Assembly (NCBI RefSeq): GCF_949628265.1
Contig: NC_088790.1
Span: 27,966,545 to 28,030,544, forward strand
Length of the DNA: 64,000 bases
Direction of reading: 5' to 3'
DNA from: Cloeon dipterum
Lineage: Eukaryota > Arthropoda > Insecta > Ephemeroptera > Baetidae
The position numbers and the translations under genes were made by a program. Every line of letters starts with the position of its first letter. The stretch's first letter is position 1. The notes beneath the pieces are model-generated. The model had not been told where the DNA came from, did no database searches, and saw nothing but the letters and a program-made list of their open reading frames with translations. Of the stretch, positions 1 through 64,000 are shown piece by piece.

Positions 1-3000
1 CACTCTGTGGCCTATGAGTTTTCCTCTGATTTTGTCCCTGGTCATTTCGATTGGCACCCAAGAGACATTGAGCGCGGTCGAGTTGAAGGAGAGCGCAGAC
101 ACTTGGCTTGGAGAGACCTGGGGCATGTCCTCGGCGCTGTAGATGATGACTGGTTCCGAAATGGGGCCGAAGCCAATCGAGTTGCCAGACTGCACCTTCA
201 CTTCGAATTCGGTGTAGTAAAATTCGTATTGCACCTTGACCACTTGTCGGCCAATGTTGCCGTGATGCCTCAATTCCTGCGATTGGAACTCGGAGTTTGA
301 GCCCACTCGCTTCCAGTAAACCTTGTAGAAAATTCCAGGGCCGTTTTGTTCGCCTTCGCTCAGCGGCTGCAATCAAATTACGAGTAAAATAACAAATTTC
401 GGCTGAAATGATCGAACACTTACATCCCAAGTGATGGTCAGGTCTCCGATTTTTCCACCACCGCCTCCAATGTTTACCGGCGCCACGTAGGGCTTGTCTG
501 GCTGCGTGTTGAAAAAGGGCGACGGTGCTGATGGAATGCCAAGCCCAAGGCTGTTGCCTGCAGCAACTCTGAACTCGTATACGGACCACGGAGAAAGCAC
601 GTCAGTCACTTCATACTCTCGACGCTTCTGCAGGAAGAACTTGTTGGCTGTCACATCTGGAAACAATCACAAAAAAATCAGTTAATGATGTGAAATGTGA
701 ATAACTAGGGATGGTCCTGAGACGGTAGAAAGTTCAGAAAAAATTTATTACGTCAAAAAATTAATAAAAATATACAATAAAATTTCAGGAAAATACAGAA
801 ACAATGTTTTCCCTCATTTTCCGTCAGTTTCCTGTTTCCAAATGATATTTTTGCTAATTTGGGGATGTATTGGGTAAAGTTACCCTGCCAATTCACAATA
901 AAAACAAAAATTGTATCAAAGATTAAAGCAAATTGGTTATTGACGAGCTGATTAAAAAATGGTTGATTTTTTCGGGTTTTTGTATTTTTATTTTTTAAGA
1001 ATATTCCTTTTAAATTTCCTCGCAAGAAGAGCAGGTTGTCTTCTTTGATGATATTTTTGAAAAATTTAAATCAACAAACATTGAGCTGTAGATCAATTCT
1101 TGCAATTGAATTAAAAGCATAAATATTTCCCCTCTTATTAATTTTTAAAGATAATTCAACTCACTTTCAGCCAAAATGAGCCAGGTGCTGTTCCACTTGG
1201 TGCGACCAGTAATCTGGAAGTAGGTGATGTCTCGGCCGTGCTTGGCGCCATCTGCCCAGGAAATCACAACAGATCGTGGGGAGGATCTGGCGACAGGCTT
1301 AGCATCAACAGCTCCTGTAATTAGATATTAACTCCCAAATTTCAGACAGGATGGTTGATTTTACCTGGTGGTCCAGGAGGACCGTCAATGATCACTTCAG
1401 TCTTGGCTGAAATAAACCCAACTGTGCTTTCAACGATGCATTCGTACGTGCCAGCGTCAGCAAAGGTTGAATTCTCGATTTTCAGTCTTCCCCCGTCCAA
1501 GGTCTGCATAAAAAAATTAATTTAAGCTCAAATTAGACTAACTTGCTCTTACCACTGTGGAGTTTTCCCTGTATTTGTCCTTCAGGGAGAGCCCGTTCAT
1601 ATTCCAGGTGAAGGCCAGGTCGAGAATCTCCTCGGAGTAAGCAGAACACTCTAGATAAATATTGCTGCCGTAGCTGGCGACAATTCTCTTTTTTGGCTCT
1701 CGCACAAAAGATGGGCCTCCTGAAAATGGAAAATAGATGTGAGTTGAACTGGCTCTGATTCGAAATTTCGTAGCCTACTCATGACGACCAAGCGGCCCCT
1801 GCTTTCGTCAGAGCCGTGCACGTTTCTGGCGATGCAAGTGTACACTCCGGCGTCTTCTCTGGACACTCTGGTGATTACCAAGTTGCCGTTTTCAAGAATT
1901 CGTCTTGTTCCACTTGATCCTGGAGGGGGATCCATGATTAGTAAGGTTTGTTTTAACACGGTTTTTAACTAGTCTTACCAAGAACATTATTTTCTTTCTT
2001 CCAGGTAAACTTGGGCATCGGTGCTGCTTCTGGATTGCATTTAATAGTCACATTTCCTCCTTCGTGAGCATAGGTTTCAGCTTCAAGCGGGTGTTTGCGG
2101 AATGATGGCTTCAATGCTGCCAGAAGAAGAGTAATAATAAATTATATAATCTTTTAAGGACATTTTGTATATTATAATAGCCCTATAAAATGATAGAAAT
2201 AAAATGAAATTAACTTACACAAAACTCTGAGTTGAGCTGAGGAAAATCTGGTTTTGAGCTGGTTTGTCGCCTGGCACTGATACATTCCGTCGTCCATCTC
2301 TGCACTCAGAGCTTTGATAGTGAGGACATTGTCCACTATGATGATTCGCTCTCGGTCTTCGATGCTTATGTTGTACGGATCAAGCAACATGCCGTTTTTA
2401 TACCAGGAATACGCCACGTCAGGTATACCAAAAGCCTCGCAAGTCCAGGTCAAATCGGAGCCTTTGTCTATATGCTTGTCCACAAGGGGAATGGTGAAGT
2501 TTGGCTCAGCTGTTTAGGATAAAATCAATGCATGAGAACCAAGAGTGAATGAAAAGGTTAATCTACTCTTTTAAATTCAACGTATTTTCTAACAGGTTAT
2601 AGTTGGATAAGGGAAAATGTCTCTGAGCAGACAGAATCTATGGTAATACCTCTGATGGTCAGCATAACGGAATTGGTCATGGACTGCTTGTCGTTGTAGA
2701 TTCGACAGACGTACTCGCCCTGATCCTCGACTGTGACGCGAGGAATGGTCAGGACGCGGTTGTAGTTTGAGACGATCGCGCCTCTAGGCAAATTCGATCC
2801 TTTCCTTGTCCAGTTGTAAGAAACAACGGGGCTGTTTTCGCGTGAATTAATAAGAGAAAGTCTGGCGAAAGTGGAAAGCTTACTATCCAAAGGCGACGCA
2901 CTCCAAACGGACCTCCTGACCCGCGACAGGAGCTTGCGGGAAGGCTTGGGGGAAGTTGTTGCCGAACTTGAGCTGCTGGGAGTTGGCTGAGAGTATTTAT

Positions 3001-5488
3001 TTATCAGTTATGGGCTTGATTTGATTTTACGAGGCAAAACTTACAGTGTGGGATGACGTCTAGGTGGAAAATCGGTCCGTTGCGACCTGTTTTCGAGACG
3101 CTGTTCTTGACGCTGCATGTGTAGTTGCCTTTGTCAATGTTTTCCAGGGAGGAAAAGTACAGGTTGCCATCATAGGAGACGAAAACTCTTCTGTCTTCCT
3201 CGACTAGATTGGGGAAGTAGTCACGAGCCCAGCTGTATGTGATACCTGGAAGTGGAAAATCAAGTTAAAATTCTGAAGCTTAACTGATTAATGCATTGAT
3301 TGTAACATGTTTTGTTTCACCTCCCACGTTATCAAATCCTCTTCCTAAAATTAATTTAAACTATTGTTATATCTGATTTTAAAATCAATAAAATTGTGTT
3401 TGTGCTGAGATATATTATAATTAATTAGCAATTTACTTGGGTAATGCTGCGGAGGGTCGCAATGGATGGCTTTGCCCCAATTTTGCTGGCCCCTCTCTGC
3501 AGATCTCTTCAGGTTAAATTCTCCAACAAACGCAAACGAAAGCAGCACGCTCTCAGAAACAATGTTGCCAAACTTGTTCGAAGCTCTGCAGTGGTACTGT
3601 CCATTGTCCTCAATCTATTGATGGGATAAATTTAATTTTTGGATTGAAAAGAGTAATTTATGAATCAAATACTCTGTAAAATTGGGTGTTTCAAACCTGT
3701 TTCGGCTCATAGATGATAAGGGAACCGCCGCTGATGGTGTAACGACCGTCTTTCAGGGGATCGATTTTCTTGGCCACCACTCGGTCGCTTTCGTACACCT
3801 CCTTAAACCACTCGTAAGTCGGATTTGGGTAGCCCTTAGCCACACAACTGCAAGGAATGTTTAATTAGTATTGAAAGAGAAAAATATTTTTAAAAATAAT
3901 CAAATTTTACCCGTGAAGGAGAATACATTTCTCATTTAATTTAGGGAATTTATTTTCCATTTTAAAATATTTATGTATAAAATGATAATGATATATACAG
4001 CATTAATATTGTACTCTATTCTTATTGCGTAACGTTATAATGACTATAATATCACACTGATAAAAAAGGGGGTTTAATTTTTTTTTCTTGAGGTCAGACC
4101 AAGACTTTTATATTGTAATTACTACAATTTTTAAACTACTTACGTCAATGTGACGTATTTCTGCGTTCGCTGGCCAGACGCATCGTAATCGACATTCACA
4201 GGCTGCTTCACGAAGTAAGGTCCGCGAGGAACCTTTTCAGGGTCTTTCACCTCCAGACCATACTCGTGGGTTCGATCGTCAAACATGACATGGTGCAAAG
4301 ACCTGACGGGCGCCTCGCAAATAAAGAGAAAATACTCATCACCGCGCACTTTCTTGAATCCCCACTTCTGGGTCTTCTGGTCGTAACTAAAAGCGACGAA
4401 ATTATAAAAAAAATTTAATTTAACTAATATTTTAAATAGTTACCCGTAGGCGAGGAAGTCTCGGCCTGGTGTATTGTCGTAGTCAGGGAAGAAGGCCGCA
4501 TCCATGTTGGTCAGCTGCGAGTTGTCCCCCTCGTTGACCCAGTAGCCCGGGCTCTGCTGCCTGCCGCTCGTGTACCAGGTGCGATGCTGCGGATCTTGCC
4601 ACTGCAGCTGCTGCATCACGAATGTGTGCTCGTCCAGAGTGTCCACGCTGACCAAATCAGCGTCATAGACCTGGGGAAATCAATAAAATTGATACATTTA
4701 AGACGTTAACTGAGGAAAAATACAACTCTCTACCCGTTATTTAAAAAGAAAACATTTTTATGCATTGAAACACGTGCCAAAATATGATTTTGTAAAATAT
4801 GCAGATCTGGTTAACAATTATTTTAAATTATATGAATCCCAAAAGCAACAATTAAAGAAATCAGAGTGAATTTCTGCAAGAAAACTAAATCTATTTTGTT
4901 TATTGCAGGGAAAGTAGAAGATTAGGAATCAATATTCCCTCTGTCTGATTGTTGGAGCCAAATTTTTAATATTCTGATATTGTTTGGCATAATAAAATGC
5001 AAAAAAAAATTAGCAACAATAATTTATTTCTATAGTTTACAATAATTTAATGATGAACAATAATTAAAATGTCAGATTTTGCTAAATTTAACGTAAAATC
5101 TGCTACCTCTCCATCATTGTGCAAATTAAGAGCTAAATTTATCTATCTTCTAGTGTTAAAAATGATTTTTAATAAGGAGACAGAGCTCAATGGCCACTTG
5201 ATTAAATTGGAGTCGATTTTCTCAGAAGTTTAAACGGCACTCGGTCAATTTGAAGCAATTTTTAGAGATTTTTTTATTCAGAAGAGCGAAATTTATGCGA
5301 ACCTGGCAGTTTTGTCTGGCTTGGACGCGCGGCCTGTTGGGCGACTTGATGAATCTGTAGCAGGAAGACCTGAACTGGATCCAGTGCTTCGGGCATCGCA
5401 GCTCCAGTTCTCTCTCCCTTTCCGTCTCGGACCTCTGGCCGGACACCAGCGTCCCCAGCGCGACCAGCAGCCACACAGCCGTCCTCAT
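1..5488 (-). CDS. Cont: Contactin, 5' part (lectin-Ig-FN3 adhesion protein)
   Basis: Insect Contactin is a GPI-anchored septate-junction and glial adhesion protein; this is its N-terminal part, continuing past the left edge. CDS exons, 5' to 3': 5488-5303, 4670-4444, 4386-4144, 3847-3697, 3614-3437, 3245-3045, 2986-2884, 2831-2650, 2509-2219, 2116-1979, 1919-1779, 1719-1553, 1503-1365, 1314-1165, 656-424, 366-1. The start MRTAVWLLVALGTLVSGQ is a signal peptide. A C-type lectin domain follows (CPKHW...CYRF to FICEAP), then six Ig domains with paired cysteines (CVAKG/YHC, HCDPP/YTC, LECVAFG/YVC, WTCEAFG/YQC, IKCNPEA/YTC, LECSAYS/YEC) and FN3 domains from about 1314 onward. This order is that of Drosophila Contactin. 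A likely acceptor ends one base before the ATG (TTCGCAG then AATG), so the 5'UTR probably has its own exon upstream. The GPI-signal end is outside the window. Confidence 0.93.
2832..2883 (-). other. 52-bp mini-intron in Contactin Ig3
   Basis: Donor GTAAGC and acceptor AAACAG flank 52 bp. Removal joins CVAFGY to PVVSYNW and restores the Ig3 strand pattern. Read through, the 52 bp would shift the frame. Confidence 0.8.
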
Positions 5489-7576
5489 TCTGCGAATATT
5501 GCGAAAATCGCGAAAATTAATCCATCAGGGCATTATTCAGGTGAGTCACATTAGGGAGTGGCACCAGCGTGAGAAACGCGAGACTGTTTCTCGAATTTTT
5601 GCGCGAGGCGTGAGAGAAATATTGGGCCCAGCGGTGCGACACGGCGGCCCGAAAGCGATCTTACCTCTTCCGCTCAATTCCGTGAAGAATTCATGCAGAA
5701 TTGTGTATAGAAATTCGGTTGCGTCGCTGTCGCTACAGGTGTAACGAACAAACGGCAGGTTGCAAACAGTAAACAAGGGGCGGCGGAGAAACGAGAAACG
5801 CGCATTCCTTGCCGGTTATTCGCGGCCGGTTTTTTACCGTTTTGAAATCAGGCGGGTGGCAGTTTGTGTTTAAATAGAATTTTTCTCAGAAATTTCGCAT
5901 GCCGTTCTTTAAATATAGAAATGAGATTATGATTTACTCCTTCTCCTCATGAAAAGGAGAATAAATTATACATAAGCAGGGAAAATATTAACCGGTTAAA
6001 GATATGTATAGGTTAATCGATTTAATTTTGAAGAGGCACAACCCATCTATAATTATTGCAGATGAAAATTAATATGCTTTTTTGTGCAGAATACTCTCGA
6101 ATTGCAAATTTTGAATTTTAATTACTCCGCTTTGAGAGCAGAAAAATTTAACTATGTATTCCACTAATTATTATTTTTACTATTATTAAAAGTTTTTAAT
6201 GAAATATCCCATAAAATTATAATATTTGAGACAAAAAGCGATTATTTAAGTTCGTTGAGTAAGCACTTTGCCGAAACGTCTCAGTGTAAAAATGGAGGAG
6301 TAAAATTCATGCGACCCTTTCTTGGCGGATGAATACTGAATGAGTAAAAGGTAAAAGGCAGACTTTACAACGTGCAACCGCGCTCATAAATAGCTGCTTC
6401 CCCGGCGCTTTACAAAAAGCGAAGCAAGACGACGACGAGACTGTGTGTGTGCTGGAACTTTATTCCCAGAGAGCTTATCTCGATTGTGCGGCACAGCGTA
6501 TATAGTTTCCCCTATGTCTGGCAGTTTGTAAGGGGATGTATATAAATATGTTCCCTGTTTTGTGCAAGTGCTTTTGGGAAAACTGCGTAATTCAATTGCT
6601 GAACAAAAACGTTTTTTTTAATTAATTATTTAATGACTACAACAAGTATGATAGTTCAATATCTCTGGAAAAAAATGCAAATGTTCGGAAAATATTTCCT
6701 AAGTAAATTTCATGATATTGTTATATGTCTCTTTTAGCAAGGTGATTCTGATGTTGATTAATAAAAAACCTGTAAGAATTAAAAGATGTCGATCACTGTT
6801 GATTGCTAGAGAATACCTGATGTGAGACGCATCTGGGCATCATACAGAGAGGGACCGATTCTCACCGTCCTTTTCACATTTAAATAGATAAATGAGTTTC
6901 TTTTAGCTGTCAAAGCTGGTGTTTTTATAGCCCTGGTCGCCAAGGATAATTTATCATTGCACAGGTATTGAGTTTAATTTATTATTGATTTAATTACTTA
7001 TTTGATTGCATTATTTATAGCGATTTTTTTACTTGCTAAAATAGCATTAATAGGTACATTACAGCGTCTTCGTCATTTCCCAGGATGAATTTCGGGTCAG
7101 CCAGCGTTTTGCCATGTGAATCTTAGCGTATGAAGTTGGAAAAATTGCCGTTCAGGTTGGTCCACGGATATTTATTGACTTCCAAAGGCGTGTCTGACGT
7201 GCACCCTCGGAAAAGATTGTTCGTTCGTCCTTTTCCTCGTCCCAGATGTCCGTGCGTTAGAGGGATGCCATTTTCTTGCTAATTCGAAATTATGAGATTT
7301 TGCATCTTATTTTTAACCGGATCAAAATATATACTGACTGAAATTGGTTTTGCTTGGTTAGATGCACTGCTCATTAAATTCTTTGATCGAGGCCAATGAT
7401 AAACCGTAGGAATAGCAGAAAGACGCGGTTTCTTTAAAAGATATTTGGATAATAGTTCAATAATTTAAATTTATAACACTCCATTTTTCTATTTTGGAAC
7501 TAAATACAGTGGGTCCTGTCCTTACATAAAACTTTCTTCCACACCCCTCGTCAACATATCCATGATTTTCGATTAT
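5489..7576. other. Contactin upstream region, no further gene seen
   Basis: GC-richer sequence up to about 5870 could hold the Contactin promoter and a non-coding first exon. From 5870 to 7576 it is AT-rich with no open frame showing gene-like features; a CATAAATA box with GC-rich sequence after it lies near 6385. Confidence 0.4.
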
Positions 7577-7580
7577 TTAA

Positions 7581-8014
7581 AGAGGAATGATATTGGAAAA
7601 GCCAGGAAAATGCTTGTTGCCAATGCATAAACTCATCCCTTAGGATTCAGTTAAAGCCTAAATTGACCTAAGAAGCACTGTAATTTTTTGAGAAAATTGG
7701 CTGCAAAATTACCGTGATTTTCAAATGGTAATAGCTGTCTCCTTACTTGAAATCCGATTTAATTTCAAAACCAAGAGTTTCCCCAATAAGTGGCATACGC
7801 CGTTGGACAGATCTCGACGAGAGGAATCGAAATATGCCAAGAAAATATGTTCAAGCACTGTAAATTTTGGAGAAAATCGGCAAAATTTGAATTTTTATTG
7901 AAGAAAAGTCCTTTTTTACTATTGCAAATTGTTGAACAAATTGTTTATCGGTCAATTGTTTAAGGCATCCAACAATTTAAATAATTTTCAATTGTTGCCA
8001 AGTATCATTCCACT
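7581..8014 (-). mobile_element. TTAA-target MITE-like element, copy 1 (complete)
   Basis: 434 bp bounded by TTAA on both sides (7577-7580 and 8015-8018). Imperfect terminal inverted repeats: AGAGGAATGATATTGG at the left, and the complement of CCAAGTATCATTCCACT at the right. No coding capacity. It shares its whole length with copies near 21.7, 28.0, 31.9, 36.3, 44.3 and 61.8 kb. A TTAA duplication is typical of piggyBac or Kolobok transposons; which one is undecided. Confidence 0.8.
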
Positions 8015-8241
8015 TTAAAATGGGTTATGTATTTGAATAATGGTTGTAACTTTGAGAGCAATCCTACAATTGTTGGTGAAATTTTGCTTTTTGTCTAGCT
8101 GTATACACGCCCATCAGAGAAATGGCGCAACCATCAGAATTATTTCTCACGTTCGTCACGCTAGCGAAATCAGCGTTGCATCGTCCGAGTTTTGGTTCCA
8201 ACGGCGACGCATCCTGGAAAAATAGCGTTTTTATTTTTTTA

Positions 8242-8361
8242 TATCAACGGTTGCGACACAGTTTTGTACCGCCGTTTGTAGAGTTTCGCAGCTGTGATGG
8301 CGTTCGCTACCAAGGTCGGTGCCTTTTCCTGTCCGCACTGATACACTCGTCCATTCCCCCT
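8242..8361 (-). pseudogene. Decayed OBP terminal exon
   Basis: Reads YQCGQEKAPTLVANAI on the minus strand, close to YQCGQEKAPNLVANAI in the intact OBP exon at 10369-10260. Between GGAATGGACGAGTG and TATCAGTGCGG, 19 bases present in the intact exon are missing; this removes cysteine-5 context and shifts the frame. It lies downstream of a decayed CTL exon (9042-9196), the same order as in the intact gene, so both look like remains of a duplicated CTL-OBP unit. Confidence 0.75.
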
Positions 8362-9041
8362 GAGTCGAAATTTGATTGGTTTTTTAGTGCGAGAAAATAA
8401 AGTTTTATTAATTATTTGTAATAATCTAATTTTTTGTTTTAAAAAATACTCTGGAAAATCTGATATTGAGATCAACCGCTCTCCCCGAGACATTTGAGAA
8501 AGCACTGAAATTTCGTTTCATTTCAAAGAATTAGTTAAAATAATAAAAATTGCGGACAAATAAGCAGCTCACTAAACACCGAGAAAGCTACGCATTAAAT
8601 ATCTTCTGAAAATTATGATAATCTCGCGTGCATATTGACAAATCTATATCTAAAAATTAGATTTTCACGTGAAACGAAGAGCTATTAATTCCGGTAATGT
8701 AAAATAACCCAGGTCCCAAGAGTCAAGAGAGTGTGGGTCTGTTGGAAAGATAAATTTTCCATTTCCAGTCGTGCTCTAATCTCAAATTTGCATCTTTCAA
8801 AAAGGTCGTAGCATTGTCAAGTCCAGTGTAAAATGCCGTCTATTCATTCAATTAAAATCCAAAACACTAAAATAATACTGTTTTATACGTCTTTCATACA
8901 CTCTGAAGGACGTTGAGGAGCAAAGTAGGAGGGAGACTTGCCCTACAATTAACAAGCTTGAATACAAAATTCCATTACTATACATTCAAACCTTGCAATA
9001 AAAAATGTATTTATTAGAGCAGTTTCTGCCAGTAAGCACTA
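8362..9041. other. Gap between relic exons, nothing recognised
   Basis: AT-rich sequence between the decayed OBP and CTL exons. By position the other OBP exons of a duplicated unit should have been here, but I could not recognise any. Confidence 0.4.
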
Positions 9042-9196
9042 TACCGTAAGAGTTCTGTTTCTGGGGATGGACAAGTGCGCGCAGTTCTGTGCCCCATTCA
9101 CGTTTTCAGGCCCTGTGAACCGAATCACGAAACTGTACAAGCAAAATTCAAACACTTCAGCAGTCCGATATTTCAAGCTGTAAGGCCATGATTCGT
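9042..9196 (-). pseudogene. Decayed C-type lectin exon
   Basis: After an acceptor (TTAAACAG) it reads ESWPYSLKYRTAEVFEFCLY, then NCAHLSIPRNRT and a stop. The intact CTL1 exon at 11949-11705 reads EEWPYNFNYWTS..FQWCLYN..NCVHLSVPKNKNT. About 20 residues of the YWTS-to-FQWC segment are collapsed and the last cysteine pair is lost. It is most like CTL1 rather than CTL2 or CTL3. Confidence 0.75.
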
Positions 9197-9487
9197 CTGT
9201 TTAATATAAATAAATAGATGTAATCGTCCACTTTAAGGATTTTTTTCAAATTGTGTGTCGTGTTTCGCAGACACAGAAAATCGTCATCAGGTTCAACATG
9301 TACAGGATGTAAGTCATGTAAGTGATTTTTTGAATATCATGTCACATAAAGTCAAACAAAAGATGCAGTGTTGGAATATTTATTTATTATTCCAATTTTG
9401 AAATAAGGAAAGTAATGTAAAGCAACGCATATTGCCAAAACCACCCTTTTTTGTTGCTTGCTAATGGCATTATGCACCATTTTAAAT

Positions 9488-12400
9488 TTACAGTGGTTGT
9501 TCTTCACAAAGGGGGAAACTAGAACTTAGAGTGTCGTCATCCGTATTAAAATAAGTACTCGCTGGTGGTGTTTGAACATACATGGTCAATATATGGTTTT
9601 CAGGATATGCATTAATGTTTTGAATTGTCCACATAGAAAGATCAAACGCAGCTTTGGATGTGCACCAACGAAATCCGTTGTTTGCTGTTCCTTTCCTGGT
9701 AGCTGAAGTCCACATTTTAATCGGCTTAGTTCGGCCTCCTTATCAGAAAATTATATAATTATTCTTATTAACATATTATTTCACAATACCTAAAGGTGAC
9801 GCAACAATGCAGTTCAATTCTTCGACTGTTTCTAGGGAAACGATGTTTAAGCCATACTTGCAACACCAAGTTGCAGATTTCCGATATGGAGCCTATTAAT
9901 CGTGTTATATAAAAAAATAAGTTGAAGGAAGTTGTAATTATTACAACTATGTTCCCTAAGAGATAGCGTTTGCCACAAATATATATTATCGAAGCATCAT
10001 CTGGTGCTGAAAGCAATTAAACAAATTATTTCATCAATTAAGCGTCTCAATTTAATTTTTACTGCTGTTAGAGAGAAACATATTTCTGTAATAAGGCTGC
10101 AGAAAAATTGAAATGAATTTTAATTTATTAAATGAAAATATTTTCACACCTCCACAGCACAATCATAATCAGTTGCACATTCGCCTAGAGCTGGTTGCAA
10201 TGGAGATTTTTCCTGGAATACCAATTTCAGATGAAACAAGATTTTTACGACACACTTACTGCAGTTATGTTCAATTCCACGACCTTGATTGCATTCGCAA
10301 CCAGATTTGGGGCTTTCTCCTGTCCGCACTGATAAGCTAAAGCCGCCGTGTCACACTCGTCCATTCCCTCTGTGAATCAAATTAAATAGATCCACAGTTA
10401 TTAAAAAAAAAAATACTTAAGCCAGAGCACTCGTCCACAGCTTTGAGATCGCTCATCAGCTGCTCGTTGTTGTTCGGCGACAAAGTCTCTGCCAATTTTA
10501 TTAGCTGTTCGTCAACAACTCGACCGTTCAGGATCTAATTCGTCAAATTTTAATTGATTTTTGTGACATTTTAATAAATTAAAATTACTATTCCTCCACT
10601 CTCGCCCAAGCATTTTAAAAAGCACTGTGATAATTTTAAATAAAATTTAGCGCAGAGTTGCAACGCACAATACAATAACCTTTATCTTAACGTCGAACTT
10701 GGTACTGTTAAAAATATTTTCTTGTTCAACTGTTTAAATGTTACAATAATAAAATAAAAACAGCACAACATAATTATTTAATACCATCAGATATGTTGTA
10801 ATTCGAGGCACACTCGTCTTTGATTGCTTTTCCTCCACTAGTCGAGTTGCTCGTGTCTCTAACCTTAGAAAATATTTGTTTAAAATGGTTTGGGGAAGGC
10901 TATGAAATTAATACTTCGCAAATAAATGGCAGATTTGAGGTGCAATCCGCAGTCGAAAGAGTTGCGTTTGTGCTTCTGACATCAACAGCAATGCAGTTTT
11001 TGCCACTGTGAGGTTCGCCACGCGCCCAAATCGGCCCTCGGACCAGTTTGTTTGCAGCGCACCATCCGAACGCGCCGGGGCAGCCGTTATCTGTTCCTGA
11101 AGTCCAATATTTTCCGGACAGAGTTTCCTGGTCATATCCTACAATTTATATTTGAGTAGAGATGGGAGAGGATGAATAATTTGAACCTATTATTTGAGAC
11201 AAAACACTGTATTTATACTCCATGTCGACACTTAAAAGCTTCATCCCGAGCGCACAACAAGTCGCGACCGCTTCAGCCCACTGCAGTTAAAATTAATTTA
11301 GTATTTCACACAATTTATCAACAAAATTAAAAAATAATACCGTTTTACTAGCATTGCCGAACATGAAAATCCGATAATTCATACTTTTCCAAGACCCATA
11401 TTGAGGAGGATCTGTTTAATAAATGCGTTAAACCAGAACATATAGGATATGACCTGATTTTGAAAATGTACGGATGGTTCGTTTATACGCACTTGCTAGA
11501 AATTTAGAAACTTTGTCGCGTGCCAACGAGAACAATGAGTCCTTGAAGAGTCAATTTAAACTTAGTAAATTTTTGGTTAACAATATTTACATTTTTGCTG
11601 CATTTGGCACTGGGACAGGTTGGAGTAGAGCAAGGTGGGGCTGGAGTTGGTTGGCCCTGTTAATCATAATAAAAACCTTTTTTCAATTTAATTAAAACAC
11701 AGACCTTGCATGATAAAATAAATGTGTTACTGCAGCTCTTTTGAGTCAGCTCGGTTGTATTTTTATTTTTGGGAACAGACAAGTGCACGCAATTCATAGA
11801 AAATAAATTATTGGGGTGTCCAATAGCCCACATTGGGATGGCGTTGGTGAAAGTTCCAGGAGTGTTGTACAAACACCACTGAAAGGTATTATTGGAGAAA
11901 ATCTGGCGCGCTGACGTCCAGTAGTTGAAGTTGTAAGGCCACTCTTCATCTGATTTATCTTTCATAATTCAAGAATGGCGTAAGAAATTTAATTTATCAC
12001 ATTGCGTAATATTTTTAAAACAGTTGAATTTCTCCAAAGTTTCAAACGCTACTGGTTTCATTCCAATGCTGCAGCACCTCTTCACGTTAGTTTCCCATGT
12101 CACCTGATTTGTAAATTAAAAAACTATGTGTTTGAATTGTGATCCTAAAATACAATTGATTTTCCAAAAAGGTACAGCTCTCCGCAGATTTCCCTCCAGG
12201 CACCATACTTTTGTGCATCTATATATGGAATTAATTAAATCTAAAGTTAAAATAAAACTCAAAACTGGTACCTATAAGATTCGCACTAGCGTCAAAAAGA
12301 GACGCATTTCTAGCGCAAGTTAAATCCGAACAGTTATACAAGGACTATAGTAACAAAAGGCGATATCATTGTTTAACCAATATCGTTACATCAGACAATT

Positions 12401-13536
12401 TTACGGGCAGAGTAGTGGTTGTCGGTGCAGATTTGGTACTAATTGTACTAGTTTGAGTAGTTGACGGGGACATTAATGTTGAGCCACCACTCAAAAAGTT
12501 GCTATTCGATAAGGTGCCTGTAGAGGTGACAGTGGTTGAACTGGTTTGCGCCAAAACAGTCGTCTGCGTCAAAGCGGCATTTCTCAATGAAGTGCTTGTC
12601 AAGACTTTATTAGGCAATAGGGTGTTTGTCGAGGTAGTTGTTTTCGAAGCATCATTTGTAGAGCCTTTTAAGGGAAATTTTTAAATTAAAGTTAAAACGG
12701 ATGAAATGTCTTTTCGACTGGTGTAAACCATTCGACCATTGTAAAAAAAGTAAAAAAAACGCCCTACCACTTTTGGGGATTCCAATCGGTGAAGTGGGTG
12801 GCGTTGCATCTACAGCAGCAGTAATTTCAGCTTCTGAGCTTGGGGTTCCTCCTCCATTCATTAGATCAGTCGGAAAAACTGTTATTTCAGCTGGCTATAT
12901 TTAAACATTTTCTTCAATTAATTCCAAATCATAAAATAAAACTGAAAATCATCACAGCCTGTGACTTTGCATCAATTTGTGGGTCTAAATTGACATTTGC
13001 AGTGCTCTCAGGTGCTGCTGCAGCATCCGTCTTGGCGTTTTCCATTTTTTCCGTGTTACCTCCAGCAGTCTCGGCTCTGCTTACTCCAAGTGGCAATGTT
13101 TTAAAACGACTCGTCAAAGATACAGTCGGTTGTTTAATCAATGTGTGGTTTGCTTTTTTGTGGGACACATTTGTGCAAGACTTACGGCCGCAGCATCTTA
13201 TAATATAGTTCCGTTTATTGCCTGCAGTTTAACAATGGCTATTAAAAACACTTTGCGCTTTGCTAATTTACTTTACCTCTCAGTTTCTTCATTTCAACCT
13301 TTTGAAAACACAGGATTTTATTGACCATTTTGATTTGAGTTTGTTTTCAAAATATATTAATTTTTCTATTTTATAACTGTTAATCAGATTAATTGCATAA
13401 TCAAGCAGGCCTGTATTATCTGTTTTATTGAAAGGTGAAATGTGACAAAAGAATAACTCCAACTAACCTGTGAGGCGAGATTATCTAAAAGTGCGAGCGC
13501 AAAGAACACATAAATTCCCGTCCATAACAAGCTCAT
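9488..13536 (-). CDS. Secreted CTL-CTL-OBP-CTL chimeric protein
   Basis: Exons: 13536-13468, 13298-13277, 13221-12956, 12894-12768, 12664-12405, 12344-12272, 12218-12154, 12103-12022, 11949-11705, 11656-11591, 11560-11512, 11411-11341, 11280-11187, 11138-10915, 10863-10785, 10729-10680, 10624-10589, 10534-10417, 10369-10260, 10212-10150, 10096-10063, 10006-9948, 9892-9790, 9738-9488. All phases agree: 2616 nt, 871 residues. Signal peptide MSLLWTGIYVFFALALL; residues 24-248 mostly Ser/Thr/Ala-rich, mucin-like; CTL1 about 290-403; CTL2 about 455-571 (YWTSGTDNGCPGAFGWC, CTSNLPFICE); OBP 589-702; CTL3 about 745-866. No EPN or QPD sugar-binding motif is seen in any CTL, so calcium-dependent sugar binding is doubtful. 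Some donors are weak (GTGATG, GTTTTA, GTCTGT), so individual boundaries may move. The start was chosen because it begins the signal peptide; a longer in-frame Met exists upstream. Function unknown. Confidence 0.85.
10260..10863 (-). other. OBP (PBP/GOBP) domain within the chimeric gene
   Basis: Five exons encode all six conserved OBP cysteines at residues 589, 615, 619, 662, 671 and 680. Spacing is C1-x25-C2-x3-C3-x42-C4-x8-C5-x8-C6, the classic insect OBP pattern. Key stretches: DECASNYNISD, CFLKCLGESGGI, KAVDECSGLKGMDEC, DTAALAYQCGQEKAP. OBPs normally are stand-alone secreted proteins of about 120-150 residues that bind small hydrophobic ligands; here no separate signal peptide precedes the domain, and it is joined in phase to CTL2 (FICE, then VRDTS) and to a Cys-containing linker before CTL3. 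Confidence 0.9.
12405..12664 (-). other. Thr/Ser-rich mucin-like exon of the chimeric gene
   Basis: 87 residues dominated by Thr and Ser (for example TQTSTISTKSAPTTTTLP), expected to be heavily O-glycosylated. It separates the N-terminal Cys-containing segment (RCCGRKSC) from CTL1. Confidence 0.75.
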
Positions 13537-14110
13537 TTTGCTACTAAACATCACACGAGTGCTGGTGAAATTGGTTCTGTGCACACAGGAAACGGCCTCG
13601 AATGACAAGTTTTGTGTGATTTCACAAGCCTGGGAAAGTTTCAAATGAATTTACACCTGAAATTGCGATGTTCTTTTGCTGAATATATGCTCTCCTCTAT
13701 GCAGTTATGGGAAATATGCGATATTTAGATATATAAAGTGTTTTTAAAAATATTTTTTATTAAATAGCCAATGAAAACAAAGAAAAATTTATTCTTTTGA
13801 TACAACATTGGCTCGCATTGTTAAGGCATTGTTCATATTATTTTTTAAAAATATTAAATAAATGATAATTTGTTAAATTTTTTCAGACGGCTAAAATGTT
13901 CAATAAAACTATAGTTTCAGCTAGATAAAAGTTAATATTAAAATATTTATACCATCTGTTTGCTCCTCCAATATCTTTCGCATCCTAAAAAACTCAAATC
14001 AAATTTTAGTCTGATTTTTCTGCTTGTTATAAATGCTGCAAATTATTTTAATGCTGGTTTTTTCGATATAAAAAGCGTTAAAACTCTGTTTAAAACGACT
14101 TTTCTCTTCT
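13537..14110. other. Intergenic gap between chimeric gene and four-TM gene
   Basis: AT-rich; probably holds the promoter of the chimeric gene (start 13536) and the 3'UTR of the four-TM gene (stop 14111). No other feature seen. Confidence 0.4.
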
Positions 14111-14784
14111 TCACACCAGTGTAGGAGCACTTGGGGCAGTAGATTTGATTTCTTTTTCGTACCACATCATCAGGGCCACGCTGATTATGAGAACAACTGA
14201 AAAAAAATCGTCTTCAAACTCGGTTAAATTTGATAAACAGACTGTGTGGAAAAAATTAAGAAAGACAAACGCACCCAGGGTAGATCCTTCCAAGATGAGG
14301 GTCATCCAGCATTGGGCGTAGGCAACAGCGCCGACAACGAACAACAAATAAGGGAAGCTGACGCATTTCGAAAATAAGAGCCAGTGGGAAACCTTCTTAG
14401 CGTCTGCCTATTTTTGGAGACAGTTTAGGTGCGTGCGTTCGCATCGAAAACAAATCGTTGGTGATTTACATTTTTTGCTCCAACGACGAGAAAGAACTGG
14501 AAGACGATGCTCACGGCGCATAGCAGCATGAATGCACTTGCTATCACCAATGTTGATGTTTTGCCTGTTGACGCGTAAAATTAGGTTGCGAAATCATCAA
14601 GGGGACGCGAATTTTTTACCTTTGGATTTGCTCGCGAAGGTATAATATTCGTAAATGTTGTAAGTGTAGTAAACCTAATCGAAAACAATTAGAAAATAAT
14701 TTTCAATAAAAATAAATAACTTACTGAGAAAACTGTAGCAATAATAAATGCTGTTAAGCGATTAATCAGACAAGTCGCCTGCAT
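14111..14784 (-). CDS. Small four-transmembrane protein, unknown family
   Basis: Five phase-consistent exons: 14784-14725, 14674-14620, 14564-14470, 14407-14275, 14196-14111; 429 nt, 142 residues. An acceptor (CTTTAAG at 14799) lies 14 bases before the ATG, so a 5'UTR exon lies upstream. Hydrophobic segments: LTAFIIATVFSVYYTY, TLVIASAFMLLCAVSIVF, PYLLFVVGAVAYA and VVLIISVALMMWY, with short polar loops (KSKGKTS, KNADAKK) and a cytoplasmic-looking tail EKEIKSTAPSAPTLV. Length and topology recall small tetraspan/MARVEL-like proteins, but I see no family signature (no CCG motif of tetraspanins). No signal peptide. Function unknown. Confidence 0.75.
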
Positions 14785-14798
14785 CTTCAGAAATACAC

Positions 14799-15367
14799 CT
14801 TAAAGAAAAAAGAGAACTTATTTTTTGAATAACTTTATGCGAAAATATTGCGACGAAAGTTTAAACAGATGTTTGCTCAAGGATATTAAATCTTGCATTG
14901 AGGCGATAGTTTGTTTAACGAGATATAAAAACCAAGACAAACAAACAAACAAACAAACTTAAGTCAACAATTTTTCTCTTTGGTCTTTACCTAAAAATCA
15001 GTTAGTTCTCCAGTTGAGTTTTTCACTGCAGCACAGTAAAAAATACAAATTCGAATTGGAAATGAAAAGTTTTGTACCAGTGTGATTAAGCACAAGCGTT
15101 GCCTCGACGGAGGACGTTTGGTCTGATGGTTGGAGCCAAAAATACACTTCTCTCGATTGCTGTGTGTAGTTAAAAAAGGCGAGTGCAGAGGGTGTATTCA
15201 GTGCGCATCATTCGGACGCACCGCGCTCTTTTCTGTCGGCTTTTCATAAAATTATATTTAGTCAGTGCAGCAGCCTCAACACACGGCCGTAAAATTGATA
15301 TTCGAGGAATCAAAACGGATAAGAGAGATGAATATTACTTCAGAGAAATTTTGTGTGTTGACCATAT
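14799..15367. other. Upstream of four-TM gene; AAAC repeat
   Basis: Probable promoter and 5'UTR exon region of the four-TM gene. A short AAAC/CAAA simple repeat lies near 14936-14958. No other gene seen. Confidence 0.4.
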
Positions 15368-15510
15368 CGTCCTCGTCCCGATAAAATCGCGCAACGTTCA
15401 ACAAACACCCAAATTTTTATTGTCGAATTGATTGTTGACCTTTTCTTGCAGCAAGGAAATTATTCGCGTTTGGTTGTTGAAAGTTGCGCAATTTTACCGG
15501 GACCAGGATG
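15368..15510. repeat. 140-bp foldback MITE, copy 1
   Basis: Ends CGTCCTCGTCCCG and CGGGACCAGGATG are near-complementary, and complementarity continues inward (TTCAACAAACACCC versus TTTGGTTGTTGAA), so the whole element folds into a hairpin. Flanked by ATAT on both sides (15364-15367, 15511-15514). Confidence 0.75.
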
Positions 15511-15651
15511 ATATAGTATCTGCGAAAATCTGCAGTTTCTAAGTAACTCTTATTTTTTCCCACATATTTAATTAATTTTAGCTCTGAGTTTGCATTAATA
15601 ATTACCAATAAAACATTTTTCTCTTTTATATGAGATAAATATAATTTTTAT

Positions 15652-15884
15652 CAGCGGGGACCAGATTCGTGCGACGCGCAGATATGGCGTCTGGCGGAAT
15701 ATGGCTCACGTGAAGCAAGTTTTCTCCAATATTGTGATATAATTTGTGTCTCTTGGATTGTAAAAACAAACTCTTATTGACACTCGTACGGCAATCCAAA
15801 GAGAGCTTTTTGCTTCCCACATTCGGATGCCATCTTGGATCTGCGCAAAGCGAACCAATTGTATCGCACATCTGGACCCCGCTG
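15652..15884 (+). mobile_element. hAT-type MITE (CAGCGGGG family), copy 1
   Basis: 233 bp with inverted ends CAGCGGGGaCCAGAT and ATCTGGacCCCGCTG. Flanks ATTTTTAT and ATTGTTAT match at 7 of 8 bases, as expected of a hAT 8-bp target duplication. No coding capacity. Confidence 0.8.
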
Positions 15885-15892
15885 ATTGTTAT

Positions 15893-16687
15893 CAAGAAAT
15901 ATAAGACCAGCAGTTGTATATCAATAAAGAAATAACTGAAAACAAGAATTACATTTTTTCATTTAATATTTATAGTTACAATTTTAATTTTGGAAAGATT
16001 TAATTCCTTTTAGAGAATTTGCTTTTTCTATTTAACGTACACATCTTAAAAGTTATGCAGTCCCGGTCAAGTCCTAATTCATATTTGTCCCTCATTAAAT
16101 TGTAATTTCAACCTCGTTCATTTTCAGTAAATAGACCAACTTTGCAATATAAAATAAAATTTATTGACTAATCCAGCTAAAAGTCATATTTCACGAATTT
16201 GTGTATTTCTGCAAACACCAGACAAGAAAAATGCATTATATATTGCGAGAAACACATTAGGTGTGTGTGTGTGTAATATATATGTGTGTCTCTTTGGAAA
16301 CAGGTTGCTCATAGGGTTTTATTGGTTTTGCAATACAGTTCAACACGTCAATCATGGAGTTAAGAATAGTTTAGTGTATTTTTCACTCTTGGTATAGGAT
16401 TCGAACGTTACAATTCGCTATCATAAGTCATCAATGTTGGATAGGAAGGAGACAGTTCGCTCTTTTTTTCTCTTTTTGGAATGGATCGTTGGAGATATAG
16501 AGTGCGTATGTATAACAATATTTTATATATGGCGCCAGCGGAGTCGTTTGCCAATAAAGTAAAATGAATCGTCAAACCTGGTCTACACAAATGCAAATCA
16601 TGACATTCAACTCATCCGTCAAAATAAAATTTGATCGAAGTTTTCGCTGACCACGTTGTTGTTAATCTGCTTCAGGAGTTTTCAGCA
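15893..16687. other. Gap with GT/AT microsatellite
   Basis: AT-rich stretch 3' of the neuropeptide gene (stop at 16688). A GT run followed by TATATGTGTGT lies at about 16261-16290. Likely includes the neuropeptide 3'UTR (AATAAA-like signal near 16627 complement not clear). Nothing else recognised. Confidence 0.4.
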
Positions 16688-19600
16688 TTAATTGGTTCGC
16701 TTCGGTTGATAATCGTAGTCGGCGTAGTCGGCTGCTTTCTTGCGCACAGTCCAGAAGTCGCCGAAGCCGTTGGTGAACGTGTCTCCGTAAAAACCAGCCG
16801 AGTCCATTTCGGGGCGTCGTTTGTTCATGGCCATCATTGCTCTCTTACGCATCGTCCAGAAGTCGCCGAAGCCGCTGGAAAATGTGTCCCCGTGGAAGCC
16901 GGACGAGTCCATCTCAGGCCGCCGCTTGCTCCAGCCCAACTGAAACGAGATTTTGGTTTTTAAAAATTATTTAAAAAAAAATACAGTGAACGCTAAATCA
17001 CAAACATGCTGAAAAAGCCGTAATTTAATCCAGCGGGGGCCAGATTCATGCGACGCGCAGATATGGCGTCCGGTGGAGTTTGGCGCGAAAAAGCGGTCAC
17101 GTGGAAATGCGCGAAAAGAAGCAAGTTTTCGTCAATATTGTGACATAATTTGTGTCTTTTGGATCATAAAAACAAACTCTTGACACTCGTACGGCAATCC
17201 AAAGATAGCTTTTTGCTTCCCACATTCAGACGCCATCTTGGATCTGCGCAGTGCGAACTAATTTTATCGCGCATCTGGACCCCGCTGGTTTAATCAATGT
17301 AACGGGAGTTTATAAAAAATACATTTAAATCCTAAAACATAATTTGTTTTGCTAATACGCGTTTCATTTTCTCATGCATTTCTTTAAAATTAGTTAAAAT
17401 TTTGTATTTAAAACACACTCAAAAGGGTTAGGGTCATTCTAGTTTAAAAAAATCGTATTTTCAATTATTTAACTTTTAAATTTCTAAAGACGTCAATTTA
17501 TGGTATGAGAATTTAAAACTATCAACTATTACTGATGGAAAGCCGTGATCGATGTTTATTTTATAAAATAAAAGCTATTCAAACACTATGCACTGTTGAG
17601 GAAATTTACTTTTGCTTCTAATAATCTCAAATAAAATTTCAATTTTGACCAAAATAAATAAACTGTCCTTTAAAATCACCCAATTCCTTACAAGGACATT
17701 ATTTATTTGTGGATTTTTCTAGCAAGAACGTAATTAAACACTATTTAATTAGCTTCCACGCAAAACTGATGTCCTTTGCGGACTAATATAACTATTTTTA
17801 AACGGTTCTTTTATGCTGAAGAGGGTAGGAACAATGGTCTATCAATTTCTATAGGCGGAGCAGCACCTTTTGATGCTGCTTAGGGTCAGTGGCGCGCTTG
17901 TTCCTCGAGTGCAGTTCTTCTGAAGGGACGCTGCGTTTTCTCATCGGGCTGAAGGAGCCGTAGTCGTGGTCGAAGATGTCCTCGTGGAAGCCGCGGGCAT
18001 TGATGCCGAACGGGTTCCGCTTTTCCATTTGCTTGCTGTTCACCAAACGCAGCAGTCCGTCTGAAAATTAAAATTCTATCAAAATCTGATGAATCTTTTA
18101 AAACGCTTTTTAGTATTTTACTTTTATGCAAACCCATAATATCGTTTCTCTTTTCGATTGCACTCTGAAAGGTGATTTAAAATTCTCTGCAGCTAATTCT
18201 ATTGGTATGATTTTTTGTTTTGGAGGTACAGTACTGCCGACAAGGCCGTCGGAGTCGAAACAGCCGCTGTACGCGGTACGAGAGCGTGTGATGTTAATTT
18301 TATTTTACAATTTTCGACATGTTTTATCCTTTCATAAAGGTAGTAATTGAATAATTTGTTCAAAGTCTGGATTTTTTTAAACATGACGCATGTGCCAATT
18401 GCGCAATTCAGTAAGCATAAAATCAAATATTAAATGAAATAGCGTTTGAAGGTTTGCTAAAGGAACATTTTTTTGCAGGCGCGGGTGCAAAGGAAAGCAG
18501 CATCTGTGGCGACGTAGTCGCTCAATTCACTTTATTTATCGACGGCAATAGAGGGATCAACATGCGGAGTCGTTTTCTTTTGCGTCGGCCGTAATGGAGC
18601 ACACGCCAGCGCGCGCGTAATGTGCCTTCTGCGGGGCAAACCTAATTGCGGAGTTTATCGCGTTAGTGCGCGGAAAAGACGCGATCCAGCAGGCGGTACT
18701 CAAACTCGATTTGATGCGAATAAATGTGTGTCCGTCCGCCGCGCGCATATAAATATGATCTGCGACGGCAAAAACTCGCTCGGCTCTTGCCCGAAATTGA
18801 ATTTGGCCTCTGCTGTGCAGCGACTCTAATTTCCAAGTTGCGCTTATTCACTTTCTGCTGTTGCGGCTGCCAGCATCTCGAGAATTATTGTGTTAGTCGG
18901 TCGGAAAACGAGATCAAACTTTTCTGCGGCCGGGAAAAAGGAGAGATGGAGCCCGTGTAGCAAAAGTTTATGTGTTTCAGAGCGGAATTTTAACTGGACT
19001 TAGGTATATGCTTGCTGAAAGATTAATTTGGATCGAAACTTTTGTACTGTTGTAATTTATGCATTTTTCTTATTACATGTGATGCCTGGGGTATTTGAGT
19101 TGGTAGAAAATTTGCCGTGAGCTGCGAAAAATGATGTTACGCGATTTTCTAGTTAAGTTAAGATTTTACTTTTTTCAATCACTTCAAGAATAGTTGAGAA
19201 CTATGTTGAAGCAGGAATTTTTTTCCTGTTTGAGTAGAATGAGTTTATAACTGTTCAAAAAAGGAAACTTTGAGAAAGCTTCGTTTTAGTTTGCGGTGAA
19301 AATGATTTAGTTCTGCGGAAAATAATTAATTATTTCCAGTAATGGAGCTCTCAAGGAAAGGAAAATACTTCTGTTTATTGAATTTTAAAGCCAGTTTGCG
19401 TTCACTCAAAAATATTCTTGGTAATAAATTGACTTTATTTTTTGAAACGTATCAAACGGATTTTTTTAATTTCCTGAAAAGTCTATTTTTTAGGCCATTT
19501 TGTCGGAAAAATAGTAAAAAAATAGTGTGGGCTTTTTAAATAATTCCATCAAACTTTGTGAGCTGGAGAAGCAAAAATATAGCTCCATTTTTGCGTTTAG

Positions 19601-22600
19601 AAAACAGGATTTGATCAGCTGTCAGAATGTTCCTTTTTATCGACACTTACGGTACAAAATTACGAATTATAGAACCTAGAAAAATATACTGATAGATAAT
19701 TATAACATAATTTTAAAATTTACCCTTTACATGATTTATTTTACAAAATATTGTTAGCTAATAAAACTTCCTGTAAGCGTAAAACACAATTATTTTTGCA
19801 TCCATGTATAACGTTGTATTGATTAATTGGCATTTGACGAAATCAACACGTAAATTATTCAAACAGACGAGTGATTTATTTTAATTTTTGTAATTTTCTT
19901 TTTCTCTTACTATCTCCCTTTTTCTCAAATTGCGCTTATCTTAATTTTATGTAAGTCAAACGACAAAATTAAAGAGATGTAAAAATCATTCACCGCATGC
20001 TGAGAACCCCAATTATTGCGATATTTGGGATACCTCGCAGGCGCATGAGGGGAGTGCAATGCGTTGCACTCACGGTGATTTAATAGTCAGAGGCCCGAAA
20101 ACCACCAAAAGGCATAGCACGCAAGCTGGTGTGCTATTTGCCAACCAACGATCTTTGTCCGATCGGATTTCTTAACTCCCTTTTGAAATTTCAAACGTAA
20201 GTGAGACTTTATTTGGGCTTCTACCTTAATTATGTGACTTTTGTGCACATTAAATTATCGGGCCAATATCTGACTATTTAATTCGCTACCCTCAGGTGCC
20301 CTGCGGGGCCGTTTGGTATTTCTAACACCGACGGCCTGCAGCGCCTTCCTGGGCATCATACAGGAGAGGTACGGACATCGCCAATTGTGTCCGTGTGGAA
20401 CGACCAACCCAATTCCACTCTGCATGCGCCACAACGACCATATACTTTTGAGCCGTGAGAAGAACGACGACAAGACAGACTTATGATTAGAGAGACTACC
20501 GATAGAAGAATTGTTGAGTAGAATTTTTTGATAAGCGCAATTATTTCAATATCTAAATTTGTTACCCCTTTACTAACCCTTTCCTATTTTTTTATATATT
20601 TGTCGCTACACATTATCGCTACGCACATCTCCATAGATTTCGTAATTTGTGTAATAAATCCGACGAATATATTTTCTTTTTATCCAAAGTATTCGCCAAT
20701 ATTATTCCTTTTTCGCCTGTTCAAAGTGAGCTTATTTTTGATATTTTCCACGGAACCGAGGTCTGCACCGAACCCATTTTTCTATTAATTAGGATTTATC
20801 TGGATTAGTATCTAGTGTTTTTCCTCTGCTATTGGAGGTACAATAGCTGGCATCCCTAAATTATTTAATAGAGCACAGTTTGCGATACATGCATTGTTTT
20901 GAGTTTTATATATAAAAAAATGTAATGTACAAATTTAATGCTCTTTTAAAACATTTAAAACATTTATTTACTTTTTATAATAAACGATAAATTGTTCAAA
21001 TTCTAGTCAACATATAGAAAACTTTGGTTAAATGTTTGAAAAAATTATATATTTTGGTCAGCAGAGGATAGTAATATATACATTTCAACTGACGTTGATT
21101 TTTTTATGGTAAGTGTAAGTTCATTAGGTTACCAAACTATTAAAATTATCAGTTTAAATAATTTTCTCAAAATGATACACCAAACAAAAGCTTTCCTTTC
21201 TTAAATATTAAACGTGATTGTTCAAATACTCTCGTAGCGTACGCGAGAAAATCGCAATTTGTGCAAATTTGCAGAAAACTTCCTATCCTAACGCAAAAAT
21301 GGCATTAAGCGCGCGCCCGAGTATGTATTTTTGCGACATGAATGACTCGAAGGGTCTTTTCACACGTCATGGTCGGCGGAGCGGGCGCGCAGTGAGTTTT
21401 TATCGTTCATCGCCACATCCACATTTTCGAGCATCTTTTTTTATTGGCGCGTGGGCCTTCAGCCGGCCGCAGGCGGTCGGCGTGTCGCCGCTCTCCAAGA
21501 AAAATACGCGAGTGTCAGCGGCCGACAGCCATCGGAATTTCGCACAAAGCCGTTTGCCAGCAGAGCAAAAGCCACTTACTAAGCGGGATGTAAATTTCTG
21601 GCTGGCCGCCGTCGTTGCCTCCAGTGACCTCGTCGTCGGCCTGCAGCACCTCACATATGACCAGGGACACCAACGCCGGCCACACCACAATCCACGCGCA
21701 CCACTTCTGAAATAAGAATAAGAAAGTGGAACAATTTTAAATTATTTGAATTGTTGGATGCAAGATGCATAAACGATTTGTTTAACAATTTGCAATAATA
21801 AAAAAGGACCTTCGTACAGTAAAAATTCAAATTTTGGCAAATTTCTCCAAAATGTACAGTGCTTGAACATATTTTTTTGGCATATTCCGATTCCTCTCGT
21901 CGAGATCTGTCCAACGGTGTATGCCACTTATTGAGGAAACTCTTGGTTTTGAAATTAAATCGGATTTCAAGTAAGGAGACAGCCATTACCATTTGAACAG
22001 CACGCTAACTTTCCAGACAATTTTCTCAAAAAATTACAGTGCTCCTTAGGTCAATTTAGGCTTTAACTGAATCCTGAGGGACGAGTTTATGCATTGGCAA
22101 CAACCATTTTCCAGGCTTTTGCAGTCTCAATTAATTAATAAATATTGAAGTTGATTTATCAATGAATGATAATTTTGCACTTCCATGCATAACAAATTGT
22201 TAGTAGTCTGGTGAATTTTGGCATAAACAGTTTTGAGTCAATTATTAAATTTTACAAATAAATTATTTTTCATCTCAAATTGGATTCCAAAAACTAAATT
22301 TTAACAAGTTCCTTAGGCCAGAAACCAACTTAATCGCTAAAATATGAACAAAAATAGAAATATCAGCAATAATTTAAATATAAACTCTTGTTAATGTAAA
22401 AATAATCAAAAACACTCAGATTTTTCACAGTTATGTATTCTATACCCCCAAAGGTCTTGATTCTCCCTTAAATTTAATTTGGTTTTGAGAAAGATTGGTA
22501 ATATTAATCTAATAAATTTACTGTAATTGTAATGACTTATTTCATAAAACACAAATTTCCCATCCTGCTCAAACTTTCCACGCCAAACTAAAAAAGAAAA

Positions 22601-25600
22601 AAGGAAAGTCAACATAATATCAAATATATATTCGCAATTAGCGCTCCTCTCCCGCCTTCCAGCGCTTCTTCAAACACAAGAACGAGCGAAATTTACAGTG
22701 CAGACACGCATCTGGGACAGAAATCGATCGCCATCAGCTTTCGGTAATTAACTGAGCCAATAAATCCATAAACGTGCGCTGTTTGCTCGTGTTAATTATT
22801 AATAGTCGCGCATTTGACTAATGTGCCAGGCGGTAAACACTGATGTGCTGAACGGCATGCGATTTCCGGCTACCCGCGATGTGCGTTTACTTTTAATCCC
22901 TCGTCCATTTGACACGCAATTTTCCGCCCGCGAAGACAGCTGTCAATCAGTTATCATGAAAAATGTCGGCTTTGCTTGACAGTTTTATTAAATCGCTGGA
23001 CAAACTCTGGACACCATGCAGCTTCAACACGAGCGGAAAATTTCCTTGCATATTGAATTTTCCATGTAACGGCGCTTTATTTCCTAAAGAGGCAATGCTT
23101 TCCTTATGAAAAGAACTTGAACGGACGGCATAATTTATTTTGCACTCTCAAACACGAGATATTATTATGAAGGAAAACGCATTTTCTCTAATTGGTGCTG
23201 GTTGCAGGGTGAAACTTGCAATAAGTTTCTCATTTCCAATGCATTTGCATAAAAATGAAAAATGGAACATTCCCGCGGCGGAGATCAACATCAAGAGTCA
23301 GCAAAAACGTGAGAATCACGAGCAATGCGCTGTTCACTCGGCGAGAATTACAAATTGCTTTCCCCCCACTGACCTAACTGCTTATTTTCCATTTGCATCG
23401 CACAGAGATAATATCCTCTCTGGTTTTCCGGAAAATATCCGCCAAGTCCTACATTTTCATCGCTTGTCGAGACAGACAAAATTGAATTTCGTGTTAACAT
23501 ATTTTGAGCAAGATTTTCACCGTATACAACCCGCGCATCTTTTCTAACCAGCGGGTTGCCTAACTCCTCTGAACTTTCAAATGTAGACAGCATCGAGACA
23601 GAGATCCATTTTGCAGAAATTTCTTTAGGGGGATTTAATTCCAAATATTGGATTCACGTAAAATTGGAAATTTGCACTCGGTGATTGTTTCTAACATGGA
23701 GACTCTTACAGGATGACAAAAAAATTTTTGTAGGTGTGCCTAATGAGAATCATATTTAGTATTGTAGAAATTTTTTGATTTGACTAATTTAGCAATTCGG
23801 AAAGTTATGAAAATACCTAAAATTTAAATATCGATGTACAATATAAATTTTTGTTCAGTGTAGATGAAATTTAGACGACAATTTTTTTACCTGAAAAATT
23901 GATTGATGGGTTCATAATTATATTATTTGACATTCTGAAAAAATAAGAGTTTGCTTTGGTCTTTCCAGTTTTAATACAACTTAATCAAAATTAACGACTT
24001 TTTAAGGCTAATAAAATGGAGCAACAATTTATTGTTTTATTTATTACGTTTCCAAGTGGTTAATAGCTTAAAATTGTTGAACATTTGGTGATTAAACATT
24101 TTTTGTACTGCTATATTGTGACCGGAATTTGGAAAATTCGGTCGGTAATAATTTTAATAAGTTTAATAATTGAGCTTTTGATGAATGGGTAACTAATACG
24201 GAGGCCCTAGCAACCAATGATAACGCTAACAGCTTTATTATCAGTTCTTAAAATTCAAAGCAATTATTTTAAGCCGTTCCCAGCCATAGGAATTTGTCAA
24301 TAAGTGGCACATCAACCGATTTTTATCATCAAAGTATTATATTACTACATTAAAAAAACATCACAAGTGAACTGGCTTCAAAAATCGATTTAACATCATT
24401 TCCTATGAAGCACCCTACGGATTATTATTCGTTTGGAGCTACAAAACTCGTTCATTTCAACTCAAATCGTTCAAAAATGCTTGAATTCAATAAATTTACC
24501 ACCCTCTTGCATTTGAAAAATTTTCCTTGTAAATAAGCAACGAATCTTAGCAAGAAAACTACCAGCAAAAATACGGAAAATGTCAAGAGTTGCTTTCAGT
24601 TAACCCTCAAAAGCACCATCATGAGTTGGCTACTGATATTGCTAGGAAAGTGGAGCTCATATCTGTATCCTCTGTCTTTTAGATCGCTTTTTCTCCATCC
24701 CAACAGAATTGATTGTACCCTGGAACTTTTCTCTGTTATTAAAGAAAAATAGATGAAAATGATCTCACAAAGAACGTCAATCTACCACTCATGCGGCTGG
24801 GAGACTCTGCAAGTCTGCACTTTCATCTTATTCGGGTTAACACGTGTATTTGCATAAGCAGGGTTGTCGGGGAGCGATGCGAAAATGCAAAAGAAATGCT
24901 TCTCGGCTCGTTAGCCGCGCGCACGCCGAGCTTTCATCGGTGGTAAGGCAGCGAGCGAGTGCTGCATGCGGTCGTTTTGTTGTTTTAATATCCATCAGAG
25001 ACGCTCGTCCGACGACGAGGAAAGAGGAGAATTTTCGTTCTTGTCGTTTGTCCAGCGAGCGAGCGGGAGACGCAATCACCATGGATATTTGTTTTGCAGT
25101 CTCGGATGACCGGCGGCCTGTCTTTGCTCTCTCTTGCTCGCTCGCTACGAACAAATGAATGAACTGCGCGCGCGGAGCCCCAAGAGGACATTCGACAGCA
25201 AAAAGAATACTACATACTACTTTGCAGTTTCAAATATTCAACGCGCTGGAAGATGGGAAGGATAGATAATACACCTTGTGTTGAAATGGTACTGTATTAA
25301 AAATGGAATTAATTACCAGCGGGGTCCAGATGCGCGATAAAATTGGTTCGCTTTGCGCAGATCCAAGATGGCGTCTGAATGTGGGAAAGAAAAAGATCTC
25401 TTTGGACTGCCGTACGAGTGTCAAGAGCTTGTTTTTACGATCCAAAGGACACAATTAGTGAAGAGTAATGCAAATTATGTCACAATATTGACCAAAACTT
25501 GGTTCTTTTCGCCATATCTGCGCGTCGCACGAATCTGGACCCCGATGTTGATTACATTTATTTAAAAGGGGATCTGTACTAAAAAAAATGAGAAAAATCA

Positions 25601-28600
25601 TTCCTATCTTTGCCTAAAATATCCAATAAAAAAGGGAAAGCCCAAGGTTGCTATTTAAAATTGCAACAAAATGTTTTGCATGCCAATCAAGTGTTGAACA
25701 GTGTTCCTCTATTTGGAATCAGGATTTATTTCGCCAGAAGAGAAATTTATCTCATAATTTGCATACCGTTGGATAGATTGTGACGAGGGAAATTTAAATC
25801 AAGTGAAAAAAATCAACTCCTATAATTAACCGTTAAATTTTTCGTGAAATTATTTTGGAAAAATCTAAAATTCACTGATTTGACTATTGCACATTGCTTC
25901 ATTCAAACAGTGAATTCAATAGACCTAAAAATGCACAGTTTTTGTTCGTTTTTGCCCTGTGAAGTGTGAAGCCCCCATTAAATTGGAAAGACAGTGATTT
26001 TATTCTAGGCAGCAGCGTGTAAAACAAATCAACACAGCAGCAATCCGGTCGTTAAAAAAGATTTAAAATTACAGCTAAGAAACGAAAAATTTGATAAATT
26101 GCTAAAAATTGTGTCTGAAACTCGACGATATATATAATTTTTGTTCAACATCGAGATAGCAATGAAAAATCACAAAGTCAAGGCGATGTTTTTCGGTTTT
26201 GATGCATTTTAGACACTTAATTTAAGACAATTTACGGCAGATTTAAATGGTGTTGAACTATAGGTGGTCTAAAATTTGACTTAAGAGTGATTTATTCCCT
26301 AATTTTGTGTCTACACTTGAATCAGAAGCACGTGAAGATAGCAGGGTTTGCCAATTTTGCAATGCGCAAAAATGCACCACTGGTATTTTGCGCAAAAAAC
26401 CGGCCGTTAAAACCCACCAGTTTTGGGTTTTTACGAATTTAACCCAAAAAATAGTCAATTTTCGCTCCAATTGAGTCTGAAACTTCAGAAAATTACGTTA
26501 AGAGTTAAAATTTTCTGTCTCTTGAAGAAACCCGTGGCTCAAATTCTGATTCTAGCGATTTTGAAAAATCCTATTTTTGGTCATCCGGATCATGAGAATT
26601 TTTTATTTTCCATAAGAATGTACGTGTTTCGGTAAAATGCGCAAAATTGCAGAAAAACCCGCAAAAACAGTTTTTTTAATGCAGTTGGTTTTTCCGGAAA
26701 AATGCGGGTTTTAGCGAACCCTGGAAGATAGCATAACGTTCAACCATCTGAAATTTTAAATCGAATTGGGTTGAATGTCCTTTCAAAATTGTTAGAAACG
26801 TAAACAGTGTGTTTAATGTTTTGAAACCACATGCAATAAATTAAAAACAAAAGTACACGCTTGCACTGCTTCCACGAAGTAGACAGCTTTGGATGGCGGA
26901 AAAAAGTAAAGAAAAACAAAACCTTGCCTAAAACATTCAATATTATTTTAATGTGTGCAGTGCTATTCCGTTACACAACATTATTTCCTCCTGGAACAAC
27001 AGCGAACGCAAAACCGCAAAGTGCAAATGAGGAACACGCAATGTCGTGTGCTCTCGTTGGCGGCGGCGGACGACGCGCTGTTTGGACTCAAAAGCAAAGC
27101 TGCTGCTGCATGATGGTGTCTGCAATTCATCCAGCGCGAGGAGGCGGCGGGCGGCGGGCGGGCGAGCGCGATGAAATAAAAAATAAACGAGCAGCAAGTG
27201 AATTAGAGGCGAACGTCAGCCAAGCAGCAAGCAAATGAAAACAACAACAGCCCCCGCGCGCAACAATGGCTGGCAGATTGAAATCAGTTCTAGAGCCGGC
27301 TTCTCGGGCCATAAAACTTTCAGGGCGCCGGCTGGCTGCATGAAAAGTGCGGAAAAGTGACGCTATTGCCAGCCTGCATGCGCATCAACCGCGCGGCGCC
27401 ACTCGCGAGAAGTGATAAATACTTAAAACCACCGAGAATTGGAACACGAGCCTCAAACTCATAAACACGCGCATTTTTGAAGTTAAAATAATGCCGCTAA
27501 ATATATTGGAGTATGCTGGAGCTCACATGAAATTCTTATTGTAACAGTGTGGCAGGGCAAAGTTTGTGTAAATCCCTCTTTTGTTGTGCTAAGGCTGCTA
27601 ATTTGTTTGCAGCTCTGTGAATTAACTGTTGTTAAATGCTAACAAAACAGGTGGGGTACACAATCCTTTGAGCACACCGTCATGCAATTTGTGGTCGAAT
27701 CACCTGCCCCGGCTTGCAACTTAATTTGTTTATTTACTGTATTAATAATTTATCGAATGTAGACGAATTAGTAAAGTTTGACCGAACTGAAAACTATTTC
27801 TTTGAGTCTTCAAACAAATTGTGCGTTAATTGATGCACAACTAACTTATTTTAAAGCTATTAATTTCGTTTGAATGTCATTTATGTAAATATTTAGAATG
27901 TTTCTGCACAATAATAGTGGTTTATTGTATCAAAAATTAACTGTAGCAAGTAAGATGAAACCTAACACCTAGTTTACACTTTTGGTTGGAATGAAACAGA
28001 GCAACAATTTAAAACTATTTGAATTTTTTGATGCCATAAACAATTGATCGATAAACAATTTGTCCAACAATTTGCAATAATAAAAAAGGACCTTCCTACA
28101 TTAAAAATTCAAATTTTGCCAATTTTCTCCAAAATTTACAGTGCTTGAACATATTTTCTTGGCATATTTCGATTCCTCTCGTCGAGATTTGTCCAACGGT
28201 GTATGCCACTTATTGGGGAAACTCTTGGTTTTGAAATTAAATCGGATTTCAAGTAAGGAGACAGCCATTACCATTTGAAAAGCACGGTAACTTTCCAGCC
28301 AATTTTCTCAAAAAATTACAGCGCTCCTTAGGTCAATTTAGGCTTTAACTGAATCCTAAGGGACGAGTTTATGCATTGGCAACAATAATTTTCCAGGCTT
28401 TTCCAGTATCAATTCCTTGCGCATCGTTCAACAAACACCCAATTTTTCTCTATCGAATTGATTGTTGCCTTTTCTTGCAACAGGGAAATTAGCGCTTGGT
28501 TGTTGAAAGTTCCACTGCCAGGGAGATTTCATAAATTAATTGTAAAATTAAGGTATCAGCTAGCCACGTTACGCCACTTCAGCCGGAAAATTTTGTGTCA

Positions 28601-31600
28601 TTGGGCCAACCGCCGTGAATTTGCGGCTAAGCTGCTTCTGCTGCTATTTCTTGTGTATTTTAAGAAAAATCCTGTTTTTGGTAAATATTTTATAACATCC
28701 TCTCCGTCTTAAAAATGTAATAATTTCTATAATGCTGTATGACTGTTTTATTAGCATAAAATAATATATTCCCACGAATAGGGTGCCAGTTGGAGCAGAA
28801 ACATGTCGAGAAAAATAAAATTTCAGCTTGCAAACAACGAGAACAAGTCCGATTATTTCAAAAGCAGAGAGACACATCCGTGAACATCGTTTTCGAGTTA
28901 CTACGACAGTAAAAATTGATAAAAATCAGAAAAAAATGCTCAACAAAAGAAAAAAAGATTAGTATCTTATTCTGTTGCGTTGATTGGCCCAAATCGAGAC
29001 ACGAATTCGGGTCTGCAATGCGTCAGAATGATGAGGAGACGACTCCTCGTTGAAAATCAGACAGAAATCTTGTTGTCGCGCACGTCGTCCCACGGGCCGC
29101 GATTTAACTGTCAGAGGAAAGGTGGCCGCGGGCCCCGCGGAGTCAACAAGCCGGCTCCCTCTCGCGCGCGTCGCGAACCCGCGGGGACGAGATGCTGCTT
29201 TCGAGTGGCACCAAACAAGGAGTTCGTGCGTCTTAACACTCTATTTACACGGCTAACAATCTTGCCTTCGAGCTGCGCGAATCTCGCGCTGCGTTGGGCA
29301 ACTGCTAATTGCACTAGTCGTATGCAATTAGCCTCGCACAACCGCATTTTAGGCGATAACAATACACGTTTGTGTCTGTCTGGGTTCACCATGACGCACG
29401 ACGCACGATGGCAGCAAAACTGAACGTTCCACATTAAACTTATGAGGAGTAACGTTAAAATTCTTTATAAGGTTGGGGAACTATACACATAAATTATGTT
29501 CTGAGAGGTGAATAATGAATTTCGTGTTAACAAAGTTGAGTCTCTGGGGTGAACTGCGTAAATAATCCATTTAAAAGCTTTTAAAGTGTTTACTTCCAAA
29601 GAGACTGCTCTAAACAGCATTAATATGTGACATTTAAAACAGTGCAGATTCATAGCTGCTCTATCAGAGTAAAAAATAAATACCTTATTAATTATCACAC
29701 TTTATAATCTTGAAACTTCAGATATACATATTTACGTTGTTTATGATACCTTTAAAAGTTATTTTTCATTAACTATGTCTATTCCCAACTCAGTAATAAT
29801 TGAATTACTTAAAGTAAAGCTAAATATCCTATATTACAATATTACCTATAAACAACTTTATCGAATTTAACACTCGATTAAATTAAAAATTTGAAGCCTT
29901 ATAGGAAAACATAATTTTAGGCGGAATTAATTTTAAAAATACCTTTAATTCATCCATATAGCTTCCTCTTTAAAATCATCTTAAAACACTGAAAATATAT
30001 TCGGGTTTAATTTTAATTTCAACTTAAGAAGATCAGGAAACTTTTCATTTGCTTTGACAAGCCTTTTTTGTCACCATATTAACGTCAACGCCTTGGAACT
30101 ATAGTTTTCAAGTATAATTTCTAATTGCTTTTCCTAAGCCATAAAGAGTTTATTGTTGTTTATTCTCATACATTTGTCGATATTCAATCACTTTATGCGG
30201 CAAAGTCAACAAATTATAAAAAAGCACCCCTCGCAAACAACTTACGAAACCCCTTTCCAGGAGGACGGAGCTGGAGCGGGTCCTGTCTAGTAATTAAAGA
30301 TAAAGTATAGTAATTAAAAATGAAATAAAAAGTCTTTAAAACTATAGCATCATAATAATTACGTAGGGAAGAAACTAGAATTAAATCAAATTCATATATA
30401 ATTATCTAAATTTGAAGTTTTCTCGCAATTTTAAAGAAGAAAATAAATATAAATATTAAATTTAATGTTCAATGACCAAAATATGAGCTTAGAAAAAATC
30501 AATTTTAAGTTTGCCAATGAATTCCATGATTTGTTTAAACTTAATTGAATATATCCCTGTCTTATTTGGTGCAAAAATATTACCCTCTTCAAAATCGATT
30601 CCGTCAAAACGTGGAAAATCCAAAATTCGAATTGTCCGGCAGTTTTTGCGCATTGAACTCAACTTATGAATAATGCAATAAATTTTTATCACAGATGTTT
30701 TCCAAGAATTAATCTTTTATGGGTGTGGCTCGTCGCTGGATTCGATTTCCAAGGTCCGCGGAAAGTTTAATCGTCTAAATGCACACGCCTTGGCCATTAG
30801 TTATTTATTGTTATTGGCCATTTTGCACCTCAATCGATCTCTCTTAAGCGAGTTTTGCTGTTTACCATGATTTGATCTTGAATATCAAAGTAAATTGCAA
30901 TTAGTATTGAAAAAAACTTATCGTATTTGCTTGTCAACAAAATGTCAGTCTCTATATACGAATCGAAAGGGTAAAGGTTAGTCCTACCATACATATATTT
31001 TGATCAAGGTCGCACTAATTATTTAAACATAACGACCTGTAGGTGCGCGTGCGAATTTTTGCGTTAATCTTTAATTAAGCTAATGAGGGGTCGCCGACGC
31101 GTTTCGAGTGTCTCCCCCGGGATTTCTCGCGTTGGCTTGCAATTTCAACTCGCTAATTGTTACCAAGGAAACATCAGATGCTGCTGCACATTTTTCACTC
31201 GGCTCGCACCGACGTGCGGCGAGGCGTGCACAGAGTCTTCGTTAGATCTTCCTTCAGATAGGAGAAAAAAAACTCCATGGAATGTCGCACGCGGACTTTC
31301 ATCTAACTATAAGCTCGGGAGTATTCTAAAAGTAGGCCGTCGTATGCAATTTTTTCGCGTCAGACCAGAGTGAAGATTAATTTACAGTCTTGTAAAGGAA
31401 AAGACACATCGTTAGTGAGCAGCATCTTTTATACATACTTTGTTTGAGATATAATGCAATATTTTTTTTTTCAAGATGTGTTGCAGCTTTTAGTTTTTCA
31501 TAAATGAATTTCAATGAATTGTACTAAATATTCTTTGAATTTCATTAGAAAAAAAGGAATTATTCAAGTTTCTCAAATCTAAATGAATCGATGATTTTAT

Positions 31601-34600
31601 TTTCTTAGGTTACTTGATGGATGTACGAATCAGGAAATTTTGATTTGTACAAATGGTGTCTTAAATATGACTTTAACGTTGTTTTCGGCCAAAATTTCTT
31701 ATTTAAATTAGGGAAATATGAAGACAAAACATGACGAATGGATGCAAAGCATTTATATTCATTAGAGTTTCTTATTTAGGTTTCTAATTTCAGATAAATT
31801 ATTTTTTGCTCTTTCAAGATTTCAAAATATTAACATTTTAAAGAATTTAAGGATTTTCAAGTAAAAACCAGTCACAAAATTCTCCCTGGAATATCAACAA
31901 CCAATTTGGAAAGAGTGGAATGATGCAGGGCAACAATTTAAAATTATTTGAATTGTTGGATGCCATAAACAATTTGATCAACAATTTGCAATAATAAAAA
32001 AGGACTTTCCTACAGTACAAATTCAAATTTTGCCGATTTTCTCCAAAATTAACAATGCTTGAACATATTTTCTTGGCATATTTCGGTGTCTCTCGTCGAG
32101 ATCTGTCCAATTGTGTATGCCACTTATTGGGGAAACTCTTGGTTTTGAAATAAAATCGGATTTCAAGTAAGGAGACAGCCATTACCATTTGAAAAGCACG
32201 CTAACTTTCCAGCCGATTTTCTCAAAAAATTACAGTGCTTCTTAGGTCAATTGAGGCTTTAACTGAATCCTAAGGGATGAGTTCATGCATTGGCAACAAG
32301 CATTTTCCAGGCTTTAAGCCTAAAATACCGAAAAACAAACATTTACTTGTTATAGTCAACAAGGCAAAATGTTCTTAATTTTTGGCCTGTTAAGCTCTAC
32401 TTTATTAATTAAATTTTAATGTGAAACGTTCGGAATCGTGATGATTTTCCTCGATGACGTAAAACATTCACGCAATGGAGGAAAAAATGGAGGCGTCGCG
32501 GGTTGGCATGAAAATTTAGGAACGCGCGAGCGCACACTTTTGTTCGTTGCATGAAAGGAAGCGAGCAAAAGGACATCCATTAATTATTCACTCGCATAAT
32601 TAAGCAGCCGCGCTAATTCTCCCCGCATGTGTGCGCAACACTCACTCAGTCGGTGAATATGCAACGAACAACCTTTGCTCACAGCGCGGAAACAAAAGAT
32701 TCCGTTTTTACTTGCAAAAGGTGGGCTTTGCATCGAAAAATATGTTAATTTCCTCTGGGAGGGCGTACAGAAATTAATCATTGGAAGAGCGGTGCGCGGG
32801 TCAATTGAATCCCAAAAGTGTTTTTGTTGGAAATAACGTCCCACGCCCACTCTCTTGGCAAAAACGGCAGAGCAGTGGTAATGTAATTAATGTCCGGTTT
32901 TTAGCACAATCCAGTCTGAGATATGCATGTGAATAAGTCTCAGCCAGAAACAGCCACAAGGCTAATTTTCGTTTAAATTCCAAGCAGTTTGCAAGGCTTT
33001 GGGTCTGAAGAAAAAGGAATTTTAGCATAGTTGATCACAATCTATTCTTGAAATGGATTGAAAACTTAAAGAATATAAAATTACATGCTTGTTTATGGAT
33101 ATAAAAAAAACGTTTGACAACATTTGGCAGTGCTGTGTTGCATACATTTTGGTTCCTAATACATAGCACAATTGAAAATATGAGAAATTTAAAGTTAATT
33201 AAAAATAAAAAAATCATGTGTGAATTTAATTCTACTCAGCGGGGGCCAGATTCGTGCGACGCGCAGATATGGCGTCCAGTGGAGTATGGCGCGAAAAAAC
33301 GGTCACGTAAAAATGCGCGAAAAGAAGCCAGTTTTGGTCAATATTGTGACGTATAATTTGCATTACTCTTAACTAATTGTGTCTTTTGGATCGTAAAAAC
33401 AAACTCTGGACTCTCGTACGGGAATCCAAAGAGAGCTTTTTGTTTCCCACATTCAGACGCCATCTTGCATCTGCGCAGCGGGAACCAATGCTATCGCACA
33501 TCTGGCCCCCGCTGATTCTACTGAGTTTACACGTATACTGGTTACTACAACAAGCACGAAAATTCATATATAGCCACAGTATATTAGCAGCAGAGAATTT
33601 CGAATCAGCGATCGTTCCTACGCTCGTTTAAGAGTGCAAACGAAAAGAGAAACGAGCAACCCGGGGTGGTTTTGTAAACAGGGACAAACAAAAACAATTG
33701 GTGCACTTCTTTCAATTTATAAATTGTTGGACCAAACTATTCTCACTTAAAACCTCCGTGTAGAGTAAAAAGTATTCAGAGCGTTGATCGTGCGGAAAGC
33801 CAGGAAATGTAAATAGTGTTATTCTTTTTGGTGCGCGCAGTGCATAGTGGAATCTGCCTTTGCAAACGGAAGAGTAATCGCGTATCCCAGAAGCCGGCTT
33901 GCGCTTGTATTGCTGCGAGCGAAATGCTCGTGCGTCTCGTAAAATTCAATTACTGCCGGCTAATTTCCGCGCAAGGGGAGACAGGATATATATGCGACCG
34001 AAAGAAGGCATAATTGGGCAAATTTTCTCCGATTGTGGCTCACCATGAGCCTGAATGCACCTGCGTCGGCTTTTTAATACTATTTATTTTACAGTTGATG
34101 TTATTACCCCACTGCCGAATAGAACTTTGATATTGTAGCTACAATCGTTTTAAAATGTTTGTGCTTACGAAATTTGGGAAATTGGCAAGATGGGAATAAA
34201 TTTAGTTTATTTTCGACTTGCTGCTTTTGCTCTTGCTTTCCTTTAATTTTTAATAAAACAATTCATACGTTAACAAGACTGCAGCAAAGCTTCACAGACC
34301 TTAAAGTATTCAAAATACTTTAGAACAGTTTGGCAAAAAATCATACCGGTACGAATTTAAGCCCACTTTAAAAATAAATTTCCTGCTGAGAATTGTGCAA
34401 ATATTTTTTTGCTATTTAAGTATCAAAACACCTTTTCTTTGACTCTGTAATTTTAATCTCAGTCAGCCTTTCTTAGATTTCCAGATTCGTGATTTTTGTT
34501 TTATTTAATTTTTTACCCCACTGGCAAATATTTTACAAGCCCACCATGTAGGTTTAAATAGTTTCCTTGATTTACATAACATTTTCAATAAAAAAATAAC

Positions 34601-36900
34601 CACGATTTCTCTTTTTATACACTTCATTAGCTTTGCAAAAGTGTGCATGGAGCGTTAACTATGTCGTTCACAAGAATTGCGCTGCAAATTTTCATATTCT
34701 TTTCTAAAGAATCCATATATTATTTGAAAAATAAAAAAACTCTGCGTTGAAAGCAGCTAATACAGAATTTCTCACTCTGTACAAAGCCAACATAACATGA
34801 GGATGGTCGTTTGTCGCCTGGAAAAATATTCTCTAGGAAACTTTTGATATACAGCGTATATAGAGTAGAGCGGCGAGTTCCTTGAAAAGGGACTCTTAAC
34901 GTGAATATGTACAAACCATAGCACCTGCTTTTTCTTCCACTGTTCAATACGAGATGCATTTGAAAACCAACAAACTGCACAATTATAATTCTCATCTTTT
35001 TTTCCTTGCTCACCATTTCTGCGCTTTGACCGAGAGCTGTGCATTTTAATTAAAGCCGAAGGTCTGCACCTAATTCAGAATAAGAAGCAACATTTCGCTG
35101 CCGACCCTCAGTGTAACACGTTTTTGCACTTGACGTGTTTTAACAGGTTACGCAAACCTCTCGTATACCGGTGGAGGTTAATTGCTCGTCCGGGGTAATG
35201 TAAATTTGCGAGTGGTCAAGTAGCTTTGTAATAAGGAAGTAAGTGCATTACTCAGCAGCTTCTGGGGCCAATCCACTTTGCATTGTTTGCCGAAACACTC
35301 CTCTCTACTCGGGCTAATAGGTGTATTCTCGAGACACCGCGCGGCCTGAATGGTTTTTTCCCTAACTATAGGGGAAAATTGGGGGAGCAGAGACTGCTGC
35401 TCATAATCAGCTTGCTGCTTTCAAATTTCATAACTTATTTTATTAACTGTGATTTATTTAAAATCTGAAACTAATGCTATTGACGAAAGGTAAAATAATA
35501 AATATAAACATCACAGTTCAGGAAATCTCATGCATACTTAATTTTCATGAATGATAAATAAAAAACACTTCTACTTTGTGGCTGACTGAGTGAGTGAGAG
35601 AAGTGAAATTCAATTTAAGTTATCATGAATCCCCTCGCATGAAATGAAAAGGGCAGTGAATTTTAGATCTATTTTTTTTTGGCAAAACACTCGGTTGTAG
35701 ACGATTTTGCACAGTTAAGCAATGCAATCACATAATCTCACGTTTTTATAATATTTTAAAAGAGCAAGAGGTTTTATTTTCTTGAAGAATAATTATATTT
35801 CTCTATAGAGGACCAGCTAAGGTATATTTTTTTAATGTGAACAGCATGTGTGAGTCTTTTTACCATAAATAAATAGTAAAAATAAGCGAAAGAACCTCCC
35901 AATTGAGTACGATGTCTCAACACTCTTCAAGAATTGATCGATTGAGCACGACGCCGTGCTAAATTTATTATTTACTAAATTTCTCACCCAAGGAATCGAA
36001 GTTATTAAATTCGCAATGTAACTTATTTTTCGTGCAGGCTGGAAATTTCACGATTCTTAGTCATTATTTAATGCCTCTATTTTAAATGTAACATGACGAG
36101 AGTCTGCATGTTTTTGCAACTCTCAACTAAAATTTGAAGCCTGACTGATTGTGAGTAAAATGAGTAAATAAACCATTTCTACGCTTCTTAGCTTTTAAAG
36201 TTATGTAACTAAAATGTGGCAAACCAATTTCATGACGATCTGCTTGATACAAATTTTTAAATTGATTTAAAGAGGAATGATACCGCAAAAGCCTGGAAAA
36301 TGCTTGTTGCCAATGCATAAACTCGTCCCTTAGGTTTCAGTTAAAGCTTAAATTGACCTAAGAAGCAGTGTAATTTTTTGAGAAAATTGGCTTGAAAGTT
36401 ACAGTGCTTTTCAAATGGTAATGGCTGTCTCCTTACTTGAAATCCGATTTTATTTCAAAACCGAGAGTTTCCCCAATAAGTGGCATACACTGTTGGACAG
36501 ATCTCGACGAGAGGAATCGGAATATGCCAAGAAAATATGTTCGAGCACTGTAAATTTCGGAGAAAATTGGCAAAATTTGAATTTTTAGTGTACAAAGGTC
36601 CTTTTTTAGTTTTGAAAATTGTTGATCAAATTGTTTATCGATCAATTGCTTATGGCATCCAACAAATCAAATTATTTTAAATTGTTCCACAATTCATTGT
36701 TCTACACCGACTAGTCTTAACCATGCTTCTCTTTTGACCTCTGCTGCTACAGAATATTCGAAGATATCAAATAAATCTATCATCAAAAAGCAAAAATCTG
36801 ACTAAATTTACGGATTAGCCATGAACCGACAATTTCAAGGTGAAATGAGAAAAAATAAATGTATATATTAACAAAAAATTATGCGTGCTCCTCTTACCAT
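16688..36900 (-). CDS. Neuropeptide precursor with up to three peptide copies
   Basis: Exon 1 ends with the start codon itself (ATG at 36900-36898, then donor GTAAGA). Exon 2 (21706-21580) supplies the signal peptide KWCAWIVVWPALVSLVICEV; exon 3 (18060-17867 or to the stop at 17849) has copy 1, between EKR and RKR: ARGFHEDIFDHDYGSFSPM; exon 4 (16939-16688) has copies 2 and 3, GFHGDTFSSGFGDFWTM and GFYGDTFTNGFGDFWTV, each after KRRPEMDS and before RKR or RKK. With the weak exon-3 donor the CDS is 576 nt (191 residues); reading through gives a shorter precursor with one copy ending in KVLLRL. Prohormone convertase cleavage at dibasic sites is expected. EMDSSGF recalls orcokinin (EIDRSGF), but the rest does not fit; I do not recognise the family. 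No C-terminal Gly for amidation is present. Confidence 0.75.
17031..17287 (+). mobile_element. hAT-type MITE (CAGCGGGG family), copy 2
   Basis: 257 bp with ends CAGCGGGGGCCAGAT and ATCTGGACCCCGCTG; flanks ATTTAATC and GTTTAATC match at 7 of 8. It lies in the intron between neuropeptide exons 3 and 4. Confidence 0.8.
17288..17848. other. Rest of the neuropeptide exon 3-4 intron
   Basis: AT-rich intron sequence between the MITE and the stop codon of the long exon-3 form. No feature seen. Confidence 0.5.
18061..21579. other. Neuropeptide intron 2
   Basis: 3.5 kb intron. CpG-rich patch at about 18480-18960 with no coherent protein on either strand. Region 20050-20395 has two perfect short hairpins (GTGCAA/TTGCAC at 20054-20069; ACGGACA/TGTCCGT at about 20371-20395) in sequence of higher GC than its surroundings. 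The remainder is AT-rich and featureless to me. Confidence 0.4.
21728..22130 (+). mobile_element. TTAA-target element, copy 2 (ends eroded)
   Basis: Shares the central block (CTCGTCGAGATCTGTCCAAC, CCACTTATTG, GGAGACAGCCATTACCATTT) with the complete copies. It starts about 20 bases upstream of the acceptor of the neuropeptide signal-peptide exon. Confidence 0.75.
22131..25316. other. Neuropeptide intron 1, left part
   Basis: Mostly AT-rich. A CpG-rich patch at about 24840-25190 is open on both strands without recognisable protein, more like base-composition effects or a regulatory island than a gene. Confidence 0.35.
25317..25547 (-). mobile_element. hAT-type MITE (CAGCGGGG family), copy 3
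   Basis: 231 bp, opposite orientation to the other copies; ends CAGCGGGGTCCAGAT and ATCTGGACCCCGATG (one end mutated). Flanks TTAATTAC and TTGATTAC match at 7 of 8. Confidence 0.8.
25556..26333. other. AT-rich intron stretch
   Basis: Nothing recognised between the two hAT-type elements in neuropeptide intron 1. Confidence 0.4.
26342..26723. mobile_element. hAT-type MITE with CAGGGTT ends
   Basis: 382 bp, ends CAGGGTTTGCC and GCGAACCCTG, flanked by a perfect 8-bp duplication GAAGATAG (26334-26341 and 26724-26731). CAGGG ends with 8-bp duplications are diagnostic of hAT. Interior is rich in short AAAAACCCGC/GCGGGTTT motifs; no transposase. Confidence 0.85.
26732..27989. other. Intron stretch with CpG-rich patch
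   Basis: A CpG-rich block at about 27030-27420 carries open frames on both strands without domain features; possible regulatory island. The rest is AT-rich. Confidence 0.35.
27990..28412 (+). mobile_element. TTAA-target element, copy 3
   Basis: Full-length homology to the TTAA family up to CCAGGCTTTTCCAGTATCAA; the right TTAA end is replaced by a piece of the foldback element. Confidence 0.75.
28414..28530. repeat. Foldback MITE, copy 2 (truncated)
   Basis: Matches the foldback family from GCGCATCGTTCAACAAACACCC to TTGGTTGTTGAAAGTT, then degenerates (CTGCCAGGGAG). It abuts the TTAA element directly. Confidence 0.65.
28531..31914. other. Neuropeptide intron 1, middle part
   Basis: CpG-rich patch at about 29000-29440 is open on both strands, without domains; another smaller one near 31080-31230. 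Otherwise AT-rich. No gene, RNA or repeat could be supported. Confidence 0.35.
31915..32318 (+). mobile_element. TTAA-target element, copy 4
   Basis: Homologous to the family from GTGGAATGATGCAGGGCAAC to CATTTTCCAGGCTTTAAGCC; right end truncated. Confidence 0.75.
33237..33514 (+). mobile_element. hAT-type MITE (CAGCGGGG family), copy 4
   Basis: 278 bp with ends CAGCGGGGGCCAGAT and ATCTGGCCCCCGCTG. Flanked by a perfect 8-bp duplication ATTCTACT (33229-33236, 33515-33522), which fixes the element limits for the whole family. Confidence 0.9.
33523..36266. other. Neuropeptide intron 1, right part
   Basis: AT-rich; no open frame with gene-like features, no repeat recognised. Confidence 0.35.
36271..36690 (-). 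mobile_element. TTAA-target element, copy 5
   Basis: Left end TTAA (36267-36270) plus AGAGGAATGATACC; homologous along its length; right end degenerate at about 36690, some 200 bases from the neuropeptide exon 1. Confidence 0.75.
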
Positions 36901-37034
36901 TCTGGAATGTCTGTCAGAGGCGTGTGAGAGAGTGAGAGACGGGCGAGAAGAGAGCTCTCGGGCCGTGCGGCTGCTCTGGCGAGGGTGTGTGGCGTTAGTG
37001 GAGCCACTCGTGCCGCACGAGCCCTTTTAAAGGG
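36898..37034 (-). promoter_or_regulatory. Neuropeptide gene exon 1 and likely core promoter
   Basis: A TATA-like TTTAAAAGG on the minus strand (about 37024-37032) lies about 125 bases before the ATG/donor junction at 36898. The interval is GC-rich, unlike its AT-rich surroundings. Inferred 5'UTR with only the ATG as coding sequence. Confidence 0.5.
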
Positions 37035-37040
37035 TGACGC

Positions 37041-39710
37041 GCCCCCGCAACCCCTTCCAGCACGGGAGGCAAGAGCCACCCTTTCATAAATTTAATTCGC
37101 GCAGACACAACCTCCAGACCGACGATTGCAATCGCGGACCACGGCTGCCACGAACGCTTCATACTTCCCTGTCACTGCGGACGCGAAGCCTGATGACACA
37201 AGCAATAAGGGTTTGAATGTGGTCGTGTTTATTTTATCGAATGCCACATTAGTCGTTTAATTAAATTATTCAAATTCATTGAAGCATTCACTCAAGCTTA
37301 ATTACAAAACATAACTGCAAAAATATGTTGTAAGCGTTTGTGTAGATTTAAATATTCTAAAAAATATTAAAATCAGCAAATTTTTATTTAAAAATGGGGT
37401 TATTTGTAATTGTTGGCTTTCTGGCCTAAATAAATTAACCGATTATTTTAGATTCCTAAAATTGAAATAAAAAAATGGTTGATAAAATATTATACCTGCT
37501 TTTTCACTACCTTATAAATTGGTATGTGACAAAATGGTGCGCACAAGAATTGAATTTTCGCGGCTTAAAATCCTTGAAAGGTTTTTTCACATAAATGAGC
37601 CCCAAAAGTCCAACACTTTTGGTTGGTATACCAAAATTATAAATAGAAAGTAAGTTAAAATAAACATTCGGGTATTAATTTCGTGTAATTATTTCCCAAA
37701 ATTATTTAGAATTGAAAATAAATACATTCCCATAAGGCATATGTCTCCTCTCAATAGTTACGTGACGAAATCTAAATTCGGAATGCGTGAATTGTTGTGA
37801 TATTCTCGCTGTGAATAATGAAGTTCACGAGAGAAGAGTCTAGCTTTCAATTTTGCTGCTACTTCTGCTCTTTGTGCGACCACCAACACCGAAAATAGAT
37901 TTTCGCACAATTCGCGCGTCATGAGAACGGTGAGTAATAATAAAATGCAAAGCCCTCTCGCTAGCTCTGCCGCGTCGGCAGAGGCGAGCGTTTTCCAAAA
38001 ACGAGCAAGAATTCCTTTTGAGTAAGAACGTGCGAGCAGTAATTCTTTGGTTTACGACTCATCTCGGTTTCCTCGGTGGTCACTTTTACAAACAAAAGCA
38101 GCTAAAATTTTAATGTGCCACCCGATGAATATTTTAGAACTGTAAGGTGAGCCCGGCAAAAACGCTTGTCGGTTCCAATTGTGGATACAAACAAGGAGAA
38201 TAAATTGCAAATGTTTATAATGGGTGTCAGTGATTCCTAATTTGATTAATTAACGTTATTTTGACGTTTCCAGAAAAATTCTGATGTCTGTTGCTATGAT
38301 TTTGATAATATTCTGATTAATACGAATGGTGGTAGCGAATTCAACACAAGTTAAAATTAACTGTTCAAACCTGCCGCTTTAATTCTACATTATTAGTATC
38401 AGAAATACATTTTCAAGTAACAGTTTGACCTGTTTTTAGACATTAAATTAATTAAACAAAGGCATTACTTAAATATTGTTTAATTTAGTAGAGTAATTAA
38501 TTTGTAAATTTAAAATAAAAATCTTTTTTGTGATGTTGGACTGCTCATAGATATTTTTAAACTCGTTTGGGCCTAAATGCAGAGAAGTTATAGGATCAAC
38601 CTAGTATATACAGGGCTTAAAAATCCATTAGCCTACACCAACGAAATTCAAACGTGTTGGTTAGCCGATGGCTTTAATGTCCAATGCAGGAATCAGTTAT
38701 TTTTCTATTGGCGGAAAGCTCTAATGCTTTGATCGGTGCGTTTTACGATTTATAGGTTTGCGGTCGTTGAGTGGACACATATTGAAAGCCGTCCATTTGC
38801 ACACATAACATTCACCGCGAATGCTTTTATTGTTAATATATGAACAACTAAAATTCTATTCACTGCGTAGCTGCCAACGAGGGCTCGTTTTCCTTAACTT
38901 TTAAATTAGCATACACGCTTCTGCAAACAAGAGGATGCCGAGCCCAATCAAGAGAAAGTCACTAAATTTAGCAATGTGTTGCCGATGGTGCGGTTATTGC
39001 GTCAGAAGCAGAAGCTGGGCCTCAAGCGAGTTTTCTTCCAGCCACTTTTTGATTACGGCGCGGCAGGCTCAAGTTGCACACAGAGGGGAGCAAAAGATAT
39101 TAAACGGTGCGGTGCATCGTCGGGGCTAGATATCTACTATATGGTAGTTTTTGTTCATTCAGCCCGCCGGGGGGAGCAGCATGGCACACGGACCTGCGAA
39201 CCAATTGGGCGGCGCTCAAAAAACACAGCTAAAATGTGCGGTGGGTGGATCTAATGCATGTTTGCCCGGCCGGGAAAAATTCACTGCTCGCGATCCATTT
39301 GGGAAAGGTGGAAATAAATTGCAGCGAAAGTCATCTGTCAGAGGAGGAACAGGTTGCTCCGCTCTCGCCTTTTTGCCGGCTGACCGCGCGAAAGAAAAAA
39401 TAAAACTCTCGAGGGGGCTCGCTTTTTGCAATAATAAATTGTATCTTTATTATTTTTGGCTTTATTACTTTTATCATGTGTACAGTTCTTGTTGTAAGTT
39501 GTTGGATCTTACCGTCGATATTAGTTTAGTCTCGCCTGCCCCGAGTTCTTGGTTGTTGGACGATATACAAGATGTTGTTTTGATGTTAAACGTTTGTTGT
39601 TCATGTTGTTGGTGTTTTGTTTCGTAAAGATGTTTCATTTAAACATATATATTTATGTTGTTTGGCTGGAAGTTAGATGTTGTTGCGTTTTCTGATGAAT
39701 GGTGACGAAT
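37041..39710. other. Between neuropeptide promoter and Mlc2 3' end
   Basis: AT-rich with GC-richer patches near 37850-38060 and 38930-39400. Open frames in the latter are on both strands and lack domains. Candidate polyadenylation signals for Mlc2 (AATAAA, minus strand) lie near 39447 and 39461. Confidence 0.35.
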
Positions 39711-41928
39711 TTACGCCTCCTCTCCTCCTTCCTCCTCGCCGGAGGCGGTGAGCACGGCGATCAGCTTGCCGGTGTCGATGAAACCGGCGTCGTCGATTTC
39801 AAAGTTGTCGAAAGCGTCATCGACCTCCTGGGCGGAGAACTTGTCTCCCCAGGTCATCAGAGCGTATCTGAACCTGTGAACGAGACAGAGGAAAACATTT
39901 AGCTCAAGAAAATATTATTATCCTTAATAGAAATAGAATTGGATCTGGATTTTTCTTGCACCACTTTTGGTCACGACTAATTTTAGAATGAAACCGTTCG
40001 CTTACTTCTCGCTGTCGATCTTGCCGTTCTCATCGAAGGTCTTGAAGGCATTGATGACGACGTCGTCCTCATCAGAGCCACCGGACATGCGGTTGGCGAA
40101 AAGGGTGAGCAGCTGGGTGAAGTTGATGGGGCCGGAGGCCTCGTTGACCATGGCGTCCAACTCCTTCTCAGCCACCAGGCGACCCAGGGAGTCGAAGGTG
40201 GCGCGCAGGTCGTTCTTGCTCAGGATGCCGTCCTTGTCGCAGTCCATCATCTGGAAGCCTTCCTTGAACTCGGCCACCTGCTTCTGGCTGAACATGGAGA
40301 AGACATTGGAGCCAGAGCGCTTGGCAGCCTTCTTGGAGCCGCGGCTGGCGCGAGCGGGCTCAGCAGCCGGCGCTGGAGCCGGTGCTGGTTCGGGCTCGGG
40401 GGCGGGGGCGGGAGCGGGCGCCTCCTCCTTGGTGGACTTCTTCTTCTTCTTCTTTTCCTTGTCCGCCTGCCAAACGCAAACACGGTTTAATTAGTAATGC
40501 GACCGAGCTATGAAACTGGACACGATATGTGTTGTGTTGTGGGAAGTGTGAATGCCGGGAATGCTTTTTGACTTTTACTTGTATTATTTTTGAAACGTGA
40601 TCCAGACCTTTCCGCGTAGTAACAAGGAGCTACGAGGGAAAGGAGAATTCTTACGTCACCCTCGTTAGTTCTCTCTTGCAATTCTTTTAACTATCCTCAC
40701 GTTTTAATTAAAGGAAGGCTATTCATACTTTATCAACGATGGGTTAACCGGATTTTTTATTTTCAACCTTGATTGACCCCCATAAAATTTGGCATTCTTA
40801 TTAATTATTTTAAATTAAGTAAAAATAACAATGGATCATGTTTTAAAACTATTTAATACTCCACAAATAAATAATAGCAGTTTTTGCATTTTATTTTGAG
40901 CCATCCATTCCTTAATTTGTTGTTAAATTCTAGTTTATATTAAATCAACCTTTTCCTTTGATAAGGAACTAGTGTGTAAAATTAAAATAACTTGCCATCA
41001 AAGAAAGTTTTAATTAATAAAACAAAGAACTGAACTCGCTTGAGGCAACTGACTGTACAAGAAGCAGAAAATTTCTCTGAATTCAATATTCAGTGAGCGT
41101 TTTCAAAGTCAGCGTGCCTCACTGCATTCCTCAGGCCAAGAAAACAAGCGGCAGAAGAAAATCCCCACTTTTTTCTTCAGCTGAGCGGCGGAGATTTATT
41201 TTTAGATTAGACGTTCCCGACAGTAAATCCGAGCAGCGAGCAAGCCGGCAAAAACAGTCCGTATCAGTATTAAATAACATTTCTGTCTGATCCGATAAAA
41301 CTGGCATCTTGCCCCAAAATAAATAAGAAAATAGCATCGCCTCCAAAACTTACGGGGGGCCCTCGATAATCTTTGAAAATAAAATTACTCTGAATTTATT
41401 TCATCGGTTAACTAATTAACTGCGTAGTTAAACTAATATCCCGAAATCCAATCACTTTTGTTCGCGGTGGAGGGGCGCGGACACTCGAGCCGGCGGACCT
41501 TGTAAGGGGGTGCTAAAAAAAGCCGCGGCCCTCGAAATAGCAGACTGGCCTCTCGCGGGCTATTTGCGTCCTCTGTGTCGCTGCTCGGCTCGGATAGGAA
41601 GCACAGAATCGTTGCGACACTCACACTGCACTTTCTTCGCCGCTTTTCCGAGCCATTGCGGTGTAAAAATTGCTAACTAAGACAGAGCCAGCAAGAGAGA
41701 AAGAGAAACTTGCGCGGATAGGCCACCTGTGGCGCTCAACTGGCGGGCGCGTTGCCTAACTCTCGAGCAATTTGCAAATCGCCCCGCGAAGCAGTAACAA
41801 CTTAAGCAAAAGTCCAGCAGAGTCGAAAGTAAAATCCGAAGGGGGATAGAAACTGTCCGAAATTCAAAGCGAAAGGGAGACAATGTCTCTTGGTGATGTC
41901 GGGTTCGGGGTTCGGGTTCACTCACCAT
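39711..41928 (-). CDS. Mlc2: Myosin regulatory light chain 2, muscle
   Basis: Three exons: the ATG alone ends exon 1 (41928-41926, then donor GTGAGT); exon 2 is 40466-40006; exon 3 is 39873-39711 (TAA). 627 nt, 208 residues. After a Lys-rich start (ADKEKKKKKKSTKEE) comes a Pro/Ala/Glu-rich extension (APAPAPEPEPAPAPAP), as in insect flight-muscle light chains. The EF-hand part begins FSQKQVAEFKEGFQMMD; loop 1 (DCDKDGILSKND) keeps its calcium ligands. The C-terminal lobe ends DDAGFIDTGKLIAVLTASG followed by an acidic tail. It binds the myosin heavy-chain neck and regulates contraction. The kinase site reads RSGSNVF, where Drosophila has RATSNVF, so one of the two phosphorylatable residues is replaced by Gly while the neighbouring Ser position is kept. 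Confidence 0.95.
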
Positions 41929-42077
41929 TGCTGATGTTTTCGGGGCCGAGTGCGAGAATCAAGTGGTGGGTCCGCCGAGCGCTGTCCCACTGCCGACTCC
42001 TTTTGACGCCCGCCCCTAGCTAAGCTCGCGGCCGACCCCTCCGCCGCCCCCCGCGGCCCCCCGCCGGCCCCGACGCA

Positions 42078-42092
42078 CGCCTTATTTAGATC
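42078..42092 (-). promoter_or_regulatory. TATA-like box upstream of Mlc2
   Basis: Minus-strand CTAAATAAGG lies about 150 bases before the Mlc2 ATG, in otherwise very GC-rich sequence; a plausible core promoter. Confidence 0.45.
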
Positions 42093-42669
42093 CTTCGATT
42101 CTCGCTCTTCTTGTCCTGCCGCTGTCGCACGCGCTCACCAAACAAAATCAATCCCTCCCCGTTACACACCTTTTGCTCCCTGCGCGTCTTGATCTGCACG
42201 CACACACACACACGCACCTTTTTTTCTCTCATTTCATCCGATTTATACGCGCCCCTCGGATCGCCGCCGCCGCTGCTAATCCTGCTTAATTAGCGTGCGT
42301 CAGTGCGTTTCCATCTCTGTGCGATTTCCATCGCGCGCGCGATATTTTTCGGAGCTCGGCCAATTATGAATTTCGCGTGGAAATATTAATGGCCTGTGAA
42401 CTGTGAACAAGGAGCCCCATTCAAGTCCAGTCAACCTGCAAAATGGAGTGTAAATAGAAAAAAAGGCCCCGATGGTTAAAATTATAAACACATTTTCATC
42501 CCTTAAAATTCAAACACTGTGTTTAAATTAATTTATTAAAACGAAATGAGTGATAATTATTTATTGGCATAATGTGTAAGTCATCCTATGTCATGTTTGT
42601 GACTTTCTTGGATAAATAAACTGAATTGATTGTTGGACTTCTTGCTAGCTTGAAACAGGCTTAAACTAT
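42093..42669. other. Upstream of Mlc2
   Basis: GC-rich up to about 42360 with a CA run near 42201, then AT-rich. Likely Mlc2 regulatory DNA; no gene seen. Confidence 0.4.
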
Positions 42670-42673
42670 AATT

Positions 42674-42813
42674 CGTCCTGGTCCCGGTAAAATTGCGCAA
42701 CGTTCAACAAACACCCAAATTTTCATAATCAAATTGATTGTTGCCCTTTTCTTGCAACAAGGAAATTCGCGTCTGGTTGTTGAAAGTTGCGCAATTTTTC
42801 CGCTACCAGGACG
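42674..42813. repeat. Foldback MITE, copy 3 (complete)
   Basis: 140 bp, ends CGTCCTGGTCCCGG and CTACCAGGACG; long internal complementarity. Flanked by AATT on both sides (42670-42673, 42814-42817). Confidence 0.8.
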
Positions 42814-42817
42814 AATT

Positions 42818-44262
42818 GTTGTTTTCACGTTTCAAAAATTGCCATTATAGCTGGTTCATTTATCACACAATCGACAAAAAATACAGTCTTCTGTTGCTTC
42901 TGAATGGTGGTTCTTGTTTTTACACAGACTATCAAGGAAGTTATTCAAAGCGAATTCTCGTAAAAATTTGTCGATTATCATTGAAATTCTGTTTCCAAAT
43001 TTTTATTAAATTAATTAATTGTATGATAAGACTCCAGCTTAAATTTTCTATAAATTTATTATAGTTCACAGACTCACACATGCAATAAAAAATTTGTGCC
43101 TCACGACACTGACAATAAAACAAAATTACATGTTTTAATTTACTCACTACTCACAGTAACATGTTCTCGCCTGTCTTGGAAAATACACTGAAACGTCTAA
43201 AATAACAATCTCCGCGGTTAGTATAAAATAAAGTTTTGTAAAGTTTCTTATCTTAAAAAGTGAATTTCTAACCTCAAAAATGCTGCCAGAGTTACCATTT
43301 CCTAAAATTTCAGGATTATTCACTTTTACATTCATTTTTTTCCGTTGAAACGAGCTGCTCAGAATTTTTTTAGTCTATTTTATTTATTAATTTCAAAGAT
43401 CCAGCTGCATTATTCCAGCACTCGTGTAATTCTGCGAGTTTTGGGGGTGGCCAAGAAAATTCGCGATGCCTCCTCAAGGTTTACGAACAAAATTAATAAC
43501 CGCGTTACCTTGAATCGCAGCTGACCTCTATACTTGTTGCCAAAATTTCGACGTCGACTTTTGGCTCTGCTTCCGTAAAAATTTGTGCCTTGTGAAAGTT
43601 CAAATGGCTTATTGTCGATTAATCAGCTTGTGAAAATCTGTCCTTAAAGTGGAAAAATCAGTAAAATTCTTTAATGATGATGAAATAATCGAAAGTGTTT
43701 ATTCACCGGTCAACACTTTTGCATTGTCAGATCTTCTTAAAACACAGCCTGTTTCAGAGCAAACCAGCATCGACTTGTATATAATTGTGTGCTGTTTAAT
43801 TTTAAGTGTGACTCACTCTTTTAATAGACATTCGTCCCGCTATCCTTTGTTTATTTATTTATTTTAATTTATCTTTCGATTGCCACACGAAATGGGAATA
43901 GAATCGAACTCTCTAGTTTAATTGATTCAAAATCCAGTCTTGCCCTTGGTTTCAACATAATATTTAATTATACTGTTTTAAAGTAAATTCCTACTGATAT
44001 TACTTAGAATATTGTAAAATGTAGCATAATTTTTACTAGGAATCAATTAATTATGTATTTAGTGTGGTGCTTGACAACGCACATTTATTTTTTTCGTGCA
44101 GTTTCTGCCTGTCCGTGCATCTAGCTTAAATACAAATTTCTCGTTGGAAGTTGGAGCATGTGAAATAAACCAAAAATTCTGTAGTAATTTGAGTTTGAAT
44201 AAAAATGGAGGCTACATCGGAGAAATTGAATTATTGTTTAGCATTTATCCTGGAGCTTTGTT
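42818..44262. other. AT-rich intergenic stretch
   Basis: No gene, RNA or repeat recognised. Confidence 0.35.
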
Positions 44263-44266
44263 TTAA

Positions 44267-44657
44267 AGAGGAATAATTATACTGCTAAAGCCTGGAAAAT
44301 GCTTGTTGCCAATGCATAAACTCGTCCCTTAGGATTCAGTTAAAGCCTAAATTGATTTAAGAAGCACTCTAATTTTTTGAGAAAATTGGCTGGAAAGTTA
44401 GCGTGCTTTTCAAATGGTAATGGCTGTCTCCTTACTTGAAATCCGATTTAATTTCAAAACCAAGAGTTTCCCCAATAAGTGGCATACACAATTGGACAGA
44501 TCTCGACGAGAGGAATCGGAATATGCCAAGAAAATATGTTCAAGCACTCTAAATTTTAGAGAAAATTGGCAAAGTTTGAATTTATACCGTAGGAAAGTCC
44601 TTTTTTTATTAATTGTAATTGTTGAACGAATTGTTTATCGATCAACTGTTTATGGCA
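44267..44657 (-). mobile_element. TTAA-target element, copy 6 (right end lost)
   Basis: Left TTAA at 44263-44266 and AGAGGAATAATTATACTGC; homology stops at about TTTATGGCAATT, next to a CpG-rich block. Confidence 0.75.
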
Positions 44658-47522
44658 ATTATACACGAACAGCCTTCACTTTTCGTCATTTTTATTGGCA
44701 CACTTTTTGGGAAAGGCGAGAGCCGGCGAGGTTAATCGCCCGTCGAGACTTGATTAGGAGGCGCTGGCGGCGTGTTGCTCAAGGTGCAAATATGCGCGAA
44801 TGCACCGTAGTCGGCGCGCGCCGGCTTCTTGGGGACGGACGGGGGAGGCGCGAGCCAGCAGCGACTTTTATATTTTATTTTCAGCCCCGAGTCGCGGCTA
44901 TTCTCGACGCCGCGCGGCTCACAATACAACCCATCTGACTGACTAGCTGGCCTACATTCCAAAAAACTCGACGCATCCCAAATTTAGCACCATTTCTCGC
45001 CGCTGCACAGCAATTCCTCCCGCATTGTTTCCCACTTTGCTGCTTTCTCGAAGGAACACGCGTATTTTTGTTCTTCCTAAAGTTGAAAATCGCAAAAAGG
45101 TTTCAGTGAATCGTTGACAAATCAACTGAATATTAATTTATTTCACAAATTTTTAAACTTAAATTTGAATTTTCTTGATGATTTTAAAATTTCATATTTT
45201 GTTCGGAGAAAATGTTATGTTAAACTTGATTTAAAAATTTAATAACAGAGTGAAAAGACACAGGATGGTTTTGGCTCTAAGGTATGATTACGGGTAATTT
45301 TATGATAATTATGGGTTACATTTAAAATAACCCCCAAGAAGCCCTGAAAATTAGAGAAATTTTCTTCGTGCTTGTCACTTTTATTTTCGTAAAATTTCAC
45401 TTTTCAACTAAATTAAAAGATCGCGAGATTTTTTCCCTTGTTCAACACATCTTTCCTCGGCTCATTCTCTCCTAATTTAATTTAAGTAAATTAAAAATCT
45501 AATTTGATTGAAATAAATTAAATTCTCTCGTGGCCTGAAGGAAATGACTAAGTTTCGTCAATTTTAGATGGCTGGGCTGTTAATTATTTTTGTTCGTGCA
45601 ACTATAGAGTCAAGTTCTCGGCGTCTAGCCGTGTTTGTTGACGCGCGGGTTTGCAGGCCAAGTTTTGCGCCCGCAGAATCCGAGACGTGCGGCCTGTCGG
45701 CTTTTAAGGTATCTGCATATCATGGTGCGCGCATACGCGGTTAATGAGAGTCGCACGCCTCGCTCGCAATTACCGAAATAAAAGGCTCTTTTGTAATGCG
45801 CTTGGCACGCTTCTAGAAGCGCTCAGATTGTGGGTAGTTCATAACTGCTGCCGGATGTGCCCATTCACTCATCTTGTTTGAGCAGGATGAAAACCGTGAA
45901 TATTTATTAAGGCAGATCGATCAACGCGAAGACTACTTCTTCACTCGAGGCCAGCGCCTTTCATGGTGGAAATCGGAAAACGTTTTTTTTAATCTACCAA
46001 ATTCATGACAGTTTTGGGCAATATTTTTGAATAATTTGTGTAAGGAATTTCTCCAAAATTACTGCATATTAATAATTATATTTCGGTCAGCTCCACGCTT
46101 GTGAGTGGATATTCATTATTGCGGCCATTGACATGCGTAAGATTTAATTTTTTATGTAAATTTTATTTTTAAACTGGCCAAATTTGAGATAATTTTAGTC
46201 TCGATTTAATTGGTTGGTTATTCAGGTTTGTCATTGATTTTTTCAAAATAAAAATTAAATTATAGCGGTGCAGCCAACGACATAAAATATTTCCCTTTTC
46301 GGTGTCTGGCGTTGTCAGCTTGATGAACACGTTTTGGCCTGACGCGCACGTTTTAAATTATGGCTGCCGCTCGGACAGTTATCCGCACGGCAAAACTGTT
46401 ACAAAAAAAATATCTAAATTTAATATCTCTGTAATTTATTGATCAAAATACTAAATTTTGAGAGAGAATTCTACTACCTTTTATTTAGTCCCTCTTTGGC
46501 ACTTTTTTATAAAATAGGAGAGGTGTTAAAAATGGAGCCTGCACTCCGGCTTGAATATCATATATTTCGCAGAGCCTACGGAGCTCTTTAAACGCGTAAT
46601 TTTATATGAAGCTCTAATGCTTTGGAAGGTGCTAACTTTTTATGAGGCAGGAATTTGACATGCACTCTGATATAAATATAATTTTAATCTTAATTTGAAG
46701 TTATATTTATATATACACCAACCAATTTAACAAACAAAAGGAAAAGAAGTAAAATAATTTTCAGACGAAGGGCTAAAAATCTAACAAGCAGTTATTGGGG
46801 TTCGTTTTGTTATAACTTGGCTGCTGCTATTTCTTTTCTCCTTGTGGCGGCAGTTCAAACGAGTTCAAAACATTAAAATTATTTAAAAATCAGACACACA
46901 AACCATTAATAATTTGTTACCCTTATTTAAAAAATAAAATCTCCGAAAAAGTCATTTTTTGGTTCTGAATTTACGGTTGTTAAACAACGAAGTGAGAGTT
47001 TCAAAATTAACACCAATACAGAGCGAGAGGTGCGAGGGATTTTCAGGATAGTAGTTTTCTTCTCATTTTTTCTAACTCTAGCAGAGCAAGGACTTTCTCG
47101 AATGGCCACTGTGAAGCGCTTCTAGCTCATCTCAACAAACTTGCTCCGCTCGCAAGACGCTTCTGCTCTGCGCTCCGTTAAAAGTGCGCAGAGCACCAGT
47201 CATCTAGCAATGATACAGTATAGTAGTGTGTATAACTGTGGATGGCGCTGCAGAATGCTCTTTTCCTAATTGGATGATAGTTAGACGTGCATGACCTGAC
47301 ATCCATGTGAATGAAATCATCATCAGCACCATCCACTCTAGAAGAAAGCCTGATCTTGCCGCATTTATATAAACGGGAATTTTGGTCTCCTCTAGAGAAC
47401 TAGATTATAGATAAGCTTTGCCTGGGTATAATTTCATTTTTATAGGAACAGAAATAAAATCCATATTATCTTCAAATCATTTCATTTCTCCAATAAAGCA
47501 GATAAAAATAAATAACCATATT
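44658..47522. other. Intergenic stretch with CpG-rich blocks
   Basis: CpG-rich blocks at about 44700-44940 and 45610-45800 stand out from AT-rich flanks; neither codes convincingly. They may be regulatory. Nothing else recognised. Confidence 0.35.
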
Positions 47523-47530
47523 ATTATAAT

Positions 47531-47808
47531 CAGCGGGGGCCAGATTCGTGCGACGCGCAGATATGGCGTCCGTTAGAGTATGGCGCGAAAAAACGGTCAC
47601 GTGAAAATGCGCGAAAAGAAGCAAGTTGTGGTCAATATTGTGACATAATTGGCATTTCTTGTACTAATTGTGCATTTTGGATCGTAAAAACAAACTCTTG
47701 ACACTCGTACGGCAATCCAAAGAGAGCTTTTTGCTTCCCACATTCAGTCGCCATCTTGGATCTGCGCAGTGGGAACCAATTTTATCGCACATCATCTGGC
47801 CCTAGCTG
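47531..47808 (+). mobile_element. hAT-type MITE (CAGCGGGG family), copy 5
   Basis: 278 bp with ends CAGCGGGGGCCAGAT and TCTGGCCCTAGCTG. The flanks (ATTATAAT, ATTTGATT) match poorly, so this copy is older or rearranged. Confidence 0.75.
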
Positions 47809-48253
47809 ATTTGATTAAAGTTTTTATAGGTTATTCAACATCAAATCAATCGAGATGACCGTAAGAAAATTTCCACAATATTTCATAAAGATAAATAGTT
47901 AATTTCTTAATTAAATAACGGCTATTTGCATAATCAAAAAATATACAGAAAGAAAACTCAACCAGCAGATTATGTAACATCAAATATGATTGTGCGTATA
48001 GTGGCGCCATTCATTTTACTATGCGCTCCATAAATTTTATCTTTGTCCGATCTCTTACTATTGCTCAGAAATTCGAACAATCGAATAACAGTATCACGCA
48101 GGCTGTTAGTCGGTGCGTGCGTGCATCGAGTTATGGTCCCGTTGGTTGATGCGCGACCGACCTTTATCTGGCGCAAAGTTTCAAGGTTTGGCGCCAGGAG
48201 TGCTGGTGTGCCACGCCTCTTTCCCAGCCAGGAGAGTAGGCCGCTGAGGCAAG

Positions 48254-51200
48254 ATGGCCCCAGCACTGTTGTTATTTATGTCCAAGTCCAAGTACAGACG
48301 GAAAGATTGCTGGTGGACGCTGGGGTGTCTGCTGATGGCCCTGCTGGCGGCGGTCGACGGCCTCCACGGGGCTGGCAAGTGCGGCACCGAGTGCGTCAAC
48401 GGCTTCTGCGCCAACGGCACCTGCAACTGCTATGACGGCTGGCAGGGCCCCAATTGCCAGTTTTGCGGAGGAAAAGTCAGGTTCGTCGCACTCCAGATGC
48501 GTCCCTGGGGTTGATGACCTCCGCCCTTAGAGCCCTGGGAGCCCGTCAGTTGGCTCAAAGCCCCTGGAAATCCAGCGGCCTCCTCATTCGAGCTGCGGTT
48601 TTCTCTTCTGTTTTCTCGGGGGTGGACCCCTTTCTTTCTTTTGTGCAGAATTTAAAAAAAAAATTAGACAGCACTTTTTAGCTCTCAGGCCTCCTCAGTT
48701 ATTAACGGAAGAACTAATAGTGTAAAATCACCCAAAAAAAACTGACGATTTCGCCACCCCTATAACCAGCTGTCACCCTCGAACAGACAATAGTAATAAT
48801 TTCCGTCGTGTCCTCAGGTTGTCCGAGCCCTCAGGGTACATTCTGGACGGCCAGGGCAACTACTCGGTGGACGTCAAGTGCAGCTGGCTGGTGTCTAGCG
48901 GCACCCCGAACGCCACCATCCGCCTTCACCTGGAGGAATTCGCCACCGAGTGTGGCTGGGACCACCTCTACGTGTACGACGGCGACTCCGTTCGCTCGCC
49001 CTTGCTCGCTGTCTTCAGGTTGGTTGCGCCGGACAAAGGTTGATGATGTTTATTGATTTATTTGTGTTGATTCAGTGGGCTCATGTACAAAGACGATTAT
49101 CGGGTGCGCCGAGTACCAGAAGTGGTGGCCAAGTCGGGCTCTGCTCTCCTGCATTTCTACAGCGACGTGGCTTACAACATGACAGGGTTTAATATTTCTT
49201 ACAGGTGTGTAGTTCATTCTGTTTTCTACATTTAAAAATAATTATTATTATTGTAATTTCTAATTTTCCCTCTGCATTTCAGGCTAAACTCTTGTCCGTC
49301 CCGGTTTTCGGACAGTCCGTGCAGCGGACACGGCGTGTGCATCGACGGCTCGTGCACCTGCGACGCGCTCTACATCGGCGACGCGTGCGAGATACCTGTG
49401 TGTCCGAACGACTGCTCTGGCAAGGGCCAGTGCAACCGCGAGAAGCACCGGTGCGAGTGCTGGGGTGACGCCAGGGGTGACGACTGCTCGCAGTCTGCTG
49501 AGAAGGGTTTCTGGGAACTGCTGCAGCCCAAGGCCTTTGTGCCGGAGGGCTCGGCCTCGCACGGGGTCGTCGTGTGGCGCGACTCGCTCTACGTCGTTGG
49601 AGGAGAGTCGTACGAGAAGGCCAAGCTTATGTACGTCTACGATTTTACAGGTAGGCAGACTTATGTTTTCTCCTCCTGCAATGTTGATTTAATTTAAAAT
49701 TAAATGCCTTCCCACCTGAATTAATAGAGTTGTAAAATTTAGGGAGCTTTAATCGCGGAATTTAAAGCTTTCAGTCGTGAAATATTTCCACAATTTTCAT
49801 AAAATAATCATTATTTTGCGCAAATTGACATTTTGAAATTAATATTGGAATAATTATAACCTGCTCTATGGGAAAAAGATTTAAAATAAATGGAAAAACA
49901 ATTTTTTAAATTTAAATTGTAGCGAAAAGCGTTACAAAATTACCGCTTGCTTTTCAAAATAGCTTTGTAAATTTCCCAGCCCTACAAATCCTCCTTGTAA
50001 CCTCCGTTAATTATTAATTATTTTCCAAATCCACAGGAAATATTTGGGAAACTGTCCACATCAATAGCAAGAATGTTCCACAGTCCAGATACGGTCATTC
50101 AACAGTGATATTTGGAGTGAGTTCTTCTGCCCGCCAAAATTAAAACATTCAGAACACGTTGTCATTCATTTTTCAGGACAAAATCTTTATGTATGGTGGA
50201 GTAGACGTGAGTGGTCACGTTTCGGCCGAGCTTTGGGCTTTTGACATCAGCGCCAACGCCTGGGAAAATATAACCGTCCGGGCTGAGTCATGTACGCATC
50301 AGAAACTCAATCCAAAACTGCCCTGTGGTGAGTTTGGCGTAATTATTCCGTTCGATTTGCATTATTTCGAGACTTTTGCAGGTCCTCTGAGATCCACCGG
50401 GCACACCGCAACCGTGGTGTCTAGTAAAGTGAAGAAGAGCGAGAAAATGATTGTGATTTTCGGTCACTCGCCCATCTACGGCTACCTAAACACAGTGCAA
50501 GAGTACAACTTTGGCACTCGGACCTGGCAAGTGGTGGCCACTAAAGGTTTCCCTGTCAAGGGTGGCTACGGACACTCGTCTGTGTACGACGGAGTGTCCC
50601 AGCGAATCTACGTCTACGGTGGATACGTGTCAGAAAGCGCCTCCACCGCGTTGCTCACCAACAAACTCTTCTCATACGATCCGTTCACAAAGACATGGTA
50701 CGTGTTCAACTTTAAAAAAAAAATAGACTCACCTTGTTGCCCTTGAAAATGGGAAATTGATTCAATCTTGCTTTTTGCATGGAGACGTAAATGAACTGCA
50801 ATCACATTCATACTGTTTAAATTGTTGTGCATTGTGGCAATAAGTGCTGCACGTCACCAGACAGTAAACAAAGCAACCTGATAACATGCAAAAATACATC
50901 TAGTTGTGAAGGTCAAGATTCATGACTCATGAGAAGGGTTGGAAATTTATGGCAAACGACTTTTTTTCTTTTAGACGCGACATGAGCGCACAATTTTAAG
51001 TCTTGAGATTAATAGACAAGTCTCAATTAAAAATTGTTGCTGAAAACCATCAAAGTCAGTTGCAAAGCGAGACAAATATTTTACGAAACGCAGAAAATGA
51101 TATCGTCCTGGTCCCGATAAAATTGCGCCACGTTCAACAAACACCCAAATTTTCATTTTCGAATTGATTGTTGACCTTTTCTTGCAACAAGGAAATTCGC

Positions 51201-54200
51201 GTTTGGTTGTTGAAAGTTGCGCAACTTTAACGGGACCAGGACGCGATTTTTTTAGAGATTATAATATTATTTTCTAATGAATTAATAATATTTTTTGCTT
51301 TTTGATATCTGTTGGTTAATAGATGTAGGAAAAGGCAATTTTATGATAAGATTTAATTAATTCGGCTGCTCTTATTCGTCTATTCAATATGAGATGTGGT
51401 CTAAACATCAAAATTTTCTCGTTGTTTATCGAAAAATATAATTTCAAGAGGAATTCAACTTAGAAAAAGATCTTAAGAAAAGTTCCAAGCCAAGAAAAAT
51501 TCCTGGCTGTGGTTAATTTTCGTCAAAAATGATTGAAATTCTCCGCTGAATCCATCCAAAGTAGATCTCAATTCCTTTGATCGACAAAAACCTGAAAAAT
51601 AATTGAAATTGTGGCAAAATATAATTTTTGTGCCTAGTCAACTGTACATTTAACAAAAAAATACCTTCATATCAAAGGAATCTAAACTCAAATTGACTCT
51701 TTTTCTCCTTTGTGCTCAGGAACCTTCTCATGTCTGCCCCGTCCGCAAGATTTTTGCATTCAGCTGTCATCTCGCGTGGTCTGATGCTTGTGTTTGGTGG
51801 CAACACGCACAACGACACCGCCTTCAGCCACGGTGCCAAGTGTTACTCGCATGACTTCCTCGCCTACGATCTCGCCTGCGACACCTGGTCCGCCCTGCCG
51901 ACTCCAGCCCTCTCGAGAACCGACCTGAGTCGTTACGGGCACTCATCAGTGATGTTTGACGGTGCTCTCTACATTTACGGCGGCTTTGACGGACAGTTCA
52001 GGTATGATATTTTAAAACAAAAGAAATAAATAAAATGTTTTTGTTCATCCAATTTAGAAATGATAAATTAAATCAAAGCCGGTTAAATAATTTATTTTCA
52101 TGTCAATTTCAAATTTGTAATTATCTGATCGAATCCATCCTTCAGGTCAGATCTGCTGAAGTTCACGCCAGGAAAGTGCAGCGTTCTGAATGACGAGGGA
52201 CTGTGCAGTCAAGGCAGACCGGGAGTCAAGTGCGTGTGGAGCGAGGAAAACGCCTCCTGCGAGATCTCCGGCCAGGGGGCTGGCCTTGGAAAGGCGCAGT
52301 GCTCTACCATTTTTGACAACGGCCGATCTGAAATCTGCTCCATGCTTGACAACTGCGGTGCTTGCGTGCACACAGCTCACTCGTGCATTTGGTGCGGAGG
52401 CTCGCAGGGAAGCTGCAACCACCAGCGCTGCAAGGAATCAAATCAGAAGGTAGGTTTTAAATTACCAGAGTTTTTTAAACAAATAATCGGCGTCATTTCT
52501 AATTTTAATATTTGTCCTTTCTTTTTTACAGGCGATAACAAACATTGAGCAGTGTGAGACGCAAGACAGCGGATCTTGTTTGCAACTGCACAACTGTCAG
52601 GCGTGTGGAACAAACCCCAAGTGCAGATGGGAGTTTGAGAATCGCTGCAAATCCATCGGTAGGCCGTTTCGTAATATTGAATTGTTGCAATAAGTCTCGT
52701 TTTCCAGTGTCAGGGAATGTGACGAGTGAGGCTGGTGCAGTCGAAATTCCTGGCTGTCTTAACACGTGCGCTCAGTTCTCGTCATGCCAGAACTGTACGC
52801 AGGAGGAATGTATTTGGTGCCAAAACGAGGCAAGATGCGTCAACAAAAACGCGTACACGGCCTCCTTCCCTTACGGTCAGTGCAGGGAGTGGACAACCCA
52901 TATCACAAAGTGCCGGCCCTCAAATGGTAGTTTCAATTAACTGAATTTAATAATTCTTTTTTTTTACTAAACATCATTCTAATTTAATCAGCAGGGGAAG
53001 CCGAATGTTCTTTCTACGCAACCTGCGAAGAGTGCAGGGTGGATCCAGCTTGCGGCTGGTGCGACGACGGCTCTGGAACGGGTCTGGGAAAGTGTCTGCG
53101 TGGAGGAAATCACAGGCCAGATGACCCTTCCATGTGCCCCTCGGATTCTTGGTTCTTCACTAGATGCCCTGGTGAGTTATCAAAGTTGAAATTGAATCGC
53201 AACTGGAGCTGTAATTTTCACCTCAAAGTTTGTTTGTTTGTGCATGCTATAAGTTTGAGCAAATAGTCTGATTAAAAATCCTTACAAAACATCATTATTG
53301 CGTAGAGGTACAAAATTGCTAAACTGACCACAGGTGCTCATTAAAACTGACCAAGTTTTCAATAATTTTATAATTATTGACCTCGACTCGAAAAACTGTC
53401 AGAGATAAATTTTTGGAGAAATTGAGGCAGCAAATAATGGCAATTTAAAAGGAAAAATCTGCAAGGTAGAGGAAATTTTGACCACTCAGACCGCAAATTT
53501 CACATTGGAAATTTAGAATAAATTCATTTATTGCATTTTTTGCGCAAGAAATTGAAAATAAATGTAAAATTGATCTTTGGAATAGCAAAAAGAATAACGA
53601 GACATTTGTAAATGTTGAAATTGTTGGATCCAAATCATAAAATTGTGCTAGTATTCCAGATTATTTATCTTTTTTGCGTTTTTTTTTGTATCTAGTCATT
53701 GTAAGGTGCAATTCAGATCAAGGCGTTTCTAACTCTTTCCTCCAAATCACAGCTTGCCAGTGCAACGGACACAGCACCTGCGGCAACGGCTCAAGCCAGT
53801 GCACGCAGCCGTGCAACAATTTAACCCAAGGAATGCACTGCGAACGCTGCGTTCCCGGCTACTACGGCAACCCCGTCAACGGCGGCAAGTGCACGCGTGA
53901 GTTCATTCGCGTTTTGAGTTTTTATCTCGACTATAAAACTTTCATTCCTTGCGATCAGCGTGCCACTGCAACAACCAGGGCACCCAGTGCCACCCTGAGA
54001 CAGGCAAGTGCTACTGCACCACGAAGGGAATCACTGGCGACCACTGCGACAAATGCGACACGACCAACCACTACTCTGGCGATCCAGCCAATGGATCTTG
54101 TTTTTGTGAGTTTATTGATAATTAGTTCTTTTGCAGTATTGTTTTACGGCTGGGTTTGGTTTCAGATGATTTGACCATTGACTACCAGTTCACCTTCAAT

Positions 54201-56868
54201 CTTTCAAAGAAGGAGGACAGGCATTACTCGCAGATTAACTTCAAGAACATTCCAACGAAGCATGATGTGGATGCTGACTTCCAAATTACGTGCTCTGTGC
54301 CCTCTAAAATGAACATCACGGTCAGAACAGGTAAGATATAGATGCTTATCTAGAATCACAGGTGCATTTTTCCCCTGTTGGTTATTCATGTAAAAATGCG
54401 CTTGCAAATTAACGTTTAAAATCAAAGCGTGAGCTATTTTTATTTTGTTCAGACAATACTCTTATTAATTTACTTAAATCATTTATTTGAGAAATGTTAA
54501 TCATAAATGGTTCACCGCCTTTTTAATATCTGGTTTTGTGCTTATTTAAAATCCTTGCTGATTTTTGACCTTTTTGAATCACAGAAAAATGAAAACATTG
54601 ATTGAAATTGATAAATTTAAACTTGGATTTTTTTAAAGACCTTTCAAGATAACCTTTTTACTCATGGTCATTCCCATTATGCTTGCAGCGACTGGAGCGG
54701 AAAAATATTTGCTTGTGGCGCATAACTGCTCGACCCTAAGGCACAGATTTTCCAAGTCCGAGTATCAGTTTGGAATCGAGGACAACGTCACCCAAACTAC
54801 ATTCTTCGTCTACGTGTATGACTTCCAGCCGCCACTCTGGATCCAAATCTCGTTTTCACAGTACCCTAAGCTTAATCTTCAACAATTTTTCATCACATTT
54901 TCAACGTGAGTTTTGGTTTGACTTGATTAATTAAAAAAATAGAAATAATCCTTCTCTGCTTGGCAGTTGTTTTGTTTTGCTGCTTCTCGTGGCTGCAGTG
55001 ATGTGGAAGATCAAAGTCAAGTATGACTTGTTCAGGCGGAGACAGGTAAACACAAAAATTGACGAAACAGCAAAAATTGGAACTTGATTTAATCCAATTC
55101 GCAGAGAATGTTTGTTGAAATGGAGCAAATGGCGAGTAGACCTTTTGCGCAAGTGTCGGTTGAAGTCGAGAGGAAACCCCCCGATGACCAGCCTCCACCG
55201 TCTCTGCGAAAGAGGAAAAAGGTGAGAATTCGGTGACCACCATAGCATTATTTCTAAAATATGTCTGTTGCCAGGATGCTCCAAGTCCAATTGCCCTAGA
55301 GCCATGCTGTGGAAACAGGGCTGCAGTATTATCGTTGCTCGTCCGTCTTCCTTCAGGCAGTCAGCAGTACACTCCGCCAGGACAAACTGGTCAGTGATTT
55401 TATTTTACTACGCCTAAAAATTTCATTTGGTTCTATTTTGGAACTTAAATCCCCTATTCTTTTGATTTCAATAAAACGATGAAATGTATTAAATGCCAAA
55501 AGTGCTCGGTTTTGCTTTGACAGCTTGAGACTAAGTTAGCTTGTTCTTATCACAGTTGAGGAAATGGAATAGGTTTGTTGGTTTATCTCAAAATAATCTT
55601 GTGGAAAAAGGTTAGAAATATTGCGTTTGAATCATGCAGAAAATGATAAAAACCCTCAGAAATGCGTGCATTTGCAGATAACGCTTAAGCGTAATCTAAT
55701 TTAAGACGTCTTTTTTATAAATTTAAGTGAAGTTTGGAGTTAAATGCCTAGATACTTTTGTTTCTCTTGCATCATAACGAGTCTATTTATTAAGGATGGT
55801 TGCGAAATCAGTCCTGCTCTCTATTTGCCGGTTTGCAATTTTCTTAATGCTTGAATCAATATTACGAGCTTTTCAATTAAGACCTTGGTGCGGAGCTAGG
55901 AACATGAGGTAGCCCATGTCTGGATTCGGCTTTCTCCAATGAGGCTCCATATTATTATTTCGCAATGGTTTTAAGAGTAAATGAGGTCGCCCGTCTCAGA
56001 AGAGAGTAGAAACAAACTATCTCAATGTTCTGCAGTGGTAAATAAATAACAAGACCTCGTGCTTGTTGATTTCAGAGTTATTTAATTAAACTAGGCCACT
56101 TTCGGCGAATCCAGACGCTATATATTTCACGACGAGTATGTTTTATTTTTTGTCTTGTGGAGCGCCTCTAGCATACTCATGAAAAAGGGCGGACTGGGCT
56201 CTGTACTCGTTGAAACTGGTCTAGTTTAATTAAATAACTGTGAAATCAGTGAGAGTTAAAAAAGGTTGCATTTGCTTTCCACCCGTTTTTTCACCACTGG
56301 CTTTTACCACTCAATTTTTTACCAATTTCTTCCGCAAAAAAGCAAGAAATAAATTTATTCCATTGTTCCCATGTGAAAATCTAAAATTTGCGGTCGGAGT
56401 GGTCAAAATTTCCTCTACTGTGCAGATTTTCCTTTAAAATGGCCATTTGCTGCCTCAATTTCTCCAAAATGTTATCTTTGGCCATTTTTCAAGTCGAGGT
56501 TGTTTTGTTTGAAAATTATTGAAACCTGAGGTGCAAACATTGCCTGCAAGAAACTGTTTAAAATTGAAATAAAACGCTTTTCACCACTGCACTGCATTAA
56601 AAACTGGGGTTTTTGCAACCCTGGAATTAAATCTTGTTAATCAGTTACCAAGATAAAAAATGCAACAATTTTCCAAGTGAAAATTAGATCTCAACGTTGT
56701 GGTTTGGATGTTTCAGGCCTGGCCATTGCTTCAGCACTGGTGACATTGGGGAACCCACGAAAGGTGAGCTCTGACCCACCAAACAAAGGGGACGCCAAAA
56801 ATAAGACTCGTAAGTCTGCTCCTTTTCACTGTCTTCAAGCGGATGATGAACCCAATTCTATAATATGA
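48254..56868 (+). CDS. dsd: Attractin / distracted orthologue
   Basis: Twenty exons: 48254-48480, 48818-49018, 49076-49204, 49283-49650, 50037-50116, 50177-50327, 50382-50697, 51720-52001, 52146-52449, 52532-52658, 52708-52926, 52995-53171, 53753-53896, 53959-54105, 54166-54330, 54689-54905, 54967-55045, 55105-55221, 55275-55389, 56717-56868. They total 3717 nt, in phase throughout: 1238 residues. Order: hydrophobic signal segment (LGCLLMALLAAVDG), EGF, CUB (76-186), EGF pair, kelch repeats (to about 585), PSI-type Cys-rich region (585-860), two laminin-EGF repeats (861-957), membrane-proximal region beginning TIDYQFTF, TM helix (CFVLLLLVAAVMW), and the cytoplasmic Attractin motifs MEQMASRPFA and PIALEPCCGNRAAVLS. 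Type I membrane protein; vertebrate Attractin acts in melanocortin signalling and myelination. The C-type lectin domain of vertebrate Attractin is absent (see findings). Confidence 0.95.
51104..51243. repeat. Foldback MITE, copy 4
   Basis: 140 bp, ends CGTCCTGGTCCCG and CGGGACCAGGACG (perfect inverted ends), inside the 1-kb Attractin intron between exons 7 and 8. Confidence 0.8.
53330..53640 (+). repeat. Diverged inverted copy of the 56.3-kb hAT-type element
   Basis: Shares long blocks with the complement of 56300-56560, for example GAGAAATTGAGGCAGCAAAT and GAGGAAATTTTGACCACTC. It lies in the Attractin intron between exons 12 and 13. Ends not defined. Confidence 0.7.
55390..56252. other. Attractin last intron, left part
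   Basis: Intron sequence without a recognisable feature upstream of the hAT-type element. Confidence 0.5.
56261..56623 (-). mobile_element. hAT-type element in the last Attractin intron
   Basis: 363 bp; right end GCAACCCTG, left end eroded (AAAGGTTGC). Flanks GAGTTAAA (56253-56260) and GAATTAAA (56624-56631) match at 7 of 8. The minus strand has a 34-codon open frame starting MAKDNILEKLRQQMAILKEN, frame-broken in the 53.3-kb copy. Confidence 0.7.
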
Positions 56869-59540
56869 GCAGAAGTGCCGAATGGAATAATCATCTGATG
56901 GAAGTAGATAGCGTGCGGTGCACCAGCGATTGCCAAACTGTGACTGAAAAGGAAGAGAACCCCTCGTGACAGCACTTCTTGCAGCTCACCCAACTTGGAC
57001 TTTTGTACTTTGGAAGCTGCATTCGAGTTTGTTAATTTTACGGTGATTCGAATTTTCGGCTCGTTTTGGGCGAATGTGATATTATCTTGTATTTCAATGC
57101 TGTTCTGTTCTATTCATACCCCCTCTCGGCACTCAAAAGTTGCCCCGGGGAGCATTATTTTTGCTTTTCAATTAGACGATTTGCAACAAAATCAAAGCTA
57201 AGATGGAACGATTGAATCTCGAATGAAAGATGAATTTGCAAACATCCCCCTTGCGCTTTTGGTAATGCTTTTCCTTAAAAATTTCTGCATTTATTTTACA
57301 AACCCTCAACGTCGTTTTCTTCCCCCGATTATGCGTAACGCGATCTTAAGCGATATGTATGTATAGGAATGATTGGTGGTATTTTTACTACAGTAAGTTT
57401 TTACTAGAATGGATATGGATCTTGTCACGGATCCTATTAACTGGTCGTCCACGAAAATAAGTATTGATTTAACACAAATCCCGACATTCCGCTACTGTCT
57501 GAGTATTTTTGCTATTTGATTTCATCCCTTAATAATACTCCAGCTGCCTTCTCAGTTCAAGCAAGATATCAACTATGTCTACAACGTCATGGTTCTCAGA
57601 AATTTAAAAATGATTTATTATAATTATGTATATGAATTTGCAATTATTATCGAGTGAAAGGACAAAAATGTACTAGTGAATTTTCTAAGTAATCGCAATA
57701 TAAAAAGTGAACATGAACTTAATGTGGTGTGAGTCTCTACTACTACAAAATAAATGAATAATATACGATTATACACGATTGATATTTTATTGGTAGAAAA
57801 CCTCTATTAAAAAAACGACTAGCACGCATCAATATTGAGCATGTAAATACATTTAATTTTAATTATTTTCTGGGCAAACTTCCACAGATGCGTGCATATT
57901 TCTATATTCCGTAAAAAGAGAAAATACGAGCGTAAATTTAAAGATCAATATAATTGATTTACTATTTGCCCTAAATTATAGTTTTTTATTCAAATTTTCG
58001 TTTCCTCTCTGCCAACTGATAATTGTAAGAGGGTCTACACCTATCATAATTATACAAAATATGTCACTTAATTTAGTTAAAGAGGCATCGCAGCTAAATT
58101 TATGCAACAATACATTAAAAATAAATTACGAAACACAATGCAAGTGAATTTTTTATTTTTTTAAAGTGAAATTTAAGTTATAAATAAAACTTAATAATGT
58201 TTTAGCAGGGCAACTTTTCGTCTACGTCTACAGTGCCATTTTTTAAACATGAAACTATTTTAAATTTGTGTGTTTAAGTTTAGTTAATTATTCCTCGAGC
58301 CATTTGCTGTTTTATTAGAAGCCGTTAAAATGTTTAAAATATTAAAACTCTTGAAATATTTCAAGCGCAAAAATTCCCATTTTCTACATTTTCCTGATTT
58401 TTCCCGTTAAAGAGCACTTTATTTAACATCACGGTTACGTGGTCTTTTACAATATTATGTCGTGCGTGTCATCTGGTTTGTCAGAGTGGGCCGGTCCAGT
58501 TTCACAGTGACTCAAACGAGAGCAAAATTTTCCGCGAATATGACCCGTTCATTAGATTTATTGCTCGTTTGTCCTCTACCGCTTGACCGTTTCTGCTTTG
58601 AAACCGAAAAACCTATTTCCTGTAAAAACTGCTGCGCACATCTTTCTCGCTCGCTCGCCTTCATGGAATAGATTTTATCATTTTGCTCTTTTTACTCGGG
58701 GCGGCCGCCAAAAATCATTTTCGTTCGAAATATGACATTTTCTCACACGTATTTCAAAATATTGGCACACCGCAAACAAACCACAGAGTTGATGTTTGAC
58801 TTTTTAGCAAACCTTCTGTCCTGTACTTAAATATATACAAATATTTTGGGGTTGCAGTCTTTAGAGCCGAAGGGATGTGGTTTGCTGTGGAAAGTGCAGG
58901 AAATATGAACTCACGGAAATTTTCTTCCTTTCTTTCGAATTTATAACCAAACTTACCTTTTAACCATAGGTTCAGCGCGCAATGCAATTTCGAATCATGG
59001 ATGTTTTCATTGATGTTCCCTGGCCCGAAGAAATTATGGACATTTTCACCGTCAGTACAGATTTTCAAAGAAGTCAGCGCGATTTGCATTCTGCTTTAGC
59101 TGTGGTTGAATTGCATTGAAGAGGAGGAGGTTTTACGAATTAATAAACTGACGTCCAAAGGAAAAAGAAGCTGCCCAGAGACTCGCTTTTGACTCCCGCA
59201 ACAATATTTGTGTCTATTTGATTCAACGAAATAAATAAATAACTATTAGTTTTTTTTTGTAATTTTAAGAAACTATGGGGACTGCCTGTCGGCGCACGCA
59301 ACCTGTACGACAGGTCACTTTTGCTCCCCACTCGCCGCTGCAGCGGCTATCGTATTCACAAACCCTGCAGCAGCCGATGCGACATGAGTGTTTAAGCTGG
59401 ATAGCAAAGCAATCTCACGCTTGAGGTATTTTATTTCATTAGTGAAGTGTTTTTAACTATGTGCTAAAAATTAGTGTTATCGTGAATTCTTATAAGTCAT
59501 AATGCCCCTTTCCAGCTCTTGCACCACTCGTGTTTGTAAA
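56869..59540. other. Attractin 3'UTR and AT-rich gap
   Basis: A polyadenylation signal AATAAA lies at 57749-57754, a possible end of the Attractin 3'UTR. Beyond that no gene is supported; open frames near 58754-59089 and 59140-59331 (minus) lack any feature of a real protein. Confidence 0.4.
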
Positions 59541-59605
59541 GCTGTTGGCCGAGGGCACATTAAGCGTGTGCTGATATAGAAATTACGATTTGAACCCGTA
59601 TGGGG
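59541..59605 (+). repeat. tRNA-derived SINE head (Ser-like)
   Basis: GGCCGAGGGC resembles the A box of tRNA-Ser (GGCCGAGTGG) and is followed by TTAAGCGTGTGCTGATATAG; the B box reads GATTTGAACCC (59587-59597). The stems are degenerate, so it is not a functional tRNA; it looks like the pol III promoter of a SINE. Confidence 0.6.
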
Positions 59606-59635
59606 TAAGCTGAATAATTTGTTCTTGTTGTAAAA

Positions 59636-59874
59636 TGATTATTTTCATGATACTTTATTCTTAACGTGTGTCTTATTGCATTTTAATATGTTTCAATTAT
59701 TGTAAAATTACTTTGCCTGAAAAATGTGGAATAATTCTAAAACTTTATTGTGTGCATGTTATTTTCCAGTTCAGACTCCACTTCGTTGCTACTTGGCAAA
59801 TAAAAGCACACATATAAGGAATAGTTGAGGTGTTTGACTATCATACGCAGCCCGCTTATTCGAGCACCCACACT
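59636..59874 (+). repeat. Direct repeat, left copy (LTR-like)
   Basis: 239 bp, near-identical to 60189-60414 from TGATTATTTTCATGATAC to CGAGCACCCACACT, apart from a 13-bp difference near 59735. Contains AATAAA in GGCAAATAAAAGC. Confidence 0.8.
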
Positions 59875-60171
59875 GGTGAAATCCCCGACGTGTTTGGAAT
59901 TACCTTAAGGAAGATGCCTGACGTACCTAAAACATTCAAGCCCCCTTTGTACTCACCGGACCACCCAGGGATTTTTTTCATCTTATTGGAGGTGGAGTTT
60001 GAAGTCCACGGCGTCGTGGACGAGAAGGATCAGTACCTCACCCTAGCTTCTGCCATTCCATACGGCCATTTACCTGAGGCCGCGATCGCCCTGATCCGCA
60101 AGCCTCCGGCTGAAACGCCGTACGCTGCCCTGAAGGATGCCATTTTGAAAAATCTGTGCCCTACGGACTAG
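59875..60171 (+). pseudogene. Retrotransposon gag fragment (DUF7041-like)
   Basis: An open frame in phase with the end of the left repeat. PPLYSPDHPGIFFILLEVEF, LIRKPPAETPYAALKDAILK resemble the gag domain common in arthropod Ty3/gypsy elements, usually PPFW..P..WF..VEAQF and LI..PP..NKYEALK. No zinc knuckle, protease or polymerase follows; the frame stops at 60171, so it is an isolated fragment between two direct repeats. Confidence 0.65.
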
Positions 60172-60188
60172 GAGTCCTTGCTTTAAGA

Positions 60189-60414
60189 TGATTATTTTCA
60201 TGATACTTTATTCTTAACGTGTGCCTCATTGCATTTTAATATGTTTCAATTATTGTAAAATTACTTTGCCTGAAAAATGTGGATTTATTGTATGCATGTT
60301 ATTTTCCAGTTCAGACTCCACTTCGTTGCTACTTGGCAAATAAAAGCACACATATAAGGAATAGTTGAGGTGTTTGACTATCATACGCAGCCCGCTTATT
60401 CGAGCACCCACACT
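60189..60414 (+). repeat. Direct repeat, right copy (LTR-like)
   Basis: 226 bp; partner of 59636-59874. No clear polypurine tract precedes it, and no convincing target duplication flanks the pair, so LTR identity is not proven. Confidence 0.75.
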
Positions 60415-61340
60415 AATACATTTTTATTTTGCTCCAAAGAAAAAAATATAAAAAACGCATGGAATTGTAAGAATTTGTTCCGTTGGTGCTTACCAGATAC
60501 AATTTGTAATAACTTTTTGTTAATGACAAATACAAAAAAAATACGATGCATGAACTAAACTTTTAATTTCCAGAGAGGTTCATTTCCTGTTGTATATGAA
60601 GTAGTCGTTAGTTTTAATCAAGACATATAAGAAATATGTAATAAAATATTAATATAAAATTGCGTTCATTCCAAAAATACAAGTGCCCTACACACCATCA
60701 TAGTTTTAGATCTCGCTTTAAAAATTGATGCATTAAGAAATAAAAGTGTTGCTGGAAAATACATCGAATTTTTAATATATATTTCCAACTTTATTGGTTA
60801 ACCTTTAAGCACGAAACGAACTCTATATAAATATTTTTCTGACTCTATAAAGCCCAATAATTATCGCGAGAGTGTGACATGATATAGGATATAGGATGCG
60901 CGCTGAAAACTGCTCGGCGGCACAGTTATCTTTGATTTTGAAGGCGTTGTTTGTGATTCGCAATCTTGATCACAATTACGGAAAATCGAGAATTTGCTAT
61001 TCACGCCCCACAAATTGGATAAAATTTGACGAGTGGAAATAAGGATGATCGGTTTTAAAAAGATTATTGAGGTGGTTTTTATCTCATTTGCAAATGGCAC
61101 GAGGCAAAACTCTCTAGAAATCACACGCAGATTGAAATGATTTCATGTTTTAAAAATTTCAAAACGCTCTACATAGACAGGATCGTTCTGCATACGTGTT
61201 TACTCCATTTTAATAGAAATGACAGCTTTTTAATGACAATAATTGCTGCACGTAAATTAAAGTTGGCATCCATTTCCCATAGTCATGGAGTGATAGGTGT
61301 CAAATTTTCCAAGGATGTGCGAGAATATTCCACGTACTTT
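60415..61340. other. AT-rich gap upstream of secreted-protein gene
   Basis: No gene or repeat recognised. Confidence 0.4.
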
Positions 61341-61345
61341 TCGAC

Positions 61346-61353
61346 TATAAATA
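61346..61353 (+). promoter_or_regulatory. TATA box of the Thr-rich secreted-protein gene
   Basis: TATAAATA lies 70 bases before the chosen ATG at 61423, a good distance for a short 5'UTR. Confidence 0.6.
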
Positions 61354-61422
61354 CTGAGGACCTTTTCCAACATTTATCCTATCAAGTTTTGGACTTGCTG
61401 CGTGCATTTGACATTGTTCATC

Positions 61423-64000
61423 ATGCGTCTGCTCCTCCACTTCAGCGTGTTGACCGTGCTGTGTGCCATTTGCTGCGCTCAGACCAAGCCGCGGGCAATT
61501 GTTACTATTATAACAAAGATACCAATTACGTCGACAACCAAGAAGACAACAACAAGGACGACAACAAGGACGACACAAAAGGCGTTACCGACGATAACAT
61601 CAACAACAAAGAGAACAGAAGGGACAACGCCAGCAACAAAGTCGACACCAAAGGCGTCACCGACGACAACAACAACAAAGAGAACAGAAGGGACAACGCC
61701 AACAACAAAGTCGACAACAAAAACGACCAGCCGGCCAACAAAATCTCCGTGCTGGGAACTACAATATGACCTTGTGAGTATAATAAAAGCACCTTTAGGT
61801 GTAATTTTGTCGGCACTTGTAGTCGCTTAATTCTTTAAAGTGGAATAATACTGGGCAACAATTGAAAATTATTTAAATTGTTGGATGCCTTAAACAATTG
61901 ACCGATAAACAATTTGTTCAGCAATTTGCAACAATGAAAAAATGACCTTCCTACAATAAAAATTCAAATTTTGCCAATTTTCTCCAAAATGTACAGTGCT
62001 TGAACATATTTTCTTGGCATATTCCGATTCCTCTCGTCGAGATCTGTTCAACGGTGTATGCCACTTATTGGGGAAACTCTTGGTTTTGAAATTAAATCGG
62101 ATTTCAAATAAGGAGACAGGCATTACCAATTGAACAGCACAATAACTTTCCAGCCAATTTTCTAAAAAAAAATGCAATGCTTCTTAGGTCAATTTAGGCT
62201 TTAACTGAATCCCAAGGGATGAGTTTATGCATTGGCAACAAGCATTTTCCAGGCTTTTCCAGTATCATTCCTCTTTAAGTCTTTAATTCCGACAAGTAGT
62301 TGTTACTCATATATACCCAAACAATTTGTTTTGAAATGCAAATTGGCCAAAAGGTTGCAATTTCATTCTAATTTTTTATCTCAACATAGATAGAGCAAAT
62401 CGATCATATCGATTAACATTTTAAATGTTGCCTTTCAGTGGGCTGGGTGCCTGAAATGTGCGGCCTGGTGCTCCCATGTTATCCGTTCGCGGTGTTATTC
62501 GCACTCGGAATTCAGCATTCGTGCTGCGCGCCCTTCCCGCTCCGAGAGAACAGGGATAAAAAGAGCATAAAACAATAAATAAATTAAAATTTACTCATGA
62601 GGGGCGTACACATTTCTTTAGTTTTAAAAACTGGATGCTAAATTAAGCTGGTCATAATGATTTTCATCAATTATGCGAGCAGTAAATCCAATTTTTTTTT
62701 ATATTTCAGTTTTTAAAAATCTCAACCAAACTTTTCGCAATATTTTGATTTATTCAGGCTTTTGCAAAGGGCGGACTGCTAGTAATATGTACGATTGTCC
62801 AATGGTTTTCTCCGAAAATAATTAGCTTTAACATATAGGAAACCCTAGTTTTAGTCTTGGGAAATAATATTCGTGTTCAGGTGGAATGATTTGAGGAAAT
62901 TCGCAATCTTTTTGTTGTATAAATTATACTTTAAGTAATTAAATCCTAAATTACATTTTTTTCGAGCGCTCATTTCCAGATGAGGATTTTCAGTCTATTA
63001 ATTTATTTTAAATTTTGATTGAATTCAACTTTGGATCAGTTCCATAAAATCCAGTAACAAAAATGCAACTTGATTCGCTTCTAATTTTGAGTTGTAACAT
63101 TATTGTTTAGGCGCTGGTGAAAAATTCATGCTACGAGCCAACATTAAGTTCAGTCTTTGGTGATAATGGCGACGGCTCCTTCGATGCTGCCTTCAAAGAA
63201 TGCGGCGGAAATGACGAGACGCTCTATTATTTGACTTATTTCAAGTTGAATGAGTTCTATGATCAAAATAACAACTTCAACCTGAACAACACAAATCCAG
63301 GTATAAGGAGTCTATATTTTATACACAACTGATTTAATTTATATTCCACTAACTTGAAAATCTGAAAGACAAAAGGCTGCTGGCCCAGGAGGTAAAATAA
63401 TTCCACCATCGAAATGCGATACATTAATATCCATTTTTTTTCTAATTTGCAGGAAATCTTATTTTGCATCTTTCAAAAACTGGGAATTGTATCAAAAAAA
63501 ATTATTTTTCGAGATCATTTTGATCATTTGGTTAAATTTAGGTTGATTCCAAAAAAACGTTTACTAATGACGATGCAGCAAACTCGAAAGCAATATCTGT
63601 TTCTATAAAGAAATTCCCATACTGGTACTCGATTTGGAACTGCCTTCACAGACTTTGCAACAAACTCGTTTATATCAACGTGGGTTGGAACATTAGAATT
63701 GTCATCTACATTCGCTGCTACATCTGGTACATGTACATGGTATGCTGAGGAATCCATAATTTTTGCTTCAAATTATTTTGATTTAAAAAATTTACAGGAC
63801 TATATCGGTTGGCCGATTTTGAAAAGCAGAGCCATTCCGGAGGGTCTCACTTGGCGTTAGTTGAAGCTTATAATAAAATTAAAATGAAATCCTATTCTAA
63901 AATACTGTCTCCTATTTTCAGAAAATAGCACGGTCTGCAATGAAACCCTGTCAGGGATGTACTCGTGCAATAAAGGGTCCTCCTTCAACCAAGCCTTCCC
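61423..64000 (+). CDS. Secreted Thr-rich protein, 5' part, unknown
   Basis: Three phase-consistent exons: 61423-61773, 63111-63300, and 63922 to beyond the right edge. The ATG begins a signal peptide (MRLLLHFSVLTVLCAICCAQ). Exon 1 continues with a Thr/Lys-rich, mucin-like stretch containing a 22-residue repeat (TTKRTEGTTP.TKST) and ends SPCWELQYDL. Exon 2 reads NSCYEPTLSSVFGDNGDGSF, then KECGGNDETLYYLTYFKLNE; exon 3 begins NSTVCNETLSGMYSCNKGSS. The Cys-rich part has no family I recognise; the layout (signal, Thr-rich spacer, Cys-rich domain) resembles the chimeric CTL-OBP gene at 9.5-13.5 kb, but no CTL or OBP signature is visible in the part present. Confidence 0.75.
61579..61712 (+). repeat. 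66-bp coding minisatellite
   Basis: Two tandem copies of a 66-bp unit in frame (CAACAAAGAGAACAGAAGGG recurs once per unit), giving 22-residue Thr-rich repeats in the secreted protein. Confidence 0.8.
61839..62274 (+). mobile_element. TTAA-target element, copy 7 (complete)
   Basis: 436 bp bounded by TTAA (61835-61838 and 62275-62278), ends AGTGGAATAATACTGG and CCAGTATCATTCCTCT. It lies in intron 1 of the Thr-rich secreted-protein gene. Confidence 0.85.
62279..63110. other. Rest of intron 1 of the Thr-rich gene
   Basis: Mostly AT-rich with a GC-richer patch near 62435-62555; no exon or repeat recognised. Confidence 0.4.
63301..63921. other. Intron 2 of the Thr-rich gene
   Basis: AT-rich intron; two acceptor-like sites (63452, 63797) were tested but the following frames stop or mismatch in phase. 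Confidence 0.5.

Follow-up and report, generated by a model that had tools for sequence, protein, structure and literature searches.

A predicted secreted protein with an odorant-binding domain set between C-type lectin modules, and the gene family around it

Insect odorant-binding proteins (OBPs) are textbook small free carriers. In the 64,000-nucleotide stretch of DNA analysed here (the window, to which all nucleotide positions refer), an OBP domain instead appears to be part of a large multi-domain protein containing C-type lectin (CTL) modules. The locus raises the question of whether this is one gene, whether it stands alone and what its product might do. Judged from the sequence, it is nearly certain that the locus is one gene for a secreted CTL-CTL-OBP-CTL chimera and belongs to a large family.

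The spliced model of 13536-9488 consists of a single 24-exon gene on the minus strand, with phases agreeing at every join and one stop, at the end. An earlier reading, made from the letters alone (the sequence-only reading), had given these coordinates and this strand correctly. Its 24 exons with agreeing phases stood and its length of 871 residues did not, the model giving a CDS of 2637 nt and 878 aa. The protein runs from a signal peptide through the 22-nt microexon, a Ser/Thr-rich stretch, CTL1, CTL2 and a six-Cys OBP to CTL3. The features of the locus are:

13468..13536, minus strand: exon 1, start codon and signal peptide MSLLWTGIYVFFALALLDNLASQ (spliced model; similar first exons in paralogs)
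13277..13298, minus strand: exon 2, 22-nt microexon encoding VEMKKLR plus the first base of Gly (model; paralog counterparts)
12405..13221, minus strand: exons 3-5 (13221-12956, 12894-12768, 12664-12405), RNYIIRCCGRKSC motif followed by a Ser/Thr/Pro-rich mucin-like stretch
11705..12344, minus strand: exons 6-9 (12344-12272, 12218-12154, 12103-12001, 11949-11705), CTL1, divergent C-type lectin-like (profile A3)
11591..11656, minus strand: exon 10, Pro/Cys-rich linker between CTL1 and CTL2 (spliced model)
10915..11541, minus strand: exons 11-14 (11541-11493, 11411-11341, 11280-11187, 11138-10915), CTL2 (PF00059)
10864..10914, minus strand: CTL2-OBP intron, 51 bp, phase 0, absent in six other loci
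10260..10863, minus strand: exons 15-19 (10863-10785, 10729-10680, 10624-10589, 10534-10417, 10369-10260), OBP block with six Cys (PF01395)
9488..10212, minus strand: exons 20-24 (10212-10150, 10096-10063, 10006-9948, 9892-9790, 9738-9488), divergent CTL3 and stop codon (profile A4)
7129..9200, minus strand: degraded tandem copy outside the working gene, with remnants of CTL1, CTL2, OBP and CTL3 in unchanged order but broken frames

In the degraded copy, the CTL1, OBP and CTL3 pieces were located by tblastn and the CTL2 remnant by reading frames only. Between it and the stop codon, AATAAA occurs at 9383-9388 and 9379-9384; with 253 AATAAA in the window this is nothing decisive, and neither was anything in a bacterial-type promoter scan of 9300-9500.

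Of all 19-residue stretches in the protein, the most hydrophobic is the predicted signal peptide. After residue 25 no mean exceeded 1.21, and a second hydrophobic segment was not found when hydrophobicity was followed across the window protein. Similar hydrophobic first exons ending CAG/GT were present in L032, L033, L034, L036, L038, L044, L045 and L047. Splicing exon 1 straight to exon 3 was rejected as out of phase; the 22-nt microexon at 13298-13277 restores the phase. Among 11 paralogs examined, a 22-nt microexon of related sequence was found in five (L032, L033, L034, L038 and L045) and a 34-nt microexon in L047 instead, and in the other five (L036, L042, L043, L044 and L048) none of 22 nt flanked by both splice signals was located in the corresponding position. 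The N-terminal stretch is 42% Ser, Thr and Pro, and there are 15 N-glycosylation sequons.

Pfam matched both Lectin_C (PF00059) and PBP_GOBP (PF01395) in the same 878-aa protein, the result that the sequence-only reading had proposed to look for; an NCBIfam search of the protein gave matches at chance level only. The lectin match falls in CTL2 (residues 470-578, E 4.5e-9, 37.5 bits against a cut-off of 22.6). CTL1 and CTL3 of the window gene, searched singly, had no Pfam match. Family profiles were built from 13 rows per domain (A3 without L045 and L048; A4 without L040 and L050, trimmed at its start). A3, for CTL1, matched the E-selectin lectin domain (E 6.5e-6); A4, for CTL3, matched mosGCTL-6 (E 0.0014) and aligned with A3 at an hhalign probability of 97.7. 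At E up to 1, PF00059 was matched by CTL1 in 5 of 11 family members (best 2.9e-4) and by CTL3 in 4 of 11 (best 2.8e-3). CTL1 and CTL3 are probably divergent lectin domains, recognised only by profiles or in some members of the family. The Ca2+/sugar-binding motifs of C-type lectins are EPN or QPD, and WND. By reading of CTL1 and CTL2 in the window gene, CTL1 has HPN and CTL2 has EPH, both without WND; the motifs are not intact, so that glycan binding by these modules is uncertain.

The OBP matches PF01395 at E 5.8e-8 (residues 590-690, 33.3 bits against a cut-off of 22) and has the classic cysteine spacing C-x25-C-x3-C-x42-C-x8-C-x8-C. Profile A5, made from the 13 rows minus L042 and L049 plus L052, matches PDB structures of odorant- or pheromone-binding proteins; the six cysteines are invariant in all 12 of its members, and PF01395 was matched by 12 of 12 aligned family members at E up to 1 (best 1.8e-10). 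Across the 20 loci the six cysteines are complete in 18, the exceptions being the degraded L041 and L037, whose C4 position is aligned with Ala where the splicing is doubtful. Lying inside the 878-aa protein, the domain is not a single-domain free carrier.

The two joins that the earlier reading had singled out (11138-10915/10863-10785 and 10369-10260/10212-10150) were both found in phase 0, placing the OBP exons only 51 bp from CTL2 and 47 bp from CTL3. That reading had named as evidence against itself transcripts of separate genes, with an independent start and signal peptide before the OBP or CTL3, or a stop between CTL2 and OBP. In the DNA, the first OBP exon is phase-matched and free of in-frame Met codons, and most paralog matches cross the CTL2-OBP join stop-free. 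In L039, L040, L042, L043, L049 and L052 the CTL2-OBP intron is missing, so a single exon runs from the last part of CTL2 into the OBP, and L043 has a 172-aa stop-free frame across the join. Genome matches to the join filled 150 rows, of which the 107 reaching into the OBP part were used; one stop-free frame crossed the join in 103 of the 150, and two of the 107 contained a stop. From one list of 181 matches, all 85 OBP rows on the exon carrying C2 to C4 had a same-strand join row upstream. From another list, also of 181 matches, 89 rows with a query start of 75 or later were set against selected CTL2 rows, and in 77 of them a CTL2 match lay 384-1552 bp upstream; L041 and the degraded copy in the window are among the 12 without a partner. 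In insects, OBPs and CTLs normally exist as proteins of their own, but adjacent CTL, OBP and CTL genes joined in error are ruled out at sequence level for the CTL2-OBP join by the fused exons and stop-free frames, and are hardly credible for the locus. That the OBP-CTL3 join also lies within one gene rests on phase, the short intron and paralog conservation.

The chimera is, by the sequence of its paralogs, one of a large gene family and not a single oddity. The same in-frame lectin-OBP join was seen at more than 100 related places in the genome, and the family is arranged partly in tandem clusters. In 16 of 20 paralog loci each of the four domains is aligned for half or more of its length, with the order kept and no stop. 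A mechanical count gave 17, from which L046 was discounted (CTL1 part 55% covered at 34% identity, odd exons). The others have a stop in CTL1 (L048), are degraded (L041), lack a credible CTL1 (L046) or have only 29% of CTL3 covered (L035); in the short stretches of L052 and L053, CTL3 was not seen downstream. These paralogs contradict a one-off chimera or an annotation accident, and their conserved frame, intron phases and domain order exclude chance. The complete six-Cys OBP between CTL domains in one secreted frame, as first read from the letters, is therefore upheld by phases, Pfam, family profiles and paralogs alike. A CTL-only relative was not established; L053, picked as a candidate, proved to have an OBP behind its CTL as well. 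A six-frame search gave one PF01395 match with E no higher than 0.01; it lies in L051 and contains two stops. L051 served as a weak stand-alone OBP control, with no significant CTL match within 3.4 kb and only E 0.022 against the family OBP profile. OBPs divided among short exons escape a search of this kind, so the count does not cover stand-alone OBPs.

How could such a gene have arisen, and what would it do? The OBP block is flanked on both sides by phase-0 introns, a pattern that exon shuffling into a gene with several lectin modules would be expected to leave. We propose that this block was inserted between the lectin modules of such a gene and that the chimera then multiplied by tandem duplication. 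The product would be a secreted glycoprotein, anchored to extracellular matrix, mucus or a cuticle surface by its lectin modules and mucin stretch. On such a wet surface, the OBP pocket would catch small hydrophobic molecules and yet not be washed off. As a whole, this account (family chimera, exon-block insertion, tethered ligand carrier) is the best explanation and somewhat better than an even bet. The tethered-carrier mechanism taken by itself is the most likely one, held tentatively; we infer it, as we do the joining of ligand carriage to glycan or surface recognition put forward by the sequence-only reading.

The divergence of the paralogs bears on this choice. Over 18 paralogs (L041 and L046 left out), the mean distance to the window gene was 0.34 for the OBP, 0.41 for CTL1, 0.41 for CTL2, 0.48 for CTL3 and 0.62 for the N-terminal stretch; over the 19 genes, distances co-varied among CTL1, CTL2, OBP and CTL3 (r 0.89-0.95). 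In a dN/dS table of six of the 20 loci, the OBP block gave 0.06-0.17 in the five computable of six comparisons and was the lowest region in four of the five. Being most conserved by distance and mostly lowest in dN/dS, the OBP is unlike the prediction for a repertoire of differing odorant pockets. The genes might instead form a family that has diversified for immune or mucosal recognition, with lectins directed at the surfaces of microbes or mucus and with the OBP as a common part that senses lipids or serves structure. This would suit the many members in tandem clusters and the greater variability of the lectin modules and mucin stretch (CTL3 dN/dS up to 0.54). We nevertheless regard it as rather unlikely, as dN/dS was below 1 in every region computed and the Ca2+/sugar motifs are not intact. 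Less probable still is that the protein belongs to a structural or reproductive secretion (egg coat, moulting fluid, adhesive or saliva), with lectin and OBP domains alike acting as cross-linkers or carriers. The signal peptide, mucin-like stretch and many cysteines and sequons fit this, but the six-Cys OBP frame kept in 18 of 20 loci suggests a working fold.

The tethered carrier, if true, would be a form of odorant capture suited to aquatic life. In the main text of PMC7250882, 191 OBP genes are reported for Cloeon dipterum in a 180 Mb genome; the word "lectin" is absent from that text and the genes are handled as OBPs. Chimeras like the window gene may make up much of these 191. There is a real, slightly less than even, chance that most OBP domains of this probably-mayfly genome are parts of lectin-OBP chimeras, and that the record expansion consists of surface-anchored lectin-OBP proteins, the OBPs of gill sensory cells included. 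A family with more than 100 in-frame OBP-lectin joins alters the meaning of an "OBP gene count". It may also matter for the idea of chemosensory mayfly gills, which was put forward on the grounds that gills express many OBPs. It is a clear candidate for exon shuffling giving a new protein class, and the old question of the role of the many non-olfactory OBPs becomes testable, since partner domains hint at the site of action.

No paper on a lectin-OBP fusion was listed in searches of a library of open-access papers, which is not the whole literature; within that scope, nothing contradicted the initial remark that no protein with this order has been described. With classic six-cysteine OBPs (PF01395), the window OBP shares spacing, a Pfam match and PDB profile matches; unlike them, it sits in the middle of an 878-aa protein and has neither its own start codon nor its own signal peptide. 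Multi-CTL proteins of the immulectin type exist among insect C-type lectins. In this group, which includes mosquito mosGCTL, CTL2 is a member at Pfam level, and profile matches connect CTL1 and CTL3 with lectin structures; the window gene differs in having an OBP between modules 2 and 3 and in lacking intact EPN/QPD and WND motifs in CTL1 and CTL2. In "Dimer" OBPs the second domain is another OBP. These proteins, named as a class in passages of PMC13205551, are also multi-domain, whereas the partners of the OBP in the window gene are lectins and a mucin-like stretch. The OBP expansion in the text of PMC7250882 is likewise a very large set of OBPs in a small genome, with 180 Mb given there and 190 Mb for the present one.

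The window gene was reconstructed on the minus strand as one secreted frame joining C-type lectin-like domains (CTL1 to CTL3) to an odorant-binding domain (OBP). Exons were placed by reading the strand in three frames, and then by splice sites and frame.

13536-9488, minus strand: chimera gene, 24 exons, 2637 nt, 878 residues
13298-13277, minus strand: 22-nt microexon bounded by AG and GT, obtained from a comparison of first introns across 11 paralogs

Joining exon 1 straight to the next long exon was ruled out, as exon 1 has phase 0 where phase 1 is required. Inclusion of the microexon accounts for the count of 24 exons and for phase agreement across all joins, and the resulting model contained no internal stop. 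This phase-consistent model confirmed the 24-exon minus-strand gene proposed by the sequence-only reading, including the CTL2-OBP (11138-10915/10863-10785) and OBP-linker (10369-10260/10212-10150) joins; the length of 871 residues proposed there was seven short. A spliced protein-to-DNA aligner, queried with the protein from the same model, reproduced the 22 exons that follow the N-terminal part. A 22-nt counterpart of related sequence was found in 5 of the 11 paralogs compared (loci L032, L033, L034, L038 and L045 of the same genome). At L034, an alternative 31-nt version using a different acceptor scored slightly higher, and the counterpart at L047 was 34 nt. None was found in the first introns of L036, L042, L043, L044 and L048.

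Pfam analysis of the 878-residue protein identified both Lectin_C (PF00059, residues 470-578, E 4.5e-9) and PBP_GOBP (PF01395, residues 590-690, E 5.8e-8). PF01395 was matched by 12/12 family members, and the six OBP cysteines were invariant across these 12 and were all kept at 18/20 loci, bearing out the claim of a complete six-Cys domain. All 27 PDB matches of the OBP at E up to 0.01 were odorant- or pheromone-binding by name, or carried mosquito gene names only (AGAP/AAEL). As single sequences, CTL1 and CTL3 of the window gene gave no Pfam match; at E up to 1, PF00059 was matched by 5/11 members for CTL1 and 4/11 for CTL3. A CTL1 profile built from 11 family sequences matched the E-selectin lectin domain (E 6.5e-6), CD209-type lectins and mosGCTL-1 (E 8.7e-5), along with weak matches to unrelated receptor kinases and antibodies (E 0.027 and up). 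The CTL3 profile (11 sequences) matched mosGCTL-6 (E 0.0014) and other lectins more weakly. The two profiles matched each other over 87 columns with a probability of 97.7.

The intron between CTL2 and the OBP is absent from six paralogs (L039, L040, L042, L043, L049 and L052), where a single exon codes for the CTL2 core up to its last Cys-Glu and continues into the first helix of the OBP. Since one exon spans both domains, joining them requires no splice inference at these loci, which at the level of sequence would be the decisive evidence for lectin-OBP linkage. The L043 join exon has a stop-free frame of 172 residues; Pfam recognised its lectin part and did not recognise the short OBP start. 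When the L052 join exon was searched against its own genome, at least 103 of the best 150 rows, the candidates scored, crossed the join in one stop-free frame. Each of the 85 OBP exon rows taken was preceded on its strand by a join row, at a distance of 244-1242 bp, and 77 of the 89 OBP C-terminal exon rows taken were likewise preceded by a CTL2 match, 384-1552 bp upstream. Rows without such a match numbered 12 and included the degraded window copy and L041. Together, the intron-less exons and the stop-free join frames bear out the presence of CTL and OBP in one gene. L053 (C4:16091200-16092400, minus strand) was rejected as a lectin-only gene, as an OBP directly follows its lectin; this lectin-OBP join is very divergent, and no significant CTL3 match was found within the 1.2 kb examined.

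Searches of the genome that contains the window (190 Mb in 10 contigs) returned 181 matches to the OBP block and 151 to CTL1-CTL2. The window protein was aligned to 20 paralog loci, and 16 of these contained CTL1, CTL2, OBP and CTL3 in order, stop-free, each aligned over at least half its length. Identity to the window gene ranged from 761/848 aligned positions (L033) to 271/836 (L050). At L035, 29% of CTL3 was covered and the sequence taken ends soon after; L041 is a degraded copy, and L046 lacks a credible CTL1. L048 (C1:39042800-39052700, plus strand) is intact apart from one stop in CTL1, reflecting either a recent loss or a sequence error. CTL3 was also incomplete at L039, L040 and L050. 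A degraded chimera copy adjoins the intact window gene (about 9200-7129, minus strand), with domain remnants in the same order. Four lectin matches of equal score and equal stop numbers (G000 C2:6339498, 6352950, 6366483 and 6380016, minus strand) are spaced by about 13.5 kb and may belong to a longer unit recently repeated in tandem. The window also holds attractin-like gene frames at 50144-54174, plus strand, with two Pfam domains.

50144-50746, plus strand: attractin/LZTR1 beta-propeller, PF24981, E 5.5e-51
53641-54174, plus strand: laminin/attractin EGF domain, PF24973, E 3.2e-17

Distance matrices of the four domains across 19 genes correlated with r 0.89-0.95, and 0/999 permutations reached the observed value for any domain pair. 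The four domains were inherited together. Pairwise Nei-Gojobori comparisons of the window gene with six paralogs gave dN/dS ratios, rough because several dS exceed 1, of 0.06-0.17 for the OBP block (computable in 5/6), 0.10-0.16 for CTL1, 0.12-0.38 for linker plus CTL2, 0.12-0.31 for the 27-residue CTL2-OBP join, 0.17-0.54 for CTL3 and 0.23-0.43 for the N-terminal stretch. The OBP had the lowest ratio in 4/5 comparisons, the exception being L045.

The OBP exons (10863-10260) are flanked by phase-0 introns (10914-10864 and 10259-10213), and therefore form a symmetric block insertable without a frame shift. Given this symmetry and the profile shared by the lectin modules on either side, the simplest inference is that a multi-lectin gene took up the OBP block between its second and third lectin modules. 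Among the loci examined, neither a lectin-only relative nor a donor OBP was found. The distant member L052 (C1:40373200-40376500, minus strand) has an extra lectin upstream of CTL1, based on frame reading and one profile match, indicating that the number of lectin modules varies in the family.

The start codon is followed by the sole strongly hydrophobic stretch of the protein, which is predicted to be secreted. It carries 15 N-glycosylation sequons, and S, T and P make up 42% of the N-terminal stretch. The chimera could act as a ligand carrier bound to a surface or matrix. Compared with the usual C-type lectin motifs, the CTL1 and CTL2 sites appear non-canonical, so the ligand of these lectins may be protein, chitin or something else instead of sugar bound through Ca2+. 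Conservation of the OBP above all other parts speaks for a shared cargo, under which recognition diversity would reside in the lectins and mucin-like stretch. For this reason an immune or mucosal role, though rather doubtful, is an alternative to the carrier reading.

Among the papers listed by searches of the open-access literature, none had a title or abstract start on a lectin-OBP fusion; proteins of this kind may already be annotated automatically. In the available parts of the respective papers, lacewing venom OBPs are not described as lectin fusions (PMC12758981), and Parafronurus youi is reported to have 10 OBPs, with lectins unmentioned (PMC13205551). The main text of the C. dipterum genome paper does not contain the word 'lectin'; it reports a genome of 180 Mb with 191 OBP genes, and expression of 82/167 OBPs in gills, with 25 gill-specific (PMC7250882).
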